This document shows, one piece after another, positions 1-64,000 of a DNA stretch of 64,000 nt (position 1 is its first letter; each line of letters starts with the position of its first letter). The translations under genes were made by a program, and so were the position numbers. The notes below the pieces were generated by a model. That model was not told the origin of the DNA and did not search any database. It saw nothing but the letters and a program-made list of their open reading frames with translations. The stretch comes from Catenovulum agarivorans DS-2. Lineage in GTDB: Bacteria; Pseudomonadota; Gammaproteobacteria; Enterobacterales; Alteromonadaceae. The DNA lies in assembly GCF_000568405.1 (NCBI RefSeq), contig NZ_ARZY01000015.1, forward strand, positions 1 through 64,000, in the 5' to 3' direction.

Positions 1-2
1 GC

Positions 3-2687
3 CGTTTAAGTTTACGCCAGCCGCAGCAAGACTCGCTGCGTGCTTTGGCGGTGGCAATTAGTGCTTCTGAACACAAATTGCTGAACCCACAACGCGATGT
101 GCCAGAATTATTAGAAACCCTAAAAGCCCAGTTCCCTAAGCTCAGCGATTTTGAACGCGACTTTCCATCACTGTGTTTTGCCTTGGCAACGGGTGTAGGT
201 AAAACCCGCTTGATGGGCGCTTTTATTACCTATTTGTATCAGGTGCATGGCATTCGCAACTATTTTGTGTTGGCACCTAACCTAACTATTTATGAAAAAT
301 TGATCAGCGATTTTTCACCAGCCTCACCTAAGTATGTGTTTAAAGGCATTACCGATTTTGTGCTGGCACCACCAGAAGTGATCACCGGTGACAACTATGA
401 AAGCCGTGGCGCTCAGGTACAAAACGACCTATTTGGTTCGGTACGTATTAATGTGTTTAACATTGCCAAAATTAATACTGAAGTGCGCGGCGGCAAGGCA
501 CCGCGTATTAAACGCTTAGCCGAAACTTTAGGTGAGAGTTACTTTGAGTACTTATCGAACTTACCTGACTTAGTGCTGTTAATGGATGAGTCACATCGCT
601 ATCGTGCAAGCGCGGGTATTAAGGCGTTAAATGATTTAAACCCGACGTTCGCGGTTGAGCTAACGGCAACACCCTTTACCGAATCAAGTCGTGGCCCAGT
701 GCACTTTAAAAATGTGGTGATTGATTATCCACTGGCTTGTGCCATGGATGATGGTTTTGTGAAAGAGCCTGCTGTCGTTACTCAGCGTAACTTTGATGCC
801 AGCCAGTACGATAAAGACGAACTGGAAACCATTAAGTTAATGGATGGTATTCGTTTGCATGAGCAAACCAAAGTGGATTTAACCACTTATGCACATGAAA
901 ATGATGCCAAGTTGGTTAAGCCCTTTATGTTGGTGATTGCTCGTGATACCACCCATGCCGCGGGACTTTTAACTAAGCTTGAAAGCGTATTTAAAGGGCG
1001 CTACCGCGGTAAAGTAATCCAGGTTGATAGCAGCAAAAAAGAAGAAGAAACTATTCAAGCACTACTAAATGTTGAACATGTGGATGAACCTACCGAGATT
1101 GTTATACACGTTAACATGCTAAAAGAAGGTTGGGACGTGACTAACCTGTACACTATCGTGCCACTTCGCGCCGCCAACGCCAGAACCCTAATTGAACAGT
1201 CAATTGGCCGTGGTTTACGTTTACCTTATGGCAAACGCACGGGTGTTGAAGCCGTCGATACGCTAAGTATTGTCGCCCACGACAAATTCCAAGAAATTGT
1301 TGATGAGGCTAATGACCCGAACAATCCTCTGCGCCTGAAAACACGCGTATTAGATCGCCCAGAAGATGATGTAACCAAACAAAGTGTGCAGGTGAAATCG
1401 AACCTAGAGCAGCAACTGACTGGTTCAGGCGTAACCGCTACCGGTGCAGACGGTAACCGTGAGGTACAAGAATCTAAAGCCACTTATATCACGCCTAACC
1501 AACAAACCGTTGCCCGCGCTGCATTGGGCGTGATCAAGCAATATCAAACACGCCCTACCGATGCGCCAACCAGTAAAGCGCTGTTAACGACTGAGGTAAA
1601 AGCACAGATCACCGAGCAGGTGAAAGCCCAGTTAACTCAAGAGCAACGGGAGCTATTTACCGAAGAGTCGGTGGATATTGCGGCGATTGTTGAGCAAGTC
1701 ACCCAGCTTACGGTGGATAACACCATAGATATTCCGCGTATTGTTGTTTCACCATCAGGTGAAGTGCGTACCGGCTATCACCCGTTTGATTTAGACATTG
1801 AATCCGTAAGTACCTTAAAGCCATTAGATAATGCACTTATCCAGCAAATGTTAGGCAAAAGCAAAAACAAAGTGCGTACTTTTGAAGATGGGTATTTGGC
1901 TGAAGATGAACCATTTAAGCAAAACTATATTCTTAGAAGATTATTTGAATACGATAGTATTCCCTATGACGAACACTCCGAATTACTTTACCAACTGGCT
2001 AGCCAAGCTGTTGAAGCGCTCCTAGATGCTAATAATGAAGACTCAGTAGTTGAAAACATATTGAAGTCTCAAGGTCACAAAATTGCAGAGTTAATTTATG
2101 CGCAACTAAACAAACACTTCTTTGAGGAAGCAACTGAGTACGTTGTAGATGTACGCAGTGGCTTTAGCACCTTACGTGACTGCGCTTACACCATAGCGCA
2201 AGACCAGCCGGTGCAAAACTACCGTGATACAGTGCGCGATGTCAGTCGCATCAAACAAATGCTCTTTGGTGGTTTTAGCCGTTGTTTATACCCATTGCAA
2301 AAGTTTGATTCAGACACTGAACGCCGCTTTGCGGTGATATTAGAGCGTGACTGCGAGAAATGGTTTAAGCCCGCCAAAGGCCAATTCAAGATGTACTACA
2401 AACGCGGTAGCGAGCATCCTGAATACGTGCCGGATTTCGTTGCTGAAACCGCCGACTATGTCTTGATGATTGAAACCAAAAGTACCCAACATCAAAACCA
2501 AGATGGCAGTTGGAATGAGGAAGTCACTGAAAAAGCCCGTAGCGGAGTGAAATGGTGCAGTCATGCCAGTGAGTATCTAGCCCAACACAGTGGCAAACCT
2601 TGGAAGTACTTACTCATTCCGCATGATGCAGTGAAAGAAGCTAATTCATTGGCTTACTTTGCTACCGTGTTTAATCAAAAAGAATAG
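3..2687 (+). CDS. Type III restriction-like DEAD/DEAH helicase with C-terminal nuclease domain (5' partial)
   Basis: This is the Res-type subunit of a restriction-like system: an SF2 helicase/translocase that drives DNA cleavage. The frame is open from base 3, so the start lies left of the window; a TTG at 45 is internal. Helicase motifs are in order: Walker A ATGVGKT near 186-206, the DESH box near 583-597, TATPF near 661-675, and the motif VI stretch QSIGRGLRLP near 1198-1227. Near the C-terminus, YVPDF followed by IETKS (about 2425-2483) fits a PD-(D/E)xK nuclease core. About 894 residues are visible, which is in the size range of Res-like proteins. A methyltransferase partner would be expected to the left, outside the window. 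The stop is followed by a hairpin at 2754. Family is confident; target and partner are unknown. Confidence 0.85.
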   Translation, partial: RLSLRQPQQDSLRALAVAISASEHKLLNPQRDVPELLETLKAQFPKLSDFERDFPSLCFALATGVGKTRLMGAFITYLYQVHGIRNYFVLAPNLTIYEKLISDFSPASPKYVFKGITDFVLAPPEVITGDNYESRGAQVQNDLFGSVRINVFNIAKINTEVRGGKAPRIKRLAETLGESYFEYLSNLPDLVLLMDESHRYRASAGIKALNDLNPTFAVELTATPFTESSRGPVHFKNVVIDYPLACAMDDGFVKEPAVVTQRNFDASQYDKDELETIKLMDGIRLHEQTKVDLTTYAHENDAKLVKPFMLVIARDTTHAAGLLTKLESVFKGRYRGKVIQVDSSKKEEETIQALLNVEHVDEPTEIVIHVNMLKEGWDVTNLYTIVPLRAANARTLIEQSIGRGLRLPYGKRTGVEAVDTLSIVAHDKFQEIVDEANDPNNPLRLKTRVLDRPEDDVTKQSVQVKSNLEQQLTGSGVTATGADGNREVQESKATYITPNQQTVARAALGVIKQYQTRPTDAPTSKALLTTEVKAQITEQVKAQLTQEQRELFTEESVDIAAIVEQVTQLTVDNTIDIPRIVVSPSGEVRTGYHPFDLDIESVSTLKPLDNALIQQMLGKSKNKVRTFEDGYLAEDEPFKQNYILRRLFEYDSIPYDEHSELLYQLASQAVEALLDANNEDSVVENILKSQGHKIAELIYAQLNKHFFEEATEYVVDVRSGFSTLRDCAYTIAQDQPVQNYRDTVRDVSRIKQMLFGGFSRCLYPLQKFDSDTERRFAVILERDCEKWFKPAKGQFKMYYKRGSEHPEYVPDFVAETADYVLMIETKSTQHQNQDGSWNEEVTEKARSGVKWCSHASEYLAQHSGKPWKYLLIPHDAVKEANSLAYFATVFNQKE

Positions 2688-2753
2688 TGCAGGGTTGAAT
2701 AATCTAAAATCGGCGACTAAAAGACATAAGGCGCTTTGAAAATGTTAATAGCA

Positions 2754-2779
2754 AAAGTGAGCACTCAAGTGCTCACTTT
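2754..2779. terminator. Perfect hairpin between the helicase and the cysteine protease gene
   Basis: Two 12-base arms, AAAGTGAGCACT and AGTGCTCACTTT, are separated by two bases. The hairpin lies 66 bases after the helicase stop and ends four bases before the AAGGA ribosome site of the next gene. It has no U-tract beyond the arm itself, so it may be a terminator, an attenuator or a structure that controls translation of the protease. Confidence 0.5.
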
Positions 2780-2794
2780 AACAAGGAATAACGA

Positions 2795-3400
2795 ATGAGT
2801 ATCAAACGAGTAAAACCTGTTAAGCAAGGGGATTTAGATGGCGCTTGTGGTTTTTATGCAATTGTAAATGCGCTTAAAACACTTGAACCAGCATTTGATG
2901 AGCAGGAACTATTTACACAAGTTATTGGTGGCTATATGCAAGATGGCGATTTTAATAGCTTTTTTAATGGAACAAGGCGCGGAACAATTAAAAATACCTT
3001 AAGCCGAGTGATTGATTATATCAATGGGCAGTATGATTTATTTGATGACAAAACCGCAGAGCTTTACAGGCTCAAATTTTCAATTCCTTTTTGGCATAAA
3101 GACACAGCCCGAACAAGAAAGTCAGTATTGAAAGAAATTCAGCAAGCTGACAACGGCAAAAATCTTGTGTGTATCATAGGCTATGACCTTCAATATGGTG
3201 GGCACTGGTCAGTGGTTAAGAAAGTATCAGATAAAGGGTTGCATATGGTTGATTCATCATACGAAAAATCAATTATTCCTTTAGCTGAAATGAGAGTCGA
3301 CAGCAATCAGAAACCTAGTAAATTAAAACCATATAATTTATGTTCTGACGACATATTTATCATAGAAAAGCAGTGGTTGGGTGATGTCTTTCATGATTAA
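2795..3400 (+). CDS. Stand-alone papain-like (C39-like) cysteine protease
   Basis: A 201-residue protein without signal peptide or membrane segment. The sequence has the layout of a papain-fold cysteine peptidase of the C39/BtgH-like type: Gln11 in KQGDLDG as a possible oxyanion-hole residue, Cys18 in GACGFYAIVNA, His137 in YGGHWSVV, and Asp153 in MVDSS. Spacing and hydrophobic context of all four fit the fold. The start ATG has AAGGA seven bases upstream. It lies between a restriction-like helicase and the HNH/coiled-coil pair, so a role in a conflict system, for example processing a partner or a toxin, is possible. That is inference; it could also be a transglutaminase-like or inactive relative. 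The exact family was not identified. Confidence 0.6.
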   Translation: MSIKRVKPVKQGDLDGACGFYAIVNALKTLEPAFDEQELFTQVIGGYMQDGDFNSFFNGTRRGTIKNTLSRVIDYINGQYDLFDDKTAELYRLKFSIPFWHKDTARTRKSVLKEIQQADNGKNLVCIIGYDLQYGGHWSVVKKVSDKGLHMVDSSYEKSIIPLAEMRVDSNQKPSKLKPYNLCSDDIFIIEKQWLGDVFHD

Positions 3401-3448
3401 TACAAAAGGTTTAATCAGGAAGCTATTTTGTTAGTAACTGATTAAATT

Positions 3449-3477
3449 TTGACTATATTCAACAGATACAGTTAATT
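3449..3477 (+). promoter_or_regulatory. Sigma70-type promoter for the HNH/coiled-coil pair
   Basis: TTGACT at 3449-3454 and TTAATT at 3472-3477 are separated by 17 bases. The -10 ends 22 bases before the ATG at 3500, which also has an AAGGA ribosome site at 3489-3493. This suggests the two downstream genes can be transcribed separately from the protease gene. Confidence 0.5.
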
Positions 3478-3499
3478 CTTAGTACCACAAGGACAATAA

Positions 3500-5071
3500 A
3501 TGGATAGCAATAAGCAAGCGACTCAGACTAAAAGCGAGCTTCGTGAACAAAGATTACAGGAATTATTAAATAGCTGCCAAGAGCAAGTGATACAACAAAT
3601 AATTGGTCCTTTTGGACTGACCCCCGCAATGTTTGATGATAAGCGCGGTGGGAACGTAACTACCCAACATAATGCAAACCAGGGGATTTTTGCTAAAGAG
3701 TCAGAAGAATACAGCCGCGTTGATTATGACTACAGTCAAGCTAAAAGGGATAAAATGAAGGAGGCAGTGCAAAATGGCACGATGAATAGTCAGGTTTTCA
3801 TAGATGAATACACTGGCAAAACGGAATCTACTCAAAGAACCACTTCTACAGGTAAGCTGGGTACGAATGCCGAGTTGGATCATACAAAACCAGTAGCGGA
3901 AATCCATAAAGGTGGTGGTTGGATGATGGATAAAGACGGTAGAAAAGCAGTCGCGTCTGAGAAAGATAACCTCCATTACACCACAATGGAAAATAACAGG
4001 AAAAAGAGTGACTTGTCTGCTGAAGACGCTTTGTCTGCTGAGAACGGATACGATCCTTCGGTCACACAACCTATAATAGATAAAGCAAATGAAGCAGTTG
4101 AAAAACACATGCCAACCGCGATGGAGCGCATGCAATACCATGGTAAAGAGCTCGCGATAACAGGAGCTAAAGAGGCGAGTAAAAATGCGTTACGCCAAGC
4201 TTTAGGTGTTTTGCTGCACGAATTTGTTCAAGGCTCATTTGTCGAGCTAAAACAATTGATGTCTCATCCTAATGATCAATCTTTAATTGAACGTTTAATA
4301 TCAGCCTTTAAACGTGTAGCAGAACGAGTAATTTCAAAGCTCAAACACGCTTTAGAGTCGGCTTTAAAAGGAGGTGTTCAAGGGTTTGTTAGTAATCTTC
4401 TTACGTTTATCATCAACTCTGTTGTTACAACTTCTGCTAAGGTGGTTACCATAATTCGTGAAAGCATGAAAGGCTTGTGGGAGGCTTTAACTCTGCTAGT
4501 TAAGCCACCCAAAGAACAACCCTATAGCGAAGTGTGCCGTCAGGTTACCAAAATTTTTGCAGGTATTGTAACTATGGGGCTCGGTATGATGTTTGAAGAA
4601 TCCATTAAGGGATTTATTATGTCGATTCCGATCTTAACGCCAATTGCCGATGTTATCTCACTTGCCGTATCAGGAATACTGACAGGGATAACTACAGCTT
4701 TGGTTATCTACGGAATTGATCGCTTCTTTGATTGGTTATCATCAACCGGAACTGAATTGTTACAAGCAAAAGAAGCTCATTTAGACGAACTCAAAAATAA
4801 TTTTCATCAGATGGCGAACTGGATTGAATCACAGTATCAATGCTCTACAGAATATCGTCAGATTGCCGCTGAATATGGAATGATTGAACGCAATTTACAT
4901 CGTGCTTCAGAGCAATCACATCAAACTCTTGATAGTGGTAGCCGTATGTTGGAGAGTCGTGCGATAGCAATTAGCAATTTGGAACAAGAAATTGAAAAAC
5001 ATCGCAGTCAGCAAGACGAGTTAGACCGGCTAATGCAAGCTTATTTTGAGTCAAAGGAGACCGATAGATGA
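3500..5071 (+). CDS. HNH-type nuclease with C-terminal membrane/helical domain
   Basis: A 523-residue protein that I cannot assign to a named family. Residues 125-170 form an HNH signature: ELDHTKPVAEIH (Asp127, His128, His136), then DNLHYTTMENNRKK (Asn157, His159, Asn165-166, Lys168). Residues about 210-345 are amphipathic helices, and about 351-410 are strongly hydrophobic with two or three possible membrane segments. Residues 415-523 are charged and probably coiled coil. The N-terminal 100 residues are polar. The ATG has a strong ribosome site and its own promoter. The last four bases overlap the next gene (ATGA), implying translational coupling. A nuclease joined to a membrane region, coupled to a membrane-anchored coiled coil, resembles the architecture of membrane-associated defence or toxin systems, but the function is inference. 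Confidence 0.65.
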   Translation: MDSNKQATQTKSELREQRLQELLNSCQEQVIQQIIGPFGLTPAMFDDKRGGNVTTQHNANQGIFAKESEEYSRVDYDYSQAKRDKMKEAVQNGTMNSQVFIDEYTGKTESTQRTTSTGKLGTNAELDHTKPVAEIHKGGGWMMDKDGRKAVASEKDNLHYTTMENNRKKSDLSAEDALSAENGYDPSVTQPIIDKANEAVEKHMPTAMERMQYHGKELAITGAKEASKNALRQALGVLLHEFVQGSFVELKQLMSHPNDQSLIERLISAFKRVAERVISKLKHALESALKGGVQGFVSNLLTFIINSVVTTSAKVVTIIRESMKGLWEALTLLVKPPKEQPYSEVCRQVTKIFAGIVTMGLGMMFEESIKGFIMSIPILTPIADVISLAVSGILTGITTALVIYGIDRFFDWLSSTGTELLQAKEAHLDELKNNFHQMANWIESQYQCSTEYRQIAAEYGMIERNLHRASEQSHQTLDSGSRMLESRAIAISNLEQEIEKHRSQQDELDRLMQAYFESKETDR

Positions 5072-6219
5072 GTACTGAGCTTAAACAAGTCGTTCAATCA
5101 ATGTCTCAGGTTTCAATTCCCCAAGAAATCTTAAACAAAGTTGATATGAAAAATCTTCTGCAAGGTTTTTCGGATGACTACAAAAAACTAGATGATTTAA
5201 AGAAAGCTAGATCTCAGCATGAAGATAGAAGCATGATTGGTCGCTGGTTGAACAACGGTGAACTTGAAAATGCACAGCTTGATGCCGCAGAGTTACAGGC
5301 CAGTTTTTCGAAAAAGTTAGGCCAGTTGATGGTTATTTCTGTTGCACAATCTCAGCAACTTCACCAACAGCAAGTAGATTTGTCAGGTCAGCAAAAAATC
5401 ATTAAAAAACAAACTGAGCAGTTAGCTGACAATGATGAGAACTTAAAAACGCAGCAGCTTAGTTTAGAGCAGCAAAATGTAAAGCTTGAAAATTTAGTTA
5501 ACGAGTATTTTGAATTAAAGGGGTTAACTCAGGATGGTGCTCTGCAATTAATTAAAATTGCCAATGAAGTTAAAGAAACCAAAGAGTATTTGGCTAATGA
5601 TTTTGAAATACGGATGCAGGAAATAGAAAGGATTCGTCAAAATATTCTCATCGAACAATCTGAGTTGAAGAGTCACCAAATTCAGCAACTGAATATTTTT
5701 GCTGACGATGCAAAGCAGCGTTTGGAAGACTATCGACATTTGATAGATCAAACTGTTAAGCAGGCTTCTGATCAAATTCGCTTAACAGAGCAACAGCTGC
5801 AGTTAGCAATGAATACGGTAGAAGAGCGAATAGATGAGACATTGTTAACTTCGATGGGAGAGCAAAAACAACAATTAGCAGAATATGATCTGGGTTGGCG
5901 AGACAATAGGGACGAAATACTCGCGGTATTGAATCAATGCCAGAATGATAGTGAGAACGCGATTCAACTACAAAATAGCCGACTCGAGGAGCTGCGAGAC
6001 GATAATGCCCAATTACAACAAAAACTAAATAAACAGGAACAGCAGAATACTCAGCAATTGGACGTATTACATTCATTATTAGATACTCTGAAAACAGAAT
6101 CCGAGAAGCGTGAACTTTATTGGCAGCAACGCTGGAAATTAATGACAAGTTCAATAGCTGGTATTGCGACTACTTTAGCCGCAATAATAGGTTATTGGGC
6201 TTATATGAGTTACTATTAA
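5068..6219 (+). CDS. Tail-anchored long coiled-coil protein, partner of the HNH protein
   Basis: A 383-residue protein, rich in Gln, Glu, Lys and Leu, with almost continuous coiled-coil character from about residue 75 to 350 and a single C-terminal hydrophobic segment (about 357-380, ending WAYMSYY). It would be anchored in the inner membrane with the coiled coil in the cytoplasm, if it follows the usual tail-anchor topology. No N-terminal signal peptide is present. It starts inside the stop codon of the HNH gene, so the two proteins are probably made in a fixed ratio and may form a membrane complex. It ends 24 bases before the stop of the convergent WYL regulator. No known domain was recognised; sensor or scaffold for the nuclease is a guess. 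Confidence 0.65.
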   Translation: MSTELKQVVQSMSQVSIPQEILNKVDMKNLLQGFSDDYKKLDDLKKARSQHEDRSMIGRWLNNGELENAQLDAAELQASFSKKLGQLMVISVAQSQQLHQQQVDLSGQQKIIKKQTEQLADNDENLKTQQLSLEQQNVKLENLVNEYFELKGLTQDGALQLIKIANEVKETKEYLANDFEIRMQEIERIRQNILIEQSELKSHQIQQLNIFADDAKQRLEDYRHLIDQTVKQASDQIRLTEQQLQLAMNTVEERIDETLLTSMGEQKQQLAEYDLGWRDNRDEILAVLNQCQNDSENAIQLQNSRLEELRDDNAQLQQKLNKQEQQNTQQLDVLHSLLDTLKTESEKRELYWQQRWKLMTSSIAGIATTLAAIIGYWAYMSYY

Positions 6220-6242
6220 TGAACCTATGGGAGCTTGACTGG

Positions 6243-7199
6243 CTAAGCTGTGTTCTGTGAGTTAGAATGATGAGAGCTTATGCTTTTCATCAGCCGTCCA
6301 ATTTTACCGTACATTTTTTTACACACCCAGTTGGGCGAGGTTATAGCAACTTCGCCCTCGGCAAATACGACAAAACGCCATATATCCGCTAATTTATTAA
6401 ACTCTATACTTAGCAAGGTCTCATCTTTGGTTGAATCAATGTCGTGATTGAATCTGTTAGTGGTTAGATAGCCGCTTATGCGGTCGGTTAAATTGGAGCA
6501 TTTTGCTTGTACCTTTATTGTGGTTAAGGTTTCACTGTTAAGTTGTGCGGTTTCAGACTTTAGCTCTACGTCTAGAATGTCCATAAGTTTTAGCTCTGAA
6601 ACTTTTAAGCTCAATTCACTTAAACGAACAAAATATTTTGCAGGGTTGTGGTTATAATCTACCCGCCAAATTTCTGCATTTGGATAGGTTTTGTTTACCT
6701 TGATTTGGCCGAATATTCGTCTGTTTAGGCTTAAGCGTATTTTGCGTTTTTTTACTAAGGCTAATATGAGTTTGGCTTCGTTTTTATCGGCACCCGTCAT
6801 TTTATTCAGTGCTTGTTGGCCTGATAGCTCTTTTAGTACACTTTCGGCGGCCGTAAAATAATTACTCAGTGGCTCAAGCAGGTGGTCGGCTAGTTGGGGC
6901 TCCAATACCTGCTTTATCAACAAAAATTGAATGGCTGTGCGTGCCGACATGCTGTTAAGTGCATTGGCGCGCCAAGTTTTGTTGTAGCTCCAGCCGTAAG
7001 GTTTACTGCGTTGGTCTAGCTCTATACCAAAGTTACCTGCATTGTATAAATGCTGTAAGTCGCGTTGAATAGAGCGCACACTGGTTGTTTCGCCTTCTGC
7101 TATTAATTTGGCGTATAAATCTTGCGTGGTAATTTTTTGTGGTGACCTTGGCAAAAACTGCAACATGGTCATCACGCGCTCTAACAGTTCAACTTTCAT
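6243..7199 (-). CDS. WYL-type helix-turn-helix transcriptional regulator
   Basis: A cytoplasmic DNA-binding regulator. The N-terminus (KVELLERVMTMLQFLP, then SVRSIQRDLQHL) is an HTH_11/DeoR-like winged helix. The remainder, with the KKRKIRLSLNR and YFVRLSEL stretches, fits a divergent WYL ligand-binding domain and a C-terminal extension. WYL regulators commonly control defence islands by sensing nucleotides or nucleic acid, which is family knowledge. The start at 7199 (ATG, about 318 residues) is preferred over an upstream TTG at 7214. It lies 42 bases downstream of the FtsZ-like gene on the same strand and is likely co-transcribed with it. It is convergent with the coiled-coil gene, 24 bases away. 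Confidence 0.75.
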   Translation of the reverse strand: MKVELLERVMTMLQFLPRSPQKITTQDLYAKLIAEGETTSVRSIQRDLQHLYNAGNFGIELDQRSKPYGWSYNKTWRANALNSMSARTAIQFLLIKQVLEPQLADHLLEPLSNYFTAAESVLKELSGQQALNKMTGADKNEAKLILALVKKRKIRLSLNRRIFGQIKVNKTYPNAEIWRVDYNHNPAKYFVRLSELSLKVSELKLMDILDVELKSETAQLNSETLTTIKVQAKCSNLTDRISGYLTTNRFNHDIDSTKDETLLSIEFNKLADIWRFVVFAEGEVAITSPNWVCKKMYGKIGRLMKSISSHHSNSQNTA

Positions 7200-7241
7200 A
7201 ACAGGTATCTTCAAGTAGCTTGAATAGCAGTTTAATACGAG

Positions 7242-8228
7242 TTAACGGCAAAATGCGTCGTTAACCAAAGTGGATACGTTTAAATCAAACTTAGGTTCGT
7301 TTTCTAGCGCGCCACTGAGTATAAAAAACACCTCAATATCTTCTTTGGCCTCGTCGGTTTGGTGTAGCCCTATAATTAACAATGCATTTTCTGCAATATG
7401 TTGTTGAATCATATCGCCAATGGTTTGTAAATCCAGCAAGTTAAAGTTGCTACCTGCATTAATTTGTACCAGTGCAGCATGGCTGCGCCTTATGTAAGCA
7501 TGTAATGCTAATGGGTTGATAAGCTGCGTATGGCTAATACTGTCTATAGCTTGGTGATTAATACTCAGTTGATTGATGTGCACAAAGCTTGGCTCTGTCA
7601 GTACTGCTTTAACATCGTTCATATCTAGGTTAATTAAACTGACTTTAGTTAAAATATCGACCACACCAGATAAACAGGTTAAGTTAGCTTGGTTCGATTG
7701 TTTAAAACATTCAAGCAAAGTGGTTTTGCCACCAAATATGCTGCGTAACAAGTTATTCTGAATAACTTGAATGGCATTACACAAGCCGGTTATTTTTTGC
7801 AGTGCGGCTTGTGCCTGCTGCATACGTTTTTTGCCCTCAAACTCAAAGGGTAGGGTGACAATACAGCAAGTTAATATGTTGGCTTGTTCAATCAGTTTTG
7901 CAATAACTGGTAATGCGCCGCTGCCAGTACCGCCGCCAAGGCCTGCGGTTAATACAATAAAATCGTAACCTGATACCAATGCTTCTAGTTGTTTAGACGA
8001 CTCTAAAGCCGCAGCTTCGCCAACTTGTGGTAAGGCGCCAGCACCTAAGCCTCGTGTGGTTTGCTCGCCAATTTGAATATATTCAATGCCATCTTGCTGG
8101 TGGCTTACAATGTCAGTATTTAACGCAAATAAGCTTGCTTGACTTGCAAAACCCGCTTGGGCAATCAAACGCACATTGTTGCAGCCACAGCCGCCTACAC
8201 CAATTACCGCGACAAATGCATCATTCAT
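7242..8228 (-). CDS. FtsZ paralogue (tubulin/FtsZ-family GTPase)
   Basis: A 328-residue FtsZ-like GTPase. The nucleotide-binding motifs are present: GVGGCGCNN at residues 10-18, GAGALPQVG at 62-70, TAGLGGGTGSG at 94-104, and TLPFEFEGKKRM at 125-136. The T7 loop reads NLDMND (200-205), keeping both acidic residues that activate the neighbouring subunit's GTP, so assembly and hydrolysis are plausible. It is shorter than housekeeping FtsZ and ends soon after the GTPase core, with no obvious linker or conserved C-terminal peptide for FtsA/ZipA. The usual division neighbours (ftsA, ftsQ, lpxC) are absent. Instead, one WYL regulator follows it and another is divergent. The ATG has AAGAGG upstream. 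It is an accessory cytoskeletal or defence-linked FtsZ, and its role is unknown. Confidence 0.85.
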   Translation of the reverse strand: MNDAFVAVIGVGGCGCNNVRLIAQAGFASQASLFALNTDIVSHQQDGIEYIQIGEQTTRGLGAGALPQVGEAAALESSKQLEALVSGYDFIVLTAGLGGGTGSGALPVIAKLIEQANILTCCIVTLPFEFEGKKRMQQAQAALQKITGLCNAIQVIQNNLLRSIFGGKTTLLECFKQSNQANLTCLSGVVDILTKVSLINLDMNDVKAVLTEPSFVHINQLSINHQAIDSISHTQLINPLALHAYIRRSHAALVQINAGSNFNLLDLQTIGDMIQQHIAENALLIIGLHQTDEAKEDIEVFFILSGALENEPKFDLNVSTLVNDAFCR

Positions 8229-8366
8229 ATCAACCTCTTAAATTTGTTTATTATTTTGTTGATTTCAGTATGCATTTGGCTGCGCCAGAGTGTGTCGCAT
8301 TGCGCTAGGCATTGTTAAAAAAACACGGTATAACAGGCGGTAATAGAATTATAGGGCGGATAAGAA
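8229..8366. promoter_or_regulatory. Divergent control region between the FtsZ-like gene and the second WYL regulator
   Basis: This 138-base gap holds both start regions: AAGAGG before the FtsZ-like ATG (minus) and a weak site before the plus-strand ATG. The stretch around 8280-8310 has TGCGCC and TTGCGC half-sites separated by GTGTCGCA, which could be an operator for one or both WYL proteins. TATAAC near 8329 may be a -10 for the plus-strand gene, but I could not find a well-spaced -35. Confidence 0.35.
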
Positions 8367-9380
8367 ATGGATGACCTTCAATTAAAAGTGCTGGATTGTT
8401 TGCGCCAAAGCACTAGGCCGAAAACGAAAAAAGAAATTTATCAATATTGTAGCGATGCATCGGAAGATGTCAGCCAACGTTCAGTTGAACGTGCTGTCAA
8501 TAAGTTAGCTGAACTAAATTACATAGAGCCAGTTGACGCGACCAAACAACGTAACCAGCAATGGCAACTCTGCCTAGAAAGTGCATTGTTTAGTGCCAGT
8601 TTATCGGCTTTTGATGCACTGATGATTAAACTTTTATACCAACATAGCCGAGCCATTTTGCCAGTATCAAACTTTAGTCAAGTGTTGTTAGACAGTGCTG
8701 AGTTGGTTATTGATAAACTACCGCCTAGCTCGCCGTATCGAAAATGGCATAAAAAAGTTTTTATAGAGCAACGAGGCCAGCCGCTGCTGCCCCCAGAAAT
8801 TGAAGATGAAATACAAACAACTTGCTACCAAGCCTTGTTTAATGAAACAGCGCTGAAAATTCAATATAAATCCAAGTCTGAAACGAGTGATGTTAGTCAG
8901 TGGCGTACGGTTTATCCTGTGGGCTTAGTGATCCGCTCGCATATTCATTATTTAGTTGTGCAGTTTCAAGGCAATGAACAAGCGTATTATTTATTATCAA
9001 TGCACCGCATAGTGGCGGCGGACAGTACCAGTGATACTTTTGATTATCCTCAAAACTTTGAATTGAACCGCTATGTTCAGCAAGGTAGAACTGGGTTGGC
9101 GTATACCGACAAAACTGTTGAAATTAAGCTTAAATTTTATGATTTTGCCCGCAATATAGTCGCAGAAAGCCCAATTAACGACACAATGAAGTGGTTAGAA
9201 AGTGGCGAGAACTATACCTTTTATTCTGTAGAGTTAGTGCCAAACTACGATTTTGAAAGTTGGTTATTGAGTTTAGCTGAGTGTGTGGAAGTGGTGGAGC
9301 CTGAGCATTTTAGGGAGCATATGCGCCAGCGATTATCGCAAGCGCTTGAGTTGTATGGTGTTAATAAAAAGCCTAACTAG
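8367..9380 (+). CDS. WYL-domain transcriptional regulator (divergent from the FtsZ-like gene)
   Basis: A 337-residue regulator. The N-terminal 75 residues form a winged helix (VLDCLRQS, QRSVERAVNKLAEL). Residues about 165-240 form the WYL domain: ALKIQYKSK, then WRTVYPVGLVIRSHIHYLV and a later YLLSMHRI. A C-terminal WCX-like extension runs from about 245 to 330 (VEIKLKFYDFA, SLAECVEVVEPEHF). This architecture matches BrxR/CapW-like repressors that bind upstream of defence operons and are released by a ligand. It is divergent from the FtsZ-like gene with a shared 138-base control region. Its last eight bases overlap the 3' end of the next, convergent gene. Confidence 0.85.
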   Translation: MDDLQLKVLDCLRQSTRPKTKKEIYQYCSDASEDVSQRSVERAVNKLAELNYIEPVDATKQRNQQWQLCLESALFSASLSAFDALMIKLLYQHSRAILPVSNFSQVLLDSAELVIDKLPPSSPYRKWHKKVFIEQRGQPLLPPEIEDEIQTTCYQALFNETALKIQYKSKSETSDVSQWRTVYPVGLVIRSHIHYLVVQFQGNEQAYYLLSMHRIVAADSTSDTFDYPQNFELNRYVQQGRTGLAYTDKTVEIKLKFYDFARNIVAESPINDTMKWLESGENYTFYSVELVPNYDFESWLLSLAECVEVVEPEHFREHMRQRLSQALELYGVNKKPN

Positions 9381-9729
9381 CTTGAAAGGTGGAATAATGC
9401 TCATCCCTATTCCACGAAACAGGCCGCTCGCCCAATGCAAAAAAGTCTCGAATTAGCCGCTGTGTTGGTTCGTTATGCAGTTGTTTGTCCATATACACAA
9501 TTGGAAACTGATTTTTTTGATGGTACAGCACTCTGCCACGCGGTAATTGCTGATATTCATAGTGAATAATTTCAGGATATTGCTCGCGCAAATAGCCGCT
9601 ATGCTCCCATAAATCTATGTGGGTATCAGGGCTGTCGATGATATTTTTATAGCCTTCAATACCTTGGTTTATGTCGATGGCGCGGCCGATGATTTGTTGC
9701 TTGTATAACCAAAAAATACCAATTTTCAT
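9373..9729 (-). CDS. Small conserved-looking hypothetical protein
   Basis: About 118 residues, starting MKIGIFWLYKQQIIGRA. I chose the ATG at 9729 because GGGGAG lies about ten bases upstream; an ATG at 9756 would add nine residues. The protein has no signal peptide or membrane segment and is rich in Tyr, Trp, His and charged residues, with ITHYEYQ-like and PIVYMDK stretches that look like a compact globular fold. I recognise the general pattern from uncharacterised gammaproteobacterial proteins but cannot name a function. It is convergent with the WYL gene and sits downstream of a possible 22-codon leader on the same strand. Confidence 0.6.
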   Translation of the reverse strand: MKIGIFWLYKQQIIGRAIDINQGIEGYKNIIDSPDTHIDLWEHSGYLREQYPEIIHYEYQQLPRGRVLYHQKNQFPIVYMDKQLHNEPTQRLIRDFFALGERPVSWNRDEHYSTFQAS

Positions 9730-9781
9730 AAAGACGTTTCTCCCCATGATTTTCAAATGCCAGACGATCTAATCGCTACGA

Positions 9782-9850
9782 TTAATCTTCATTCTTGAGA
9801 CATTCGTTAGCTTTAAATATTTTGGTAATCGGTCTGATTAGCTGTGGCAT
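9782..9850 (-). CDS. Possible 22-aa leader peptide or small protein
   Basis: A 22-codon frame (MPQLIRPITKIFK at its start) whose ATG at 9850 is preceded four bases away by AGGAGA, a near-perfect ribosome site. It lies 52 bases upstream of the preferred start of the hypothetical protein gene at 9729. The strong ribosome site is the only argument for translation; no homology is known to me. Confidence 0.25.
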   Translation of the reverse strand: MPQLIRPITKIFKANECLKNED

Positions 9851-9914
9851 GTGTTCTCCTGTGTATTTAGGTTAGTGCTTGCGTCGAAATTTACATGCCT
9901 ACAGCTTATACATT

Positions 9915-9939
9915 CTTAGCGACAAATCATGTCGCTAAG
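9915..9939. terminator. Perfect 10-bp hairpin after the GHKL ATPase gene
   Basis: CTTAGCGACA and TGTCGCTAAG flank a five-base loop, 11 bases beyond the GHKL gene stop on the minus strand. A T-rich stretch follows on the plus side, so the classical terminator orientation would be plus, but nothing is transcribed toward it from that side except read-through. It probably marks the end of the minus-strand transcript. Confidence 0.5.
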
Positions 9940-9950
9940 TTTGTGTTTGG

Positions 9951-12900
9951 TTATGCAAAGGTGATTTTCCACGAGTCGGGGATTAGCGAAGTTTGATGTT
10001 GGCTAAGTCCTTCATAGACTTCGTTTACAGCTTTGCGAATGCTTGAGGTTCTATCGATATTTTGATTGCCAATCAAGTGGTAGAGTCGCCAGTTTTCATT
10101 TTTTAGGTAATCACGAATTTTACTAATTTCGTTAGGCGATAAATAAATAGTTTGGTCATTGATAGATTGCGATGATTTAACTTCTACTAAACACAATTGC
10201 ATTTGGCCTTCACTATATTCAGGTAATATCACATCAAAGCCTAAACCATCACCAATAGATGTGGATACTTGCAGTATCTCTAGCCATTTTGATTTACCGG
10301 TAGAGTTTTGAAGTTGTTTAAGCTGGTCTTTAAAATTGGATAAGTCTAACTCTTTGAATATCTCTGAAGCTAAGAATTCACGTTCGATAGTCTCGGTCAA
10401 AGTTTCTGACCAATCAGGTAATTCCTTCTCTAGTAATTTTAAGGCGTTATATATTACTTGTTGCTCGGCTTTTATTCCTCGTTGCTGCTGCTCTTTTGCT
10501 GTTGTCAGCCTTTGTTCTGATGATACTTTTCTCGCATGTGTCGTGTTAGATTTAGACAAAATTGGATTAGATTTAGCTGTTGCACTATTATCCTGCACCT
10601 TTATCAAGTCGCTGGTCATTTCTAGTTGCATTGCTAATTGAGCGTCAGCAAATTGTTTTTTTGCATCTTCAAACGCTAATTTATTTACTGTATCTGCGGT
10701 AAAAAGTTGATAAATATCTTGTTCGGTTAGAACAAACTTATCGAATTCTGGTGGTTGTGCGTCATCGCTAAGTTTGCTCAGTTTTGAACGATATATTTGT
10801 TCCAGTTGCTCTGGGTTTTTATTGCCTTCGGCCTGATTTAGATATAACCAGCAAATTATCTTATCTTTAATACGTTCAATGTTCAGTAGGTGATGGTTAG
10901 TTGGTTTTAATGCCGCGAAGAGATTTTTGATTTTTTCACTACAGTTTGAATCACTTTGTACGAATTCATTTAACTGGCTAAATGTTTTATCACTAGCATG
11001 CGTTTGATAAAACTTAAGTGTTAGATAGTCCATTGGCTGTGCATTTGTGAGTTCTGCTGGCTTCAACTGGCTATCAATTAATTCCTTAAACTGTGTTAGC
11101 TCGCTGACTGACAGTGTATGCTGCTCAATAAAAGCTTGTGTTTCGGTTATATCTGATTCGTCAATGCCCAAGCTAGTTAAGTAATCTGTTTGTGCATTTT
11201 CGATTGTTTTAGTTTTGGTTAAATGATGTTTTAGTAATAAAGTTTGCAAACTTGCCCCTAGAACGCGAGTTCGAAATATTGCATCGGCAAACACTTCACC
11301 AAATTTGTCGATATCTGGGCTGTTTATTGCATCTTCTAGGTCATGAGCTATTTCTCCGACTCGAAATCGACTGTTTTCATCTTTTGAGTTGCTGCGCTCA
11401 TCCAAAGCTAAAGGTTTATACAAAACGTCTTTATTACTACCTTCATGTTCTTTGCTTTCATTGATCTTTAATTGAACGTCATCGGCTTTATAAATAACGA
11501 GCTGATTCCAGCGTTGCAATACATCTGTTTTTTCTAATTTACTGCCGAGTGTTGCTTCTGCTAGCAATAACATTTCAGCTAACAACTGTGATTGTAAATA
11601 CTGCTTAAATTCAGTATCCACTTGTTTGCTGTTTTCTGGAGCATAGATTATTTGGTAACTCGGGTTAAATAAGGTGCAGTTTAAATAGTCTTTGGCAAAC
11701 TTACTGGAAAGGTTGTCATCAGCAATTAAATAAACGCTGTCGGCAGGTAGATGGGCTTTATGTTTTTTCTGCTCTCGGTCAACAAAATAAACTTGTTGGC
11801 CGCTGCAGCGGTAATCATCTTTTTTGCCATCAGACACTAATACTGGCAGGTTTTGCAGTTGATCTTTGATAGCACTTGAATCATCTAGACGAGCCAAGCG
11901 ATACACCAGCTGTTTGTATAAGGTTTTATGTTCTGTTGTTATGCTATTTTCTTTGCTTAGGGCTGCTAGTGCATTAATCAGTTTATCTGCATTTATTGTG
12001 TTTTCTATTTCAGCAATTTCAAATACGCGGTGAAGATCATGATAGTCATGGTTTTTACTGGCTTGTCCTATTGCTGGGCGTTTATGCTGGTCGTTAAATA
12101 AAAACGTTTGTTTAGGTGTGCAAAATTGCTGATTTATCTCGTCAAAATACCATGCTTGTTCAATTAATTGCGTTTTTAATTCATCAAGTATATTTGACGA
12201 CAATTGTTGCCAAACAGGCAAACTCATCGCGATAAGGTTTTTATAGTTTGGCTGATGGGTTGTTATGTCATTTTGCGTTGAAATATTAAACCCTAGTTTT
12301 ATTGGCTGGGTATCTGATTCACGACAAATGGGTAATACCTGCCATATGCCAAACAAATTATAGATTTGTGTTTGTTTGGTTTTAAATTTATCAATTATTT
12401 GAGTACATTTAGCTAAATCTAAAATGGCAAAATCTTCATGCAAAATAGATTTGCCAACTGTCTGTCCTGTATAACAGTAGCGTGCTGGACGCCATTTTCC
12501 ACCTTCACATGGAAATTTAATTTTGCTGACTTGTGCAAGTAATGAGTTGTTTCTGTCTTTTGCATTTTTATTAAATGCATCTAAATTCATGCTTTGTGAT
12601 TTTTCAATTTGCTCGTGTAACAACTGCATGCTCAGCTTCAGAGTGTCAGTATAAATTGCCTCTATATTGAAATTTTCACTATTGTGTTGTGGATAAGCGC
12701 TGGTTAATTGCCTGATAATCTCAATGGTTGAAAAAGGTTTTATGTAGTTAAGTGCTTTTAAAAATTCAAGTTCGTTATAGTCGGTGATGGTAACATGCCT
12801 GATATTTTGGAATGCAGCTGGCGCAACTATGGCTTGCTGTGCGTCGTTTGTTTGGTTGCCTTTTAAAAATATTGCTTGGTTAATGTTATTGTCGTGGTTA

Positions 12901-14465
12901 ATGCGGCTGGACAATGGCACTACACCGCTATAAGTGGGGATTATTTTTATTTCATCGTCACAAAACGTTTCGCAAGCAAGTTTTTGCTTATCTTCTAATT
13001 CTTTGACGCTGGGTAGGCGTTTATGTTTAGCTCGTAACTTTGTTTCAATTCTATCAAGCCATATTTTTAGTGCTTGTAATGCGTGTTCACATCGTTGTGG
13101 TATTTCCCCGTTTTCCGCTGAGTTAATATTATCGCCTGTTGTTAAATTTGTTTGTGAGTAGGCTTGTTTTAAAATTGATTTGAGCAAGCGGGTATCTTGC
13201 AAGTTAAACAACTGTTTTTCTAATTCGTCACTGAAAGGGCTTTTATTATCTAGCTGCAAAAACAAAGCAAAATGTGGCAGGTTAATAATGCTGTTATCTT
13301 GTAAGGCTGCTATAAATAATTGTGCTGCGTGATTCAGTAATAATTGGTTGTATGGGTTATTGTTAAAATCAATTTGTTTGCGCGACACATCTAATAAAAA
13401 ATCAGCATGAATAATAACACTGTGCGCACAACGAACTTCAGTTGGTAGGTAGCAATAAAATTGCGGGTGAAATTCGTTCGATTTAGCTAACTCAGCTTCT
13501 AATGGCAAAGCAATTGATAGGGTTGGTTGCGAAATAGGGTAGTTGAGTGCTTTGGCTTGTTCGCTTAATTCTTTTAACTCTTCGGGTGTGAAATTTTTCT
13601 CAAATGTTCGCCATTGGCCAATTTTATCTTGAGTTGACAGTGTTTTTAAAAATTCAGCAGGTTGCTCACTTTCATCAGATGAGTTTTGATTCGGAGTGAT
13701 TTTTAGTGTTAGAACAACATTTTTATTCCGCGCGCTAGCTAGTTGATTGATAAAAATAAGTTGGTGTTGGGCAAATGCTTTAATTTTTTCGGCTAAATCT
13801 TTTAATTTATTTTTTGGTATATCGTTAAAACGAATGATGGTTTGTGGTGTTTTATTGTCAAAACATACTGGTGAAAATAGCTCGTTAATATTCGTTAGTT
13901 GTTTTGGGAAATAAAACGAAGGTACACAGTGACCATTATTTTGGCCATTAGCGAGTTTTTGCTGAATACCTTCATTGTTCAACCAACTTGTAATGTTTGG
14001 CTCATTGTGAAATTGTTGTGATAGTTCGTTTGAGGTTAGATCTCGGCGAATGTTAAATCCCCACTTTATACCATCTTTAATACTGGCTATGTCAACACTT
14101 TGGGTGTATTCCCAGCAAGATTTAAAACCAACGCCTTTGTTACCGATAGACTCACCAACTTTTTTACTGCTGGAGTGGGTGGTTAATAGCGCATGAAAAT
14201 CTGATTTTTTATCAAAGCTTTTTGGGAAAATTGAAAATCCTTGTCCGTCATTTGCAATCATTAAGCTGCGCTTATTTTCATCTAACACTATCCAAATATT
14301 TGATTCAGCTCTGTCTATCGCGTTTTGAAAAAATTCAAAAATCGCTCGACCTCGATAGTCATTGGTAATGGATTGCTCAATATTAATGTCGCGTTCTAAA
14401 TCTGAATAATGTTTTTGGGCTGATTCTTTAATGTGTTCCGCTATAATATTATCGATTGATGTCAT
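9951..14465 (-). CDS. Giant GHKL (sacsin/HSP90-like) ATPase with C-terminal DUF3883-like nuclease domain
   Basis: A 1504-residue cytoplasmic protein. The N-terminus is a GHKL ATPase: Asn48 in FEFFQNAID, Asp73 in ANDGQGFS, and the glycine lid GNKGVGFKS at 108-116. This matches sacsin/'NO VEIN'-type proteins. The long middle is helical without recognisable motifs. Residues about 1415-1475 (GLGFDVI, LCLVEVKSS, then ISKIRDYL) fit the DUF3883 domain, whose E-x-K core suggests a PD-(D/E)xK fold. Such proteins are frequent in defence islands. The ATG has a perfect AAGGAG. The gene is transcribed alone; upstream are only fragments of other genes. Substrate and nuclease activity are unproven. Confidence 0.8.
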   Translation of the reverse strand: MTSIDNIIAEHIKESAQKHYSDLERDINIEQSITNDYRGRAIFEFFQNAIDRAESNIWIVLDENKRSLMIANDGQGFSIFPKSFDKKSDFHALLTTHSSSKKVGESIGNKGVGFKSCWEYTQSVDIASIKDGIKWGFNIRRDLTSNELSQQFHNEPNITSWLNNEGIQQKLANGQNNGHCVPSFYFPKQLTNINELFSPVCFDNKTPQTIIRFNDIPKNKLKDLAEKIKAFAQHQLIFINQLASARNKNVVLTLKITPNQNSSDESEQPAEFLKTLSTQDKIGQWRTFEKNFTPEELKELSEQAKALNYPISQPTLSIALPLEAELAKSNEFHPQFYCYLPTEVRCAHSVIIHADFLLDVSRKQIDFNNNPYNQLLLNHAAQLFIAALQDNSIINLPHFALFLQLDNKSPFSDELEKQLFNLQDTRLLKSILKQAYSQTNLTTGDNINSAENGEIPQRCEHALQALKIWLDRIETKLRAKHKRLPSVKELEDKQKLACETFCDDEIKIIPTYSGVVPLSSRINHDNNINQAIFLKGNQTNDAQQAIVAPAAFQNIRHVTITDYNELEFLKALNYIKPFSTIEIIRQLTSAYPQHNSENFNIEAIYTDTLKLSMQLLHEQIEKSQSMNLDAFNKNAKDRNNSLLAQVSKIKFPCEGGKWRPARYCYTGQTVGKSILHEDFAILDLAKCTQIIDKFKTKQTQIYNLFGIWQVLPICRESDTQPIKLGFNISTQNDITTHQPNYKNLIAMSLPVWQQLSSNILDELKTQLIEQAWYFDEINQQFCTPKQTFLFNDQHKRPAIGQASKNHDYHDLHRVFEIAEIENTINADKLINALAALSKENSITTEHKTLYKQLVYRLARLDDSSAIKDQLQNLPVLVSDGKKDDYRCSGQQVYFVDREQKKHKAHLPADSVYLIADDNLSSKFAKDYLNCTLFNPSYQIIYAPENSKQVDTEFKQYLQSQLLAEMLLLAEATLGSKLEKTDVLQRWNQLVIYKADDVQLKINESKEHEGSNKDVLYKPLALDERSNSKDENSRFRVGEIAHDLEDAINSPDIDKFGEVFADAIFRTRVLGASLQTLLLKHHLTKTKTIENAQTDYLTSLGIDESDITETQAFIEQHTLSVSELTQFKELIDSQLKPAELTNAQPMDYLTLKFYQTHASDKTFSQLNEFVQSDSNCSEKIKNLFAALKPTNHHLLNIERIKDKIICWLYLNQAEGNKNPEQLEQIYRSKLSKLSDDAQPPEFDKFVLTEQDIYQLFTADTVNKLAFEDAKKQFADAQLAMQLEMTSDLIKVQDNSATAKSNPILSKSNTTHARKVSSEQRLTTAKEQQQRGIKAEQQVIYNALKLLEKELPDWSETLTETIEREFLASEIFKELDLSNFKDQLKQLQNSTGKSKWLEILQVSTSIGDGLGFDVILPEYSEGQMQLCLVEVKSSQSINDQTIYLSPNEISKIRDYLKNENWRLYHLIGNQNIDRTSSIRKAVNEVYEGLSQHQTSLIPDSWKITFA

Positions 14466-14527
14466 GTTAACTCCTTGTTGTTAATTTTGATTGTGCACTT
14501 AATTTGAATTTTTTGAAACTCAATAAT

Positions 14528-14695
14528 CTAAAAGCTAATGCGTCGTGCGCCTCCATTTTTAAGCGATTCTTCAATTTTTAACTGCTCATAAATAAATCCA
14601 GAATTTAGTGGTTGGTTTAACACTGTGGCTTGTCTATTAACTTTGGCTAAATCGCCCGGTGCAATCTTGGTGAGTTGTTTTAGCTGATTTTTTGA
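14528..14695 (-). pseudogene. C-terminal fragment of an AAA+ ATPase
   Basis: A 55-codon open stretch without a start codon, opened by TAA at 14698-14696 and closed by TAG. It encodes LTKIAPGDLAKVNRQ, then LEQ-like helices and GGARRISF before the stop. This is the characteristic end of a family of COG0464-type AAA+ ATPases (consensus LTPGDFA.V.RQ). The N-terminal ATPase part is missing. It lies 63 bases upstream of the GHKL gene on the same strand, so the GHKL gene may once have been preceded by it, or a deletion joined them. Confidence 0.55.
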
Positions 14696-14757
14696 TTAAT
14701 GCTTGCGCATGGGTTAACAATAAAATTTTTAAAAATCGTGCATATCGTCGTGCATAT

Positions 14758-14841
14758 TTATTCAGCACAGCTGTCTGCTGTCCAACCATATTCAACGCCG
14801 TAAAGGCGCTCTAATTCATTTTTTAAACACTCAATAAATTC
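14758..14841 (-). pseudogene. Short reading-frame remnant of unknown origin
   Basis: Between two TAG codons and a TAA, the minus strand reads EFIECLKNELERLYG then VEYGWTADSCAE and stop. There is no start codon. The composition looks like real coding sequence, and with the neighbouring AAA+ fragment it fills the 529-base gap between the GHKL gene and the next gene. I cannot name the parent gene; chance is possible. Confidence 0.25.
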
Positions 14842-14994
14842 CTACTAGTATCCAATCAAAGTAATTTGGTCTCTTTGGATTTCTGCGTTTGTTTTGCGCC
14901 TTTATTTCTTGTCCGGTTAATCAAGGGTTCTAAATTGCACCTATTGCAGTGTCCAGTGCACCAGTATAAAGGTTAAACCGTAAAGGATAGATAC

Positions 14995-15459
14995 ATGAAT
15001 AAACCAGTTTCAACGCGTTACATTAAATTAGAACAATTGGTCGATTTTGCTATTTACCATCTTGACGCGAGGAAAAGCAATATCGGGATTTGGAGTGATT
15101 ACCATCAGGCTTTTTTGATTAGCAAATACGAAGGCAGTGTTAAACCTGAAGTATTTTTTGAAACACACTGGGATACTGTCAATGAATTGGGTTATTGGGG
15201 GACTGCCAAACCACTGAAACAATTGGCTATCTGCCCTGATAAATATAGAGCAATTGTATCGTCTGATGCATGGCGATCTAATTCTGCTATCGCCACTGTA
15301 CTTGATTATCTTGATAATTTAGAAGCCGAATTAACTTCCGACTATAACCTAAATTTATTACAGCAGCGGCAGAAGCAGGCTTTTGGTTGGCGCGATTATC
15401 AAATAAAGCAGCGTAATAGTGTTATTGGAAATTCAAGTGTCCCAAATGCCGTGGTGTAA
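14995..15459 (+). CDS. Hypothetical protein, 154 aa
   Basis: Not recognised. The protein has a mixed alpha/beta composition, no signal peptide and no membrane segment; the Trp-rich GIWSDYHQAFLISKYEG and ELGYWG stretches suggest a compact domain. The ATG is supported by AAGGA seven bases upstream, and TTGCAG/TATAAA at 14944/14965 (15-base spacer) may be its promoter. Its 3' end overlaps, in another frame, the start of the sirtuin fragment at 15420, so the last 12 or so residues may be artificial sequence acquired by a deletion. It lies just inside the integrase border of the island. Confidence 0.5.
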   Translation: MNKPVSTRYIKLEQLVDFAIYHLDARKSNIGIWSDYHQAFLISKYEGSVKPEVFFETHWDTVNELGYWGTAKPLKQLAICPDKYRAIVSSDAWRSNSAIATVLDYLDNLEAELTSDYNLNLLQQRQKQAFGWRDYQIKQRNSVIGNSSVPNAVV

Positions 15460-15677
15460 TGCAGCCAAATGTTTTGTTGTTTGCTGATGATGGGATTGAT
15501 TATTCCATTATACAAGCTCAAAAGTTAGCATTCCGCTCTTGGTTAAGATGAGTTGAGTCTAATAATTTAGTGATTATTGAACTTGGCGCGGGCACTGGTA
15601 TTCCAACTATTCGGCGCGAAACCGATCGAATACGAAGGCTTAGTTTGCTGGGGTTAACCTGTTCATCACTTATTTAA
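15420..15677 (+). pseudogene. Sirtuin (Sir2-family) C-terminal remnant with an in-frame stop
   Basis: The frame reads CPKCRGVMQPNVLLFADDG, the second zinc CxxC plus the RPNV-type sirtuin motif. It runs into TGA at 15549-15551, then continues in the same frame with NNLVIIELGAGTGIPTIR, the conserved IE.GAG..IPT.R end of Sir2-like proteins, to TAA at 15675. The N-terminal Rossmann half (GAGxS) is absent. The gene is therefore 5'-deleted and also carries a nonsense codon. Sir2 domains are common in anti-phage systems, so this is probably debris of an earlier defence module. Confidence 0.65.
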
Positions 15678-15731
15678 TCATAGTGTTTATCATTTAGATT
15701 AATATTTCGGGAATGATCCCCCCACCTTAAA

Positions 15732-16901
15732 TTACTCAGCCGACAACAAGAACTCGCCCCAAGAGTTCAGTAATTCCCGCCGCTGGTCTATGTAATCCGT
15801 TCGCCTGTATGCTCGTACTACTTTTGAATCTGTTTTATGAGCAAGCATCATTTCGGCAATTTCATGCGGAGTATTTGTTGTTTCTGCAATCCAATCCCTC
15901 AAGCTCGATCTAAAGCCGTGAGGCCTATATTCCAATCCAGCCCTTTTCATAAAAGTCGCCATAGTTGCATCAGAGATCACACCATCTTTTGAATTAGCGA
16001 ACAAATATCCATTTTTTTCAAATTTCTTTGCTAAAGTTATCAACCTAATTGCTTCTGCTGTCAGTGGTACTTTAAACTCATCAGAAGAACCCTCTCGACC
16101 TTTCATTAGTTCAGCGGGCACAGTTAATATCTTGTCTTTAAAGTCGATATATTCATACCTTAAAAATCTAACTGGGGTCGATCTTAGCCCTGTAAGTATC
16201 AGTAATTTTAATGCGAGTTGTGAAATAACACTTTCGTCTAGTGAGCCGTAAAACTGAGGCACTTCTTGCCAAGGCATGCTTGGAATATGCATTACTTTGG
16301 TTGATTGTTTACCTAAAAGCGCTTTTGCTTTGTCTACGGCTTGCAAGTCTACTTCTAACCCTAGCGCAGCGGCGTGGCGAAATACGATGTTTAATCTATT
16401 TAGGGTTTGTCTAGCAGTTTCACTTTTTGTTGCCCAAATGGGTGACAAAGTGTTTCTAATGTCAATTTGATCAATTTCAGAAATAGGCACAGATCCTAGC
16501 TTTGGAATAACATGGATAGCTAATGGGCTAAACCACCGGCCATTTTTACCATCACCCCGTAATTCAGCTTTTTTGCTTTCAAATGCATCTAACGCAACAT
16601 CTTTGAATAAGACCATGTTTTTTTCTGCTGCTCTTTGATCTTTTTCACGTTGTTTAATTGGATCTATTTGTTCTGCAATTTGTTCTCGGTATTTTGATGC
16701 AAGTTCTCTAGCCTGTTTCAGTGAAACTGACGGAAAGCTACCAAGGCCCATTTCTCTGCGGCGTTTATGTACTGTAAATCGAAATAGCCATCGGCCTGAA
16801 TTTTTGCTATTTTTTATCAGTCTTAATCCGCCACCATCTTCATATTGGCCTTTTGGATTATTTTCTACAGCCTTTGCACTTAACCTATGAATTGCTCGCA
16901 T
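15732..16901 (-). CDS. P4-type tyrosine recombinase (integrase)
   Basis: Catalyses site-specific integration and excision of a genomic island. The N-terminus (GQYEDGGGLRLIK, then RWLFRF and MGLGSFPSVSLKQAR) is the P4/DUF4102 arm-binding domain. The catalytic domain has TGLRSTPVRF (first Arg), HGFRSSLRDW (H-x-x-R), MLAHK (second His position) and AYRRTDY, where the Tyr of AYRR is the expected nucleophile. All key residues are present at the usual length of about 390. I chose ATG 16901 because GGGGGG lies six bases upstream; an ATG at 16943 would add 14 residues encoded by a G-rich tandem repeat. It points into the island, so the attachment site is probably to its right; no tRNA was found there. 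Confidence 0.9.
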   Translation of the reverse strand: MRAIHRLSAKAVENNPKGQYEDGGGLRLIKNSKNSGRWLFRFTVHKRRREMGLGSFPSVSLKQARELASKYREQIAEQIDPIKQREKDQRAAEKNMVLFKDVALDAFESKKAELRGDGKNGRWFSPLAIHVIPKLGSVPISEIDQIDIRNTLSPIWATKSETARQTLNRLNIVFRHAAALGLEVDLQAVDKAKALLGKQSTKVMHIPSMPWQEVPQFYGSLDESVISQLALKLLILTGLRSTPVRFLRYEYIDFKDKILTVPAELMKGREGSSDEFKVPLTAEAIRLITLAKKFEKNGYLFANSKDGVISDATMATFMKRAGLEYRPHGFRSSLRDWIAETTNTPHEIAEMMLAHKTDSKVVRAYRRTDYIDQRRELLNSWGEFLLSAE

Positions 16902-16927
16902 ATCTACCCCCCAATTTACCCCCCAAT
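16902..16927 (-). repeat. Tandem 12-base G-tract repeat at the integrase start
   Basis: On the minus strand AATTGGGGGGTA occurs twice in tandem directly before the preferred integrase ATG. The second G6 tract is the ribosome site. Slippage in the G tracts could vary ribosome-site strength or the frame of a longer N-terminal extension. Confidence 0.5.
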
Positions 16928-17011
16928 TGGAGCAAGAATACATTGTATGTTACTGGATTTTGTCGGACAAGCGTTTTCTTAAGTTGTTGTTTTTATTTGT
17001 ATTGTTTGATT

Positions 17012-17059
17012 GTGGTGGACTTCTCTGGATATGCCCCTTGTGCAGTCCCTAGGCACCAC
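17012..17059. repeat. Imperfect inverted repeat near the island border (possible attachment region)
   Basis: GTGGTGGACT at 17012 faces AGTCCCTAGGCACCAC ending at 17059. This lies between the integrase promoter region and the broken BLUF gene, where the attachment site of a P4-type island is expected. It does not fold as a tRNA. Assignment as an att site is speculative. Confidence 0.25.
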
Positions 17060-17314
17060 TACTTAGTTATATTTTCTGCCGTATATTCCCTAACCTGACA
17101 AAAATATTGCATTGCTTCTGCAGCTTTAAACATTTGCGGGTAAAAACCACCGTATTTGGCTTCGACTATGGTTTTTTTCATCGTAAACAAGTACGCCTGT
17201 AATATCATTGTCTTTATTAAATTGAATGGCTTGTTGTTGCAACTGAGCTAGCTCTGCAGCTGATAATTGAGTAGTTGCTTTACTATGGTAGATAAGTCTA
17301 ACTAAATTGACCAT
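17059..17314 (-). pseudogene. BLUF photoreceptor gene, truncated and frameshifted
   Basis: BLUF domains bind FAD and sense blue light. The start LVRLIYHSKATTQLS and the DNDITGVLVYDE stretch match BLUF strands and the conserved N...ITG.L..D region. After DEK the frame runs into unrelated residues and stops at 17126. One base out of frame at the A-run near 17170, the reading continues as KTIVEAKYGGFYPQMFKA and stops at 17059, which looks like the end of another protein or a lost BLUF tail. The F.Q.LEG segment of BLUF is missing, so flavin binding is doubtful. The ATG immediately follows the stop of the diguanylate cyclase gene, so the three genes form one operon. Damage may date from island insertion. 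Confidence 0.65.
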
Positions 17315-18229
17315 TTAATCACCTGTTGGTTTAGCTAAAACGATTTGATTGCGCCCTTGCTGTTTTGCTTGGTACAGGGCTACATCACATTGTTTAAACA
17401 GTTCATGTATTGAGGGCTTGCCTGCGTCACATACAGCGACACCTGCACTGGCTGTAATCGTAATTGGATTATGTCCTGATATTGGCATTTTGAGCTTTTC
17501 GATTTGTTTGCGGCATCGTTCGGCGATTTGAAAGGCTTTTACATCGTCTGAATTTGGTAGTATTAACAGAAACTCTTCGCCACCGTATCGGCCGAGTTTG
17601 TCGTAAGGGCGAATGTTACCTTGAATAATTGAGCAAAAGACTTTTAGTGCATCATCGCCAATCTGATGGCCGTAGCTGTCATTGATATTTTTGAAAAAAT
17701 CGAGATCAAACAACACAACGCCCAGTAGGCTTTTGTCTCTCGTTGCGCGTTCCCATTCTTCTTTGAGGTGGTTCAGGATCATTCTTCGATTCCAAGCACC
17801 AGTTAATGAGTCTTTATTTGCATAAAATTCCAAGCGCTTTTCTTGTTCGATAATGCGTTCTCCGACTTTCAATCTGACTCTTAGCTCGTCTGCCACAAAG
17901 GGTTTAGTCACAAAATCATCGACGCCATTTGACATAGCTTCAACTATGTTTTCCGTACCTTTTTTACCCGTTAACATAATTATATAGTGGAAAAAGTCTT
18001 GTTCGTTTTTTAAGCACTGGCAAAACTCTAAGCCATTTAATTTAGGCATGCTCCAATCAATAATAAATAATCTAAGTTCAGGTTCACTTTTGACGATTTT
18101 CCATGCTTGTTCACCATCTTGAGCTGAAAATACCAGATAACCCCAACTTGAGAGGTTGCGAGTGAGCAGCATTCGGGTAATAGGATCATCGTCTGCAATT
18201 AGTACTTTAACTTTGCTTTGGTTGGTCAT
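17315..18229 (-). CDS. Response regulator with diguanylate cyclase (REC-GGDEF) output
   Basis: Makes cyclic di-GMP from two GTP under phosphorelay control. Residues 8-125 form a receiver: ADDDP acidic pocket, phospho-Asp in IIDWSMP, Thr in MLTGKK, Lys in TKPF. Residues about 140-300 form the GGDEF domain: DSLTGAWNRR, FDLDFFK, and the active GGEEF. RPYD lies exactly five residues before GGEEF, so the product-inhibition I-site is present. At 304 residues it is a standard two-domain enzyme. Its start overlaps the hybrid kinase gene by 23 bases, so the kinase is its probable phosphodonor. Confidence 0.92.
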   Translation of the reverse strand: MTNQSKVKVLIADDDPITRMLLTRNLSSWGYLVFSAQDGEQAWKIVKSEPELRLFIIDWSMPKLNGLEFCQCLKNEQDFFHYIIMLTGKKGTENIVEAMSNGVDDFVTKPFVADELRVRLKVGERIIEQEKRLEFYANKDSLTGAWNRRMILNHLKEEWERATRDKSLLGVVLFDLDFFKNINDSYGHQIGDDALKVFCSIIQGNIRPYDKLGRYGGEEFLLILPNSDDVKAFQIAERCRKQIEKLKMPISGHNPITITASAGVAVCDAGKPSIHELFKQCDVALYQAKQQGRNQIVLAKPTGD

Positions 18230-21200
18230 GCTCTTTACTCGACTGAATGAAATCTCTTAACTCGCCGACAAGTTTGTCAATCAAATATTTAATTAGATCT
18301 AGCTGTTCAATCATATGTTCCTTACGGTGTATTTCTTTGCTGTATTCTGCATGTTCAATAACTTCAGTGACCAATCCGTGAGCTAAGTTAGCCAACATGC
18401 CTTTGGATTTGTGTAGTTCAGCACTAAAATTCTGTGAGTTACATTCAGCGCAGGCGTTTTCTAAGGCCTCTATCACTAGCGGTGTTTGATTTAATACCAG
18501 CTCAATGACTTCTTTTAAAAGTTGACCATCACCGCCAGTTGCTTGCATAGAACGTTCAATATCAAACAACTGGGTCTTTTCAATTAATCTGTAATAGTGT
18601 GTTGAATTATCACGCGGTGTTTTTGTTTCGCTGTTAGCAGCAGTGATTGTGGTGGTAGGCGTGTTAGTTGGCTGTAAGCGCTCAGAGTGATAACCGTTTT
18701 CTAATATCTGGAGTAGTTTGGCGCCATTTATCGGCTTAGTAACGTATAAGTCCATGCCTGCTTGGATGCATCTTTCTTTATCGCCCGCGAGTGCATTTGC
18801 GGTCAAACCAATTATCCAATTATTGATATTCTTGCTCTGTTGTTCGTATTCGCGTATTTTTTGCGTTGCTTGCAATCCGTCCATTGTTGGCATTTGCACA
18901 TCCATTAAAATCGCATCAAATGCGCCTGATTTAGCTTGATACAAAGCCTCCAACCCATTATTTACAATGGTTACTTTATGTTTGTGGTTTTCGAGCAAGT
19001 CTAATAGAAGTTTTTGGTTAACTAAGTTGTCTTCAGCAACTAACACGGTTAATTGTTGTTTGTTGTTGTTTTGTTGTTTCGTTTTTGGCGAGTTACTTGT
19101 GTAAGCTTTGTCTAATACTGACAGTATGCTATTAAACACTTCAGATTGTTTTACCGGTTTGCTTAGCACATGGTGAATACCTAGTGATGAAAGTTGATGC
19201 GGACTACATTCTACATCACTAGACGATAACATTATGATGACTTCAGGCGTGGCGAGGCGCTGTTGTTTTAGTGATTTGACTAAGTCGATTCCCGTCATGC
19301 CTGGCATTAGGTTGTCTAATAACATGATTGTGTATGGGCGTGCGTCACGGTTGGCCGCTTCCAGCATTTTTTGGGCTTGATTGGCAGAATGTGCAATATC
19401 AACTTGGCATCCCCAGGCTGTGGTCATATCACGCAGCCAGCGGCGATTGATTTCGTTATCATCCACCGCAAGACATTTGACTTGTTCTAAGGCTTTTTTG
19501 GCGTTTAACCAAGGGGCCTCTTCAATTTGGGTGCACTCATTTGACACTTGAACCGGGATACTGGCGATAAAAACACTGCCAAGGTTTTTTTCGCTCAATA
19601 CTTCTATCTGACCGCCAAGCAATTTTACTAGTTGATAAACGATAGTCAGCCCCAAACCAGATCCACCATATTTGCGTGTGGTAGAGCTATCCGCTTGTTT
19701 AAACGGTTCGAAAATTTGGCTTTGCGCTTTGTTGGAAATGCCACAGCCGGTATCGCTGACGGTTATGCGTAAATGAAAAATATCTTCTGTTTGTTGGGCT
19801 TGAGTATGGTCGAGCGTTAGTTCAATTGACACGCCACCTTTTTCGGTAAACTTGATTGCATTGCCGACTAAGTTGTAAACAATTTGGCTTAGCCTTACCG
19901 GGTCGCTCGCGACACAATCAGGAATGTCGGGGGCTATGTAATAATCTAAGCTGATGCCTTTTTTGTGTGCCAGTGGCGCAAAACTTTTAACCGCATCACC
20001 TATGCGTTCGGCAAGAAAAAACGGGACTTTTTCTATTTCTAATTGGCCAGACTCAATTTTGGAAATGTCTAAAATATTATTCAGCAAGCTGAGTAAAGCT
20101 TGGGCTGAATTGGTGATCATTTGCAGATAATCTTGTTGCCTTGCATCCAATTCAGTTGTAGCAAGTAATTCAGCAATGCCAATCACACCATTCATTGGTG
20201 TACGAATTTCATGGCTCATATTGGCCAAAAAGGTGGTTTTCGCTTGATTGGCTTGTTCTGCTTTTTCTTTGGCATCGATCAGTTTGCTTTCCAACAGGCG
20301 TTCGCGTGTGATGTCGATATTGCCGCCTATCACTTTTACTACTTGGTTGTACGCATCGAGCACTGGTCGAGCATTCGCTTTAATGGTTTTGAGCTTTTTG
20401 TTTGGCGTGATTACCCTAAATTCATATTTCCATTCTTTTTTGTCTTCGACTGCTGAGCTCAGTGAGCCTTCTGCATTTTCAATATCATCTGGATGAACAC
20501 TTTGCTGCCAAAAACTATATTGTGGTTTAACTTGTATTTCGGGTGGGGTTTCATATATTTGATGCATTTTTTCATCCCACACCAATTCGCCTGTCGCAAT
20601 ATCCCATTCCCATACGCCTAAATCTGAAACGTCGGCGGATATCTGGGTTCGATTTTTTTCTGCCGCGAGCTTGGCATTAAGCTTTTCTCGTTCTTTGACT
20701 TGCTGTTGTAGAGTTCGAGCCTGAGTTCGAGTGACCAAATATAAATAATATGTCAGGCCGATAAATAAACTAAATATCAAGCCAATTGCCGGCACATAGT
20801 AGCTAGTCAGGTACAGTTTGCCTATTTTATCTGGTGTTGCCGCGGTTATTTGTCCTTGCCAATATGGCGGGTTAGCATATAGCTTATGCCAAAAGGTTGG
20901 CTGTTTTTCAAAGTGGCTAACAAATGGCTGTGCATTAGCCAGTCTTAGATTGAGTAGATATCCTTCACTGCTGGCATAAGTGAGCAAAGGCGCCCAAAGC
21001 TCAAGTTGATCAATCATGGTAATTAGCTGCATGTCTTGTGAAACTGTCATCACTAATATCAATTGGTGTTGCTTGAGCAATTGGCTGTTACCACTATGAA
21101 TATATACTGGCGTAGGAGGAGCTGTTTGCTGCGTTTTTGTGGATAAATAGATATCAACTATCTTGTTTGCCGTTAGCTTGTTTTGCTGCGATGCATGCCA

Positions 21201-21977
21201 CAGCACTGTGTCTTTATTTAACAAAGTGATTGAGCTAATCGTCCTGTTTTGTTGAACGTAGTTTGTGGCATCTTCTTTATTAAAGTCATCACTGGCTTGC
21301 GTCGGCTTTGAGGCGATACGTTGCTGAAGGCGAGTAAGTGCGTTTCTAGTACTGTTCCATCGTTCGTTAAATAAACTGGATAGATGCGAATTTGTTGACG
21401 CCAATTTGTCTTGGTGGTGTTTTGTTTGTTTAAACTCTAGTAATACACTTAGCGCTACACTGATACTAAAACAAGTCAGCGCGGCCAAAATAGAGTGGTG
21501 AAAGCTGAACCTATTTTTGCTATTTTTTACATTGTTAAGCAAATAGACTGACAGTGCGTATACGACGGTTACTATACCCAGCATAATATCGGCACAGTTT
21601 AGTTCAAGGTCTGTGCATTGATACTGATGGGCTAAATATATTGTGGATAACCCAATGCCTTGAATAAACAGGGCGCAGCTCAATAAATCTCTGGTGATAT
21701 CCCATTTTCGGCTGGATAAAGAGCGGTGCAATGCACAAGCTAACAGCACAAAATTTAGCAAAAGCATGCTATACCATACTAGGTTTATTTGCGCCAAATG
21801 GTAGTGAGGATCATTGCGCAGTAGCTGCAACCAATAATTGGCTGACAGTATTAAGCCGATAGCTGGGCTGGTAATTAGGTTGCAATTAAAGCTGTACTTA
21901 AACCATAAGAATAGCGAGCACATTAACGTGCCAGTAAGCACAATATACCAAACATCCAGTATGTTTAAGGTAATCAT
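18207..21977 (-). CDS. Hybrid sensor histidine kinase (TM-PAS-HisKA-HATPase-REC-REC-HPt)
   Basis: A 1256-residue inner-membrane kinase. The first about 180 residues hold roughly six membrane segments. An extracytoplasmic region follows, then a further segment near 400 (IGLIFSLFIGLTYYLYL). A PAS domain starts at DLGVWEWDI. The phosphoacceptor His is in NMSHEIRTPMNG; ATP-binding motifs are GNAIKFT, DTGCGIS and GGSGLGL. Two receivers follow: CLAVDDN with LLDNLMPGMTG, and VLVAEDN with LMDVQMPTMDG. The HPt His is in LHKSKGMLANL. It can thus run a full internal phosphorelay to the adjacent REC-GGDEF protein. The operon continues into the BLUF remnant, linking the signal to c-di-GMP. Confidence 0.92.
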   Translation of the reverse strand: MITLNILDVWYIVLTGTLMCSLFLWFKYSFNCNLITSPAIGLILSANYWLQLLRNDPHYHLAQINLVWYSMLLLNFVLLACALHRSLSSRKWDITRDLLSCALFIQGIGLSTIYLAHQYQCTDLELNCADIMLGIVTVVYALSVYLLNNVKNSKNRFSFHHSILAALTCFSISVALSVLLEFKQTKHHQDKLASTNSHLSSLFNERWNSTRNALTRLQQRIASKPTQASDDFNKEDATNYVQQNRTISSITLLNKDTVLWHASQQNKLTANKIVDIYLSTKTQQTAPPTPVYIHSGNSQLLKQHQLILVMTVSQDMQLITMIDQLELWAPLLTYASSEGYLLNLRLANAQPFVSHFEKQPTFWHKLYANPPYWQGQITAATPDKIGKLYLTSYYVPAIGLIFSLFIGLTYYLYLVTRTQARTLQQQVKEREKLNAKLAAEKNRTQISADVSDLGVWEWDIATGELVWDEKMHQIYETPPEIQVKPQYSFWQQSVHPDDIENAEGSLSSAVEDKKEWKYEFRVITPNKKLKTIKANARPVLDAYNQVVKVIGGNIDITRERLLESKLIDAKEKAEQANQAKTTFLANMSHEIRTPMNGVIGIAELLATTELDARQQDYLQMITNSAQALLSLLNNILDISKIESGQLEIEKVPFFLAERIGDAVKSFAPLAHKKGISLDYYIAPDIPDCVASDPVRLSQIVYNLVGNAIKFTEKGGVSIELTLDHTQAQQTEDIFHLRITVSDTGCGISNKAQSQIFEPFKQADSSTTRKYGGSGLGLTIVYQLVKLLGGQIEVLSEKNLGSVFIASIPVQVSNECTQIEEAPWLNAKKALEQVKCLAVDDNEINRRWLRDMTTAWGCQVDIAHSANQAQKMLEAANRDARPYTIMLLDNLMPGMTGIDLVKSLKQQRLATPEVIIMLSSSDVECSPHQLSSLGIHHVLSKPVKQSEVFNSILSVLDKAYTSNSPKTKQQNNNKQQLTVLVAEDNLVNQKLLLDLLENHKHKVTIVNNGLEALYQAKSGAFDAILMDVQMPTMDGLQATQKIREYEQQSKNINNWIIGLTANALAGDKERCIQAGMDLYVTKPINGAKLLQILENGYHSERLQPTNTPTTTITAANSETKTPRDNSTHYYRLIEKTQLFDIERSMQATGGDGQLLKEVIELVLNQTPLVIEALENACAECNSQNFSAELHKSKGMLANLAHGLVTEVIEHAEYSKEIHRKEHMIEQLDLIKYLIDKLVGELRDFIQSSKEHDQPKQS

Positions 21978-22153
21978 TTGTACTCCTGTTGTCGAAGCCT
22001 TTGGCTGTAAGGTGATAGCCTTGTTATTGTGTATTTTTGAGTATAGTCAAGCTAATAGGAATCGCGAATATTCAGCCCGCTATGCGTTAGATCAAACACA
22101 AGTTGCAATAGAAAGTATAGATTAGACATTTTATATAACAGCAGGGGATATGT

Positions 22154-23497
22154 ATGGAGTCAATTGAACACGCTCTGCCCAATTTAACCAATCACTGGGT
22201 GGGTTATGCGGCGTTATTTGTTTTTGTTTTTGCTTACATTTTTGTCGTTTTGGAAGAAAAACTACATTTGAGGAAGTCTAAACCTGTGCTGTTGTCAGCA
22301 GGTATTATTTGGGCGCTGATAGCGATTGTTTACGGCAATATGGGATATTCGCACCAAGTTGAACATGCAATTCGACACAACTTTCTTGAATATACCGAGT
22401 TGTTTTTCTTTTTACTGGTGGCAATGACTTATATTAATGCCATGTTAGAGCGTGGGGTGTTTGATGCATTGCGCAATAAACTAGTTGCTGCTGGCTTTAG
22501 TTATAAAAAGCTATTCTGGTTGACTGGCATATTGGCATTTTTTATTTCACCAATTGCTGATAACTTAACTACTGCTTTGATCATGTGTGCGGTGGTGTTA
22601 GCTGTAGGTAAAGATACAGCCAGTTTTGTTAGCTTGTCATGTATTAATATTGTGGTTGCAGCCAATGCAGGGGGCGCGTTTAGCCCCTTTGGTGATATCA
22701 CTACTTTGATGGTGTGGCAAAAAGGCATTGTTGAATTTACCGAATTTTTTGACCTGTTTATTCCTTCAGTCGTTAATTTTGTTGTGCCAGCCATCTTAAT
22801 GCAGTTTGCATTGCCAAGCGGCAAACCAAAATCTAAAAGTTTGGATCTTGATGCGATGAAACCCGGTGGTTTGACTATCGTGGGTTTGTTTTTGCTCACC
22901 ATTGTGACAGCTGTCAGCTTTCATAGCTTTCTGCACTTGCCGCCAGTTTTTGGCATGATGTTGGGGATGTCGTATTTAAAATTGTATGGTTATAGCCTAG
23001 GGCTTAAATCTAAAAAGTGGAATACCCATAAAGATAGCCCGCCAGCAGGTGACTCAAACCCTTATCAATTTGATGTATTTAAAAAAATCGCCGGAGCAGA
23101 ATGGGACACTCTATTTTTCTTCTATGGGGTAATATTATCAGTTGGTGGACTCGGTTTTATTGGGTATTTAGCCAGTGTTTCAAGTTTTATGTATGGTGAG
23201 CTTGGGGCTACTCAAGCGAATATTTTGGTCGGGGTGCTGTCTGCATTAGTCGATAATATTCCTGTGATGTTTGCGGTATTGTCGATGAACCCTGAGATGT
23301 CTCATGTGCAATGGTTGTTGGTCACCTTGACCGCTGGGGTGGGTGGTAGTTTGTTATCTATCGGATCGGCTGCTGGTGTTGCCCTAATGGGACAGGCGCG
23401 AGGTTATTACACATTTTTTGCTCATTTAAAGTGGGCGCCCGTGATTGCACTTGGATATGCGGCAAGTATTTGGGTGCATTTTTTAGTTAATGGTTAA
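22154..23497 (+). CDS. nhaD: NhaD-family Na+/H+ antiporter
   Basis: Inner-membrane sodium/proton antiporter of the ion transporter superfamily, typical of marine and halophilic bacteria. The protein has 447 residues with about 12-13 hydrophobic segments. Recognisable conserved parts are SPIADNLTTALIM, ANAGGAFSPFGDITTLM and ALVDNIPVMFAVLSM, which are the NhaD signature regions containing the transport Asp, Asn, Ser and Thr residues. The ATG has GGGGAT upstream. It stands alone, divergent from the kinase operon, and is closed by a strong hairpin at 23505. Confidence 0.9.
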   Translation: MESIEHALPNLTNHWVGYAALFVFVFAYIFVVLEEKLHLRKSKPVLLSAGIIWALIAIVYGNMGYSHQVEHAIRHNFLEYTELFFFLLVAMTYINAMLERGVFDALRNKLVAAGFSYKKLFWLTGILAFFISPIADNLTTALIMCAVVLAVGKDTASFVSLSCINIVVAANAGGAFSPFGDITTLMVWQKGIVEFTEFFDLFIPSVVNFVVPAILMQFALPSGKPKSKSLDLDAMKPGGLTIVGLFLLTIVTAVSFHSFLHLPPVFGMMLGMSYLKLYGYSLGLKSKKWNTHKDSPPAGDSNPYQFDVFKKIAGAEWDTLFFFYGVILSVGGLGFIGYLASVSSFMYGELGATQANILVGVLSALVDNIPVMFAVLSMNPEMSHVQWLLVTLTAGVGGSLLSIGSAAGVALMGQARGYYTFFAHLKWAPVIALGYAASIWVHFLVNG

Positions 23498-23504
23498 TTT
23501 AATG

Positions 23505-23538
23505 ACTAGAGTGCAGATTTACCTGTCTGCACTCTAGT
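23505..23538. terminator. Bidirectional hairpin between nhaD and the beta-galactosidase gene
   Basis: Perfect 13-base arms ACTAGAGTGCAGA and TCTGCACTCTAGT with an eight-base loop, lying between two convergent genes and suited to stop both transcripts. There are only short T runs on either side. Confidence 0.7.
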
Positions 23539-23554
23539 TAATTTGCAATAGGCC

Positions 23555-26824
<3,270 letters not shown>

Positions 26825-26885
26825 TTACCCAAGAATATTGTTGTTGGTATTTGATTGTATATTGTATACAGAATGTTAAGGGATA

Positions 26886-26909
26886 CCAAGGAGAAATTAT
26901 TCCCCTTGG
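26886..26909 (-). terminator. Hairpin after the PrsT-like gene
   Basis: CCAAGG arms (26886-26891 and 26904-26909), extended by GAA/TTC with a mismatch, lie 13 bases beyond the TPR gene stop on the minus strand. It is a probable transcript end before the beta-galactosidase promoter. Confidence 0.45.
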
Positions 26910-26921
26910 GGGGATTTGCTG

Positions 26922-29702
26922 CTACTGAGCTAAACTGCTCTCTAATTGGGTGATTTGTGCCACTAGTTTGGCTGATGGGCGCAAGGATTTTGCTGTTTTC
27001 AGAGAAGCCATTGCTTCGCTAATTCGATTGAGCTTGCTAAGTGCAACGGCTAAATGAAAATGAACGTCGGCTTGTCTTGGGGCTTTAGTGTATGCTTCGC
27101 GCAGAAATTTCAGCCCTTCGTCTGCTCTGTCTAAGTTCACCAAAACCCAACCGTAGGTATCTAGTATTTGTGGGTTTTTTGGTGCTATTGCATAGGCTTT
27201 TTCAATGTAAGCTAGCGCTTGAACCGGGTCATTTTTAACTAGCAGGTTTGCCAAATTATTTAACAATCTTGGGTCATTTTCGGACAGTGCTAGGCTGGCC
27301 TGCAAGCTTTCTATGGCTAGATCAGCTTGGTTATTTAATAAGTATAAATCAGTCAGAGTAGTTTGATACTCCACAGCGTTTGCCTGTCCATTTAGGATGG
27401 CTCGGGTGTAATTGATGGCTTTTTCATATTCACCCAACTGAGTGAGCAAGCCAATGCGCTCTTTGACGTAACGCTCGTAGGTGCGAATATTTAACTGGTG
27501 TTCAACCATTTCTAGCGCTTGTTTTAAATCGTTTTCTTCAATCAGCAGTTGTTTTTTGGCTTCTAGCCATATTAATGCTGGTACTTGTAAACGCACTTGC
27601 TCTAAGTAAGATAAAGCAGGCTCAATGCCACTGGTTAAATAAATAGATCTTGATTTAATCTGGCAAATATTACGCGCATCAACCTCTAGCTTTTCTAAAC
27701 GCTCCACAGTGCTGTGCAACCCCTCTTTATCTGGAATGGCCAGCTGGTAGTTGGCAATTCTAAACAGAGCTGGCACATCATTTAAGTATAATGCGTACAT
27801 AGAGCGAGCTGACTGTTTTGCCATATGCTCATTTGATTGCGCAATAAAGAGTTGTACTCTCGCTTCAATCACAAAAGGGCTTAATGGCTGTGCATCGTTT
27901 AATTGACTGATATATTTTTCAGCTTCGGATAATTCAGTTAAGGCTAAACTGACGGATACAAGCTCTTTTAAGACTTTATTGGGCACTTGAACGTACTCTA
28001 AACGCGATTCCAAGAATGTCTTAGCTTGGTTTAGTTGGCCGTAAGATTTGTAAATTTGCGTTTGAATATTTATCGCATCTTCATGAGCAGGCGATATTTT
28101 TAACACTGAATCCAATAAATTTTGCGCCTGTTGTACTTTTTGTTCTTTTAAGTAGAGGCGAATTAGGTTTATTTTTGCAGGGATAAAATCAGCATCTTTA
28201 GCGATAATCTCTTCAAACACTTGTTGTGCTTGCTCTGCTTGGCCGTTTGCGAGTAAACAAGCACCATGGAAGTTATGGACTGCCCAGTCATTCTTAGCTT
28301 TTCCGATGATTTTACGACTATACTCCAGTGCTTGTACATAGTGTCGTTGCTGGAATAGAATATTCGCCAACTTAAACTGGCTGTATATTTCATCTTCATA
28401 CTTTTTAAATATTCTTTTAGCATCTTCTATTTTATTTAAATAGACGTACGTTGAGGCAAGTAGCTGCTCTAACTTGCTGTTATTCGGAAAAACCTCCAAA
28501 CCAAGCTTGAGCAAATCGTGCGCTTCATTAAATAACTTAAGTTGAGCGTAGGTTTGTGCTAGCACTATATAATATTTAAAGTACTTAGTTTTATCTCTAC
28601 GCCACTTTTGCAATAAGTTTTGTGCCGTATAGTAGTTACCCGCTTCATATTCAATTTCGGCTAACATGGTGGCTAAACTGATATTGCTTGGCCTTTGTAG
28701 CAGCAAAGGATTAATAGTTGCACGGACTTTTTCTGGTTGTTCAAGCAAATAATAAGCAACAGCTCGAATAGTGTTTAGTTCGTAATCTTGAGCTAAATAC
28801 TCTTCCGGAATAGACGATAATTTATCAGCCAGCGCAGATAATATCTCTTTGGCTTTCTTGGAGTCTCCTGTGACTAAGTGCCACATGCCACGATAATATT
28901 TAGTTAAAGGATCGAGCGGATACTTCTGCTCTAGCTGTTTAATGGCATTATCTGCTTGGTCATTTGCTTTAGTTTGCATGGCATATTCAATATAGCCATG
29001 AATGGCATCTAAATTTGATGAGTCTAAATCGATTGACTGTTGATAATAGTTAAAAGCTTGTTGGACCAGGCCTTTTTGCCGTGCTATTTCAGCTAATAGG
29101 TAGTAAGCCTTAGCAGAAGGTTGTTGTTGCACTATGTTGGACAATTCACGCTCTGCTTTATCGAACTTTTTATCTATCATTTCCAAGCCAATCAATGCTA
29201 ACTTGGCTGGTAGATAATCGGGTACTTGCTGCAGTGCTAAATTGAACTCTATACGAGCTTTGTCAAACAAGTTTAATGCTGATTGTGCACTGCCTCTTAA
29301 GATATATATTTCCGCATCAAATAAAGGATCAGTGTCGGACGGAACAATTTCTTCTAATAGAAGCTGAGTTTTGCCTTGTTGATATAAGGCCTTACCGTAA
29401 TCCAGTAAAATTAAACTTGTATCGGCACCTAAGCTCAAGGCGATTTTAAATTCTTTTTCGGCTGCTGAAACTTCGCCATTTTCTAAGTATATTTGACCTA
29501 ATAAAACGCGTGCCGCAATATTGTTAAAGTCTTGCTGCAGTGAATTTTTTAGTTCAATAACAGCCTCTTCTTGTTGCCCTTTAATCTTGTATTGCAGTGC
29601 AGACTCAAAATAATCAGATGAGGTTAAAGCATGAACATTTACACTGAAAAAAGTGCTCGCAACAATGCACTGACTTAGAAATTTTAGTTGTTTGTTTGGC
29701 AT
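26922..29702 (-). CDS. prsT: PrsT-like TPR protein of the PEP-CTERM system
   Basis: A 926-residue exported TPR solenoid. The signal peptide ends around residue 25 (NVHA-LTSSDY); there is no lipobox Cys. The opening pattern, about 30 residues into the mature protein (EEAVIELKNSLQQD, then ARVLLGQIYLENG and AAEKEFKIALSLGA), is that of the PEP-CTERM system protein PrsT, and the length matches that family. TPR units continue to the end (DTYGWVLVNLDRADEGLKFL, VHFHLAVALSKLNR). It is divergent from a PEP-CTERM substrate gene 279 bases away, supporting the assignment. PrsT proteins are linked to exosortase-dependent export and polysaccharide assembly; no exosortase gene is in this window. Confidence 0.75.
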   Translation of the reverse strand: MPNKQLKFLSQCIVASTFFSVNVHALTSSDYFESALQYKIKGQQEEAVIELKNSLQQDFNNIAARVLLGQIYLENGEVSAAEKEFKIALSLGADTSLILLDYGKALYQQGKTQLLLEEIVPSDTDPLFDAEIYILRGSAQSALNLFDKARIEFNLALQQVPDYLPAKLALIGLEMIDKKFDKAERELSNIVQQQPSAKAYYLLAEIARQKGLVQQAFNYYQQSIDLDSSNLDAIHGYIEYAMQTKANDQADNAIKQLEQKYPLDPLTKYYRGMWHLVTGDSKKAKEILSALADKLSSIPEEYLAQDYELNTIRAVAYYLLEQPEKVRATINPLLLQRPSNISLATMLAEIEYEAGNYYTAQNLLQKWRRDKTKYFKYYIVLAQTYAQLKLFNEAHDLLKLGLEVFPNNSKLEQLLASTYVYLNKIEDAKRIFKKYEDEIYSQFKLANILFQQRHYVQALEYSRKIIGKAKNDWAVHNFHGACLLANGQAEQAQQVFEEIIAKDADFIPAKINLIRLYLKEQKVQQAQNLLDSVLKISPAHEDAINIQTQIYKSYGQLNQAKTFLESRLEYVQVPNKVLKELVSVSLALTELSEAEKYISQLNDAQPLSPFVIEARVQLFIAQSNEHMAKQSARSMYALYLNDVPALFRIANYQLAIPDKEGLHSTVERLEKLEVDARNICQIKSRSIYLTSGIEPALSYLEQVRLQVPALIWLEAKKQLLIEENDLKQALEMVEHQLNIRTYERYVKERIGLLTQLGEYEKAINYTRAILNGQANAVEYQTTLTDLYLLNNQADLAIESLQASLALSENDPRLLNNLANLLVKNDPVQALAYIEKAYAIAPKNPQILDTYGWVLVNLDRADEGLKFLREAYTKAPRQADVHFHLAVALSKLNRISEAMASLKTAKSLRPSAKLVAQITQLESSLAQ

Positions 29703-29981
29703 GGTTTTATAGTCGCTTCGGAGATGGATTTACTAAGCTGTGTTTGCATAGTGGTATTATTAATGGCATAAAATCTCATATTAGGTAAAATTACCAATAG
29801 ATGCAATCTGTCGGCTTTCTTTACAATGATTTGTTTAGAAAGTGAATGGATTTTTATTTACTTATTCAAAATCAATGTATTGAATATTTTGGTTTGTATC
29901 TTGCATGTAAAGTGCTGATTAGAGAGTGTAGCGTTAATTGTAGGGGTTACTGGGTTTAAAGCTCAAACTAGGATATAGATT

Positions 29982-30962
29982 ATGAGATTTTACAGCGTAT
30001 TGAAGTCTGCCGCGATTGTTTCTTCGTTACTGTTTGCAAGCCAAGCTTCTGCTTGGGAGTGGACAATGGACTTTGACAGGTATTACGACACAAATGGAGT
30101 TGAGCAATCCATTCAAATGGGCGATATTTTGAGCACTCAATATCAATCTGGCTATGTATATGATGAGGTATCTGGCTCAGTTGTTGACACAGGTGTTGGC
30201 GCGACTATTTTTGCTGACAATTATAGCTCTTCTGCGGACCCAGATTTTGCTGTGGCGTTAAATACTGATGTTAAAAAAGGTGTAGAAGTTAATGGGCGAC
30301 GTCATTATGATGCCGATTTGCAAGCGCCCTTTACCCAAGCTGGTGGGACAGAGGAATATTCTCCGGGTAACATCGTTATTTTACAAGAAGATAAGTCGCA
30401 GAGTTACTGGATTGATGGGCAAAAGCAAACCATAAACCCGGAACACACCTGTTTTGAAAATAATGATACTAGCCAGAGTGTTAAAGGGCATTGTACTATC
30501 GTGGATGACGAAGGCCGAAAAGCTAAACCATCTGATGTTATTTTTGCCGACGACCCTAATGACGAGTTTGATGTTGTACAATATAATGAGAAGAAGTCAG
30601 GTCATATTTTAATCGAATTAACCGAGGATGTGACTTTAAAGTCAATCAATTTCTTCGACATTGCAAATCATGAAGACAGTTATGTAATCACATCTGATGC
30701 TGATGGTAATCATATTGAAACAGTACAAGTCCCAGGTATGGGGGCTCGTAGTGCGTCGGATAGAAAGTGGGCAACAGTGAATTTCTCAGAAATTGAAACT
30801 GTTCGTCGTATCTTTATCAGCTTAGGCGGGTCTGGTGGTTTTAGTGATATTAAATTGGCTAAAGTTGCGCAAGAAGTATCTGAGCCTGGTATGTTGGCGG
30901 TATTTATGCTCGCAATAGCTGGTTTAGCTGTACGAAATCGTAAGTCTAAATTAGCGGCTTAA
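29982..30962 (+). CDS. PEP-CTERM-anchored exported protein
   Basis: A 326-residue exported protein of unknown function. The signal peptide ends at SQASA-WEW. The C-terminus has the three-part sorting signal: SEPG near residue 301, a hydrophobic segment (LAVFMLAIAGLAV) and a basic tail (RNRKSK), recognised by exosortase. The mature domain is acidic and beta-rich, with a likely disulphide pair (CFEN...GHCTI). The stretch LIELTEDVTLKSINFFDI plus the late GSGGFSDIKLA resembles the galactose-binding-like folds common in PEP-CTERM proteins, without certain assignment. It is monocistronic and has a good terminator at 30997. Confidence 0.8.
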   Translation: MRFYSVLKSAAIVSSLLFASQASAWEWTMDFDRYYDTNGVEQSIQMGDILSTQYQSGYVYDEVSGSVVDTGVGATIFADNYSSSADPDFAVALNTDVKKGVEVNGRRHYDADLQAPFTQAGGTEEYSPGNIVILQEDKSQSYWIDGQKQTINPEHTCFENNDTSQSVKGHCTIVDDEGRKAKPSDVIFADDPNDEFDVVQYNEKKSGHILIELTEDVTLKSINFFDIANHEDSYVITSDADGNHIETVQVPGMGARSASDRKWATVNFSEIETVRRIFISLGGSGGFSDIKLAKVAQEVSEPGMLAVFMLAIAGLAVRNRKSKLAA

Positions 30963-30996
30963 TTTACCTCTATAACGATACTTTACTACCCTAATA

Positions 30997-31029
30997 AAAC
31001 CACATGTTTAATCAGCATGTGGTTTTTTT
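30997..31029 (+). terminator. Intrinsic terminator after the PEP-CTERM gene
   Basis: Arms AAACCACATG and CATGTGGTTT around a nine-base loop, continuing into seven Ts. This is a classical Rho-independent terminator on the plus strand. Confidence 0.9.
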
Positions 31030-31126
31030 GTTTGTAGATTAAAATAGCATAAAGCATTTGTACTTGGGGGTTTTGCTTGTATGATTTGTTGTGCGTTATT
31101 CATTTATTTTTAAATAGGAATTAAAT

Positions 31127-31621
31127 ATGGCAACTGTTACATTGAAAGGCAATCCATTTGAGACTATTGGCTCTTTACCATCTGTTGGCAGCAAGGCGGC
31201 TGATTTTTCGTTGGTTCAAGCGGATTTGTCAGAGGTTACCTTAGCGAGCTTAGCTGGCAAAAAAGTCGTGTTAAACATCTTCCCGTCAATTGATACACCA
31301 ACTTGTGCGACTTCAGTTCGCAAGTTTAATGAGCAAGCAGCTAGTTTTTCAGACACAGTCGTGTTATGTGTTTCTATGGACTTACCATTTGCAATGGCTC
31401 GTTTTTGTGGTGCTGAAGGCATTGACAATGTATTGGTTGGCTCTGGCTTCCGTTCGAGCTTTGGCCAAGATTATGGATTAACTTTTTCGAATGGCCCATT
31501 AGCGGGTTTATATTCTCGCTCTGTTGTGGTTGTTGATGCTGACGGTACAGTTTTGCACGCGGAACAGGTTGCAGAAACAGCAGACGAACCTGATTATCAG
31601 GCAGCAATCGCTGTTTTATAA
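31127..31621 (+). CDS. tpx: Thiol peroxidase Tpx
   Basis: Reduces hydroperoxides with thioredoxin; a periplasm- or cytosol-facing atypical 2-Cys peroxiredoxin. The peroxidatic Cys60 lies in SIDTPTCATSVRKFNE and the resolving Cys94 in MARFCGAEG, the spacing of E. coli Tpx. The length of 164 is typical. An ATG with AGGAA upstream sets the start. The gene stands alone and is followed by a strong bidirectional hairpin. Confidence 0.96.
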   Translation: MATVTLKGNPFETIGSLPSVGSKAADFSLVQADLSEVTLASLAGKKVVLNIFPSIDTPTCATSVRKFNEQAASFSDTVVLCVSMDLPFAMARFCGAEGIDNVLVGSGFRSSFGQDYGLTFSNGPLAGLYSRSVVVVDADGTVLHAEQVAETADEPDYQAAIAVL

Positions 31622-31629
31622 CCCTGACT

Positions 31630-31655
31630 AAAGCTGGATTTCATCATCCAGCTTT
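31630..31655. terminator. Bidirectional terminator between tpx and the dehydrogenase gene
   Basis: AAAGCTGGAT and ATCCAGCTTT form a perfect 10-bp stem with a six-base loop, nine bases after the tpx stop and nine bases before the stop of the convergent gene. Confidence 0.8.
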
Positions 31656-31663
31656 AACTTTAG

Positions 31664-32626
31664 TTATTCATTCAATATTTGATTGCGAGGCTTGTTTTGA
31701 GTAAACGATTGAATATTGAGCGCGATTTCATCTACCAACTTTTGCCGTGAGTTAATACTTGCCCAAGCAACGTGAGGTGAAACCAATAAATTATCCAAGT
31801 TTGCATTTAGAAGTGGATCATCCTGTGCGGGTGGCTCAGTGGTTAATCCATCAAGTAACGCAGCTTGAATATGCTTTTGTTGTAAAGCATTGAGCAAAGC
31901 GCTTTCGTCAATTAAACCTCCTCTAGCGGTATTGACCAAAATTGCAGAGTCTTTCATTTGACATAAAAACTGCTGGTCGACCAGTTTGCTGTTATTGGCT
32001 GTTAATGGGCAATGCAACGAAATTATGTCAGCTTGGCTGATGACCTGCTCAAGAGTATGGCGGCCTTCTCGAACACTTTGTCCTTTCCGTTCTGCGACTA
32101 GCACTTGCATGCCAAATGCTTCAGCAATTTTGTGGACTGACTGTCCAATGTTACCATAGCCGATTATCCCGAGAGTTTTACCGGCTAAATCAGCAATCGG
32201 TAAGTCTAACAAACAAAAATGTTGGCTGTATGCCCAGCTACCATTGGTTGATAGTTGATGGTATTGACTTGGTTTGTTTAGCCAGCTTAAAAGTAGCGCA
32301 AAGGTATGCTGAGCAACGGCTAAGGTTGAATAGTCTTTGACATTTGTTACTGTAATACCATATTGATTGCATGCTTGCAGGTCAATGTTGTTATAACCAG
32401 TTGCGGCGACACAAATTAATTTTAGCTGTTTTGCTTGTTTCAACAATTGTTCATCAACAACGACTTTATTGGTAATAAGTATGTGTGCATCATCAACATA
32501 ATGTGAGGGGTTGGTATCAAAATCTTGTTTGTTAATTAGCTGAAGTTGCCCTTGCTGCTGCAATGATGCGAAGTTTACATCACCGACAGAGTCAGCATCG
32601 GCAAACACTATTTTAGTAAAACTCAT
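31664..32626 (-). CDS. D-2-hydroxyacid dehydrogenase (glycerate/hydroxypyruvate reductase type)
   Basis: NAD(P)-dependent cytosolic oxidoreductase for a 2-keto acid, probably hydroxypyruvate or glyoxylate. The Rossmann motif is GIIGYGNIGQSVHKIAEAFG. Catalytic residues are Arg in NTARGGLIDE, Glu in DGLTTEPP and His in LLVSPHVAW. The N-terminal substrate domain has the expected CVAATGYNNID. At 320 residues it matches HprA-like enzymes. Exact substrate cannot be told. It is divergent from the ABM gene with a 68-base gap. Confidence 0.9.
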   Translation of the reverse strand: MSFTKIVFADADSVGDVNFASLQQQGQLQLINKQDFDTNPSHYVDDAHILITNKVVVDEQLLKQAKQLKLICVAATGYNNIDLQACNQYGITVTNVKDYSTLAVAQHTFALLLSWLNKPSQYHQLSTNGSWAYSQHFCLLDLPIADLAGKTLGIIGYGNIGQSVHKIAEAFGMQVLVAERKGQSVREGRHTLEQVISQADIISLHCPLTANNSKLVDQQFLCQMKDSAILVNTARGGLIDESALLNALQQKHIQAALLDGLTTEPPAQDDPLLNANLDNLLVSPHVAWASINSRQKLVDEIALNIQSFTQNKPRNQILNE

Positions 32627-32694
32627 ATGTAAAAATTCCGTTAACTGCTATACCTATAGTAGAAATAACTATAAATTCTTTAAATGGACATTGT

Positions 32695-32979
32695 ATGTAT
32701 ATTATCACTGTTGAATACGTAATCGACCCCGGACATATGCTAACTTTTATGGATGCGGTGTTAGAAAATGCAGAAACCTCATTGCACAAAGAGCAGGGAT
32801 GTGTACAGTTTGACGTAAGCCAGAGCCATGATAACCCGACACAGTTTTTTTTGTATGAACAGTTTGTAGATGAAGTGGCTTTCCAGCAGCATGTAGAAAG
32901 TGAGCACTATTTAACGTTTAGTCAAAAAGTTCAGCCTGCAGTAGTGAGTAAAAGCGTTCGTCACTGGTATAGTTGCTAA
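32695..32979 (+). CDS. ABM-domain monooxygenase-like protein
   Basis: A 94-residue ferredoxin-like alpha+beta barrel of the antibiotic biosynthesis monooxygenase/YgiN type. Characteristic are EPGCVQFDV-like (here EQGCVQFDVS), PTQFFLYEQFVDEVAFQQHVES and the hydrophobic first strand. Such proteins act as dimers on quinols or aldehydes, or as stress proteins; substrate unknown. It is followed after 26 bases by the SDR gene on the same strand, so the two are likely co-transcribed. Confidence 0.8.
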   Translation: MYIITVEYVIDPGHMLTFMDAVLENAETSLHKEQGCVQFDVSQSHDNPTQFFLYEQFVDEVAFQQHVESEHYLTFSQKVQPAVVSKSVRHWYSC

Positions 32980-33005
32980 AAACACAGATAAGCAGTCGTG
33001 GTCAT

Positions 33006-33830
33006 ATGAATATAAGTATTATTGGTGCAGGTTGGGTTGGTCTGCCATTAGCACAATTGTTAACCTCAGGTGGGCACCAAGTCAAAGTAAGTCGCTCATC
33101 AAACCAAGGGATTGAATCGCTTTTGCAACATGGAATGGATGCAAAAAAAGTCCAGCTCGACCAAGGTGAAGTGGTTGAAGCTGATGTTGTAAATTTAATT
33201 GAACTGGGCCAAGCTGATTGTGTGGTGATCACCATACCGCCTGGTTTCCGAGCTGGCAATGGTCATTATTATCCGCAACATATTAAAGCGCTGTGCCAGC
33301 ATATTGCACCGACTGTTAAACAGGTGATTTTAACCTCATCTACTGCAGTTTACCCTGAGGTTGACCGAGATTTATCAGAGTATGATGCAGCCGCGTGGAA
33401 TGAAAAAGCACAATTGATATTACAAGCAGAAGACGAAGTCCGCGCATGTTTTCCTGCTCAATACTTAATTGTACGCTTTAGTGGGTTGTTTGGTTGTGGC
33501 CGCCACCCTGCAAGATTCGTTAAGCATATGCGTTCACTCTCTAGTCGCAGTTATGCAAACATGCTTCATCAAAAAGATGCGGTTCACGGACTTGAATTTC
33601 TGATTAATCAACAAATTTGCAAAGAAGCTTTTAATCTGTCCACCCCTGAAAAAATATCCAAAGCGGAATTTTATAAACTGGCTATCGCAAATTATTCAGC
33701 GGAAACACCCGCTTGTTTGCCCAGTTTAGTCGATAGCGGAGCGCAAAAGTTTGTATTAAGCGACAAAATAAAAACACTGGGTTATCAATTTAAATTTAGC
33801 CAAATTAAAGACGCATTAGCACATTGCTAG
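33006..33830 (+). CDS. NAD(P)-binding SDR/epimerase-like protein (YeeZ type)
   Basis: Starts directly with the Rossmann nucleotide site NISIIGAGWVGLPLAQLL. ATG 33006 was chosen because the alternative upstream TTG at 32973 would add 11 non-conserved residues and overlap the previous gene. Further SDR-like features are ILTSSTAVYPE and YLIVRFSGLFGCGRHP. About 274 residues, similar in layout to E. coli YeeZ, an extended SDR of unknown substrate. It ends in the left arm of a hairpin at 33828. Confidence 0.8.
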   Translation: MNISIIGAGWVGLPLAQLLTSGGHQVKVSRSSNQGIESLLQHGMDAKKVQLDQGEVVEADVVNLIELGQADCVVITIPPGFRAGNGHYYPQHIKALCQHIAPTVKQVILTSSTAVYPEVDRDLSEYDAAAWNEKAQLILQAEDEVRACFPAQYLIVRFSGLFGCGRHPARFVKHMRSLSSRSYANMLHQKDAVHGLEFLINQQICKEAFNLSTPEKISKAEFYKLAIANYSAETPACLPSLVDSGAQKFVLSDKIKTLGYQFKFSQIKDALAHC

Positions 33831-33866
33831 GACCATTAGGCCCTGGGGCCTATTGGTCTGGTCCTA
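33828..33866. terminator. GC-rich hairpin starting at the SDR stop codon
   Basis: TAGGACCA pairs with TGGTCCTA, and inside it TAGGCC pairs with GGCCTA around CTGG, giving a long interrupted stem. The UAG stop is part of the left arm. There is no U-tract, so termination or RNA stability control are both possible. Confidence 0.5.
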
Positions 33867-33903
33867 GTGAACTTATTAAATATTCTGATTTAGGGGAAAA
33901 ATA

Positions 33904-34386
33904 ATGTTAAAAAGGATGACCTTAGCGGCTGTTTCGATGGTTTTGGCTAGTTGCGCTTCGACTTCAAATGATGATGCATATGTTGAAAAAACTTTCTTAA
34001 AAATTCAGTTAGATGCCGGTGAGCAAACTATTTTAGATACCGAAGTTTTATGCGAGGGCGTGCAGCAGCTTAGGTTTGGTGATGAAGTTTCAGAACAAGC
34101 TTATATTTATAAGAACTTTTTAGCCAAATATGTTTCTGGCTCGCTTGATGTGCAAAATACAGCTATTGATGGATGTACGGCAAATGTGTCGTTAACCGCT
34201 CAGTTATATGCTGATGTGTCGAGTCGTCAACAGGTTAATGGTGCTCTGGTGTTTAATGGCGACTACCTGCAAAGTATTTCGCAGTCTGCGGTGGCAGTTT
34301 CGCTTGAGCAAGGAAAATGGCAAGATTTTATTGCCGATGCTTTTATCCTGAGTATCGAAGCTGAAACTCGCAAAATACCTTATTAA
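33904..34386 (+). CDS. Small lipoprotein of unknown function
   Basis: A 160-residue lipoprotein with lipobox LASC (Cys17) after a basic-hydrophobic signal. The mature part is beta-rich with two cysteines (EVLCEGV and DGCTANV) that could pair, and no domain I can name. It lies 78 bases upstream of the giant repeat lipoprotein gene on the same strand without a terminator, so the two may be co-expressed at the cell surface. Confidence 0.7.
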   Translation: MLKRMTLAAVSMVLASCASTSNDDAYVEKTFLKIQLDAGEQTILDTEVLCEGVQQLRFGDEVSEQAYIYKNFLAKYVSGSLDVQNTAIDGCTANVSLTAQLYADVSSRQQVNGALVFNGDYLQSISQSAVAVSLEQGKWQDFIADAFILSIEAETRKIPY

Positions 34387-34464
34387 CCAAAAGTAAAAAG
34401 TTGGCATTAACTTTGAGTGCAATCTAGTCTTAACAACAAAAGATTGACGTTTTCGAGGTTAAAC

Positions 34465-37400
34465 TTGCTGAATAAATTGGCTATTCTCTGCTGGGTTGTG
34501 TTACTTGTTGGTTGTGGTGGCGCAAGCTCTGAGTCGGACAATAATAACCCAGACGAAGGAAATACAGGCGTAACTTTGCCCGAAATGGCCAGCCAGTTGG
34601 TTGCAAGTGGCAATAACCTGCCTAGCCAATGTGAATTTACCGCACAGACCATACGCCCTTTTAGTCAATGTCGAGTCACTTTTGCTATTCAATTGACAGC
34701 TGGCTCGGCGGCAGATGCCGCTTTTGTGGGTCAAGTTTCTGACGACAATGGGGTAAGTTGGACAAACCTCACTACAGATAGTCAGCTCAACTTCTTTTTA
34801 GATGCGCAACTTTATAGTGGTGATGTGCTTGTGCGCGCTAAAATGAATGCAAATGGCAGTGAGTTTTTAACGCAAAACTATGCTTATCGAATTGTCGCCA
34901 ATTCAGTTTCGATTAATGCCGCCAATGATTTTGCTGAGCTGGCAACGATATATTTTACCCAAGGTGAAAATAAACAACTGCATTTGCCTAGCTGTAACGA
35001 TAGTGACGGAGATGCAACCAAAGTTGAGTTAAGTATTAATGGCCGCTATTGGTTAGAGCAACAGCCTAATGCCAAAGTCAACTTGGCAGCAAACACTGTA
35101 TCTGAAGGTGATGTTCTGGCTGCGGCTTGCGTCGATAGTTTAGGCGCAAAGGCTAACGCGCCAGGGCAATTGCAAGTTTCTTTTGCCGCTAACCCACAAC
35201 AGAATCAAGCGCCTGTTGTTGCATTTGCAAACTTGGCCGACTCGGTTAAGTATTTCTCGTCGCAACTGCGAGACTATCAACAAGTGCCCATTTGCTTATT
35301 AACGTCTGATGCGGATGGTGATGTTTTGACTGCCAGTTTTCAAGCGCGCATCGACAATATAGCGACAAGTGCAAGCCAGTTATTGCCATTAGCGACCGAT
35401 GGATTGTGCACTGAGTTGGATACCAGTGAATTAGGTGGCAACCAAGTGGTTATTTTGGCAGAAGTTTCTGACGGCGTGAATACAACGGCCGCTGAGCTTA
35501 ATTTAGGCCTGGTGCATCGTGATAGTATACCAATTGCCACGAGCCAAAACTCCAGCTGTTTGGTTGGAGAGAATGCGCAAACTGTTAATCTTGATATAGA
35601 TGCGGATGCGCAGTTTGATCCGGTTAGTTTGCAAGTTATTGATCTGGATAGTGAACAGGTATTAAAACAACTTAACATTCGCCAGCAAAATTCAATCACC
35701 TTTGACTGTAACCAGCTTGGCCTGACCCGCTATCAAATTCGGTCGTCGAGTAGAGGTCAAGTTGTTAATAGTGTGGTGTATAGCCACTCGGTTACGCAAT
35801 CGGCTAATCAAGCGCCAGAGGTGAGTATTGACGTGACGGGAGATAGAGTCGGGCTGTTATATCGTGACAATCAAACACTAGAAGCATGTGTTGCTGCAAC
35901 TGACGGCGATAATGATAGTTTAACTGCCAGTTTAACCTATGCGTGGGATAGCCAACCAGCACAACCAATGATGTTAAGCAATGGCTGCGCAAGTGTGTCG
36001 ACGCAAGGTCGAGGCGGTCAGCAACTAACCTTTTTTGCCACTGTCGATGATGGACAAACACAAATTCAGCAAAGCCTAGCATTGGGGCAAATTCACGCTG
36101 ACACCATTCAATTTGCTCAATCAGAAAGTTTAAATTGCACCTTGGGGGCTGATGCGGTTACCTATTCATTTAGTTTACCGCCCGACAGTGAAGGTGATGA
36201 ACATACGCTCAGTGTTATTGAAGCAGATTCATCACAGCTTTTATTCTCATTAGGCTCAGCCACCCAAGGACAATTTCAACTCAGTTGTGAGCAATTGGGC
36301 AATACACCTTTTGTGCTGCGCACTGAAAGCCGTGGTTTAACCGTACAGTCAACTACCTATCAACACACAGTTACCCAACAGCCGAACCAAGCGCCTAGCA
36401 TAGATTACAGTTTTAGCGCGGAGCAATTTAACGACAATTATCGTGATTACCAAACGGGTACTTTATGTTTTAGTACCAGCGATCCTGAAGGGCAAATGGT
36501 CACTCTTTCTGGGAGTTATACGTTTGACGGTCAACTTGAGCACACCCTTAATTTAGACAGTAACCAATGTATGACTATTTCGTTATTTGACCGTGGTGGC
36601 CAAACACTTGCGGTGCAAGCCAACGCCAGTGATGGAGAGGTTTCTAGCAACTTAGCCGTGAATATTGGCCCTATTTATAAAGACACCATTCAAATTGCGA
36701 GCAGTCAAGACAACAGCTGTACTCAAGGGGATGGCTCATTAACTTATAATATTAGTTTGCCAGTCGATATAGAAGGTGATGCAACTAATGTTAGTGTATT
36801 TGATGCCAGAAACAATCAAGTTTTAGCCAACTTAGGGCAGATTGACAACCAAGCCAGTTTTGCCTTGTCATGTCAGCAGGCCGGTGTGTTAGAGTTTTAT
36901 GTGCGCAATCAAAGTCGAGGGCTGACAACTTATTCGCGAGTCTATCAGCATACAGTTAACACACCAACCAATACTCCGCCAACAGTTGCTTTGCTGTTGA
37001 GTGATCAACAAACTTATCAAGATAAGTTGCGCGACAATCACGAATTTGAAATTTGTTTAGATGCCGATGATGCCGATGGTGATAATTTAACGACCAGTTT
37101 GAGCTATAGCCTCAATGGCGGCGCGGAGCAGGCAATCAGCTTGAACTCTGATTGTGGCCGTTTCTCGACCAATGCATTAGGCAATCAAACGCTTGTATTC
37201 ACAGCTGTTGTAACTGATGGTATCGAACAAGTCAGTGCGCAAAAAACTTATCAAATTCATCAAGATACAGTGCAATTTGCCTATACCAATAGCCAAACTT
37301 GCCGCCAAGGGGACGATGCTAGAATATATAGTGTTGAAGTTGCCGATGATATTGAAGGTGACAGCTATGCTTTGTCGGTTTATCACGCGACAACTAATCA

Positions 37401-40400
37401 GTTAATTGCTAATTTGGGGACAAGCTCTCCAGCGAGTTTTTCATTAAACTGTAATGCAAACGGGGTGACCCCTTTTGTGATTCGTACTAGCAGCCGTGAT
37501 CTTTCTAGTTTGTCTGTTCAATATCAGCATGTTGTTGCTGCACAAAACAATAGCGCGCCCAATATAGATTTAACGATTAATGCTGATGCTCAGCGGTTTA
37601 ATGGATTGTTGCGTGACCAACAAAGTATCCAAGTCTGTGCGAGTGTCAGTGATGCTGAAGATGCAGTGTTAAATACCCAAGTTTTTTACCGATTTGATAA
37701 CCAAACTCAGCAAAGTTTATCGTTGAATAATCTTTGTGGCAGTATAGATTTAACTTCACGAGGTGGACAGAATTTAACCATCGAAGGTTTTGTCAGTGAT
37801 GGTACAGCAACAGGTAATGACACCATTAATGCTGGTGTGATTCATTTAGACTCAGTGCAAACTGCACTGTCTTCAAGTGGTAGTTGCCGAGCGGGTGAGC
37901 AAGATAGTGTTTTTGCCGTACAAGTAGCCGCAGATGTAGAAGGCGATCCCTATAGTATTGATGTGGTGGATGCCATCAGTTTAGAAGTATTGGCATCGCT
38001 TGGGCAAATTACTGCTGGCACCTTTAGTTTGTCTTGTGATGCGATTGCTGCAGTTGATTTTATGATCCGTACAGTTAGCCGCAGCCAGGTTCAATATTCT
38101 TTGGTATACAGTCATGTTGTCAGCAACACCTTAAATGCTAAACCGACACTGACTATGGCATTGCAGCAACCTGAGGAGTTTAATAACCAACTGCGTGATG
38201 GCCAAGAGGTTATGGTCTGTTTAGCTGGTAGTGATGCTGATGGCGATACCCTTAGTTATCGGGCTGCCTATCAATTTAGCAATGAATCCTTTCAAAATCT
38301 GGCGTTAAACAGTGAACAGTGCGCGAGTATCAGTACGCGCAATCGAGGTGGACAGAGCCTAATCATTCAAGGTTTCGTCAATGATGCAGCCGCAGAAACA
38401 ACCTCGGTATTAAATGCGGGTGAAATACACCAAGATACGTTAGCAACCGCGGCAACAGTATCATCAGAATGTAGTATTGGTGAGACGTCAATTGAGTATT
38501 CAATTGATCTTGCAGATGACGAGCAAGGTGATGCACGGGGGATTCAGGTGCTAAACCAGCAAACTTCAAGCGTTATTGCTTCTTTTACCGAAGGCGACAA
38601 TTATAACTTCTCTATGGCGTGCGATACTGTCGGCCAAACTTCATTTTTGATTCAAACCAGCAGTCGTGATCTAGTCACAGATTCAGCAACTTATACCCAC
38701 ACAGTTAATCCGAGTTTAACCAATACAGTTGATGTCTGGCGCACAGCTGGTGACGCTAGTTTATTATTGACGCAGCGGGCGCAACAAATTTTGCGTGCCG
38801 GCATGGGGGGGGCGACCATTCAAGTTGATGTTAGTGATAGCCAGCCTGCTCAACAACTACAAGGTTTTGGTGCCAATTTAACTGACAGCGCAGCCAGTCT
38901 GATCTTTCAGTCAGCACAAGCTAGTAATATAGTAAATCAAATTTTTTCAACTGAGTCAGGCATAGGTTTACAGCATTTACGTGTACCGCTGTCAGGTATG
39001 GGTGAGTTTATAGCCCGAGCGCCTCGAAGTTATAATGATATGTCTGCTGGTCTTACGGACCCTGAATTAAGCCAGTTTTCACTGGCAGACGATGAAGATT
39101 ATTTAATACCATTAATTCTGGATATACAAGATACTCAAGCTGATATTGCATTGCACGCGGTGAGCTGGAGTGCGCCCGCTTGGATGAAAGACAACGAAAG
39201 TTTTGCGGGTGGGTCGTTGCGAATTGAGTTTTATCAAAGTTATGCCGATTATTGGTTGGCGTTTATGCAAGGCTATCAGCAGCGCGGAATCGAATTTGCC
39301 AGCATTAGTTTGCAAAACCAGCCTCACTTAGAAGCAAACTTCCCGTCTATGTCGTGGTCGAATGATGATTACTTGTTGTTTTTTGAAGACTTTTGGTATC
39401 CGACAGTCGGACAGTTTAGACCAACACCCGAGTTTTGGTTGTGGGATGGCAATTGGACAGATTTTGATAGCCAACAAGCGGCAGACCTTGCTGGCTTTGC
39501 GCGAAGCGCGTTAGCAGATGATTTTGTTTATGGGCGAACAAACGCCATTGCATTACAGTGTTATCAAGCAACGAATGGCGCGTCTGATTATACTCAGGCT
39601 ATTAGCCAAATTTTAGCGCAAACTCGTACGCGGCCCGTGTATTTAACCAGTTGTCGTAATCAACATGATGGCCGTAGTTTTGGCCAATATTTAACCGACA
39701 CTATGACCGAGCTGTTAATGCCGGCGTTGAATGCTGGAGCATCGGCGGTTTTTTACGACAGTTTAGCGTTAGATGGCAGCAACGGGCCGGTGCAAAATGG
39801 TTGCACGGATTGCCGTGGTTTAGTCACTATAGATAACTCTGGCAGCATGACTGCTAATCCTGAATATTATGCGTTTGGCCATATCAGTAAGTTTTTACAA
39901 GACGGCGCTGTGTTGATTTCATCAACATCAGGCTCGCAAGATGTCGCAACACTCGCGTATAAAAATCCTGACAATACCGTGGTTGTGGTGTTAGTTAACA
40001 CTACAGTGAATACTCTTGATGTCGATGTTAACTGGCAGGGTCAATATACCCAAGTTGAGTTAGCAGCATACGACATGGTTAGTTTAATTTGGGATACAGA
40101 TAATTCGCCTGTGGTTGATTTACAGCAAATAGCGCAAACTAATACGTTAGCACAAAATATTTATCAATTAATCGACTCGGCGCGAGATGACAATGGCTTA
40201 TATCGACCATTTTTAAATGTTGATACAACAGACAATCATTTACGCAGTGGCAGCGCAACAGGTTTAGGGCTTATCGCCTTGAGTATTGCTCATAATATGC
40301 AATGGGACAGTTCGGCAGCCGCGAAAATTGTGCAAACGTTGCAAACATTGAACGCTGAAAATGAAGCGGTTAGCCCAGCAACCAATGTTAACGGCTGGGT

Positions 40401-41256
40401 AGCTCAATACTGGAATGAGGATGGCAGTGTTGCACTCGAGTCTAGCTATTATTCTGCGATAGATACCGCCTTGTTGCTGGCAGGTATTAAATTCGCTGAA
40501 AAAACCTTCACGGGTGATACCGTCACCACTGCAGTAGATACTATAGTACAAAGTGTTATTTGGGATGATTTAGTCAGCAATGCGAGTTTGGGGGAGATTA
40601 ATTTAACCCAAGATGCAGATGGCATAAGTTTATCCAATCAAGGTGTCTATCACCAGCAAATGCTGGCGGTCTGGTTCGCGATGAATATGCAAGATGGCCT
40701 AGCAGAGCAAGTTTGGCAAAGTTATTATCAAACAGGCCAACAATTCCCGCTAGTTTATGTCGATGGAAATGCTTTACCTGCCGATGAAAACAGTAATTCA
40801 GTGTCTGCGCTAACCCATCAGCTTAACTTTTATTTAGTTAATCATATACTGAATTCGGCCAACTACCGCCAGTTGTTCTTGTCGCATGCGCAAGCCGAAA
40901 AAGTTTATTGGGATGAAAACTTCTCTGAGCCTTCGTATGTTTGGGGTTTTGGTTTAGATTCAAGCATTGACCATCATAGCAATAATATCGCAGACGTTAG
41001 TGTGGTTGCTGGATTTGTTGGTGCAGATGCGTCATTAGTTGCAGATGTGCTCGCTTGGCAGGATAACAACTTGGCAATTTTGGATACCCAAGTAAATGGG
41101 ATTCAATTGCCATGGCGTTACGATGTCGATGACATCAGTTGGCAAAGCGATACTTTGGATATGCGAGCATTAGCCGTTATGTTGATGGGGTTATCTGCAC
41201 ACCCTGGCTTGTTGGATGTGCAGTATTTCCGTCAAGTAACCAACTTTGAATTTTAG
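34465..41256 (+). CDS. Giant repeat lipoprotein with GH30-like domain lacking both catalytic glutamates
   Basis: About 2263 residues. I chose TTG 34465 (GAGG six bases upstream), giving a compact signal with lipobox LVGC; a GTG at 34417 is the alternative. Residues about 250-1430 are six cadherin/Ig-like repeats of about 190 residues, each opening N..P and RD.Q, with D.DGD, RGGQ, H.DT, DIEGD-like and SR motifs and conserved cysteines. Residues about 1440-1880 form a GH30 barrel and beta-sandwich: LQGFGANLTDSAA, SWSAPAWMKD, YYAFGHISKF. The acid/base motif reads LQNQP instead of NEP (about 1617), and the nucleophile site LTSC lacks the TE glutamate (about 1727). Residues 1885-2263 look like an alpha/alpha barrel (SGSATGLGLIALS). 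It is probably a surface glycan-binding protein. Confidence 0.8.
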   Translation: MLNKLAILCWVVLLVGCGGASSESDNNNPDEGNTGVTLPEMASQLVASGNNLPSQCEFTAQTIRPFSQCRVTFAIQLTAGSAADAAFVGQVSDDNGVSWTNLTTDSQLNFFLDAQLYSGDVLVRAKMNANGSEFLTQNYAYRIVANSVSINAANDFAELATIYFTQGENKQLHLPSCNDSDGDATKVELSINGRYWLEQQPNAKVNLAANTVSEGDVLAAACVDSLGAKANAPGQLQVSFAANPQQNQAPVVAFANLADSVKYFSSQLRDYQQVPICLLTSDADGDVLTASFQARIDNIATSASQLLPLATDGLCTELDTSELGGNQVVILAEVSDGVNTTAAELNLGLVHRDSIPIATSQNSSCLVGENAQTVNLDIDADAQFDPVSLQVIDLDSEQVLKQLNIRQQNSITFDCNQLGLTRYQIRSSSRGQVVNSVVYSHSVTQSANQAPEVSIDVTGDRVGLLYRDNQTLEACVAATDGDNDSLTASLTYAWDSQPAQPMMLSNGCASVSTQGRGGQQLTFFATVDDGQTQIQQSLALGQIHADTIQFAQSESLNCTLGADAVTYSFSLPPDSEGDEHTLSVIEADSSQLLFSLGSATQGQFQLSCEQLGNTPFVLRTESRGLTVQSTTYQHTVTQQPNQAPSIDYSFSAEQFNDNYRDYQTGTLCFSTSDPEGQMVTLSGSYTFDGQLEHTLNLDSNQCMTISLFDRGGQTLAVQANASDGEVSSNLAVNIGPIYKDTIQIASSQDNSCTQGDGSLTYNISLPVDIEGDATNVSVFDARNNQVLANLGQIDNQASFALSCQQAGVLEFYVRNQSRGLTTYSRVYQHTVNTPTNTPPTVALLLSDQQTYQDKLRDNHEFEICLDADDADGDNLTTSLSYSLNGGAEQAISLNSDCGRFSTNALGNQTLVFTAVVTDGIEQVSAQKTYQIHQDTVQFAYTNSQTCRQGDDARIYSVEVADDIEGDSYALSVYHATTNQLIANLGTSSPASFSLNCNANGVTPFVIRTSSRDLSSLSVQYQHVVAAQNNSAPNIDLTINADAQRFNGLLRDQQSIQVCASVSDAEDAVLNTQVFYRFDNQTQQSLSLNNLCGSIDLTSRGGQNLTIEGFVSDGTATGNDTINAGVIHLDSVQTALSSSGSCRAGEQDSVFAVQVAADVEGDPYSIDVVDAISLEVLASLGQITAGTFSLSCDAIAAVDFMIRTVSRSQVQYSLVYSHVVSNTLNAKPTLTMALQQPEEFNNQLRDGQEVMVCLAGSDADGDTLSYRAAYQFSNESFQNLALNSEQCASISTRNRGGQSLIIQGFVNDAAAETTSVLNAGEIHQDTLATAATVSSECSIGETSIEYSIDLADDEQGDARGIQVLNQQTSSVIASFTEGDNYNFSMACDTVGQTSFLIQTSSRDLVTDSATYTHTVNPSLTNTVDVWRTAGDASLLLTQRAQQILRAGMGGATIQVDVSDSQPAQQLQGFGANLTDSAASLIFQSAQASNIVNQIFSTESGIGLQHLRVPLSGMGEFIARAPRSYNDMSAGLTDPELSQFSLADDEDYLIPLILDIQDTQADIALHAVSWSAPAWMKDNESFAGGSLRIEFYQSYADYWLAFMQGYQQRGIEFASISLQNQPHLEANFPSMSWSNDDYLLFFEDFWYPTVGQFRPTPEFWLWDGNWTDFDSQQAADLAGFARSALADDFVYGRTNAIALQCYQATNGASDYTQAISQILAQTRTRPVYLTSCRNQHDGRSFGQYLTDTMTELLMPALNAGASAVFYDSLALDGSNGPVQNGCTDCRGLVTIDNSGSMTANPEYYAFGHISKFLQDGAVLISSTSGSQDVATLAYKNPDNTVVVVLVNTTVNTLDVDVNWQGQYTQVELAAYDMVSLIWDTDNSPVVDLQQIAQTNTLAQNIYQLIDSARDDNGLYRPFLNVDTTDNHLRSGSATGLGLIALSIAHNMQWDSSAAAKIVQTLQTLNAENEAVSPATNVNGWVAQYWNEDGSVALESSYYSAIDTALLLAGIKFAEKTFTGDTVTTAVDTIVQSVIWDDLVSNASLGEINLTQDADGISLSNQGVYHQQMLAVWFAMNMQDGLAEQVWQSYYQTGQQFPLVYVDGNALPADENSNSVSALTHQLNFYLVNHILNSANYRQLFLSHAQAEKVYWDENFSEPSYVWGFGLDSSIDHHSNNIADVSVVAGFVGADASLVADVLAWQDNNLAILDTQVNGIQLPWRYDVDDISWQSDTLDMRALAVMLMGLSAHPGLLDVQYFRQVTNFEF

Positions 41257-41277
41257 CTCTACATAAAAAACTCGTGA

Positions 41278-42045
41278 CTACTGAACCATAACAACCTGGG
41301 CTGGGCTTTTGGCGATGGTGATATCGACTTTTCGTTGAAAAAAGTTACTCTCCAAGTCATCTTGCAAATGTGCTTGTTCCCCCTGTGCGGTAAAACTAAT
41401 GCGTTGTGCAGCTATGCCCATTTTTTGTAAAAACTTCGCGACAGATTGCGCCCTTTGTTGCGATAGTTGACGATTATAATTTGCACCTCCTCTTTGATCA
41501 GCAAAACCCGTGAGCTGAATGTTTAAATCTGGCATGGCATTTAACAAGCGACTTACCCCTACTAGTTGCTGACGGTAATCTTCAGTCAGCTCGCTAGATC
41601 CTGTTTTAAATAAAATTGTTAAGTTTAAGCTACGGCCCTGAGTAAAGGGGCTGGCATACATATCAATTTGCTGAGAGACTTGCTGTAATTGCAGTTTTTG
41701 TTGGTGCTGTTGCTGCTGTAAGTTTTGACTAAGTTGTTCTATTTGTAGTTGGTGCTGCGAATTAGAACTATAGACTTTTTCTAACTCAGCATGTTGTTCG
41801 TGTGAATGCCCAATTAAGCCACCAATGACAGCACCGACGACAGCACCTAGCGGTCCACCTGTTACTAATCCTAAGCTGCCGCCAGACAACAAACCAATAT
41901 TTTCTGGTTCTGCCATTTTTTCCTGTGCATGTTCAACTTTTTGCTGAAAGTGTGTTTGCCATTTTTCTAAAGTTTTGTTTGCAGATGCATTGGCGGTTAC
42001 TGTCATTAACGATAAAGCTACAATAGAAGGTTTTATAATTTGCAT
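41278..42045 (-). CDS. pdsO: PdsO, OmpA-like protein of the proteobacterial dedicated sortase system
   Basis: A 255-residue exported protein. The signal peptide ends near NASA-NK. A glycine-rich GxxxG helix follows (GGPLGAVVGAVIGGLIGH), then a Gln-rich coiled coil and a C-terminal OmpA peptidoglycan-binding domain: LTGFADQRGGANYNRQLSQQ, RISFTAQGE. This order is that of the Pds 'sortase-associated OmpA-like' family, and PdsR and PdsS homologues lie nearby. The ATG has CTGGAG upstream. It is convergent with the giant lipoprotein gene. Confidence 0.8.
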   Translation of the reverse strand: MQIIKPSIVALSLMTVTANASANKTLEKWQTHFQQKVEHAQEKMAEPENIGLLSGGSLGLVTGGPLGAVVGAVIGGLIGHSHEQHAELEKVYSSNSQHQLQIEQLSQNLQQQQHQQKLQLQQVSQQIDMYASPFTQGRSLNLTILFKTGSSELTEDYRQQLVGVSRLLNAMPDLNIQLTGFADQRGGANYNRQLSQQRAQSVAKFLQKMGIAAQRISFTAQGEQAHLQDDLESNFFQRKVDITIAKSPAQVVMVQ

Positions 42046-42150
42046 TGTGTTTCTCCAGAAGATTAAAAGTTAGCGACACATAGCTGGCTTTTTCTGCTGT
42101 GTCTGGAGGTCATTAAACACAAACAATCTGTTTTTCTTAGCTGTGAATCA

Positions 42151-42179
42151 TGGCAATTCGCTGAGCAATTGTGGCGAAA
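42151..42179. promoter_or_regulatory. Possible PdsR operator upstream of pdsO
   Basis: TGGCAATT at 42151 and TGGCGAAA at 42172 lie 21 bases apart, two helical turns, in the gap before pdsO. They resemble the TGTGGCAA pair in front of pdsR. The pattern suits an OmpR-type regulator, but is only a visual match. Confidence 0.3.
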
Positions 42180-42185
42180 TTATGC

Positions 42186-43016
42186 CTAGAAATGCTTCAC
42201 GCGGAGCGCTTCCATTTGTTCAACAAAAGTTTGGATATTACCTGTACGCATAAATTGAGTGAAAAGGGGTCTAGCCTCAATTTCAAATTCGGGTTTGGTA
42301 CTGCGATCAAAAAAATTGGAGGTACCATAAGCTTTAAAAACATGAGGAACTAATTTTTTGGCAAATGGGTGCTGTGGCAACCTGGCATTTTTATTGGCAG
42401 CTATTGTACCAATAGGTTGGGTGAGCTTTTCTTGGGATTTTGCTTTTGCTAAAAAGGCTAATAATTTTAGGGCAGACTGCTGATTGTTTCCCAGCGCACT
42501 AACATGTATCGCATTTATTGGGACACTTTCGAAGCGTTTTATTTCGGCAATTTTCGGAAATGCAAAAAAATCGGTATCCGAGATGTGTTGCTCGCGTTTG
42601 AAGTCGTGAACTAGGTTAAACGGTAGGCCAAGAATTTTACCCTGTTGCGTGGTTGCGCTTTTTAGATGGCTAAAAGAGCGGTCAAGTTTGTTCTGTTGCC
42701 AGAAATCAGTTAACTCAAGCAATTTTCCTTGCTGGTGATAATTCAATAAGCGATAGCTGATCTGACCAAAAATGACATCCAGAGGTTTGCCTGAATGGGT
42801 ATACCAGTTTTTGTCTATATCCAATTGTTTTATATCAGCCAAGCGGTGGCGGTTAATTTTAATGCCGGTCTGTTTAGTAAATTGAGTAAACAGCAAGCTT
42901 TGAGCGAGCACATTGGTCGAATTGTCGCCAATTGCAACATTTAATTCTGGCTGTTCAGCGGCTGCTCTGAAACAGTTTAATAAAAGAATTAAAGAGCAAA
43001 TCAGCATTCTAAACAA
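42186..43016 (-). CDS. Short periplasmic solute-binding protein (extracellular family 1-like)
   Basis: A 276-residue exported protein with a signal peptide (LILLLNCFRAAAEQ). It has the opening of sugar-type binding proteins (LNVAIGDN, LLFTQFTKQTGIKINRH) and the closing helices (HPFAKKLVPHVFKAYG, TFVEQMEALRVKHF). Typical family 1 proteins have about 400 residues. Here LPFNLVHDFK runs straight into FESVPINAIHVSALGNNQQSALK, suggesting loss of most of the second lobe's insert. No permease or ATPase genes are near. It lies between pdsO and pdsR on the minus strand, where the sortase genes sit in related loci, so a sensory partner for PdsS is conceivable. Confidence 0.6.
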   Translation of the reverse strand: MFRMLICSLILLLNCFRAAAEQPELNVAIGDNSTNVLAQSLLFTQFTKQTGIKINRHRLADIKQLDIDKNWYTHSGKPLDVIFGQISYRLLNYHQQGKLLELTDFWQQNKLDRSFSHLKSATTQQGKILGLPFNLVHDFKREQHISDTDFFAFPKIAEIKRFESVPINAIHVSALGNNQQSALKLLAFLAKAKSQEKLTQPIGTIAANKNARLPQHPFAKKLVPHVFKAYGTSNFFDRSTKPEFEIEARPLFTQFMRTGNIQTFVEQMEALRVKHF

Positions 43017-43122
43017 TGTGACATACTCCTTGACTTAGCGGGTTCATGGGTGGCCAACAACAAATTTAAAAATAGACAATAACCCAAGATTTTTCAATTT
43101 TATTGAGGGTAAATAACAAAAT

Positions 43123-43141
43123 TGTGGCAACAATGTGGCAA
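43123..43141 (+). promoter_or_regulatory. TGTGGCAA direct repeat, likely OmpR-type operator
   Basis: TGTGGCAA occurs at 43123-43130 and 43134-43141, 11 bases apart on the same face of the helix, about 100 bases before the pdsR ATG in the 226-base divergent gap. This arrangement is typical for winged-helix response regulators and suggests autoregulation. Confidence 0.4.
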
Positions 43142-43242
43142 TTGTTCTGCTTCGCTTGTGTTGGTTCATGCATCGGGTATATTGCGTTAAAAACAACTCT
43201 TTTAGATGATTGAATTATAAACAAAGATCAGCAGGCCCTAGG

Positions 43243-43944
43243 ATGTCAGTTAAAAAACACATTGCTATTATCGAAGATGAAGCTGCATTGCGAGACAATT
43301 ACGCTAGTTTATTGCGTCAACATGGTTATTTAGTTGACTGTTATGCTGACCGACCTACCGCCGAGCAAGGTTTGGCTGATAACATGCCGCAACTTGCCAT
43401 TATCGATATTGGTTTAAAAGATGAATACGAGGGCGGTTTTGCCCTTTGCCAGTGGTTACGCAGTCGTTCACAACAAGTGGCTATCATGTTTTTAACCGCG
43501 CGTGATTCAGATATAGATACAATTACTGGGCTGCGAATAGGTGCTGACGACTATTTAAATAAAAACATTAGTTTGGTGCATTTGACCGCGCGGATAAATG
43601 CGTTGTTTAGGCGGATGCAGGCACTCAATCAATCATTGGCGCAGCAGCAAACCAAAGGGATTGAATTGGGAGCATTGCGGGTTGATTTAGATAAAATGCA
43701 AGTAAGCTGGCAAGATAATATGCTGGATTTAACGGTAACAGAGTTCTGGATGTTACATAGTTTGGTTAAACACCCAGGCCATGTACGCAACCGTAGTCAG
43801 CTAATGCAAGATGCGCATATGGTCGTTGATGATACTACAATAACGTCGCACATTAAGCGCATTCGACGTAAATTTGAACAGCTAGATAGCCAATTTCAAC
43901 AAATAGAAACGGTTTATGGTATGGGCTATCGCTGGAAAGTGTAA
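43243..43944 (+). CDS. pdsR: PdsR, OmpR-type response regulator
   Basis: A DNA-binding response regulator of about 233 residues. The receiver domain has the acidic pair IEDEAA, phospho-Asp in LAIIDIGLKDE, Thr in MFLTARD and the position of the switch Lys in YLNKNI. The C-terminal winged helix has LTVTEFWMLHSLVKHPG and ends TVYGMGYRWKV, typical of OmpR/PhoB. The ATG at 43243 is preferred to an upstream TTG. It overlaps pdsS by one base (TAATG). The kinase and pdsO context assigns it to the dedicated sortase system regulators; by sequence alone it is an OmpR-type regulator. Confidence 0.8.
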   Translation: MSVKKHIAIIEDEAALRDNYASLLRQHGYLVDCYADRPTAEQGLADNMPQLAIIDIGLKDEYEGGFALCQWLRSRSQQVAIMFLTARDSDIDTITGLRIGADDYLNKNISLVHLTARINALFRRMQALNQSLAQQQTKGIELGALRVDLDKMQVSWQDNMLDLTVTEFWMLHSLVKHPGHVRNRSQLMQDAHMVVDDTTITSHIKRIRRKFEQLDSQFQQIETVYGMGYRWKV

Positions 43945-46109
43945 TGCTAAAAAAACTATTTTCTTTAAAAAGTAAACTGCTGCTGTTATCTAGCTGTATG
44001 TTGCTACTGCCATTGTTGGGGTATCAATATGTATCTGAAATGGAAAACTTTCTACGAGCAGGGCAAGAGCAAACTATGTTGGGCACAGCCAAAGCGGTTG
44101 CGACCGCATTGCATGAGCGGCCAGCGCTATTTGATCAATCCGCTGCATATCAACAACAAGTGATCCCAAGTCGCGATTTATACGCCTATGCGTTGCCGGC
44201 GCCAGTCAAATTGGACGGTCATTTAACCGAATGGGCGAGCTTAGATAAATACCAGCAACAATATGATCATGCACATCGTTTAGCTATATTCGATAATGCA
44301 GCAAAATCTACCGTTAGTTTTAGCCAAAAGGTCGGCCAGTATCAGCAACATTTATATTTGGCCATAGCAGTTAAAGACAACTATGTGGTAGCAAGGGCGC
44401 CGAATAGTTATGCAGTGGATAAAAACGACTATTTACAAATTTCAATTTTTCGACCCGAAACAGGACTGCAACGATATATTTTTGCTGCCCAAGCTCATCC
44501 AAATTTAGATTTATACACTCAAGGTCAGTGGGTGAATGCATTTGCGGTCGACGATAACAACCGTGCAGAATTGCCTGAAAAGCAAGTGCAAGGCTATTGG
44601 CGCAATACAGCACAAGGCTACAATTTAGAGCTTAGGTTGCCAATTAGCTGGGTGGGGGCAAAAGTTGGTTTTGCCATTTTTGATGTCGACAATTCAACTA
44701 CTCAGCAATTGGTTGGCGCAATAGGTAATGCTGATGAACTGGGAACCATTTTGGTGCCTTCGCCCGAAATCGATGCGATAATTAAAGGCTTGAGTTATCA
44801 CAATTCGCGCATATGGGTGGTGGATAAACATGGTAGAGTGTTAGCTCGCAGTGGTGATATTCAGCAAGCGAGCACAAGCTATCACACTAGCAATACTTCG
44901 GCTAAATTTTTGCAGCAGGTACAAAAGTTACTGCAACCAATATATGACGCAGTTTTGACTCACCCGTCTAAAATCTTTATCGACCAGTTAAAAGATGCGG
45001 TCAAGATTGAAGACCAAGCACTCAAGCAAGCACTGCAAGGTCAAGCTGACACAGCATGGCGATTAACCCCAGATAAGGCGGCTGTTATTCTATCGGCTGC
45101 TCACCCTATTTATATTGACGGACAAGTTTTAGGAGCCGTGGTGATTGAAGAAACCACTCATGGCATACGTACTTTGCGTAATCAAAGCTTGCAAAACTTA
45201 TTTAATCAGATGGTATTACTGTTATTGGTTGGCAGTTGCATCTTTTTATTGTTTGCGCTGCGTATATCTGGGCGTATTCAAAACCTGAAGAAACAGCTCG
45301 GTTCTGCGGTTGATGCGCAAGGGCGAATTTTAGCTAAGGTTAAACCAGAAAAACAGTTAGATGAAATAGGTGATTTATCCCGTTCGGTCAGTGACTTGGT
45401 TGAACGATTGAGTCAATACAATCGTTATTTAGAAAGCATGTCGTCGCGCATGTCGCATGAATTTAAAACGCCCATCGCAATTATTGCATCTAGTTTAGAA
45501 GTGTTAAAAGCGGAACAAACGCAATTACAGGACAGTGAATTTTTTCAAAGAGCAGAACAAGGCATGCATAGGCTTAATTGTATGTTGGCGGCAATGACAG
45601 AAGCGACACGTTTAGAGCAGTCAATCCACCACCCAAACTATTTGGCACAAAAAGAAGCGTTTGATTTTGCGACTGTTGTGCAAGGTTGTGTTATGGCGCA
45701 TCAGCAAACGTTCCCCAACCAAGTGTTTAAACTAATTGAATTGCCAGGAGATTACCAAGTGATAGGTAGCCCTGATTTGATTGTGCAAATGCTCGAAAAA
45801 ATTCTCGCTAATGCCATTGATTTTGCTAAAGCAGATAGTGAAATTGAAATTAGATTAATTCGAGATAAAAAGCAGCTAAAACTCACGATATTTAATCAAG
45901 GCGCTTTATTGCCTGAGCAGATGGCGGCTAATTTGTTTAACTCTATGGTATCGGTGCGCGACAGCAACAGCCAGCAAGCACACCTCGGGTTAGGTTTGTA
46001 TATTGCTAGATTAGTCAGTCAATTCCATAATGGTCAAATTCGTGCCTACAACCAAGATCAACCACAGCAAGGTGTAGTGATTGAATTTGTGATGGGGCTA
46101 GTTAACTAA
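43944..46109 (+). CDS. pdsS: PdsS, sensor histidine kinase with CBM9-like sensor region
   Basis: A 721-residue inner-membrane kinase. TM1 is at residues about 10-28 and TM2 at about 425-445 (LLLLVGSCIFLLFALRI), enclosing a large periplasmic sensor. Within it, VKLDGHLTEWASL and YLAIAVKDNYV, followed by NDYLQISIF, resemble a CBM9/DOMON-like carbohydrate-binding sandwich. The cytoplasmic part has HAMP-like linker, phosphoacceptor His in SHEFKTPIAI, the N-box in LANAIDFAK and a weak G1, then GLGLYIARLV. Size and layout fit the dedicated-sortase kinase family. It is translationally coupled to pdsR. Confidence 0.8.
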   Translation: MLKKLFSLKSKLLLLSSCMLLLPLLGYQYVSEMENFLRAGQEQTMLGTAKAVATALHERPALFDQSAAYQQQVIPSRDLYAYALPAPVKLDGHLTEWASLDKYQQQYDHAHRLAIFDNAAKSTVSFSQKVGQYQQHLYLAIAVKDNYVVARAPNSYAVDKNDYLQISIFRPETGLQRYIFAAQAHPNLDLYTQGQWVNAFAVDDNNRAELPEKQVQGYWRNTAQGYNLELRLPISWVGAKVGFAIFDVDNSTTQQLVGAIGNADELGTILVPSPEIDAIIKGLSYHNSRIWVVDKHGRVLARSGDIQQASTSYHTSNTSAKFLQQVQKLLQPIYDAVLTHPSKIFIDQLKDAVKIEDQALKQALQGQADTAWRLTPDKAAVILSAAHPIYIDGQVLGAVVIEETTHGIRTLRNQSLQNLFNQMVLLLLVGSCIFLLFALRISGRIQNLKKQLGSAVDAQGRILAKVKPEKQLDEIGDLSRSVSDLVERLSQYNRYLESMSSRMSHEFKTPIAIIASSLEVLKAEQTQLQDSEFFQRAEQGMHRLNCMLAAMTEATRLEQSIHHPNYLAQKEAFDFATVVQGCVMAHQQTFPNQVFKLIELPGDYQVIGSPDLIVQMLEKILANAIDFAKADSEIEIRLIRDKKQLKLTIFNQGALLPEQMAANLFNSMVSVRDSNSQQAHLGLGLYIARLVSQFHNGQIRAYNQDQPQQGVVIEFVMGLVN

Positions 46110-46174
46110 TTTGCGTGTATACTCTTGACTAATTCCACGGTTACAAAACAATATCAGTTTGCTTGTTAATTCTT

Positions 46175-47503
46175 ATGGTTAAACTTTTCTCCGCTACACA
46201 TAAAAAAAACACTAAACAACCCAAAGCCATTGAAGTAATTATTGATGGTATTAATCATCAAGGGCATGGGGTTGCACGTCATCAAGGTAAAGTCTGTTTT
46301 GTTGAAGGTGCACTACCTGGCGAAACATGGCGAGCCAAAGTGGTCGAAGACAAAAAGCACTTTATTCAAGCACAAGGCCTTAAGTGTCTAACGGCCTCTG
46401 CTGATAGACAAACGCCACCGTGCAAATGGGCGGAAACCTGTGGTGGCTGTCAATTGCAACACATGCAACCTCAGGCACAAATAACCGCCAAACAGTCCTT
46501 TGTTGAAGGTTTATTTAGCAAAGTGAAATTGCACACTTTGCCTTGGCAAACAAATTTGCAAGGTGATGACTTACATTATCGCAACCGTGTGCGTCTAGCA
46601 GCGTGGTATGAAGGTAAGCAAGACAAATTACACATCGGTTTTCGACAGAAACGCAGTAAAAAATTAGTTGCAGTTGATAGATGTTTATTGGCAGCTAAAC
46701 CATTTGAAACAATACTGTCAGCTTTGCGTTTGCAACTAGATTCACTAAAAGACAAAAAGTATGTGCAACATGTTGAATTGCATCAAGTCGACCCTTGGTC
46801 GATTATTGTCTTGCGTGTCGCCCAACCCTGTTGTCGCGAGGATATTCAGCGATTAACTCAATTTTCCGAGCAAAATAATTGTGTGGTTTTTGTGCAAAGT
46901 GGCACAAGCCCTGCTTTGCCCATAGATGGAGTTGCGCGGGAACTAAGTTATTCTATTCTAGGTCTAAAGATGCATTTCGAGTTAGCTGACTTTATTCAAG
47001 TTAACCACCAAATGAACCAGCAAATGATTGAGCAAGCGATCAGTTGGTTAGACTTGCAACCCAGCGATAAAGTTTTAGATTTATTCTGTGGCAGTGGTAA
47101 CTTCTCATTACCTATTTCTCAACATTGTCAATTTGTTGCAGGGATTGAAGGGAGTGAATCAGCGGTACAGCGTGCCCAGCACAATGCTCAAACAAATCAA
47201 CTTAAAAACTGTCAGTTTTCGACTAAAAATTTGGCCGAGCAAGCAGAGCTAAAACAGATTAATTGGGGGGAATATGATAAAATATTGCTTGATCCTTCCA
47301 GAGATGGCGCGGCTTTGTTATGTCAGCAGGCACATAATTGGCAAGCTAACTCGGTGTTGTATATTGCGTGTGATGCAAACTCACTCGTAAGAGACAGTCA
47401 GTTTTTAGATGACGCTGGGTATAAAATTAGCAAAATAGCACTGGTTGATATGTTTCCGCATACTGCGCATGTTGAAACAATGGCTTTATTCAAACGAGTT
47501 TAA
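46175..47503 (+). CDS. rlmD: 23S rRNA (uracil-1939-C5)-methyltransferase RlmD
   Basis: SAM-dependent methylation of U1939 in 23S rRNA. Order of domains: TRAM (VIIDGINHQGHGVARHQGK), iron-sulphur cluster cysteines in CKWAETCGGC and later DRCLLA, then the methyltransferase with DLFCGSGNFSLP and LDPSRDGA. The catalytic Cys is in IACDANSLVRD. ATG 46175 gives 442 residues, close to the E. coli length; an earlier TTG at 46163 is less likely. relA follows after 11 bases, a conserved gammaproteobacterial arrangement. Confidence 0.95.
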   Translation: MVKLFSATHKKNTKQPKAIEVIIDGINHQGHGVARHQGKVCFVEGALPGETWRAKVVEDKKHFIQAQGLKCLTASADRQTPPCKWAETCGGCQLQHMQPQAQITAKQSFVEGLFSKVKLHTLPWQTNLQGDDLHYRNRVRLAAWYEGKQDKLHIGFRQKRSKKLVAVDRCLLAAKPFETILSALRLQLDSLKDKKYVQHVELHQVDPWSIIVLRVAQPCCREDIQRLTQFSEQNNCVVFVQSGTSPALPIDGVARELSYSILGLKMHFELADFIQVNHQMNQQMIEQAISWLDLQPSDKVLDLFCGSGNFSLPISQHCQFVAGIEGSESAVQRAQHNAQTNQLKNCQFSTKNLAEQAELKQINWGEYDKILLDPSRDGAALLCQQAHNWQANSVLYIACDANSLVRDSQFLDDAGYKISKIALVDMFPHTAHVETMALFKRV

Positions 47504-47514
47504 CGGTAGTTATT

Positions 47515-49713
47515 ATGGTTTCAGTACGACAATCGCATGACAAAAACAAAAAATTCTTAGCGTTTTCGGATTGGATTGAATCGATCGAATTCTCTGACGA
47601 TGTACGCAAACAGGCGGTTGAAAACTGTTATACATTATTGGAAGAATTAGACCCTAGCCCATTAATGCTGAGCATTTCGCGAGAGCTAGTTGAAATACTG
47701 TCGACGCTCAATATGGACAGCGAAACATTGATCGCCGCCATGCTTTATCCATATTGGCAACGTAAACTGATAAGCGAAAAAGCCATAACCTCGACATTTT
47801 CGAAAACAGTGTACGACTTAGTGCATGGTATTGAACAAATGGCTGCTATCCGCATTTTACACCATCAAAAACGAGGTGAATTGTCGACGGAACAAGTAGA
47901 CAATATTCGGCGTATGTTGTTGGCTATGGTTGAAGATGTGCGTGCGGTTGTGATCAAGCTGGCCGTATGTATTATCGAATTGCGCTTAGCCAAAAACGCA
48001 GATGAGGAAACTCGAGTTTTAGCCGCTAAAGAAGCTGCTACTATCTACGCACCACTTGCAAACAGGCTTGGTATTGGCCAAATCAAATGGGAAATCGAAG
48101 ACTATTGTTTCCGTTACCAACATCCAGAAACATACAAAAAAATTGCCAGTATGTTGGATGAAAAGCGCAAAGACAGAACCAGTTATATTCGCCAATTTGT
48201 TAAAGAAGTGCGCGCATCGTTAGCTGAACACAATATTCAAGGTGAGGTGTTTGGCCGACCTAAACATATTTATAGCATCTGGAAGAAGATGCAAAATAAA
48301 GATTTATCGTTTGAGCGCCTATTTGATATACGTGCAGTGCGGATCTTATTGGAAAGCAAATTAGATTGTTATCAAGCAATGGGGATAGTGCATAGTAAGT
48401 GGCGACCTCTTTCAAAAGAATTTGATGACTATATTTCTGCACCCAAACCTAATGGTTACCAGTCTATTCACACTGTTGTTATTGGTCCTAAAGGCAAAAC
48501 CGTTGAAGTGCAAATTCGCACACACCAAATGCATGAAGAATCTGAGTTAGGTGTGGCTGCGCATTGGCGTTATAAAGAAGGTACCGCCAATGGCAAAGAA
48601 GATGGCTACCAAGAAAAAATAAACTGGTTACGTAAATTATTGCAATGGCAAGAAGATGTTAACGGTAATGGTGACATGCTTGAAGAGCTACGTAGCCAAG
48701 TGTTTGAAGATAGGGTGTATGTATTTACCCCTAAAGGTGATGTAGTTGACTTACCACAGGGCAGCACACCGTTAGATTTTGCCTATTATATCCATAGCAA
48801 TGTCGGTCATTGCTGTATTGGCGCTAAAATATCAGGTCGAATTGTGCCTTTTAGTTATGTCTTGCAAAACGGCGATCAAATTGAAATTTTGACCAGCAAA
48901 GAGCCTAATCCAAAACGTGATTGGTTAAACCCGAGTTTAGGTTACCTAAAATCGACTCGAGCGCGTGCCAAAGTTCATCATTGGTTTAAACAGCAAGACA
49001 AAGAAAAGAACTTGCATGAAGGACGTGAGTTATTAGAAGCCGAATTGAAGCGTTCAGGCTTAGTGTTAACTGATGCAGAACAGGCGGTTAGTCGATTCAA
49101 TATGCATAGCATGGACGATTTGTTGTCTGCTGTAGGGGGTGGAGATATCGGCCCTAGTCAAATCATAAACTTTATACAGAGCAAACAGCAAAAAGCCAAC
49201 AATGATATTGATGAGCGTTTGTTGAGCAAGCTTGAATCTAACCGACCTAGAGAAGCAAATGCTCAAGGTATTATTGTTCAAGGTGTCGGTAACTTGTTAA
49301 CTTATATGGCTAAATGCTGCGAGCCAGTAAAAGGTGATGTTGTCTCTGGTTATATCACTCATGGTAAAGGGGTATCTGTTCATCGCAGCGATTGTGACCA
49401 GTTAGCACAAATGTTAGAGCAGCACCCTGAACGGGCAGTAGATGTTGAATGGGGTGGCGCAGATTCGCAAGGTTATCGAGTGACAGTACGGGTAGTTGCC
49501 GAAGATAGATCAGGATTGTTACGTGATATCACCACCATACTGGCAAATGAAAAGGCTTATGTGTTAGGTGTTCGCAGCCATTCAGACGAGAGCAAACAAG
49601 AAGCGGCAATTGATATTGATATGTCGGTACCGCATGTTGATAGCTTAACTAAACTCTTGTCTAAAATCAGTCAACTATCAGGTATTTTTGAAGCGACACG
49701 GTTGAAATCTTAA
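47515..49713 (+). CDS. relA: (p)ppGpp synthetase I RelA
   Basis: Ribosome-associated stringent-response synthetase, making (p)ppGpp on amino-acid starvation. The 732 residues contain a degenerate hydrolase domain: AAMLYPYW replaces the HD...ED metal site, as in RelA and unlike SpoT. The synthetase core contains DIRAVRILL, YISAPKPNGYQSIHTVV and the RTHQMHEESELGVAAHW loop. TGS (YVFTPKGDVVDLPQGSTP), zinc-finger CCEPVKGD and a C-terminal ACT domain follow. The ribosome site is weak, and the stop overlaps mazG by one base (TAATG). Confidence 0.96.
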   Translation: MVSVRQSHDKNKKFLAFSDWIESIEFSDDVRKQAVENCYTLLEELDPSPLMLSISRELVEILSTLNMDSETLIAAMLYPYWQRKLISEKAITSTFSKTVYDLVHGIEQMAAIRILHHQKRGELSTEQVDNIRRMLLAMVEDVRAVVIKLAVCIIELRLAKNADEETRVLAAKEAATIYAPLANRLGIGQIKWEIEDYCFRYQHPETYKKIASMLDEKRKDRTSYIRQFVKEVRASLAEHNIQGEVFGRPKHIYSIWKKMQNKDLSFERLFDIRAVRILLESKLDCYQAMGIVHSKWRPLSKEFDDYISAPKPNGYQSIHTVVIGPKGKTVEVQIRTHQMHEESELGVAAHWRYKEGTANGKEDGYQEKINWLRKLLQWQEDVNGNGDMLEELRSQVFEDRVYVFTPKGDVVDLPQGSTPLDFAYYIHSNVGHCCIGAKISGRIVPFSYVLQNGDQIEILTSKEPNPKRDWLNPSLGYLKSTRARAKVHHWFKQQDKEKNLHEGRELLEAELKRSGLVLTDAEQAVSRFNMHSMDDLLSAVGGGDIGPSQIINFIQSKQQKANNDIDERLLSKLESNRPREANAQGIIVQGVGNLLTYMAKCCEPVKGDVVSGYITHGKGVSVHRSDCDQLAQMLEQHPERAVDVEWGGADSQGYRVTVRVVAEDRSGLLRDITTILANEKAYVLGVRSHSDESKQEAAIDIDMSVPHVDSLTKLLSKISQLSGIFEATRLKS

Positions 49714-50519
49714 TGCAAAAAGACTTTTATTCTATAGAAGATCTTCAAACAATTATGCAGGCTCTTCGGACGCCTGAAACGGGTTGTCCTTGGGATCTTA
49801 AACAAACATTTTCTTCAATTGTATCGCATACACTCGAAGAAGCCTACGAAGTTGCTGACGCAATAGAAAGGCAAGATTTTGCAGAGCTAAAATACGAGCT
49901 AGGTGATTTACTTTTTCAAGTTATTTTTTATAGCCAACTGGGCAAAGAACAAGCCTTATTTGATTTCCCCGAAGTGGTTGATGGCATTTGTAAAAAACTT
50001 ATTCGCCGTCACCCGCATGTATTTGCTGATGCAAAATTGGCAACAGACGCAGAAATTAAAGCCAATTGGGAAAAAGAAAAAGCGAAAGAGCGAGCCGAAA
50101 AGTCATCAAACACGCACAATAGTGTTTTAGATGATGTGCCGAATAATCTTCCTGCACTTTCACGAGCGAATAAGCTACAAAAACGCTGTGCAAGTGTCGG
50201 GTTTGATTGGCCGCAAATTAATCAAACTATAGCCAAAGTTAAAGAAGAAATAGCTGAACTTGAAGTCGAAATTGCCGCCAAACAGCAAGATAAAGCGGCG
50301 GAAGAGCTCGGTGATTTAATGTTTGCACTGGTTAATGTAAACCGACAACTTAAAATTGATCCAGAAACGACATTGCGTAAAGCTAATCAAAAGTTTGAAA
50401 AAAGGTTCAGACAAGTTGAGTTGCTGGCACAGCAAGTTTATCAACAAAATATAGATGAATTGACACTAGAGCAAATGGAAAGTTTGTGGCAAAGTGTTAA
50501 ACGACATCAAGCCCTTTGA
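49713..50519 (+). CDS. mazG: Nucleoside triphosphate pyrophosphohydrolase MazG
   Basis: Hydrolyses NTPs and dNTPs to monophosphates, a house-cleaning and stringent-response-linked role. The two MazG repeats are visible: GCPWDLKQTFSSIVSHTLEE with YELGDLLFQ, and KVKEEIAELEVEI with AAEELGDLMFALVNV, which carry the ExxE...ExxD metal residues. 268 residues, close to E. coli MazG. Translationally coupled to relA. Confidence 0.95.
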   Translation: MQKDFYSIEDLQTIMQALRTPETGCPWDLKQTFSSIVSHTLEEAYEVADAIERQDFAELKYELGDLLFQVIFYSQLGKEQALFDFPEVVDGICKKLIRRHPHVFADAKLATDAEIKANWEKEKAKERAEKSSNTHNSVLDDVPNNLPALSRANKLQKRCASVGFDWPQINQTIAKVKEEIAELEVEIAAKQQDKAAEELGDLMFALVNVNRQLKIDPETTLRKANQKFEKRFRQVELLAQQVYQQNIDELTLEQMESLWQSVKRHQAL

Positions 50520-50578
50520 TCTAACTGATCTTTTCAACTATTGTTAATCAACACGTTTCGCCAATTTAGGAAGTGCCA

Positions 50579-51292
50579 GTGCCTAGACTCAATACCTTGA
50601 TCTTTATAGCTGTATTTTTAGCGATAAGCTACAAAATTATAGAGCCCATGTTGTTTGAAGAAACTAAAGAAAAAGAAAAGAAAGACAAACAAGAGCAGCC
50701 AATACAGCAGTCAACAACCGTAAAAGTTGACCCGAAGCTGATGTATATTCAAGAACGCCTGTCGGAAGATATGCCCAAGTTGTATTCTTGGCAACGATTG
50801 TTGCATTTAAACGATGCATCCCAACGTGAACCTTTTCAACGTTATGCCGATGAGTGGCTGGATGTAAATCCGCAGCAGTTATTCAAATATGCATTTAAGG
50901 GCAACAAAAAAGTTGTCGATGGCTCAATACAGCAAAAACTCTTGTTTCGAATTGTGAAGGTATATCCTGATCACTACATGCAGTTGTTAGGTGAATTATT
51001 GCCTGCTGGCTACGTCGAGCAATTGGATATTCATCTTGCTTTAGGTTTGTATCAACTAAACACTGGGCCTGCTACCCGCAATTTACTTGAGTTAGCCAAT
51101 TTTCAGCAATTACCTAATGAGGTGGCGGATGAGTTTATTGGTAAAATTTTTAACCAAGATTATTTAGCGGCAAAAGCTTGGTTTGAACAAACCCCTAAGT
51201 TTAACCAGGTTGAAGTGTATTTAGACTATGTTGATGAAAGAACTCGACAATACCAAAAATCTCAGCAACAAAGCCAAACCGTGAGCCAATAA
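50579..51292 (+). CDS. Single-pass membrane protein of unknown function
   Basis: About 237 residues: one N-terminal membrane segment (LNTLIFIAVFLAISYKIIEP), a charged Lys/Glu/Gln linker, and a soluble helical domain (about 65-225) that would face the periplasm if the segment is uncleaved. Starts at 50573 and 50579 are both GTG; the second has AGGAAG at better spacing. The domain has HEAT/TPR-like helical rhythm but no motif I can name. It follows mazG on the same strand by 59 bases and precedes the MscS channel. Confidence 0.65.
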   Translation: MPRLNTLIFIAVFLAISYKIIEPMLFEETKEKEKKDKQEQPIQQSTTVKVDPKLMYIQERLSEDMPKLYSWQRLLHLNDASQREPFQRYADEWLDVNPQQLFKYAFKGNKKVVDGSIQQKLLFRIVKVYPDHYMQLLGELLPAGYVEQLDIHLALGLYQLNTGPATRNLLELANFQQLPNEVADEFIGKIFNQDYLAAKAWFEQTPKFNQVEVYLDYVDERTRQYQKSQQQSQTVSQ

Positions 51293-51349
51293 CAAATACG
51301 CAAAAATGAACTATGCTTAAAATTAAACACTTAATAATTTTAGGCATCT

Positions 51350-52900
51350 ATGATTTTTACTAGCTGGATTAGTGCCACAGTTTTAACCACAGTTTTTTTA
51401 TTTAGTTCGGCAATAGTGCGTAATTGCGCGCCAGGTAATACGCGCCGCATTCGCCGAGTTGCCTTTTTTTGTTTATCTTATCTATTTGCTGTTGCTGGCT
51501 TCCAACTGGCTATAGGGCTAGAACTCGAAACAAATACGATTTCGCAAACGGCGGAAAATCTGTGTTTTTTATTGGGCTGGCTAACCATAGTTGAAGTCTT
51601 TTCCATTTTGGTCTTTAAGCTCATCTTACCTAAACTAGGCCATCACTTACCCTCATTGGTCACAGAATTGTTTTTAGGCATTTCGATTGTCATCCTTTTG
51701 ATTATTACCTTAAAAAACTTTGACGTTGACACCACAAGTATTGCCGCGACATCTGCGGTTATTACTGCAATTTTAGCCATAGGTTTACAAGCAACTTTGG
51801 GCAATGTTGTTGGTGGTTTAGCATTGCAGCTTGATCGGTCGATTCGTATTGGTGACTGGATTGAGTTAGAAAACGGCAAGCAGGGGCGTGTTCAAGAAAT
51901 ACGTTGGCGGCATACTGTGTTGGAAACTCGTGATTGGGACACTTTAGTTGTGCCTAATTCGTCACTGTTAGCGGCGAATATCATTATTTTAGGCAAGAAA
52001 GAAGGGCAGTCTCGTAAACATAGAATGTGGGTGTATTTTGCGGTCGACTTTAGGTTTAATCCATCCTTTGTGATTGGCAAAGTTGAAAAGGCCATTCAGG
52101 CACCGCCGATTATTCCGAATATGGCACCATTCCCAAAGCCAAACTGCATATGCTATGACTTTGTCAAAGAACATCATAATAGTTATGCCATTTATGCGAT
52201 TCGTTATTGGTTAACCGATTTGCAGGAAGACGATCCCACAAACTCCTTGGTGCGCAGGCGTTTATATGCTGCCTTGCAACGTGCGAAAATTCCTATGGCG
52301 ATTCCTGCTGCACAAATTTTTGTTGAAAAAGACAATAATGAACGCCGAGAGCGCAAAGCGCGTAGTGAAATTGAAACGCGAATTGAAGCGTTAAAGCAAG
52401 TTGAGTTTTTAAATGGTTTAACTGCCAAAGAGTACGCGCAGCTTGCCAAAAGCTTACAACCTGTTTTGTACTCTAAAGGTGAAAATATTATGGTGCAAAA
52501 CGATAATGCTCATTGGTTGTATATTATGACTGAGGGTGAGGTTGAAGTTTGGGTGAGTGTACGTGGACATAAACGTAAAGTGACAGAAATGTCAGCGCCT
52601 ACTTTTTATGGTGAAATGGGCTTAATGACGGGTGAACCACGCAGTGCTACTGTGGTTGCTGTTTCTGATGTGAAGTGTTATCGCTTGTTCCGTGATGCAT
52701 TTCAAAAAATTCTTCACGATAGGCCGGCTATGGCGGAGGAAATTTCTTCTATTTTGGCGGCGCGTGAAGTGGAAACTCAATCGGTTAAAGAGCAGTTGGA
52801 TGAGGAATCGCATAATGAGCGAGTGACTCAAGCATCTGTGCATATGTTAGATAAAATCACCTCGTTTTTTGGCTTAACCGATTATAGGGATTATGAGTAG
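51350..52900 (+). CDS. Mechanosensitive-type ion channel with cyclic-nucleotide-binding domain
   Basis: A 516-residue MscS-family protein. Four or so N-terminal membrane segments lead to the pore helix and beta domain: TAILAIGLQATLGNVVGGLALQ, RIGDWIELENGKQGRVQEIRW and VVPNSSLLAANI are classical MscS. After the alpha-beta domain, residues about 375-490 form a cNMP-binding fold: FYGEMGLMTGEPRSATVVA is the phosphate-binding cassette. Such bCNG-type fusions may be gated by cAMP or cGMP rather than by tension. Confidence 0.9.
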   Translation: MIFTSWISATVLTTVFLFSSAIVRNCAPGNTRRIRRVAFFCLSYLFAVAGFQLAIGLELETNTISQTAENLCFLLGWLTIVEVFSILVFKLILPKLGHHLPSLVTELFLGISIVILLIITLKNFDVDTTSIAATSAVITAILAIGLQATLGNVVGGLALQLDRSIRIGDWIELENGKQGRVQEIRWRHTVLETRDWDTLVVPNSSLLAANIIILGKKEGQSRKHRMWVYFAVDFRFNPSFVIGKVEKAIQAPPIIPNMAPFPKPNCICYDFVKEHHNSYAIYAIRYWLTDLQEDDPTNSLVRRRLYAALQRAKIPMAIPAAQIFVEKDNNERRERKARSEIETRIEALKQVEFLNGLTAKEYAQLAKSLQPVLYSKGENIMVQNDNAHWLYIMTEGEVEVWVSVRGHKRKVTEMSAPTFYGEMGLMTGEPRSATVVAVSDVKCYRLFRDAFQKILHDRPAMAEEISSILAAREVETQSVKEQLDEESHNERVTQASVHMLDKITSFFGLTDYRDYE

Positions 52901-52943
52901 ATACAAAAGCGCGATTTAAGCCTGTGCCATAGAAGTTCAAGCT

Positions 52944-53043
52944 GGTTGGGATATTTTTTGCAAAATCGCTGCAAGGCCATCCATGGCCCGCTCTCAAACG
53001 GTATCCCTACCGATTGGAAGTTTTGCAAAAAACACTCCCAACC
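52944..53043. repeat. 100-bp imperfect palindrome, copy 1 of a repeat element
   Basis: Outer arms GGTTGGGATATTTTTTGC and its complement at 53021-53043 match at about 20 of 23 positions. Inside are smaller palindromes GGCCAT-CC-ATGGCC (52975-52988) and CGGTA-TCCC-TACCG (52999-53012). The core CCATCCATGGCCCGCTCTC recurs inverted in copy 2. It lies after the MscS-type gene and looks like a mobile or dispersed hairpin element rather than a gene. The 390 bases between the channel gene and yjdM are otherwise empty. Confidence 0.65.
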
Positions 53044-53138
53044 ATCTTTCACAGAGCTGATAATGCTATTTTTTTGTTATTTCACTCATACTGAGTATAT
53101 TTATGCTGGACTATTCCTGCTGCGCTGGCGAAAGTTTG

Positions 53139-53254
53139 AAGATGGACACTCGAATGCTGATTTTCTAAAACTTGGTAAAACAGGAATGTTTTACGAGAGC
53201 GACCATGGATGGTGTACAGCGTTTTTAGAAAGTTATGCTTCGAGTGGCCATTCA
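53139..53254. repeat. 116-bp imperfect palindrome, copy 2 (inverted) of the repeat element
   Basis: Arms at 53139-53172 and 53222-53254 share CACTCGAA and TTTCTAAAA in complementary order. Inside is GTAAAAC-AGGAAT-GTTTTAC (53176-53195). The core at 53196-53213, read on the minus strand, is CCATCCATGGTCGCTCTC, nearly identical to copy 1. The hairpin next to the core differs in sequence but keeps its place, a sign of compensatory change in a structured element. Confidence 0.6.
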
Positions 53255-53290
53255 GATGCACCACTTGAAGCACTACTTTATCTATAGGTT

Positions 53291-53629
53291 CTAAGCTTTT
53301 TTGACAAATTCAGATTTAAGCATCATCTGCCCAATGCCATCAATTTTACAATCAATGTTGTGGTCGCCATCAACCAAGCGGTTAATTTTTACCTTAGTGC
53401 CAATTTTAGCAACAGACGACGAGCCTTTTACTTTTAAATCTTTAATTAAAGTAACTTGATCACCATCTTGCAAAATATTGCCATGCACATCTTTAACCAC
53501 TAACCCTTCGTCATCGACAGGATCTGCATCTGACCATTCATGAGCGCATTCAGGACAAATATATAAAGACTGATCTTGGTAGGTGTATTCCGATCCGCAT
53601 TGTGGGCAAGGTGGCAAAGTATCTGACAT
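53291..53629 (-). CDS. yjdM: YjdM/PhnA-type zinc-ribbon protein
   Basis: A 112-residue cytosolic protein. N-terminal zinc ribbon [21 protein letters not shown], then the conserved PhnA core: [23 protein letters not shown]. Length and layout match E. coli YjdM (formerly PhnA), whose role is not settled and which is not a phosphonoacetate hydrolase. Monocistronic. Confidence 0.93.
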
Positions 53630-53703
53630 AAAAAATCCTAAAATTTAAACTAAGCGCTCAGAATTGGCACTCAATAATTAACCCAGAATCTGGGCAAATA
53701 AAA

Positions 53704-53771
53704 ATGGCGTTGTGATTTTTAATCAACAACGCCATCAAAACTATAATAATTAGCCAGCTTAGGGCTAATTA
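53704..53771. terminator. Two hairpins between folD and yjdM
   Basis: ATGGCGTTGT...ACAACGCCAT (53704-53735, one bulge) and TAATTAGCC...GGCTAATTA (53747-53771). The second lies seven bases from the folD stop and is the likelier folD terminator on the minus strand. Confidence 0.6.
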
Positions 53772-53777
53772 TAAAAT

Positions 53778-54641
53778 TTATTCAGCAGCGGCTTCGCGTG
53801 CTTCACAGGCTTGTAAAGTATTGGAAATAAGCGTCGCAACTGTCATTGGGCCAACACCACCAGGTACAGGGGTTATAAAGCTCGCTTTATCAGCAGCGAC
53901 AGAATATTCAACGTCACCGACTAACTTGCCCGTGCTTAAACGGTTAATACCTACATCAATTACTAATGCGCCAGGTTTAATCCACTCACCAGGAATAAAT
54001 TCAGCTTTACCAACAGCAACTACCAATAAATCAGCGCGGCGTACATGGCTTTCTAAATCTTTAGTGAATCTATGCGTAACTGTCGTTGTGCAACCAGCAA
54101 GCAATAACTCTAATGCCATAGGGCGACCAACAATGTTTGATGCACCCACAATAACAGCTTCCATACCTGCGATATCTTGACCTGTACTTTCAATTAATTT
54201 GGTAATACCAAATGGCGTGCACGGGCGTAATACAGGAATACGCTGGGCTAAACGGCCAATGTTGTATGGGTGGAAACCATCAACATCTTTTTCAGGTGCA
54301 ATGCGCTCAATAACTTGGGTGGCATCTAAACCTTCAGGTAGCGGTAATTGAACCAAAATACCATCAATTTCATCATCTTGATTTAATTGGTCTACTTTAG
54401 CTAACAATTCTTCTTGGGTTGTTGTTGCGGGTAAGTCGTAAGATTTACTCACAAAACCAACATGATCACAGGCGTTGCGTTTGTTAGAAACGTAAACTTG
54501 TGAAGCTGGATCAGCACCCACTAAAATAACCGCCAAACCCGGTGCTCTTTTACCGGCGGCAATACGAGCATCTACTGCTTCTTTTACTTCTGCTCGTATG
54601 TTTAAAGCGATACTTTTACCGTCAATTATTTGCGCTGTCAT
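53778..54641 (-). CDS. folD: Methylenetetrahydrofolate dehydrogenase/cyclohydrolase FolD
   Basis: Bifunctional one-carbon enzyme interconverting methylene-, methenyl- and formyl-tetrahydrofolate with NADP. Conserved parts: [13 protein letters not shown] with the catalytic Lys, [33 protein letters not shown] and [13 protein letters not shown]. 287 residues, normal length. It lies 94 bases beyond mutS on the same strand, separated by a hairpin. Confidence 0.97.
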
Positions 54642-54675
54642 TGATTGCCTGTCTCTGTCTAAAATGGTTGAAGCG

Positions 54676-54698
54676 GATACCCAAGCAGCTTGGGTATC
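54676..54698. terminator. Palindrome between mutS and folD
   Basis: GATACCCAAG and CTTGGGTATC around CAG, 37 bases after the mutS stop on the minus strand. It has no T-tract; probable partial terminator or RNA 3' end. Confidence 0.5.
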
Positions 54699-54734
54699 TA
54701 GTTACATGCGCGTATTGTCGCATGAAATTTAAGA

Positions 54735-57353
54735 TTAATCAGCTTGTTGTTTTAACAAATATAAAAAGTCTAATGCCTGCCTTGGTGTCATACTATCTGG
54801 GTCGCAGTCAGCCATCATTTCAGCTAATGGATGTTTGGCGGTTAACCAGTCCATTTGATTATTAGTTGATACTGCTGTGTTGCCTTCAGCACCTTGTGTT
54901 TCTGCTTGTAGTGCTGGTTTGTTTTCAAGCTCATGTAATTTACTTTTAGCTTGGTGAATAACATTCTTCGGCACACCAGCAAGTGACGCAACTTGTAAAC
55001 CAAATGAGCGATTAGCCGCGCCTTCTTGCACTGCATGCATAAAGGTAATGCTGTCACCGTGTTCAATGGCATCTAAATGCACATTGGCTACTGTTGGTAA
55101 TTGCTCGGTTAATTGAGTCATTTCAAAATAATGGGTGGCAAATAAAGTAAAGGCTTTTAGTTTACGCGCTAGGTTATCTGCACATGCCCAAGCAAGTGAT
55201 AAACCGTCATAGGTGCTGGTACCCCGGCCAATTTCATCCATTAATACTAAACTGTATTCGGTGGCATTGTTGAGGATATTGGCGGTCTCGGTCATTTCTA
55301 CCATAAAAGTTGAACGACCGCTGGCGAGATCGTCAGATGCGCCAATGCGGGTAAATATTCTGTCAATTGGACCAACAACCACTTGGTCAGCAGGGACAAA
55401 ACTACCGATATAGGCCATCAAAGCAATTAATGCTGTTTGGCGCATATAAGTTGATTTACCACCCATGTTTGGCCCAGTAATGACTAACATGCGGCGTTGT
55501 TCATTTAACTCAACAGGGTTCGCAATAAAAGGCTCTGAGGATAAAACCTCAACAACGGGGTGGCGGCCACCACTGATATGGATGCCTGCTTTGTCACTGA
55601 ATTGGGGTCGACAATAATTCAGTGTTTCTGCGCGTTCTGCTAGGTTATTTAATACATCTAACCGCGCAATTAAATCAGAAGTGTTTTGCAGGGCACTGAC
55701 TTTTGGGGCAAAAATATCAAACAACTGTTCGTACAATTGTTTTTCAAGCGCAAGTGCTTTGCTTTGCGCAGTGAGAACTTTGTCTTCTAACTCTTTAAGC
55801 TCTGGTGTTATAAAACGTTCAGCGTTTTTAAGTGTTTGTCTGCGGGTATATTCAACAGGTGCTTGTGCTGCTTGCGCGCGGCTAATTTCAATAAAAAAGC
55901 CGTGTACTTTGTTATAACCAACTTTTAAAGTATTTAAACCTGTACGCTCGCGCTCACGTGTTTCAATTTGTTCTAAAATACTTTGTGCACCTGCGCTTAA
56001 TCTGCGTAGTTCATCTAATTCTGCATTATAACCTTCGGCTAATACGCCGCCGTCACGCACCACTACAGGTGGGTTTTCAACAATCGCGCAGTTTAAAAGT
56101 TCAGCTAAATCTTCAAAAGCGTGAATTTGTTTGCCGTATTCTTGCAAACGGTTTTCACCTGAATCGGCCAATAAAAATTGAATATCAGGCACAATTGCAA
56201 GGGCGTTACGCAAGCGCGAGAAATCGCGTGGGCGTGCTGAACGCAAAGCTATACGCGAGATAATGCGCTCTATATCTCCCACTTGTTTTAGTTGATGTCT
56301 AAGCTCAGCATAAATGCCTGAATTCAAGATGCTTTCAATTACATCTTGGCGCTGATTTAAGCGAGTTAAATCACGAATTGGATGGACAATCCAGCGTTGT
56401 AATAAGCGGCTCGCCATAGGTGTGGCTGTTTGGTCGAGCACCGACAATAAACTTTGCCCACGTGCGCCCGATAAACTTTGGCTGAGCTCTAAATTACGAA
56501 TTGAAATCGCGTCTAAAAATAAGTTGTCGGTCAGGCGAATAACCTTCAAGCCACGTAAATGCGGCACGGCGGCTTTTTGGGTGTCTTTGATATATTGTAA
56601 AATCGCACCCGCTGCGCCAATGGCTGCGTGTTTATCAGATACACCAAAGCCAGATAGGTCTTTGGTATTAAACTGTTTGGTTAATTGGCGAAACGCTGTA
56701 TCGGCTTCAAAGTCCCATTCTGGGCGGCGTTTACACGTGTTTACTTCATCCAACAAAGTTAAATTGGCAAAATTATCTGGATACAGCAATTCTGCTGGGC
56801 GTGTTTGTTGCAAAAAAGCTTGTAAAGCTTCTGATGAATCTAATTCAGCAACTTCAAATCGACCTGAGGTAATGTCTAAAGTAGCGACCCCAAACATCAA
56901 TTGTTTTTGCCAAGGTGATTGCACTTCGCACAGCGCCATTAAAATATTATCGCGACGCTCATCTAATAAAGATTCTTCAGTAATGGTTGCAGGGGTTAAT
57001 ACCCGCACAACTTGGCGCTCAACAGGCCCTTTGCTGGTGGCCGGATCGCCAATTTGTTCACAAATAGCTACTGATTCACCCAAAGCGACTAATTTAGCTA
57101 AATAGGTATCTACCGCATGGTACGGCACACCTGACATAGGAATAGGTTTGCCGGCGGTTTTGCCTCTGTGGGTGAGTGAGATATCTATCAATTCAGATGC
57201 CTTTTTTGCATCATCAAAGAAGAGCTCGTAAAAGTCACCCATACGGTAAAATACTAAGATGTCTTTATACTCTGCTTTTATTTTCAGGTATTGTTGCATC
57301 ATTGGGGTGTGTTGCTGTTCATTGGTATTTGATTTTATTGTGGTTTCACTCAT
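54735..57353 (-). CDS. mutS: DNA mismatch repair protein MutS
   Basis: Recognises mismatches and starts methyl-directed repair. The 872-residue protein has the mismatch-binding Phe-x-Glu in [15 protein letters not shown], connector and clamp domains, and the C-terminal ATPase with Walker [14 protein letters not shown], the Walker [14 protein letters not shown] and the HYFEMTQL switch. The end [11 protein letters not shown] is the MutS tetramerisation tail. Full length and intact, so no mutator phenotype is implied. Confidence 0.97.
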
Positions 57354-57837
57354 TTTTTATTATTAACTCTATGATATTTGCCATTTGTTGTTTTTCGGGA
57401 CTGTCTGTTTTCGACAATGTTGTCCAGTGAAATCCAATTCAATCTAAGATTAAAGAGTAGCTTTTTGGTCTAGCTTTTTGTTTGGTATGATTTCGTAACT
57501 AGCCGGGGCGTTAAAAAGCTATACTTTTGCCGTGAAAGGTGCCTACTTTAACCGAAAATATTTAGTTGATCCTCTTATTCAATATAGGGTAACAAAGCTA
57601 TGAATAAACCTCTACAACCAAGAGCTACCGAAACCATGAAAGCAAGGGATACGCAAAATGCTTATATCACTAGTTAATCTGTGGCTCTGAGGAATTGACG
57701 CCACATACGCTCTGCGATCAATGCTTGCTTTAAGCACTTAAAACCCGCTTGTTTAGTCTGGCTCGCAAGGGCTGAATGGCATGTAGAACAAAAGTCGAGC
57801 TTAGCGTATAATTAAATTTGTTTTATTGGAGATAGTT
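57354..57837. other. 484-base gap between mutS and the Fic operon
   Basis: No gene supported. A 25-codon frame (57601-57678) has only a weak ribosome site. A good -10 (TATAAT, 57807-57812) with a poor TAGAAC at 57784 (17-base spacer) probably drives the Fic operon. TAAACCTCTA near 57604 recurs near 58581, flanking the Fic module. Confidence 0.4.
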
Positions 57838-57993
57838 ATGGCTCAAACAGAAGTTAAAAAAACGCAAGCAACCAAAACGTTTGTACCCAAAATGACTAAT
57901 TTTGAGATTAGCTCCCGATATGAAGGCTTAACTTTCAAAAAAGAAAATTTAAGTAAATCACTCGAAGAGCTAAAAGCTAAGTATGCGAGATAA
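57838..57993 (+). CDS. FicA/YhfG-type antitoxin
   Basis: A 51-residue protein too short for routine gene finding. The end LSKSLEELKAKYAR matches the C-terminus of E. coli YhfG, the Fic antitoxin. The inhibitory helix motif S/T-x-x-x-E-G is present as SSRYEG, the Glu that blocks ATP in the Fic active site. GGAG lies six bases before the ATG, and a TATAAT is 26 bases upstream. It overlaps the fic start by 11 bases in another frame, ensuring coupled synthesis. Confidence 0.8.
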   Translation: MAQTEVKKTQATKTFVPKMTNFEISSRYEGLTFKKENLSKSLEELKAKYAR

Positions 57994-58579
57994 ATACGGT
58001 GTTAGTCAGGACAGCTATTGCTACCTTAATTCAGACGTATTGATCAATAAGCTAAATATTACAACACAAGACAAGCTATCGGACGCAGAACTGGAGTTTA
58101 CTGCCTATAGGTATAGCCAATACACATCAAAAATAACTTCGCTTACAGAGTTCAATTTTAGTCACCTCAAGTACCTTCATTTGCACTTATTTCAAGATGT
58201 TTATCAATGGGCGGGGGAAATAAGAACTGTAGACATATCTAAAGGGAACACTCGTTTTTGTAGTTGTCTGAGAATTGAAGCTGAAGCTAACAAGCAGTTA
58301 GCGCGCATTCAGACTTTAGATCCAACGCAATCTCATTTTTTCCAGGAAATTACAGATATTTTCTGTGAGTTAAACGTAATTCACCCATTTCGTGAAGGAA
58401 ATGGGCGTACTCAACGGTTTTTCTTTGAAGAGCTCTTTTTCTACCTTGGCTACAATGTTGCTTGGCCAGACATATCAAAAGAAGAGTGGATTGAAGCCAA
58501 CATCAAAGGCTACCACGGCGATTTAGGTGCGTTATGCGATATATTGAATTCAGCTACAGCCAACCACTCTCAGCTATGA
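57983..58579 (+). CDS. fic: Fic-domain AMPylating toxin
   Basis: A 198-residue class I Fic protein, transferring AMP or another nucleotide to a hydroxyl of a target protein. The active-site loop is HPFREGNGRTQR, complete with the catalytic His, acidic residue and the two arginines. The hairpin flap (KGNTRFCSCLRIE) and DVYQWAGEIRTVDIS are typical. No inhibitory helix is in this protein; it is supplied by the 51-aa partner. The stop is followed by an FRG-domain fragment. Confidence 0.92.
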   Translation: MRDKYGVSQDSYCYLNSDVLINKLNITTQDKLSDAELEFTAYRYSQYTSKITSLTEFNFSHLKYLHLHLFQDVYQWAGEIRTVDISKGNTRFCSCLRIEAEANKQLARIQTLDPTQSHFFQEITDIFCELNVIHPFREGNGRTQRFFFEELFFYLGYNVAWPDISKEEWIEANIKGYHGDLGALCDILNSATANHSQL

Positions 58580-58599
58580 TTAAACCTCTATGAGTATGA

Positions 58600-58959
58600 C
58601 TAAACGTAGATATATTTGTAGATAGTTTAAGTTCAGAGCATGACCGCTTAATCAGTCAAAGTGGTCTATTTACAATTTCACCCTTTGGTGGTTCCGATAC
58701 TTTAGAATCTCAAATAATAACCGAGCTAGCTGAGCGAGAAGTAGATATTGATGACTCAGAAACACTTCGCCGCTATATTTTTAAAATACATGTTCCTATG
58801 GAAAGTGAGGAGGAGCGAAGAGATTGCTTTAAATCTTTGCTTAAGATGAATTTACACCACGCCAGTTTGTACCCAGATTTAATTGGCTCCTCATTACATT
58901 GCAATGAAATAGTGAAAGAAACTTATTTGGAAATAGCCGCGTTGAAAGAAAAGAAATGA
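58600..58959 (+). pseudogene. FRG-domain protein, 3' fragment
   Basis: About 119 sense codons without a start, opened by TGA at 58597. The beginning HDRLISQSGLFTISPFGG and the end LHHASLYPDLIGSS match the R..aQ.G.F...... and the ..SLFPDLDG parts of FRG (DUF) domains, which occur in conflict proteins. Upstream half is missing, replaced by the Fic operon 20 bases away. It may be expressed by coupling to fic, but no proper start exists. Confidence 0.55.
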
Positions 58960-59083
58960 CTCTAGATTAAAGGCGAAATAAGTTTTTGGTTATTTTAAGT
59001 GAAAAAGTCACTTTAAAGTTGATTTATTTGCTCTATTTGTTTAATTTTAACTTAATTTAAACGATTTTTTTGGATAACTGATT

Positions 59084-60457
59084 ATGTTACTCCGTTTTTC
59101 CGTTGAAAATTTTAAGTCTTTTAAACAAAGGGTTGAGTTTTCAATGTTGCCGAGCCGGGTTAAAAGTCATCCGGCGCATGTAATACGCGCAAAAAATACT
59201 AAAGACATCAGCGTATTAAAATCTTCAATTATTTATGGTGCTAATGCCTCGGGTAAATCTAACCTGATTAAGGCCATGCGTCACGCGCAGGCTATGGTTG
59301 TTGAGGGAGCAAAGCTAGGTAAAAACCTACCTTACGATCCTTTCCGCTTAGATCAGTCCTGTGCAACACAGCCCACTCGCTTTGAGTTTGAAATTAAAAG
59401 CGGTAAACAAAATTACGCTTATGGTTTTAGTGCCGACCATAAAGCTATTTATGAAGAGTGGTTATTCGAAATAAATAAAAGCGGCGAAACCTCAGTATTT
59501 GAGCGCTCATTACAGAATAATCAAAGCCAGTTTGATTTTGGACCGTTAAAGTTTAAAAACAAAGAAGATGAGCAGTTTTTGCAATTTACCGCCAAAGGCA
59601 CACCGACAAATCGTTTATTTTTAGCCGAGTGTTACGAGCGCAATGTATTAACCAATTTAAATTATTTAACAGCGTTTGTGGATGTGAGTTATTGGTTTCA
59701 TGAAAAGCTGAATATTGTATTTCCTAACTCTAAATATCATGGTTTAGAAATGCAGTTGCATGTAGGCAATGATAATGCCGATATGCTGGCTAGAATACTG
59801 AACGAATTTGATACTGGCGTTGCAGGTTTATCGCTTAAAGAAATTGACTTTAATAAAGAGTTACCTGAATTACCAAGCTCGGTTAAGCAAGATATTCTGC
59901 AAGAAATTGACGAAAAAGAAGCTATTTTTGTTGCCGGACCACGTAATACCCGCTATCAATTTGTAAGGGACGAAACCAGTCAAGTAAAAGCATTTAAATT
60001 AATGACTAAACACTTAGATGCAAGTGGAGAGGAAGTGCTGTTTGATATCTTTCAGGAATCAGATGGTACACAAAGGCTATTAGATATTGCGCCCGGTTTG
60101 TTAGATATTTTTTCTAAAGACAAAGTGTATATCATAGATGAAATAGATCGCAGCTTGCATAGTGAAATCACTACGTCGCTTTTAAATACTTTTTTAAATT
60201 TAACTTGTGACGTGCAAAGCCAGTTGATTGTAACCACTCACGAGTCAAACTTATTGAACTTGGATTTAATTCGCCGAGACGAAGTTTGGTTTACTCAAAA
60301 GGATAAACTAGGCGCTACCAGCTTATATTCACTGGAAGAATTTCAGCCAAGGTTTGATAAAGATATTCGTAAAGGTTATTTAGTTGGCCGCTTTGGTGGT
60401 GTGCCTGTTATTAAAGATTTGTTTTCTGAGTTTAAGGGAGCAAATTGTGCCTCGTGA
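59084..60457 (+). CDS. rloA: RloA-type AAA ATPase (AAA15 family)
   Basis: A 457-residue ABC/SMC-like ATPase of the AAA_15 family. The opening LLRFSVENFKSFKQRVEFS and Walker A YGANASGKSN (about residues 51-60) are family hallmarks. Walker B is YIIDEIDRSLHSEI, followed by the H-loop VTTHE. It pairs with RloB: the 3' end overlaps the RloB start by 11 bases. RloAB pairs belong to the AbiL-type abortive infection group and are often linked to type I restriction operons, as here. A small hairpin lies at 58997-59013 before it. Confidence 0.85.
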   Translation: MLLRFSVENFKSFKQRVEFSMLPSRVKSHPAHVIRAKNTKDISVLKSSIIYGANASGKSNLIKAMRHAQAMVVEGAKLGKNLPYDPFRLDQSCATQPTRFEFEIKSGKQNYAYGFSADHKAIYEEWLFEINKSGETSVFERSLQNNQSQFDFGPLKFKNKEDEQFLQFTAKGTPTNRLFLAECYERNVLTNLNYLTAFVDVSYWFHEKLNIVFPNSKYHGLEMQLHVGNDNADMLARILNEFDTGVAGLSLKEIDFNKELPELPSSVKQDILQEIDEKEAIFVAGPRNTRYQFVRDETSQVKAFKLMTKHLDASGEEVLFDIFQESDGTQRLLDIAPGLLDIFSKDKVYIIDEIDRSLHSEITTSLLNTFLNLTCDVQSQLIVTTHESNLLNLDLIRRDEVWFTQKDKLGATSLYSLEEFQPRFDKDIRKGYLVGRFGGVPVIKDLFSEFKGANCAS

Positions 60458-61100
60458 GCGTCGGGACTTTGATCGAATAACGGGTGTTAGAGATCCTTCA
60501 TTAATCGTAATTGCAATGGAAGGCGCTGAAACAGAGCCTCAGTATTTTAACGCAGTCAGTAAAATAGCTGATGAGAGCAAATCACGTCTTAAATTAAAAA
60601 TTTTACCTAAGCGGGAAAATGCTGTCAGCGCTGCTAAATATGTTTTAGAGCAAATGAATGATTATAAAAAAGAGTTTGGTATTAAAAAAACGGATGAACT
60701 CTGTTTGGTAATTGACAGGGATGCACAGTCTTTAAAAGAGGCGAATCTTGCAGATGTTGCCCGCTTATGTGCAGATAAACAGTATTTGTTAGCGCTGAGT
60801 AACCCGTGTTTTGAATTATGGCTATTATTACATCATTTAGATGTGTCGGCAGAATCTGGAGCAGAAAAACAAAGCTTATTAGCAAACAAAAAGCAATTTG
60901 CCAAAAATAAACTCAGGCAGGTTATGGGAGGCTATAATCCTGCTAATTTAAACTTGGATGACTTTTGGCCTCAAACCAGAGTTGCGATAGAAAGAGCTAA
61001 AGCACTAGATAATTCTCCTAAAGACAGATGGCCAAATGATTTAGGCTCGCGTGTTTATTTAATAATGGATAAAGTGCTTAATATGCTTGAGAGTGACTGA
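60447..61100 (+). CDS. rloB: RloB-type TOPRIM-like protein
   Basis: A 217-residue effector partner of RloA. GTG 60447 is chosen over an upstream frame start because AAGGGAG lies six bases before it, giving MPRERRDFDRITG. Key motifs are MEGAETEPQYF (TOPRIM-like Glu), LVIDRDAQ (DxD) and ALSNPCFELWLLLH, characteristic of RloB. By analogy with OLD-like systems it may be a nuclease activated by RloA; not proven. hsdR follows after 41 bases. Confidence 0.85.
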   Translation: MPRERRDFDRITGVRDPSLIVIAMEGAETEPQYFNAVSKIADESKSRLKLKILPKRENAVSAAKYVLEQMNDYKKEFGIKKTDELCLVIDRDAQSLKEANLADVARLCADKQYLLALSNPCFELWLLLHHLDVSAESGAEKQSLLANKKQFAKNKLRQVMGGYNPANLNLDDFWPQTRVAIERAKALDNSPKDRWPNDLGSRVYLIMDKVLNMLESD

Positions 61101-61141
61101 TACACTAAAACAGCATAAATTTATAATAATCAGGATGTTGA

Positions 61142-64000
61142 ATGAAGTTTACTGAGTAACAGCTTGAAAAAGCAGTGATTAGGCTTTTGCAAGAACAAGG
61201 CTTTAGTTATGTGCGGGGCGATGAGCTTAGCCGAAACAACGGTGATGTGTTAATTAAAGATGATTTGCGCAATTATCTGTTACACAAATATGCTTCGTTC
61301 AATATTACTGATAATGAAATTGAAAGCATTGTTCGCAAGCTTGAAGTATTACCCGCGAGTGATTTATACCAAAGCAATAAACAGTTATGTAGCTGGCTAG
61401 CCGATGGTTTTGTGTTAAAACGTGAAGACCGCAATCTCAAAGATATTCATGTCAGTCTGATAGACTATTACAACTTATCCAGCGCGCTTGAGCAGTTATT
61501 TAAGCCAATACAAGACTTTACCCAAGCAAAAGTTGCAACTAGCAGTCCGCACGCTTTTGATACCAATATTTATAAAATTGTAAATCAGCTCAATATCGAA
61601 GGCGCGGATGGTGAAACCCGCATTCCTGATTTAATTTTGTATATTAACGGCTTACCGCTGGTGGTGTTTGAATTTAAAAGTGCTATTCGTGAAGAGCAAG
61701 CGACTATATTCAACGCCTTTGAGCAGCTAACTGTGCGTTACAGGCGTGCGATTCCCCAGCTTTTTGTCTACAACGCTTTTTGCGTGATAAGTGATGGCGT
61801 AAACAATAAAATGGGCAGTTTATTCTCCCCTTATGAATTCTTCTATGCCTGGCGTAAAATCACTGGCAATGAATCGGTCGAAAAAGACGGGATCAATGCT
61901 TTGCATACCATGCTGCAAGGTTTGTTCGATAAAAACAGATTGCGCGATGTGGTTCGAAACTTTGTATTTTTTCCGGATACTAGCAAAAAAGAAATCAAAA
62001 TAGTTTGCCGTTACCCGCAGTATTACGCCGCACGTAAGTTATTCGCCAATATTAAGTTACACCGCAAACCTGAAGGCGACGGTAAAGGTGGTACCTATTT
62101 TGGCGCTACTGGCTGTGGTAAAAGCTACACTATGCAGTTTTTAACCCGGCTATTGATGAAAAGCGTTGAGTTTGGTAGCCCAACGATAGTACTGATTACT
62201 GACAGAACTGATTTGGACGATCAGCTTTCGCAACAGTTTAGCAATGCCAAACTTTATATAGGTGATCAGATAATTGAAACGGTTGAAAGCCGGGATGATT
62301 TAAGAGCTAAACTTAAAGGCCGTAACAGCGGTGGTATATTTTTAACCACTATTCATAAGTTTACTGAAGACACTAAGTTGCTATCTGAGCGCAGCAATAT
62401 TATTTGTATTTCAGATGAAGCACATCGCAGCCAAGTTAACCTAGATCAAAAAGTTAAAGTTGATTTCAAAAAAGGGACTGTGACGAAAAGTTACGGCTTT
62501 GCCAAACACTTACATGAATCTTTGCCGAACGCGACCTATGTAGGCTTTACCGGCACACCAATTGACGCAACTTATCAGGTTTTTGGTGAAATGGTTGATA
62601 GCTACACAATGACTGAATCAGTTAAAGATGAAATAACTGTTCGCATTGTGTATGAGGGGCGTGCGGCCAAAGTTATTTTAGACAATGCCATGCTGGCCAA
62701 AATTGAAGAATATTATAAAGAGTGTGCCGAGCAAGGTAGTAACGAGCATCAAATCGAAGAAAGTAAAAAAGCCTCGGCTAATATGAGTGCTATTTTAGGT
62801 AATGAAGACAGAATTAAGTTATTAGCGCTCGATTTTGTTCAGCATTATGAAAACCGGGTGAGTGAAGGGGCAAGCGTTAAAGGCAAAGCCATGTTTGTAT
62901 CGAGCAGCCGTGAGATTGCCTATGATTTTTACAATGCTGTGAAAAATATTCGCCCCGATTGGTTTACGGTTAAACAAGCCGAAAACATTAACCAGTTTAA
63001 GCCTCAAGACAGAGATAAAGCGATCAAAGCGGGCACATTAGCCAAACCGATAGAGCAAGTAAAACTGGTGATGACGCGTGGGCAGAATGACTGCAAAGCG
63101 TTATGGGATTTACTCGGCGATAAAGCTTATCGAAAAGATTTGGACACCCAGTTTAAGAATCCGGCGTCTAATTTCAAAATTGCCATAGTGGTGGATATGT
63201 GGCTGACCGGTTTTGATGTACCTTTTTTAGACACCATTTATATCGACAAGCCAATTCAGCAGCATAACCTGATTCAAACTATCTCACGGGTAAACCGCAA
63301 GTTTGAAGGTAAAAACAAAGGCTTGGTGGTTGATTATATCGGCATAAAAGATCAAATGAACAAGGCTTTAGCGCAATATTCTAAAGGTGATTCCATAAAC
63401 TTTGAGGATATTGAGCAATCTTTGATTGTGGTTAAAGATTATCTGGATTTACTTAATCAAATGTTTAGTCCATTTGATGCTTCAGCTTATTATTCTGGCG
63501 ACCCAGTCGCTCAGCTGAATTGCCTAAATTGGGCGGGTGATTTTGTATTGCAGAATAAAAAGTTTGAACGCCGCTTTATGGAGTTGGTCAAGCGTTTAAA
63601 AGCTGCTTACGATGTGTGTTGTGGCAGCGAAGCATTAACCCAAACGCAAAAAGATACGATTCATTTTTATTTGGCTGTGCGCTCGATTGTTTACAAGCTA
63701 ACAAAAGGTGATGCACCGGATACTGCACAAATGAATGCCAAGGTGCGTGAAATGATTGCGGATGCTTTACAAGCTGACGGTATTGAAGAAATTATGCAGT
63801 TGGGTGAACGCGAAGAAGGCATAGATATTTTTGACGATGACTATTTAGCTAAACTAGAAAAAGTAAAACTGCCCAATACGAAAGCCGAGTTACTGCAAAA
63901 ACTGTTAGCCAAAGCCATTGGTGATTTTAAGAAGGTAAACAGAGCTAAAGCCATTAACTTTACCAAACGATTTACTGCTTTGGTTGACTTGTATAACCAG
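61142..64000 (+). pseudogene. hsdR: Type I restriction endonuclease R subunit HsdR, stop at codon 6 (3' partial)
   Basis: The motor/nuclease subunit of a type I restriction system. ATG 61142 has AGGA upstream, but codon 6 is TAA (61157-61159) in MKFTE-stop-QLEKAVIRLL, where related proteins have Glu, Gln or Ala. The same frame is then open to the window end. It contains the nuclease motif RIPDLILYINGLPLVVFEFK, Walker A FGATGCGKSY, DEAH box ISDEAHRSQ, GFTGTP and QTISRVNRK. Translation could restart at GTG 61175. The gene is thus either dead, rescued by restart, or the stop is a sequencing error or recent mutation. hsdM and hsdS are expected to the right. Confidence 0.85.

What the first reader, a model, noticed from the sequence alone, without database searches (positions are those of the whole stretch)
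3500..6219. Coupled HNH/membrane and tail-anchored coiled-coil pair: candidate undescribed system
Two genes with their own promoter overlap by four bases. The first joins an HNH signature (DH at 127-128, N157, H159, N165) to a hydrophobic domain; the second is almost all coiled coil with a C-terminal membrane anchor. Neither matches a family I can name. They sit in a defence island bounded by an integrase. The design suggests a membrane-localised nuclease complex activated by a coiled-coil sensor, comparable in concept to other membrane-anchored anti-phage systems. The function is inference.
Basis: partly seen in the sequence, partly recalled or inferred. Interest (0 to 1): 0.78.

Follow-up and report, generated by a model that had tools for sequence, protein, structure and literature searches.

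The report
Membrane HNH nuclease with coiled-coil partner
Two overlapping bacterial genes encode a probable membrane-bound DNA-cutting enzyme and a membrane-anchored rod-like partner; they belong to a family already listed as a candidate anti-phage system, and the enzyme appears to swap partners, including the sensor of a known defence against giant phages.

Summary
The pair is real and lies exactly at 3500-6219: B (523 aa) and C (383 aa), overlapping by 4 bases. It is not undescribed: PADLOC-DB lists both as a phage-defence candidate (PDC-M40B, E=7e-97; PDC-M40C, E=2e-19). I found no functional test in the papers searched.

B is an HNH protein joined to a hydrophobic helical domain. C is a long coiled coil with a C-terminal membrane anchor. 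C follows B in 38 of 54 fetched loci.

The window belongs to a branch without the SUKH gene (PDC-M40A) found in a second branch. Elsewhere B has other partners: a glycine-zipper protein, a TerB-like protein, or a JukA/TerB-like fusion. That marks B as a modular effector. Relatives sit beside Hachiman, inside a BREX operon, in a Tn7-like element and in a 260-kb phage.

Most likely mechanism (inferred): a partner holds B at the inner membrane, senses phage entry and lets B cut DNA there. New variant of a known kind.

The parts
3500..5071 (+). Gene B, 523 aa: HNH domain plus hydrophobic helical domain plus C-terminal long helix; PADLOC PDC-M40B
   Evidence: ORF; PDC-M40B E=7.1e-97, residues 9-513 of a 547-position model
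3803..4006 (+). HNH core of B, residues 102-169; D127 at 3878-3880, H128 at 3881-3883, N157 at 3968-3970, N166 at 3995-3997
   Evidence: H128, N157, N166 71/71, D127 69 D + 2 E; beta-hairpin and helix in the model
4523..4723 (+). Hydrophobic region of B, residues 342-408, modelled as two helices; probable membrane hairpin
   Evidence: KD19 maximum >=1.6 in region 340-412 in 52/52 relatives; helices 342-374 and 377-423. Membrane insertion is inferred
4781..5065 (+). C-terminal long helix of B, residues 428-522; possible docking site for C
   Evidence: Model. Residues after D407: median 112 in B-C loci (25), 109 with SUKH (20), 104 with glycine-zipper partner (15), 42.5 with TerB-like (6), 42 with JukA fusion (2). 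Docking is inferred
5068..6219 (+). Gene C, 383 aa: coiled coil with C-terminal membrane anchor; PADLOC PDC-M40C
   Evidence: ORF; PDC-M40C best of four models E=1.9e-19; almost all helix
5068..5071 (+). ATGA overlap of B stop and C start (translational coupling likely)
   Evidence: Sequence; -4 overlap also in L041 and L048 and in the E. coli and Variovorax copies
6139..6210 (+). Tail anchor of C, residues 358-381
   Evidence: KD19 1.52 at residues 358-376; hydrophobic C-terminal stretch in all 35 aligned relatives by eye

Best explanation
The pair is a two-gene, SUKH-less variant of the PADLOC candidate PDC-M40. B is a membrane-embedded HNH nuclease effector and C its tail-anchored coiled-coil partner. 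Likely mechanism: both sit on the cytoplasmic face of the inner membrane; C, through its rod, keeps B inactive and/or detects a disturbance made by phage entry (ejected proteins, DNA, local membrane change); B then cuts or nicks the DNA next to the membrane, first of all the incoming genome. Shown here: anatomy, invariant HNH residues, hydrophobic and anchor segments, conserved pairing, partner swapping within the family, and defence neighbours at some loci. Inferred: anti-phage activity, topology, direct B-C contact, sensing by C, DNA as substrate.
For: PADLOC candidate match of both genes. HNH residues invariant in 71/71, with a confident HNH-like hairpin and helix in the model. C directly follows B in 38 of 54 loci, and the C profile hits none of the other 3,116 of 3,154 ORFs there. 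Purifying selection on both genes against the E. coli copy, dN/dS about 0.06 and 0.08, with dS near saturation. The B family also pairs with a protein holding a JukA domain (E=2.6e-58), and Juk acts at the site of phage entry (review PMC13282480, passages). BREX genes BrxC and PglX flank the pair in L048 and Hachiman HamB lies near it in L035. Mobile: Tn7-like element in E. coli; present in the window's genome and in none of 7 other genomes of the genus. Zorya II is a working precedent: a membrane complex with a long cytoplasmic tail brings the HNH nickase ZorE to the membrane on infection (PMC11890865, passages).
Against: No phage test exists here. Nuclease-type structure matches are weak (best E 0.52; profile 0.022), and non-nuclease chains rank among them. 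Only some relatives have defence neighbours: of 16 loci of the window's branch, two have core defence genes within about 5 kb and two more a WYL regulator; the rest are unclear. C resembles no known sensor. B's hydrophobic helices could form a pore instead. Foldseek of C was not run.
Confidence: 0.5

Rival explanations
1. Abortive defence: B is held silent by C (by C and SUKH in the other branch) and, once infection breaks that restraint, cuts the host chromosome, so that the infected cell dies or stops.
For: SUKH directly upstream of B in 21 of 54 loci; SUKH proteins are known as immunity proteins of nuclease toxins (recalled; a review, PMC3482391, only appeared in a listing). ZorE is reported to damage host DNA (PMC11890865, passages).
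Against: The window's branch has no SUKH beside B and the genome has no PDC-M40A match; membrane tethering favours action at entry.
Confidence: 0.25
2. Membrane disruption: the hydrophobic domain of B is the effector (pore or depolarisation), and the HNH domain senses or binds DNA.
For: Strongly hydrophobic helices in all 52 tested; partners with glycine-zipper stretches; JukB forms pores (PMC13282480, passages).
Against: Three HNH residues are invariant, as expected for catalysis; none of the 11 B proteins scanned hit the JukB model that PADLOC holds.
Confidence: 0.12
3. Exclusion of plasmids or rival mobile elements rather than of phages.
For: Found on 73 of 72,556 plasmid records, many conjugative, in Tn7-like cargo and in phage LAh10.
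Against: Also on chromosomes in BREX and Hachiman surroundings; JukA-linked copies.
Confidence: 0.08
4. Toxin-antitoxin or secreted polymorphic toxin: B is a nuclease toxin, C its antidote.
For: HNH nucleases with SUKH neighbours occur in polymorphic toxin loci (recalled).
Against: The HNH domain is not C-terminal and the scans showed no trafficking domain; a 383-aa membrane-anchored rod is unlike an immunity protein.
Confidence: 0.05

Closest known systems
PDC-M40 (PADLOC-DB phage-defence candidate; A = SUKH, B, C)
   Same: B and C match its models, same gene order and partner type
   Different: No SUKH gene (PDC-M40A) beside the pair or found in the genome; a separate, well-supported branch of the B tree
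Juk (JukA sensor with varied effectors)
   Same: In Raoultella and Citrobacter a JukA/TerB-like fusion lies directly before a B relative; membrane-level action is proposed for both
   Different: The window has no JukA; the 11 B proteins scanned do not hit the JukB model
Zorya type II (ZorA, ZorB, ZorE)
   Same: Membrane-anchored long cytoplasmic rod with an HNH nuclease
   Different: No MotA/ExbB or OmpA domain and no ZorE match in the two proteins; here the nuclease itself carries the hydrophobic domain
PDC-M09 (PADLOC candidate with a glycine-zipper A protein)
   Same: Its A protein resembles the partner of B in another branch (L016, L020, L021: E 2e-20, 4e-29, 3e-16)
   Different: No such protein in the window pair; the C profile does not hit these partners

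Membership tests
PDC-M40 | B protein | tested here: met
   PDC-M40B E=7.1e-97 over 9-513
PDC-M40 | C protein | tested here: met
   PDC-M40C four models, 1.9e-19 to 1.8e-8
PDC-M40 | A protein (SUKH) in the operon | tested here: not met
   No PDC-M40A match in the whole genome at E<=0.001, control rang in B. subtilis; gene upstream is not SUKH. Whether PADLOC's rule demands A was not checked
HNH nuclease superfamily | H and N residues in a beta-beta-alpha fold | tested here: met
   H128, N157, N166 71/71; hairpin and helix in the model. Catalysis itself not tested
HNH nuclease superfamily | Significant structural match to a solved HNH/His-Me nuclease | tested here: inconclusive
   Best endonuclease I prob 0.72, E 0.52; Cas9 HNH prob 0.23, E 3.6
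Juk | JukA sensor | tested here: not met
   No JukA match in B, C or the genome (control rang in E. coli)
Juk | JukB effector | tested here: not met
   No JukB hit for window B at E<=1 or ten relatives at E<=0.1; the model exists. The genome search with it rang nowhere and shows nothing
Zorya | ZorA MotA/ExbB domain and ZorB OmpA domain | tested here: not met
   No such Pfam or PADLOC hit in B or C
Anti-phage defence system | Protection against phage | not testable with these tools
   Needs a plating experiment

The most novel reading that the evidence does not exclude
B is the shared effector of a broad, partner-swapping class of entry-site immunity: one membrane-embedded HNH nuclease coupled to a coiled-coil rod (the window), to rod plus SUKH, to a glycine-zipper protein, to a TerB-like protein or to a JukA/TerB-like fusion. 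The JukA versions would be Juk systems that destroy the phage genome directly at the membrane rather than by pores, and the window pair the same effector with a coiled-coil sensor of its own.
Probability: 0.35. Interest if true: 0.78.

Novelty: new variant of a known kind. Interest (0 to 1): 0.52.

Why it matters
PDC-M40 is a catalogue entry for which I found no mechanism. Identifying its B protein as an HNH protein with a membrane domain, naming H128, N157 and N166 as the residues to alter, and showing that the same protein is wired to several kinds of partner, one of them JukA, makes it testable whether membrane-tethered nucleases meet phage DNA where it enters. The E. coli copy in a Tn7-like element gives a convenient laboratory version.

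Tried and rejected
Gene 2795-3400 (201 aa; papain/C39-like by eye; no hit in Pfam, PADLOC, NCBIfam or PHROGs) as a third member: rejected. In loci L001-L021 its only BLASTP hits were the window and L001, which is the same stretch of the same genome. It was not searched for in later loci.

Pfam hits of B to oleosin, IL11 and DUF445 and the PHROG tape-measure hit (E 0.004): below cut-off or likely compositional. 'Cobalamin adenosyltransferase' and 'chemotaxis protein' on relatives: no scan of the LAh10 pair supported these names; the others were not scanned for them.

G387 and G328 as B carriers (E 2.6e-4 and 5.2e-4): dropped, the family profile found no B ORF there.

Single-protein related-loci scans found nothing; a four-row alignment found 53 genome loci, a five-row one found 1 viral locus.

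mad3, mad8 and AriA hits beside L049 are one 616-aa protein, probably a general ATPase; mad2 also rang in the control. Mads is not claimed.

Weak HEC-05 hits (E 4e-5, 5e-4) in the HNH region of two B relatives were not followed up.

Literature: 'PDC-M40' in 0 papers; two searches returned 0; others (7 papers, 7 listed; 126, 20 listed; 58, 30 listed) showed no paper on this pair in titles, abstract starts or term counts. Passages only were read in PMC13282480, PMC12571901, PMC12595487, PMC12735699, PMC7824862, PMC13092281 and PMC11890865. The Juk primary paper is not held, nor are most preprints, and no supplements could be read. 'No test found' refers to this library only.

Full report
WHAT IS THERE. 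The window holds two overlapping plus-strand genes, B at 3500-5071 (523 aa) and C at 5068-6219 (383 aa), sharing ATGA. Against the E. coli copy (80% and 66% amino-acid identity) dN/dS is about 0.06 for B and 0.08 for C; dS is near saturation, so the values are rough, but both genes look constrained. A sigma-70 scan shows no site in the 99-base gap before B and fewer sites overall than in shuffles, so 'own promoter' is unsupported.

FAMILY. Pfam and NCBIfam have nothing above cut-off for either protein. PADLOC-DB names B PDC-M40B (E=7.1e-97) and C PDC-M40C (best of four models 1.9e-19). A Klebsiella plasmid locus with SUKH + B + C matches PDC-M40A, B and C at 3e-76, 4e-281 and 7e-127, which shows what the entry is. 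The pair is thus a listed candidate. No paper with the word PDC-M40 was found, nor any functional test in the other searches, whose listings were mostly not opened.

HNH. In 52 B proteins (window plus 51 of 54 fetched loci; three short or broken ORFs, L076, L083 and L085, dropped) H128, N157 and N166 are 52/52 and D127 is 50 D + 2 E. The most divergent member, L025, was left out of that count; in an earlier alignment, as L005, it shows E-H, N and N. H159 (9/71) and N165 (11/71) are not conserved. The AlphaFold model (46 sequences, mean pLDDT 78.5, pTM 0.49) is confident over residues 81-200, with a hairpin and helix at these residues. Foldseek against PDB has no match at E<=0.001; the best is endonuclease I (prob 0.72, E 0.52), then Vvn and Cas9 HNH domains among unrelated helical proteins. 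A profile search gives a DUF262 protein (E 0.022) and endonuclease I (E 0.2), with a designed protein and saposins between and after. The phage relative of B weakly hits endonuclease VII over its HNH region (E 0.007). These are weak, but the nuclease hits agree with the motif.

MEMBRANE PARTS. All 52 B proteins have a strongly hydrophobic 19-residue window in region 340-412, modelled as two helices. C is modelled as an almost unbroken helix; by eye all 35 aligned C proteins have a hydrophobic stretch at or near the C-terminus, two of them (L038, L040) with a further tail. With one anchor at its end C should be cytoplasmic; with a hairpin, B's HNH domain and C-terminal helix should lie on one side. 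Topology is inference.

PAIRING. In 54 loci (53 genome, 1 viral) a C profile built from five sequences outside that set hits 38 of 3,154 ORFs. These are one per locus in 38 loci, each the gene after B; in L083, where B is broken into pieces, C lies 608 bases after the best-scoring piece. The other 16 loci are L053, L065, L071-L081 and L085-L087. L065 and L072 also have a downstream coiled-coil gene with a hydrophobic tail (by eye; L072 barely reached by the profile, E 0.0013). L085 is cut at a contig end. SUKH lies directly upstream in 21 of 54.

PARTNER SWAP. On a tree of 72 B proteins, the 20 SUKH-B-C rows form one clade (100/100) and the window with 19 other SUKH-less B-C rows another (100/100); the branch joining the two is weak (91/55), and two further B-C rows (L013, L023) and one long row (L019) lie outside. 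Elsewhere B sits beside a glycine-zipper protein (16 loci, one family by two profiles; three of them scanned, all hit PDC-M09A) or a TerB-like protein (L012, L014, L015, L018, L022, L033, L074, L087; one family by profile; the name TerB is my reading, Pfam did not call it for the two scanned). In Raoultella and Citrobacter the partner has a JukA part (E=2.6e-58, Raoultella copy scanned; the Citrobacter copy matches it, E 1.5e-292) and a tail of the TerB-like family. Partner labels, assigned before the last checks and with L087 still as 'other', need 10 changes on the tree against 39 in shuffles. The B tail after D407 is long with C, SUKH + C or glycine-zipper partners (medians 112, 109, 104) and short with TerB-like or JukA/TerB-like ones (42.5, 42). 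This is the pattern of a shared effector with exchangeable partners.

DISTRIBUTION. B matches 2 of 98 relatives of the window's genome, own included, and none of 7 other genomes of the genus; 6 of 369 genomes of the class, of which 4 hold up; 73 of 72,556 plasmid records; 2 of 50,697 phage records, both phage LAh10; and by DNA 2 of 5,426 E. coli genomes. The closest copies, 80% identical in B, lie between two insertion sequences inside a Tn7-like element in E. coli. A rare, mobile accessory pair.

DEFENCE CONTEXT. Window: type III restriction Res (45-2687), a 1,504-aa protein whose N-terminal part matches TmtA (9951-14465), WYL-type genes and an integrase-like gene; the TmtA-like gene is full-length in this genome only among 8 of the genus. 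For 16 loci of the window's branch, 95 flanking ORFs matched 75 PADLOC families at E<=1e-10, of which 25 were shown, against 13 families for 95 ORFs from 16 arbitrary regions of related genomes. Families are redundant (one PglX-type protein alone gives 31), so these numbers exaggerate the difference, and the control is not matched locus by locus. Scanned one by one, 7 of 20 chosen ORFs hit: Hachiman HamB near L035, BrxC and PglX on either side of the pair in L048, WYL genes in L037 and L046, a PDC-M27B/ZacB-like protein in L047 and a probable general ATPase in L049. So 2 of 16 loci have core defence genes within about 5 kb, 2 more a WYL regulator, 2 are ambiguous, and the other 10 showed none among the ORFs scanned singly; their remaining ORFs were seen only in the pooled scan. 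The evidence for a defence role is suggestive, not uniform.

MECHANISM. Best reading (0.5): a membrane-tethered HNH nuclease whose tail-anchored coiled-coil partner restrains it or senses phage entry, so that DNA is cut at the membrane. The Juk link supports the place of action: a review says JukA detects early phage proteins and recruits effectors to the infection site, JukB making pores (PMC13282480, passages). Zorya II is the nearest working analogue (PMC11890865, passages). The abortive rival (0.25) rests on SUKH in the other branch.

MEMBERSHIP AND VERDICT. PDC-M40: B and C met, A not met, hence 'SUKH-less variant'. Not a Juk member and not Zorya. The pair is real and a catalogue candidate; what is added is the right HNH residues, the SUKH-less branch and the partner-swapping effector with a JukA link. 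Interest 0.52.

Noticed in passing
window 6243-9380: An accessory FtsZ paralogue (328 aa, 7242-8228, minus; Pfam Tubulin 4.5e-33) with a weakly WYL-like gene beside it (6243-7214, minus) and a divergent WYL gene (8367-9380, plus). Besides the canonical FtsZ present in 8 of 8 genus genomes, the paralogue occurs in 3 of 8 (own, G006 91%, G004 57%); the neighbouring gene is kept in G006 and both are kept in G004. It could be a separate FtsZ-based module.
   Followed up: partly
window 2795-3400: A 201-aa protein that looks papain/C39-like by eye, directly before the pair, with no hit in Pfam, PADLOC, NCBIfam or PHROGs.
   Followed up: partly
window 57983-61100: A Fic gene (PDC-S04, E=1.6e-73) followed by an AbiLi/AbiLii-type pair (E=1.4e-88 and 7e-21): a second defence cluster in the window.
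   Followed up: partly
window 9951-14465: A 1,504-aa protein with a HATPase-type N-terminal part (PADLOC TmtA, E=2e-64 over residues 4-389) and a PDC-S36-like stretch near its end (E=2.6e-5).
   Followed up: no
L048:17-11554: In Endozoicomonas the pair lies between BrxC and PglX, as if inserted in a BREX operon.
   Followed up: partly
L021:6943-9539: Aeromonas phage LAh10 (260 kb) carries a B relative with a glycine-zipper partner; a phage may use it against rivals.
   Followed up: partly
L017:5609-9401 and L029:4609-8401: WYL gene, JukA/TerB-like fusion and B relative in a row on Raoultella and Citrobacter plasmids: an apparent Juk-type operon with an HNH effector.
   Followed up: partly
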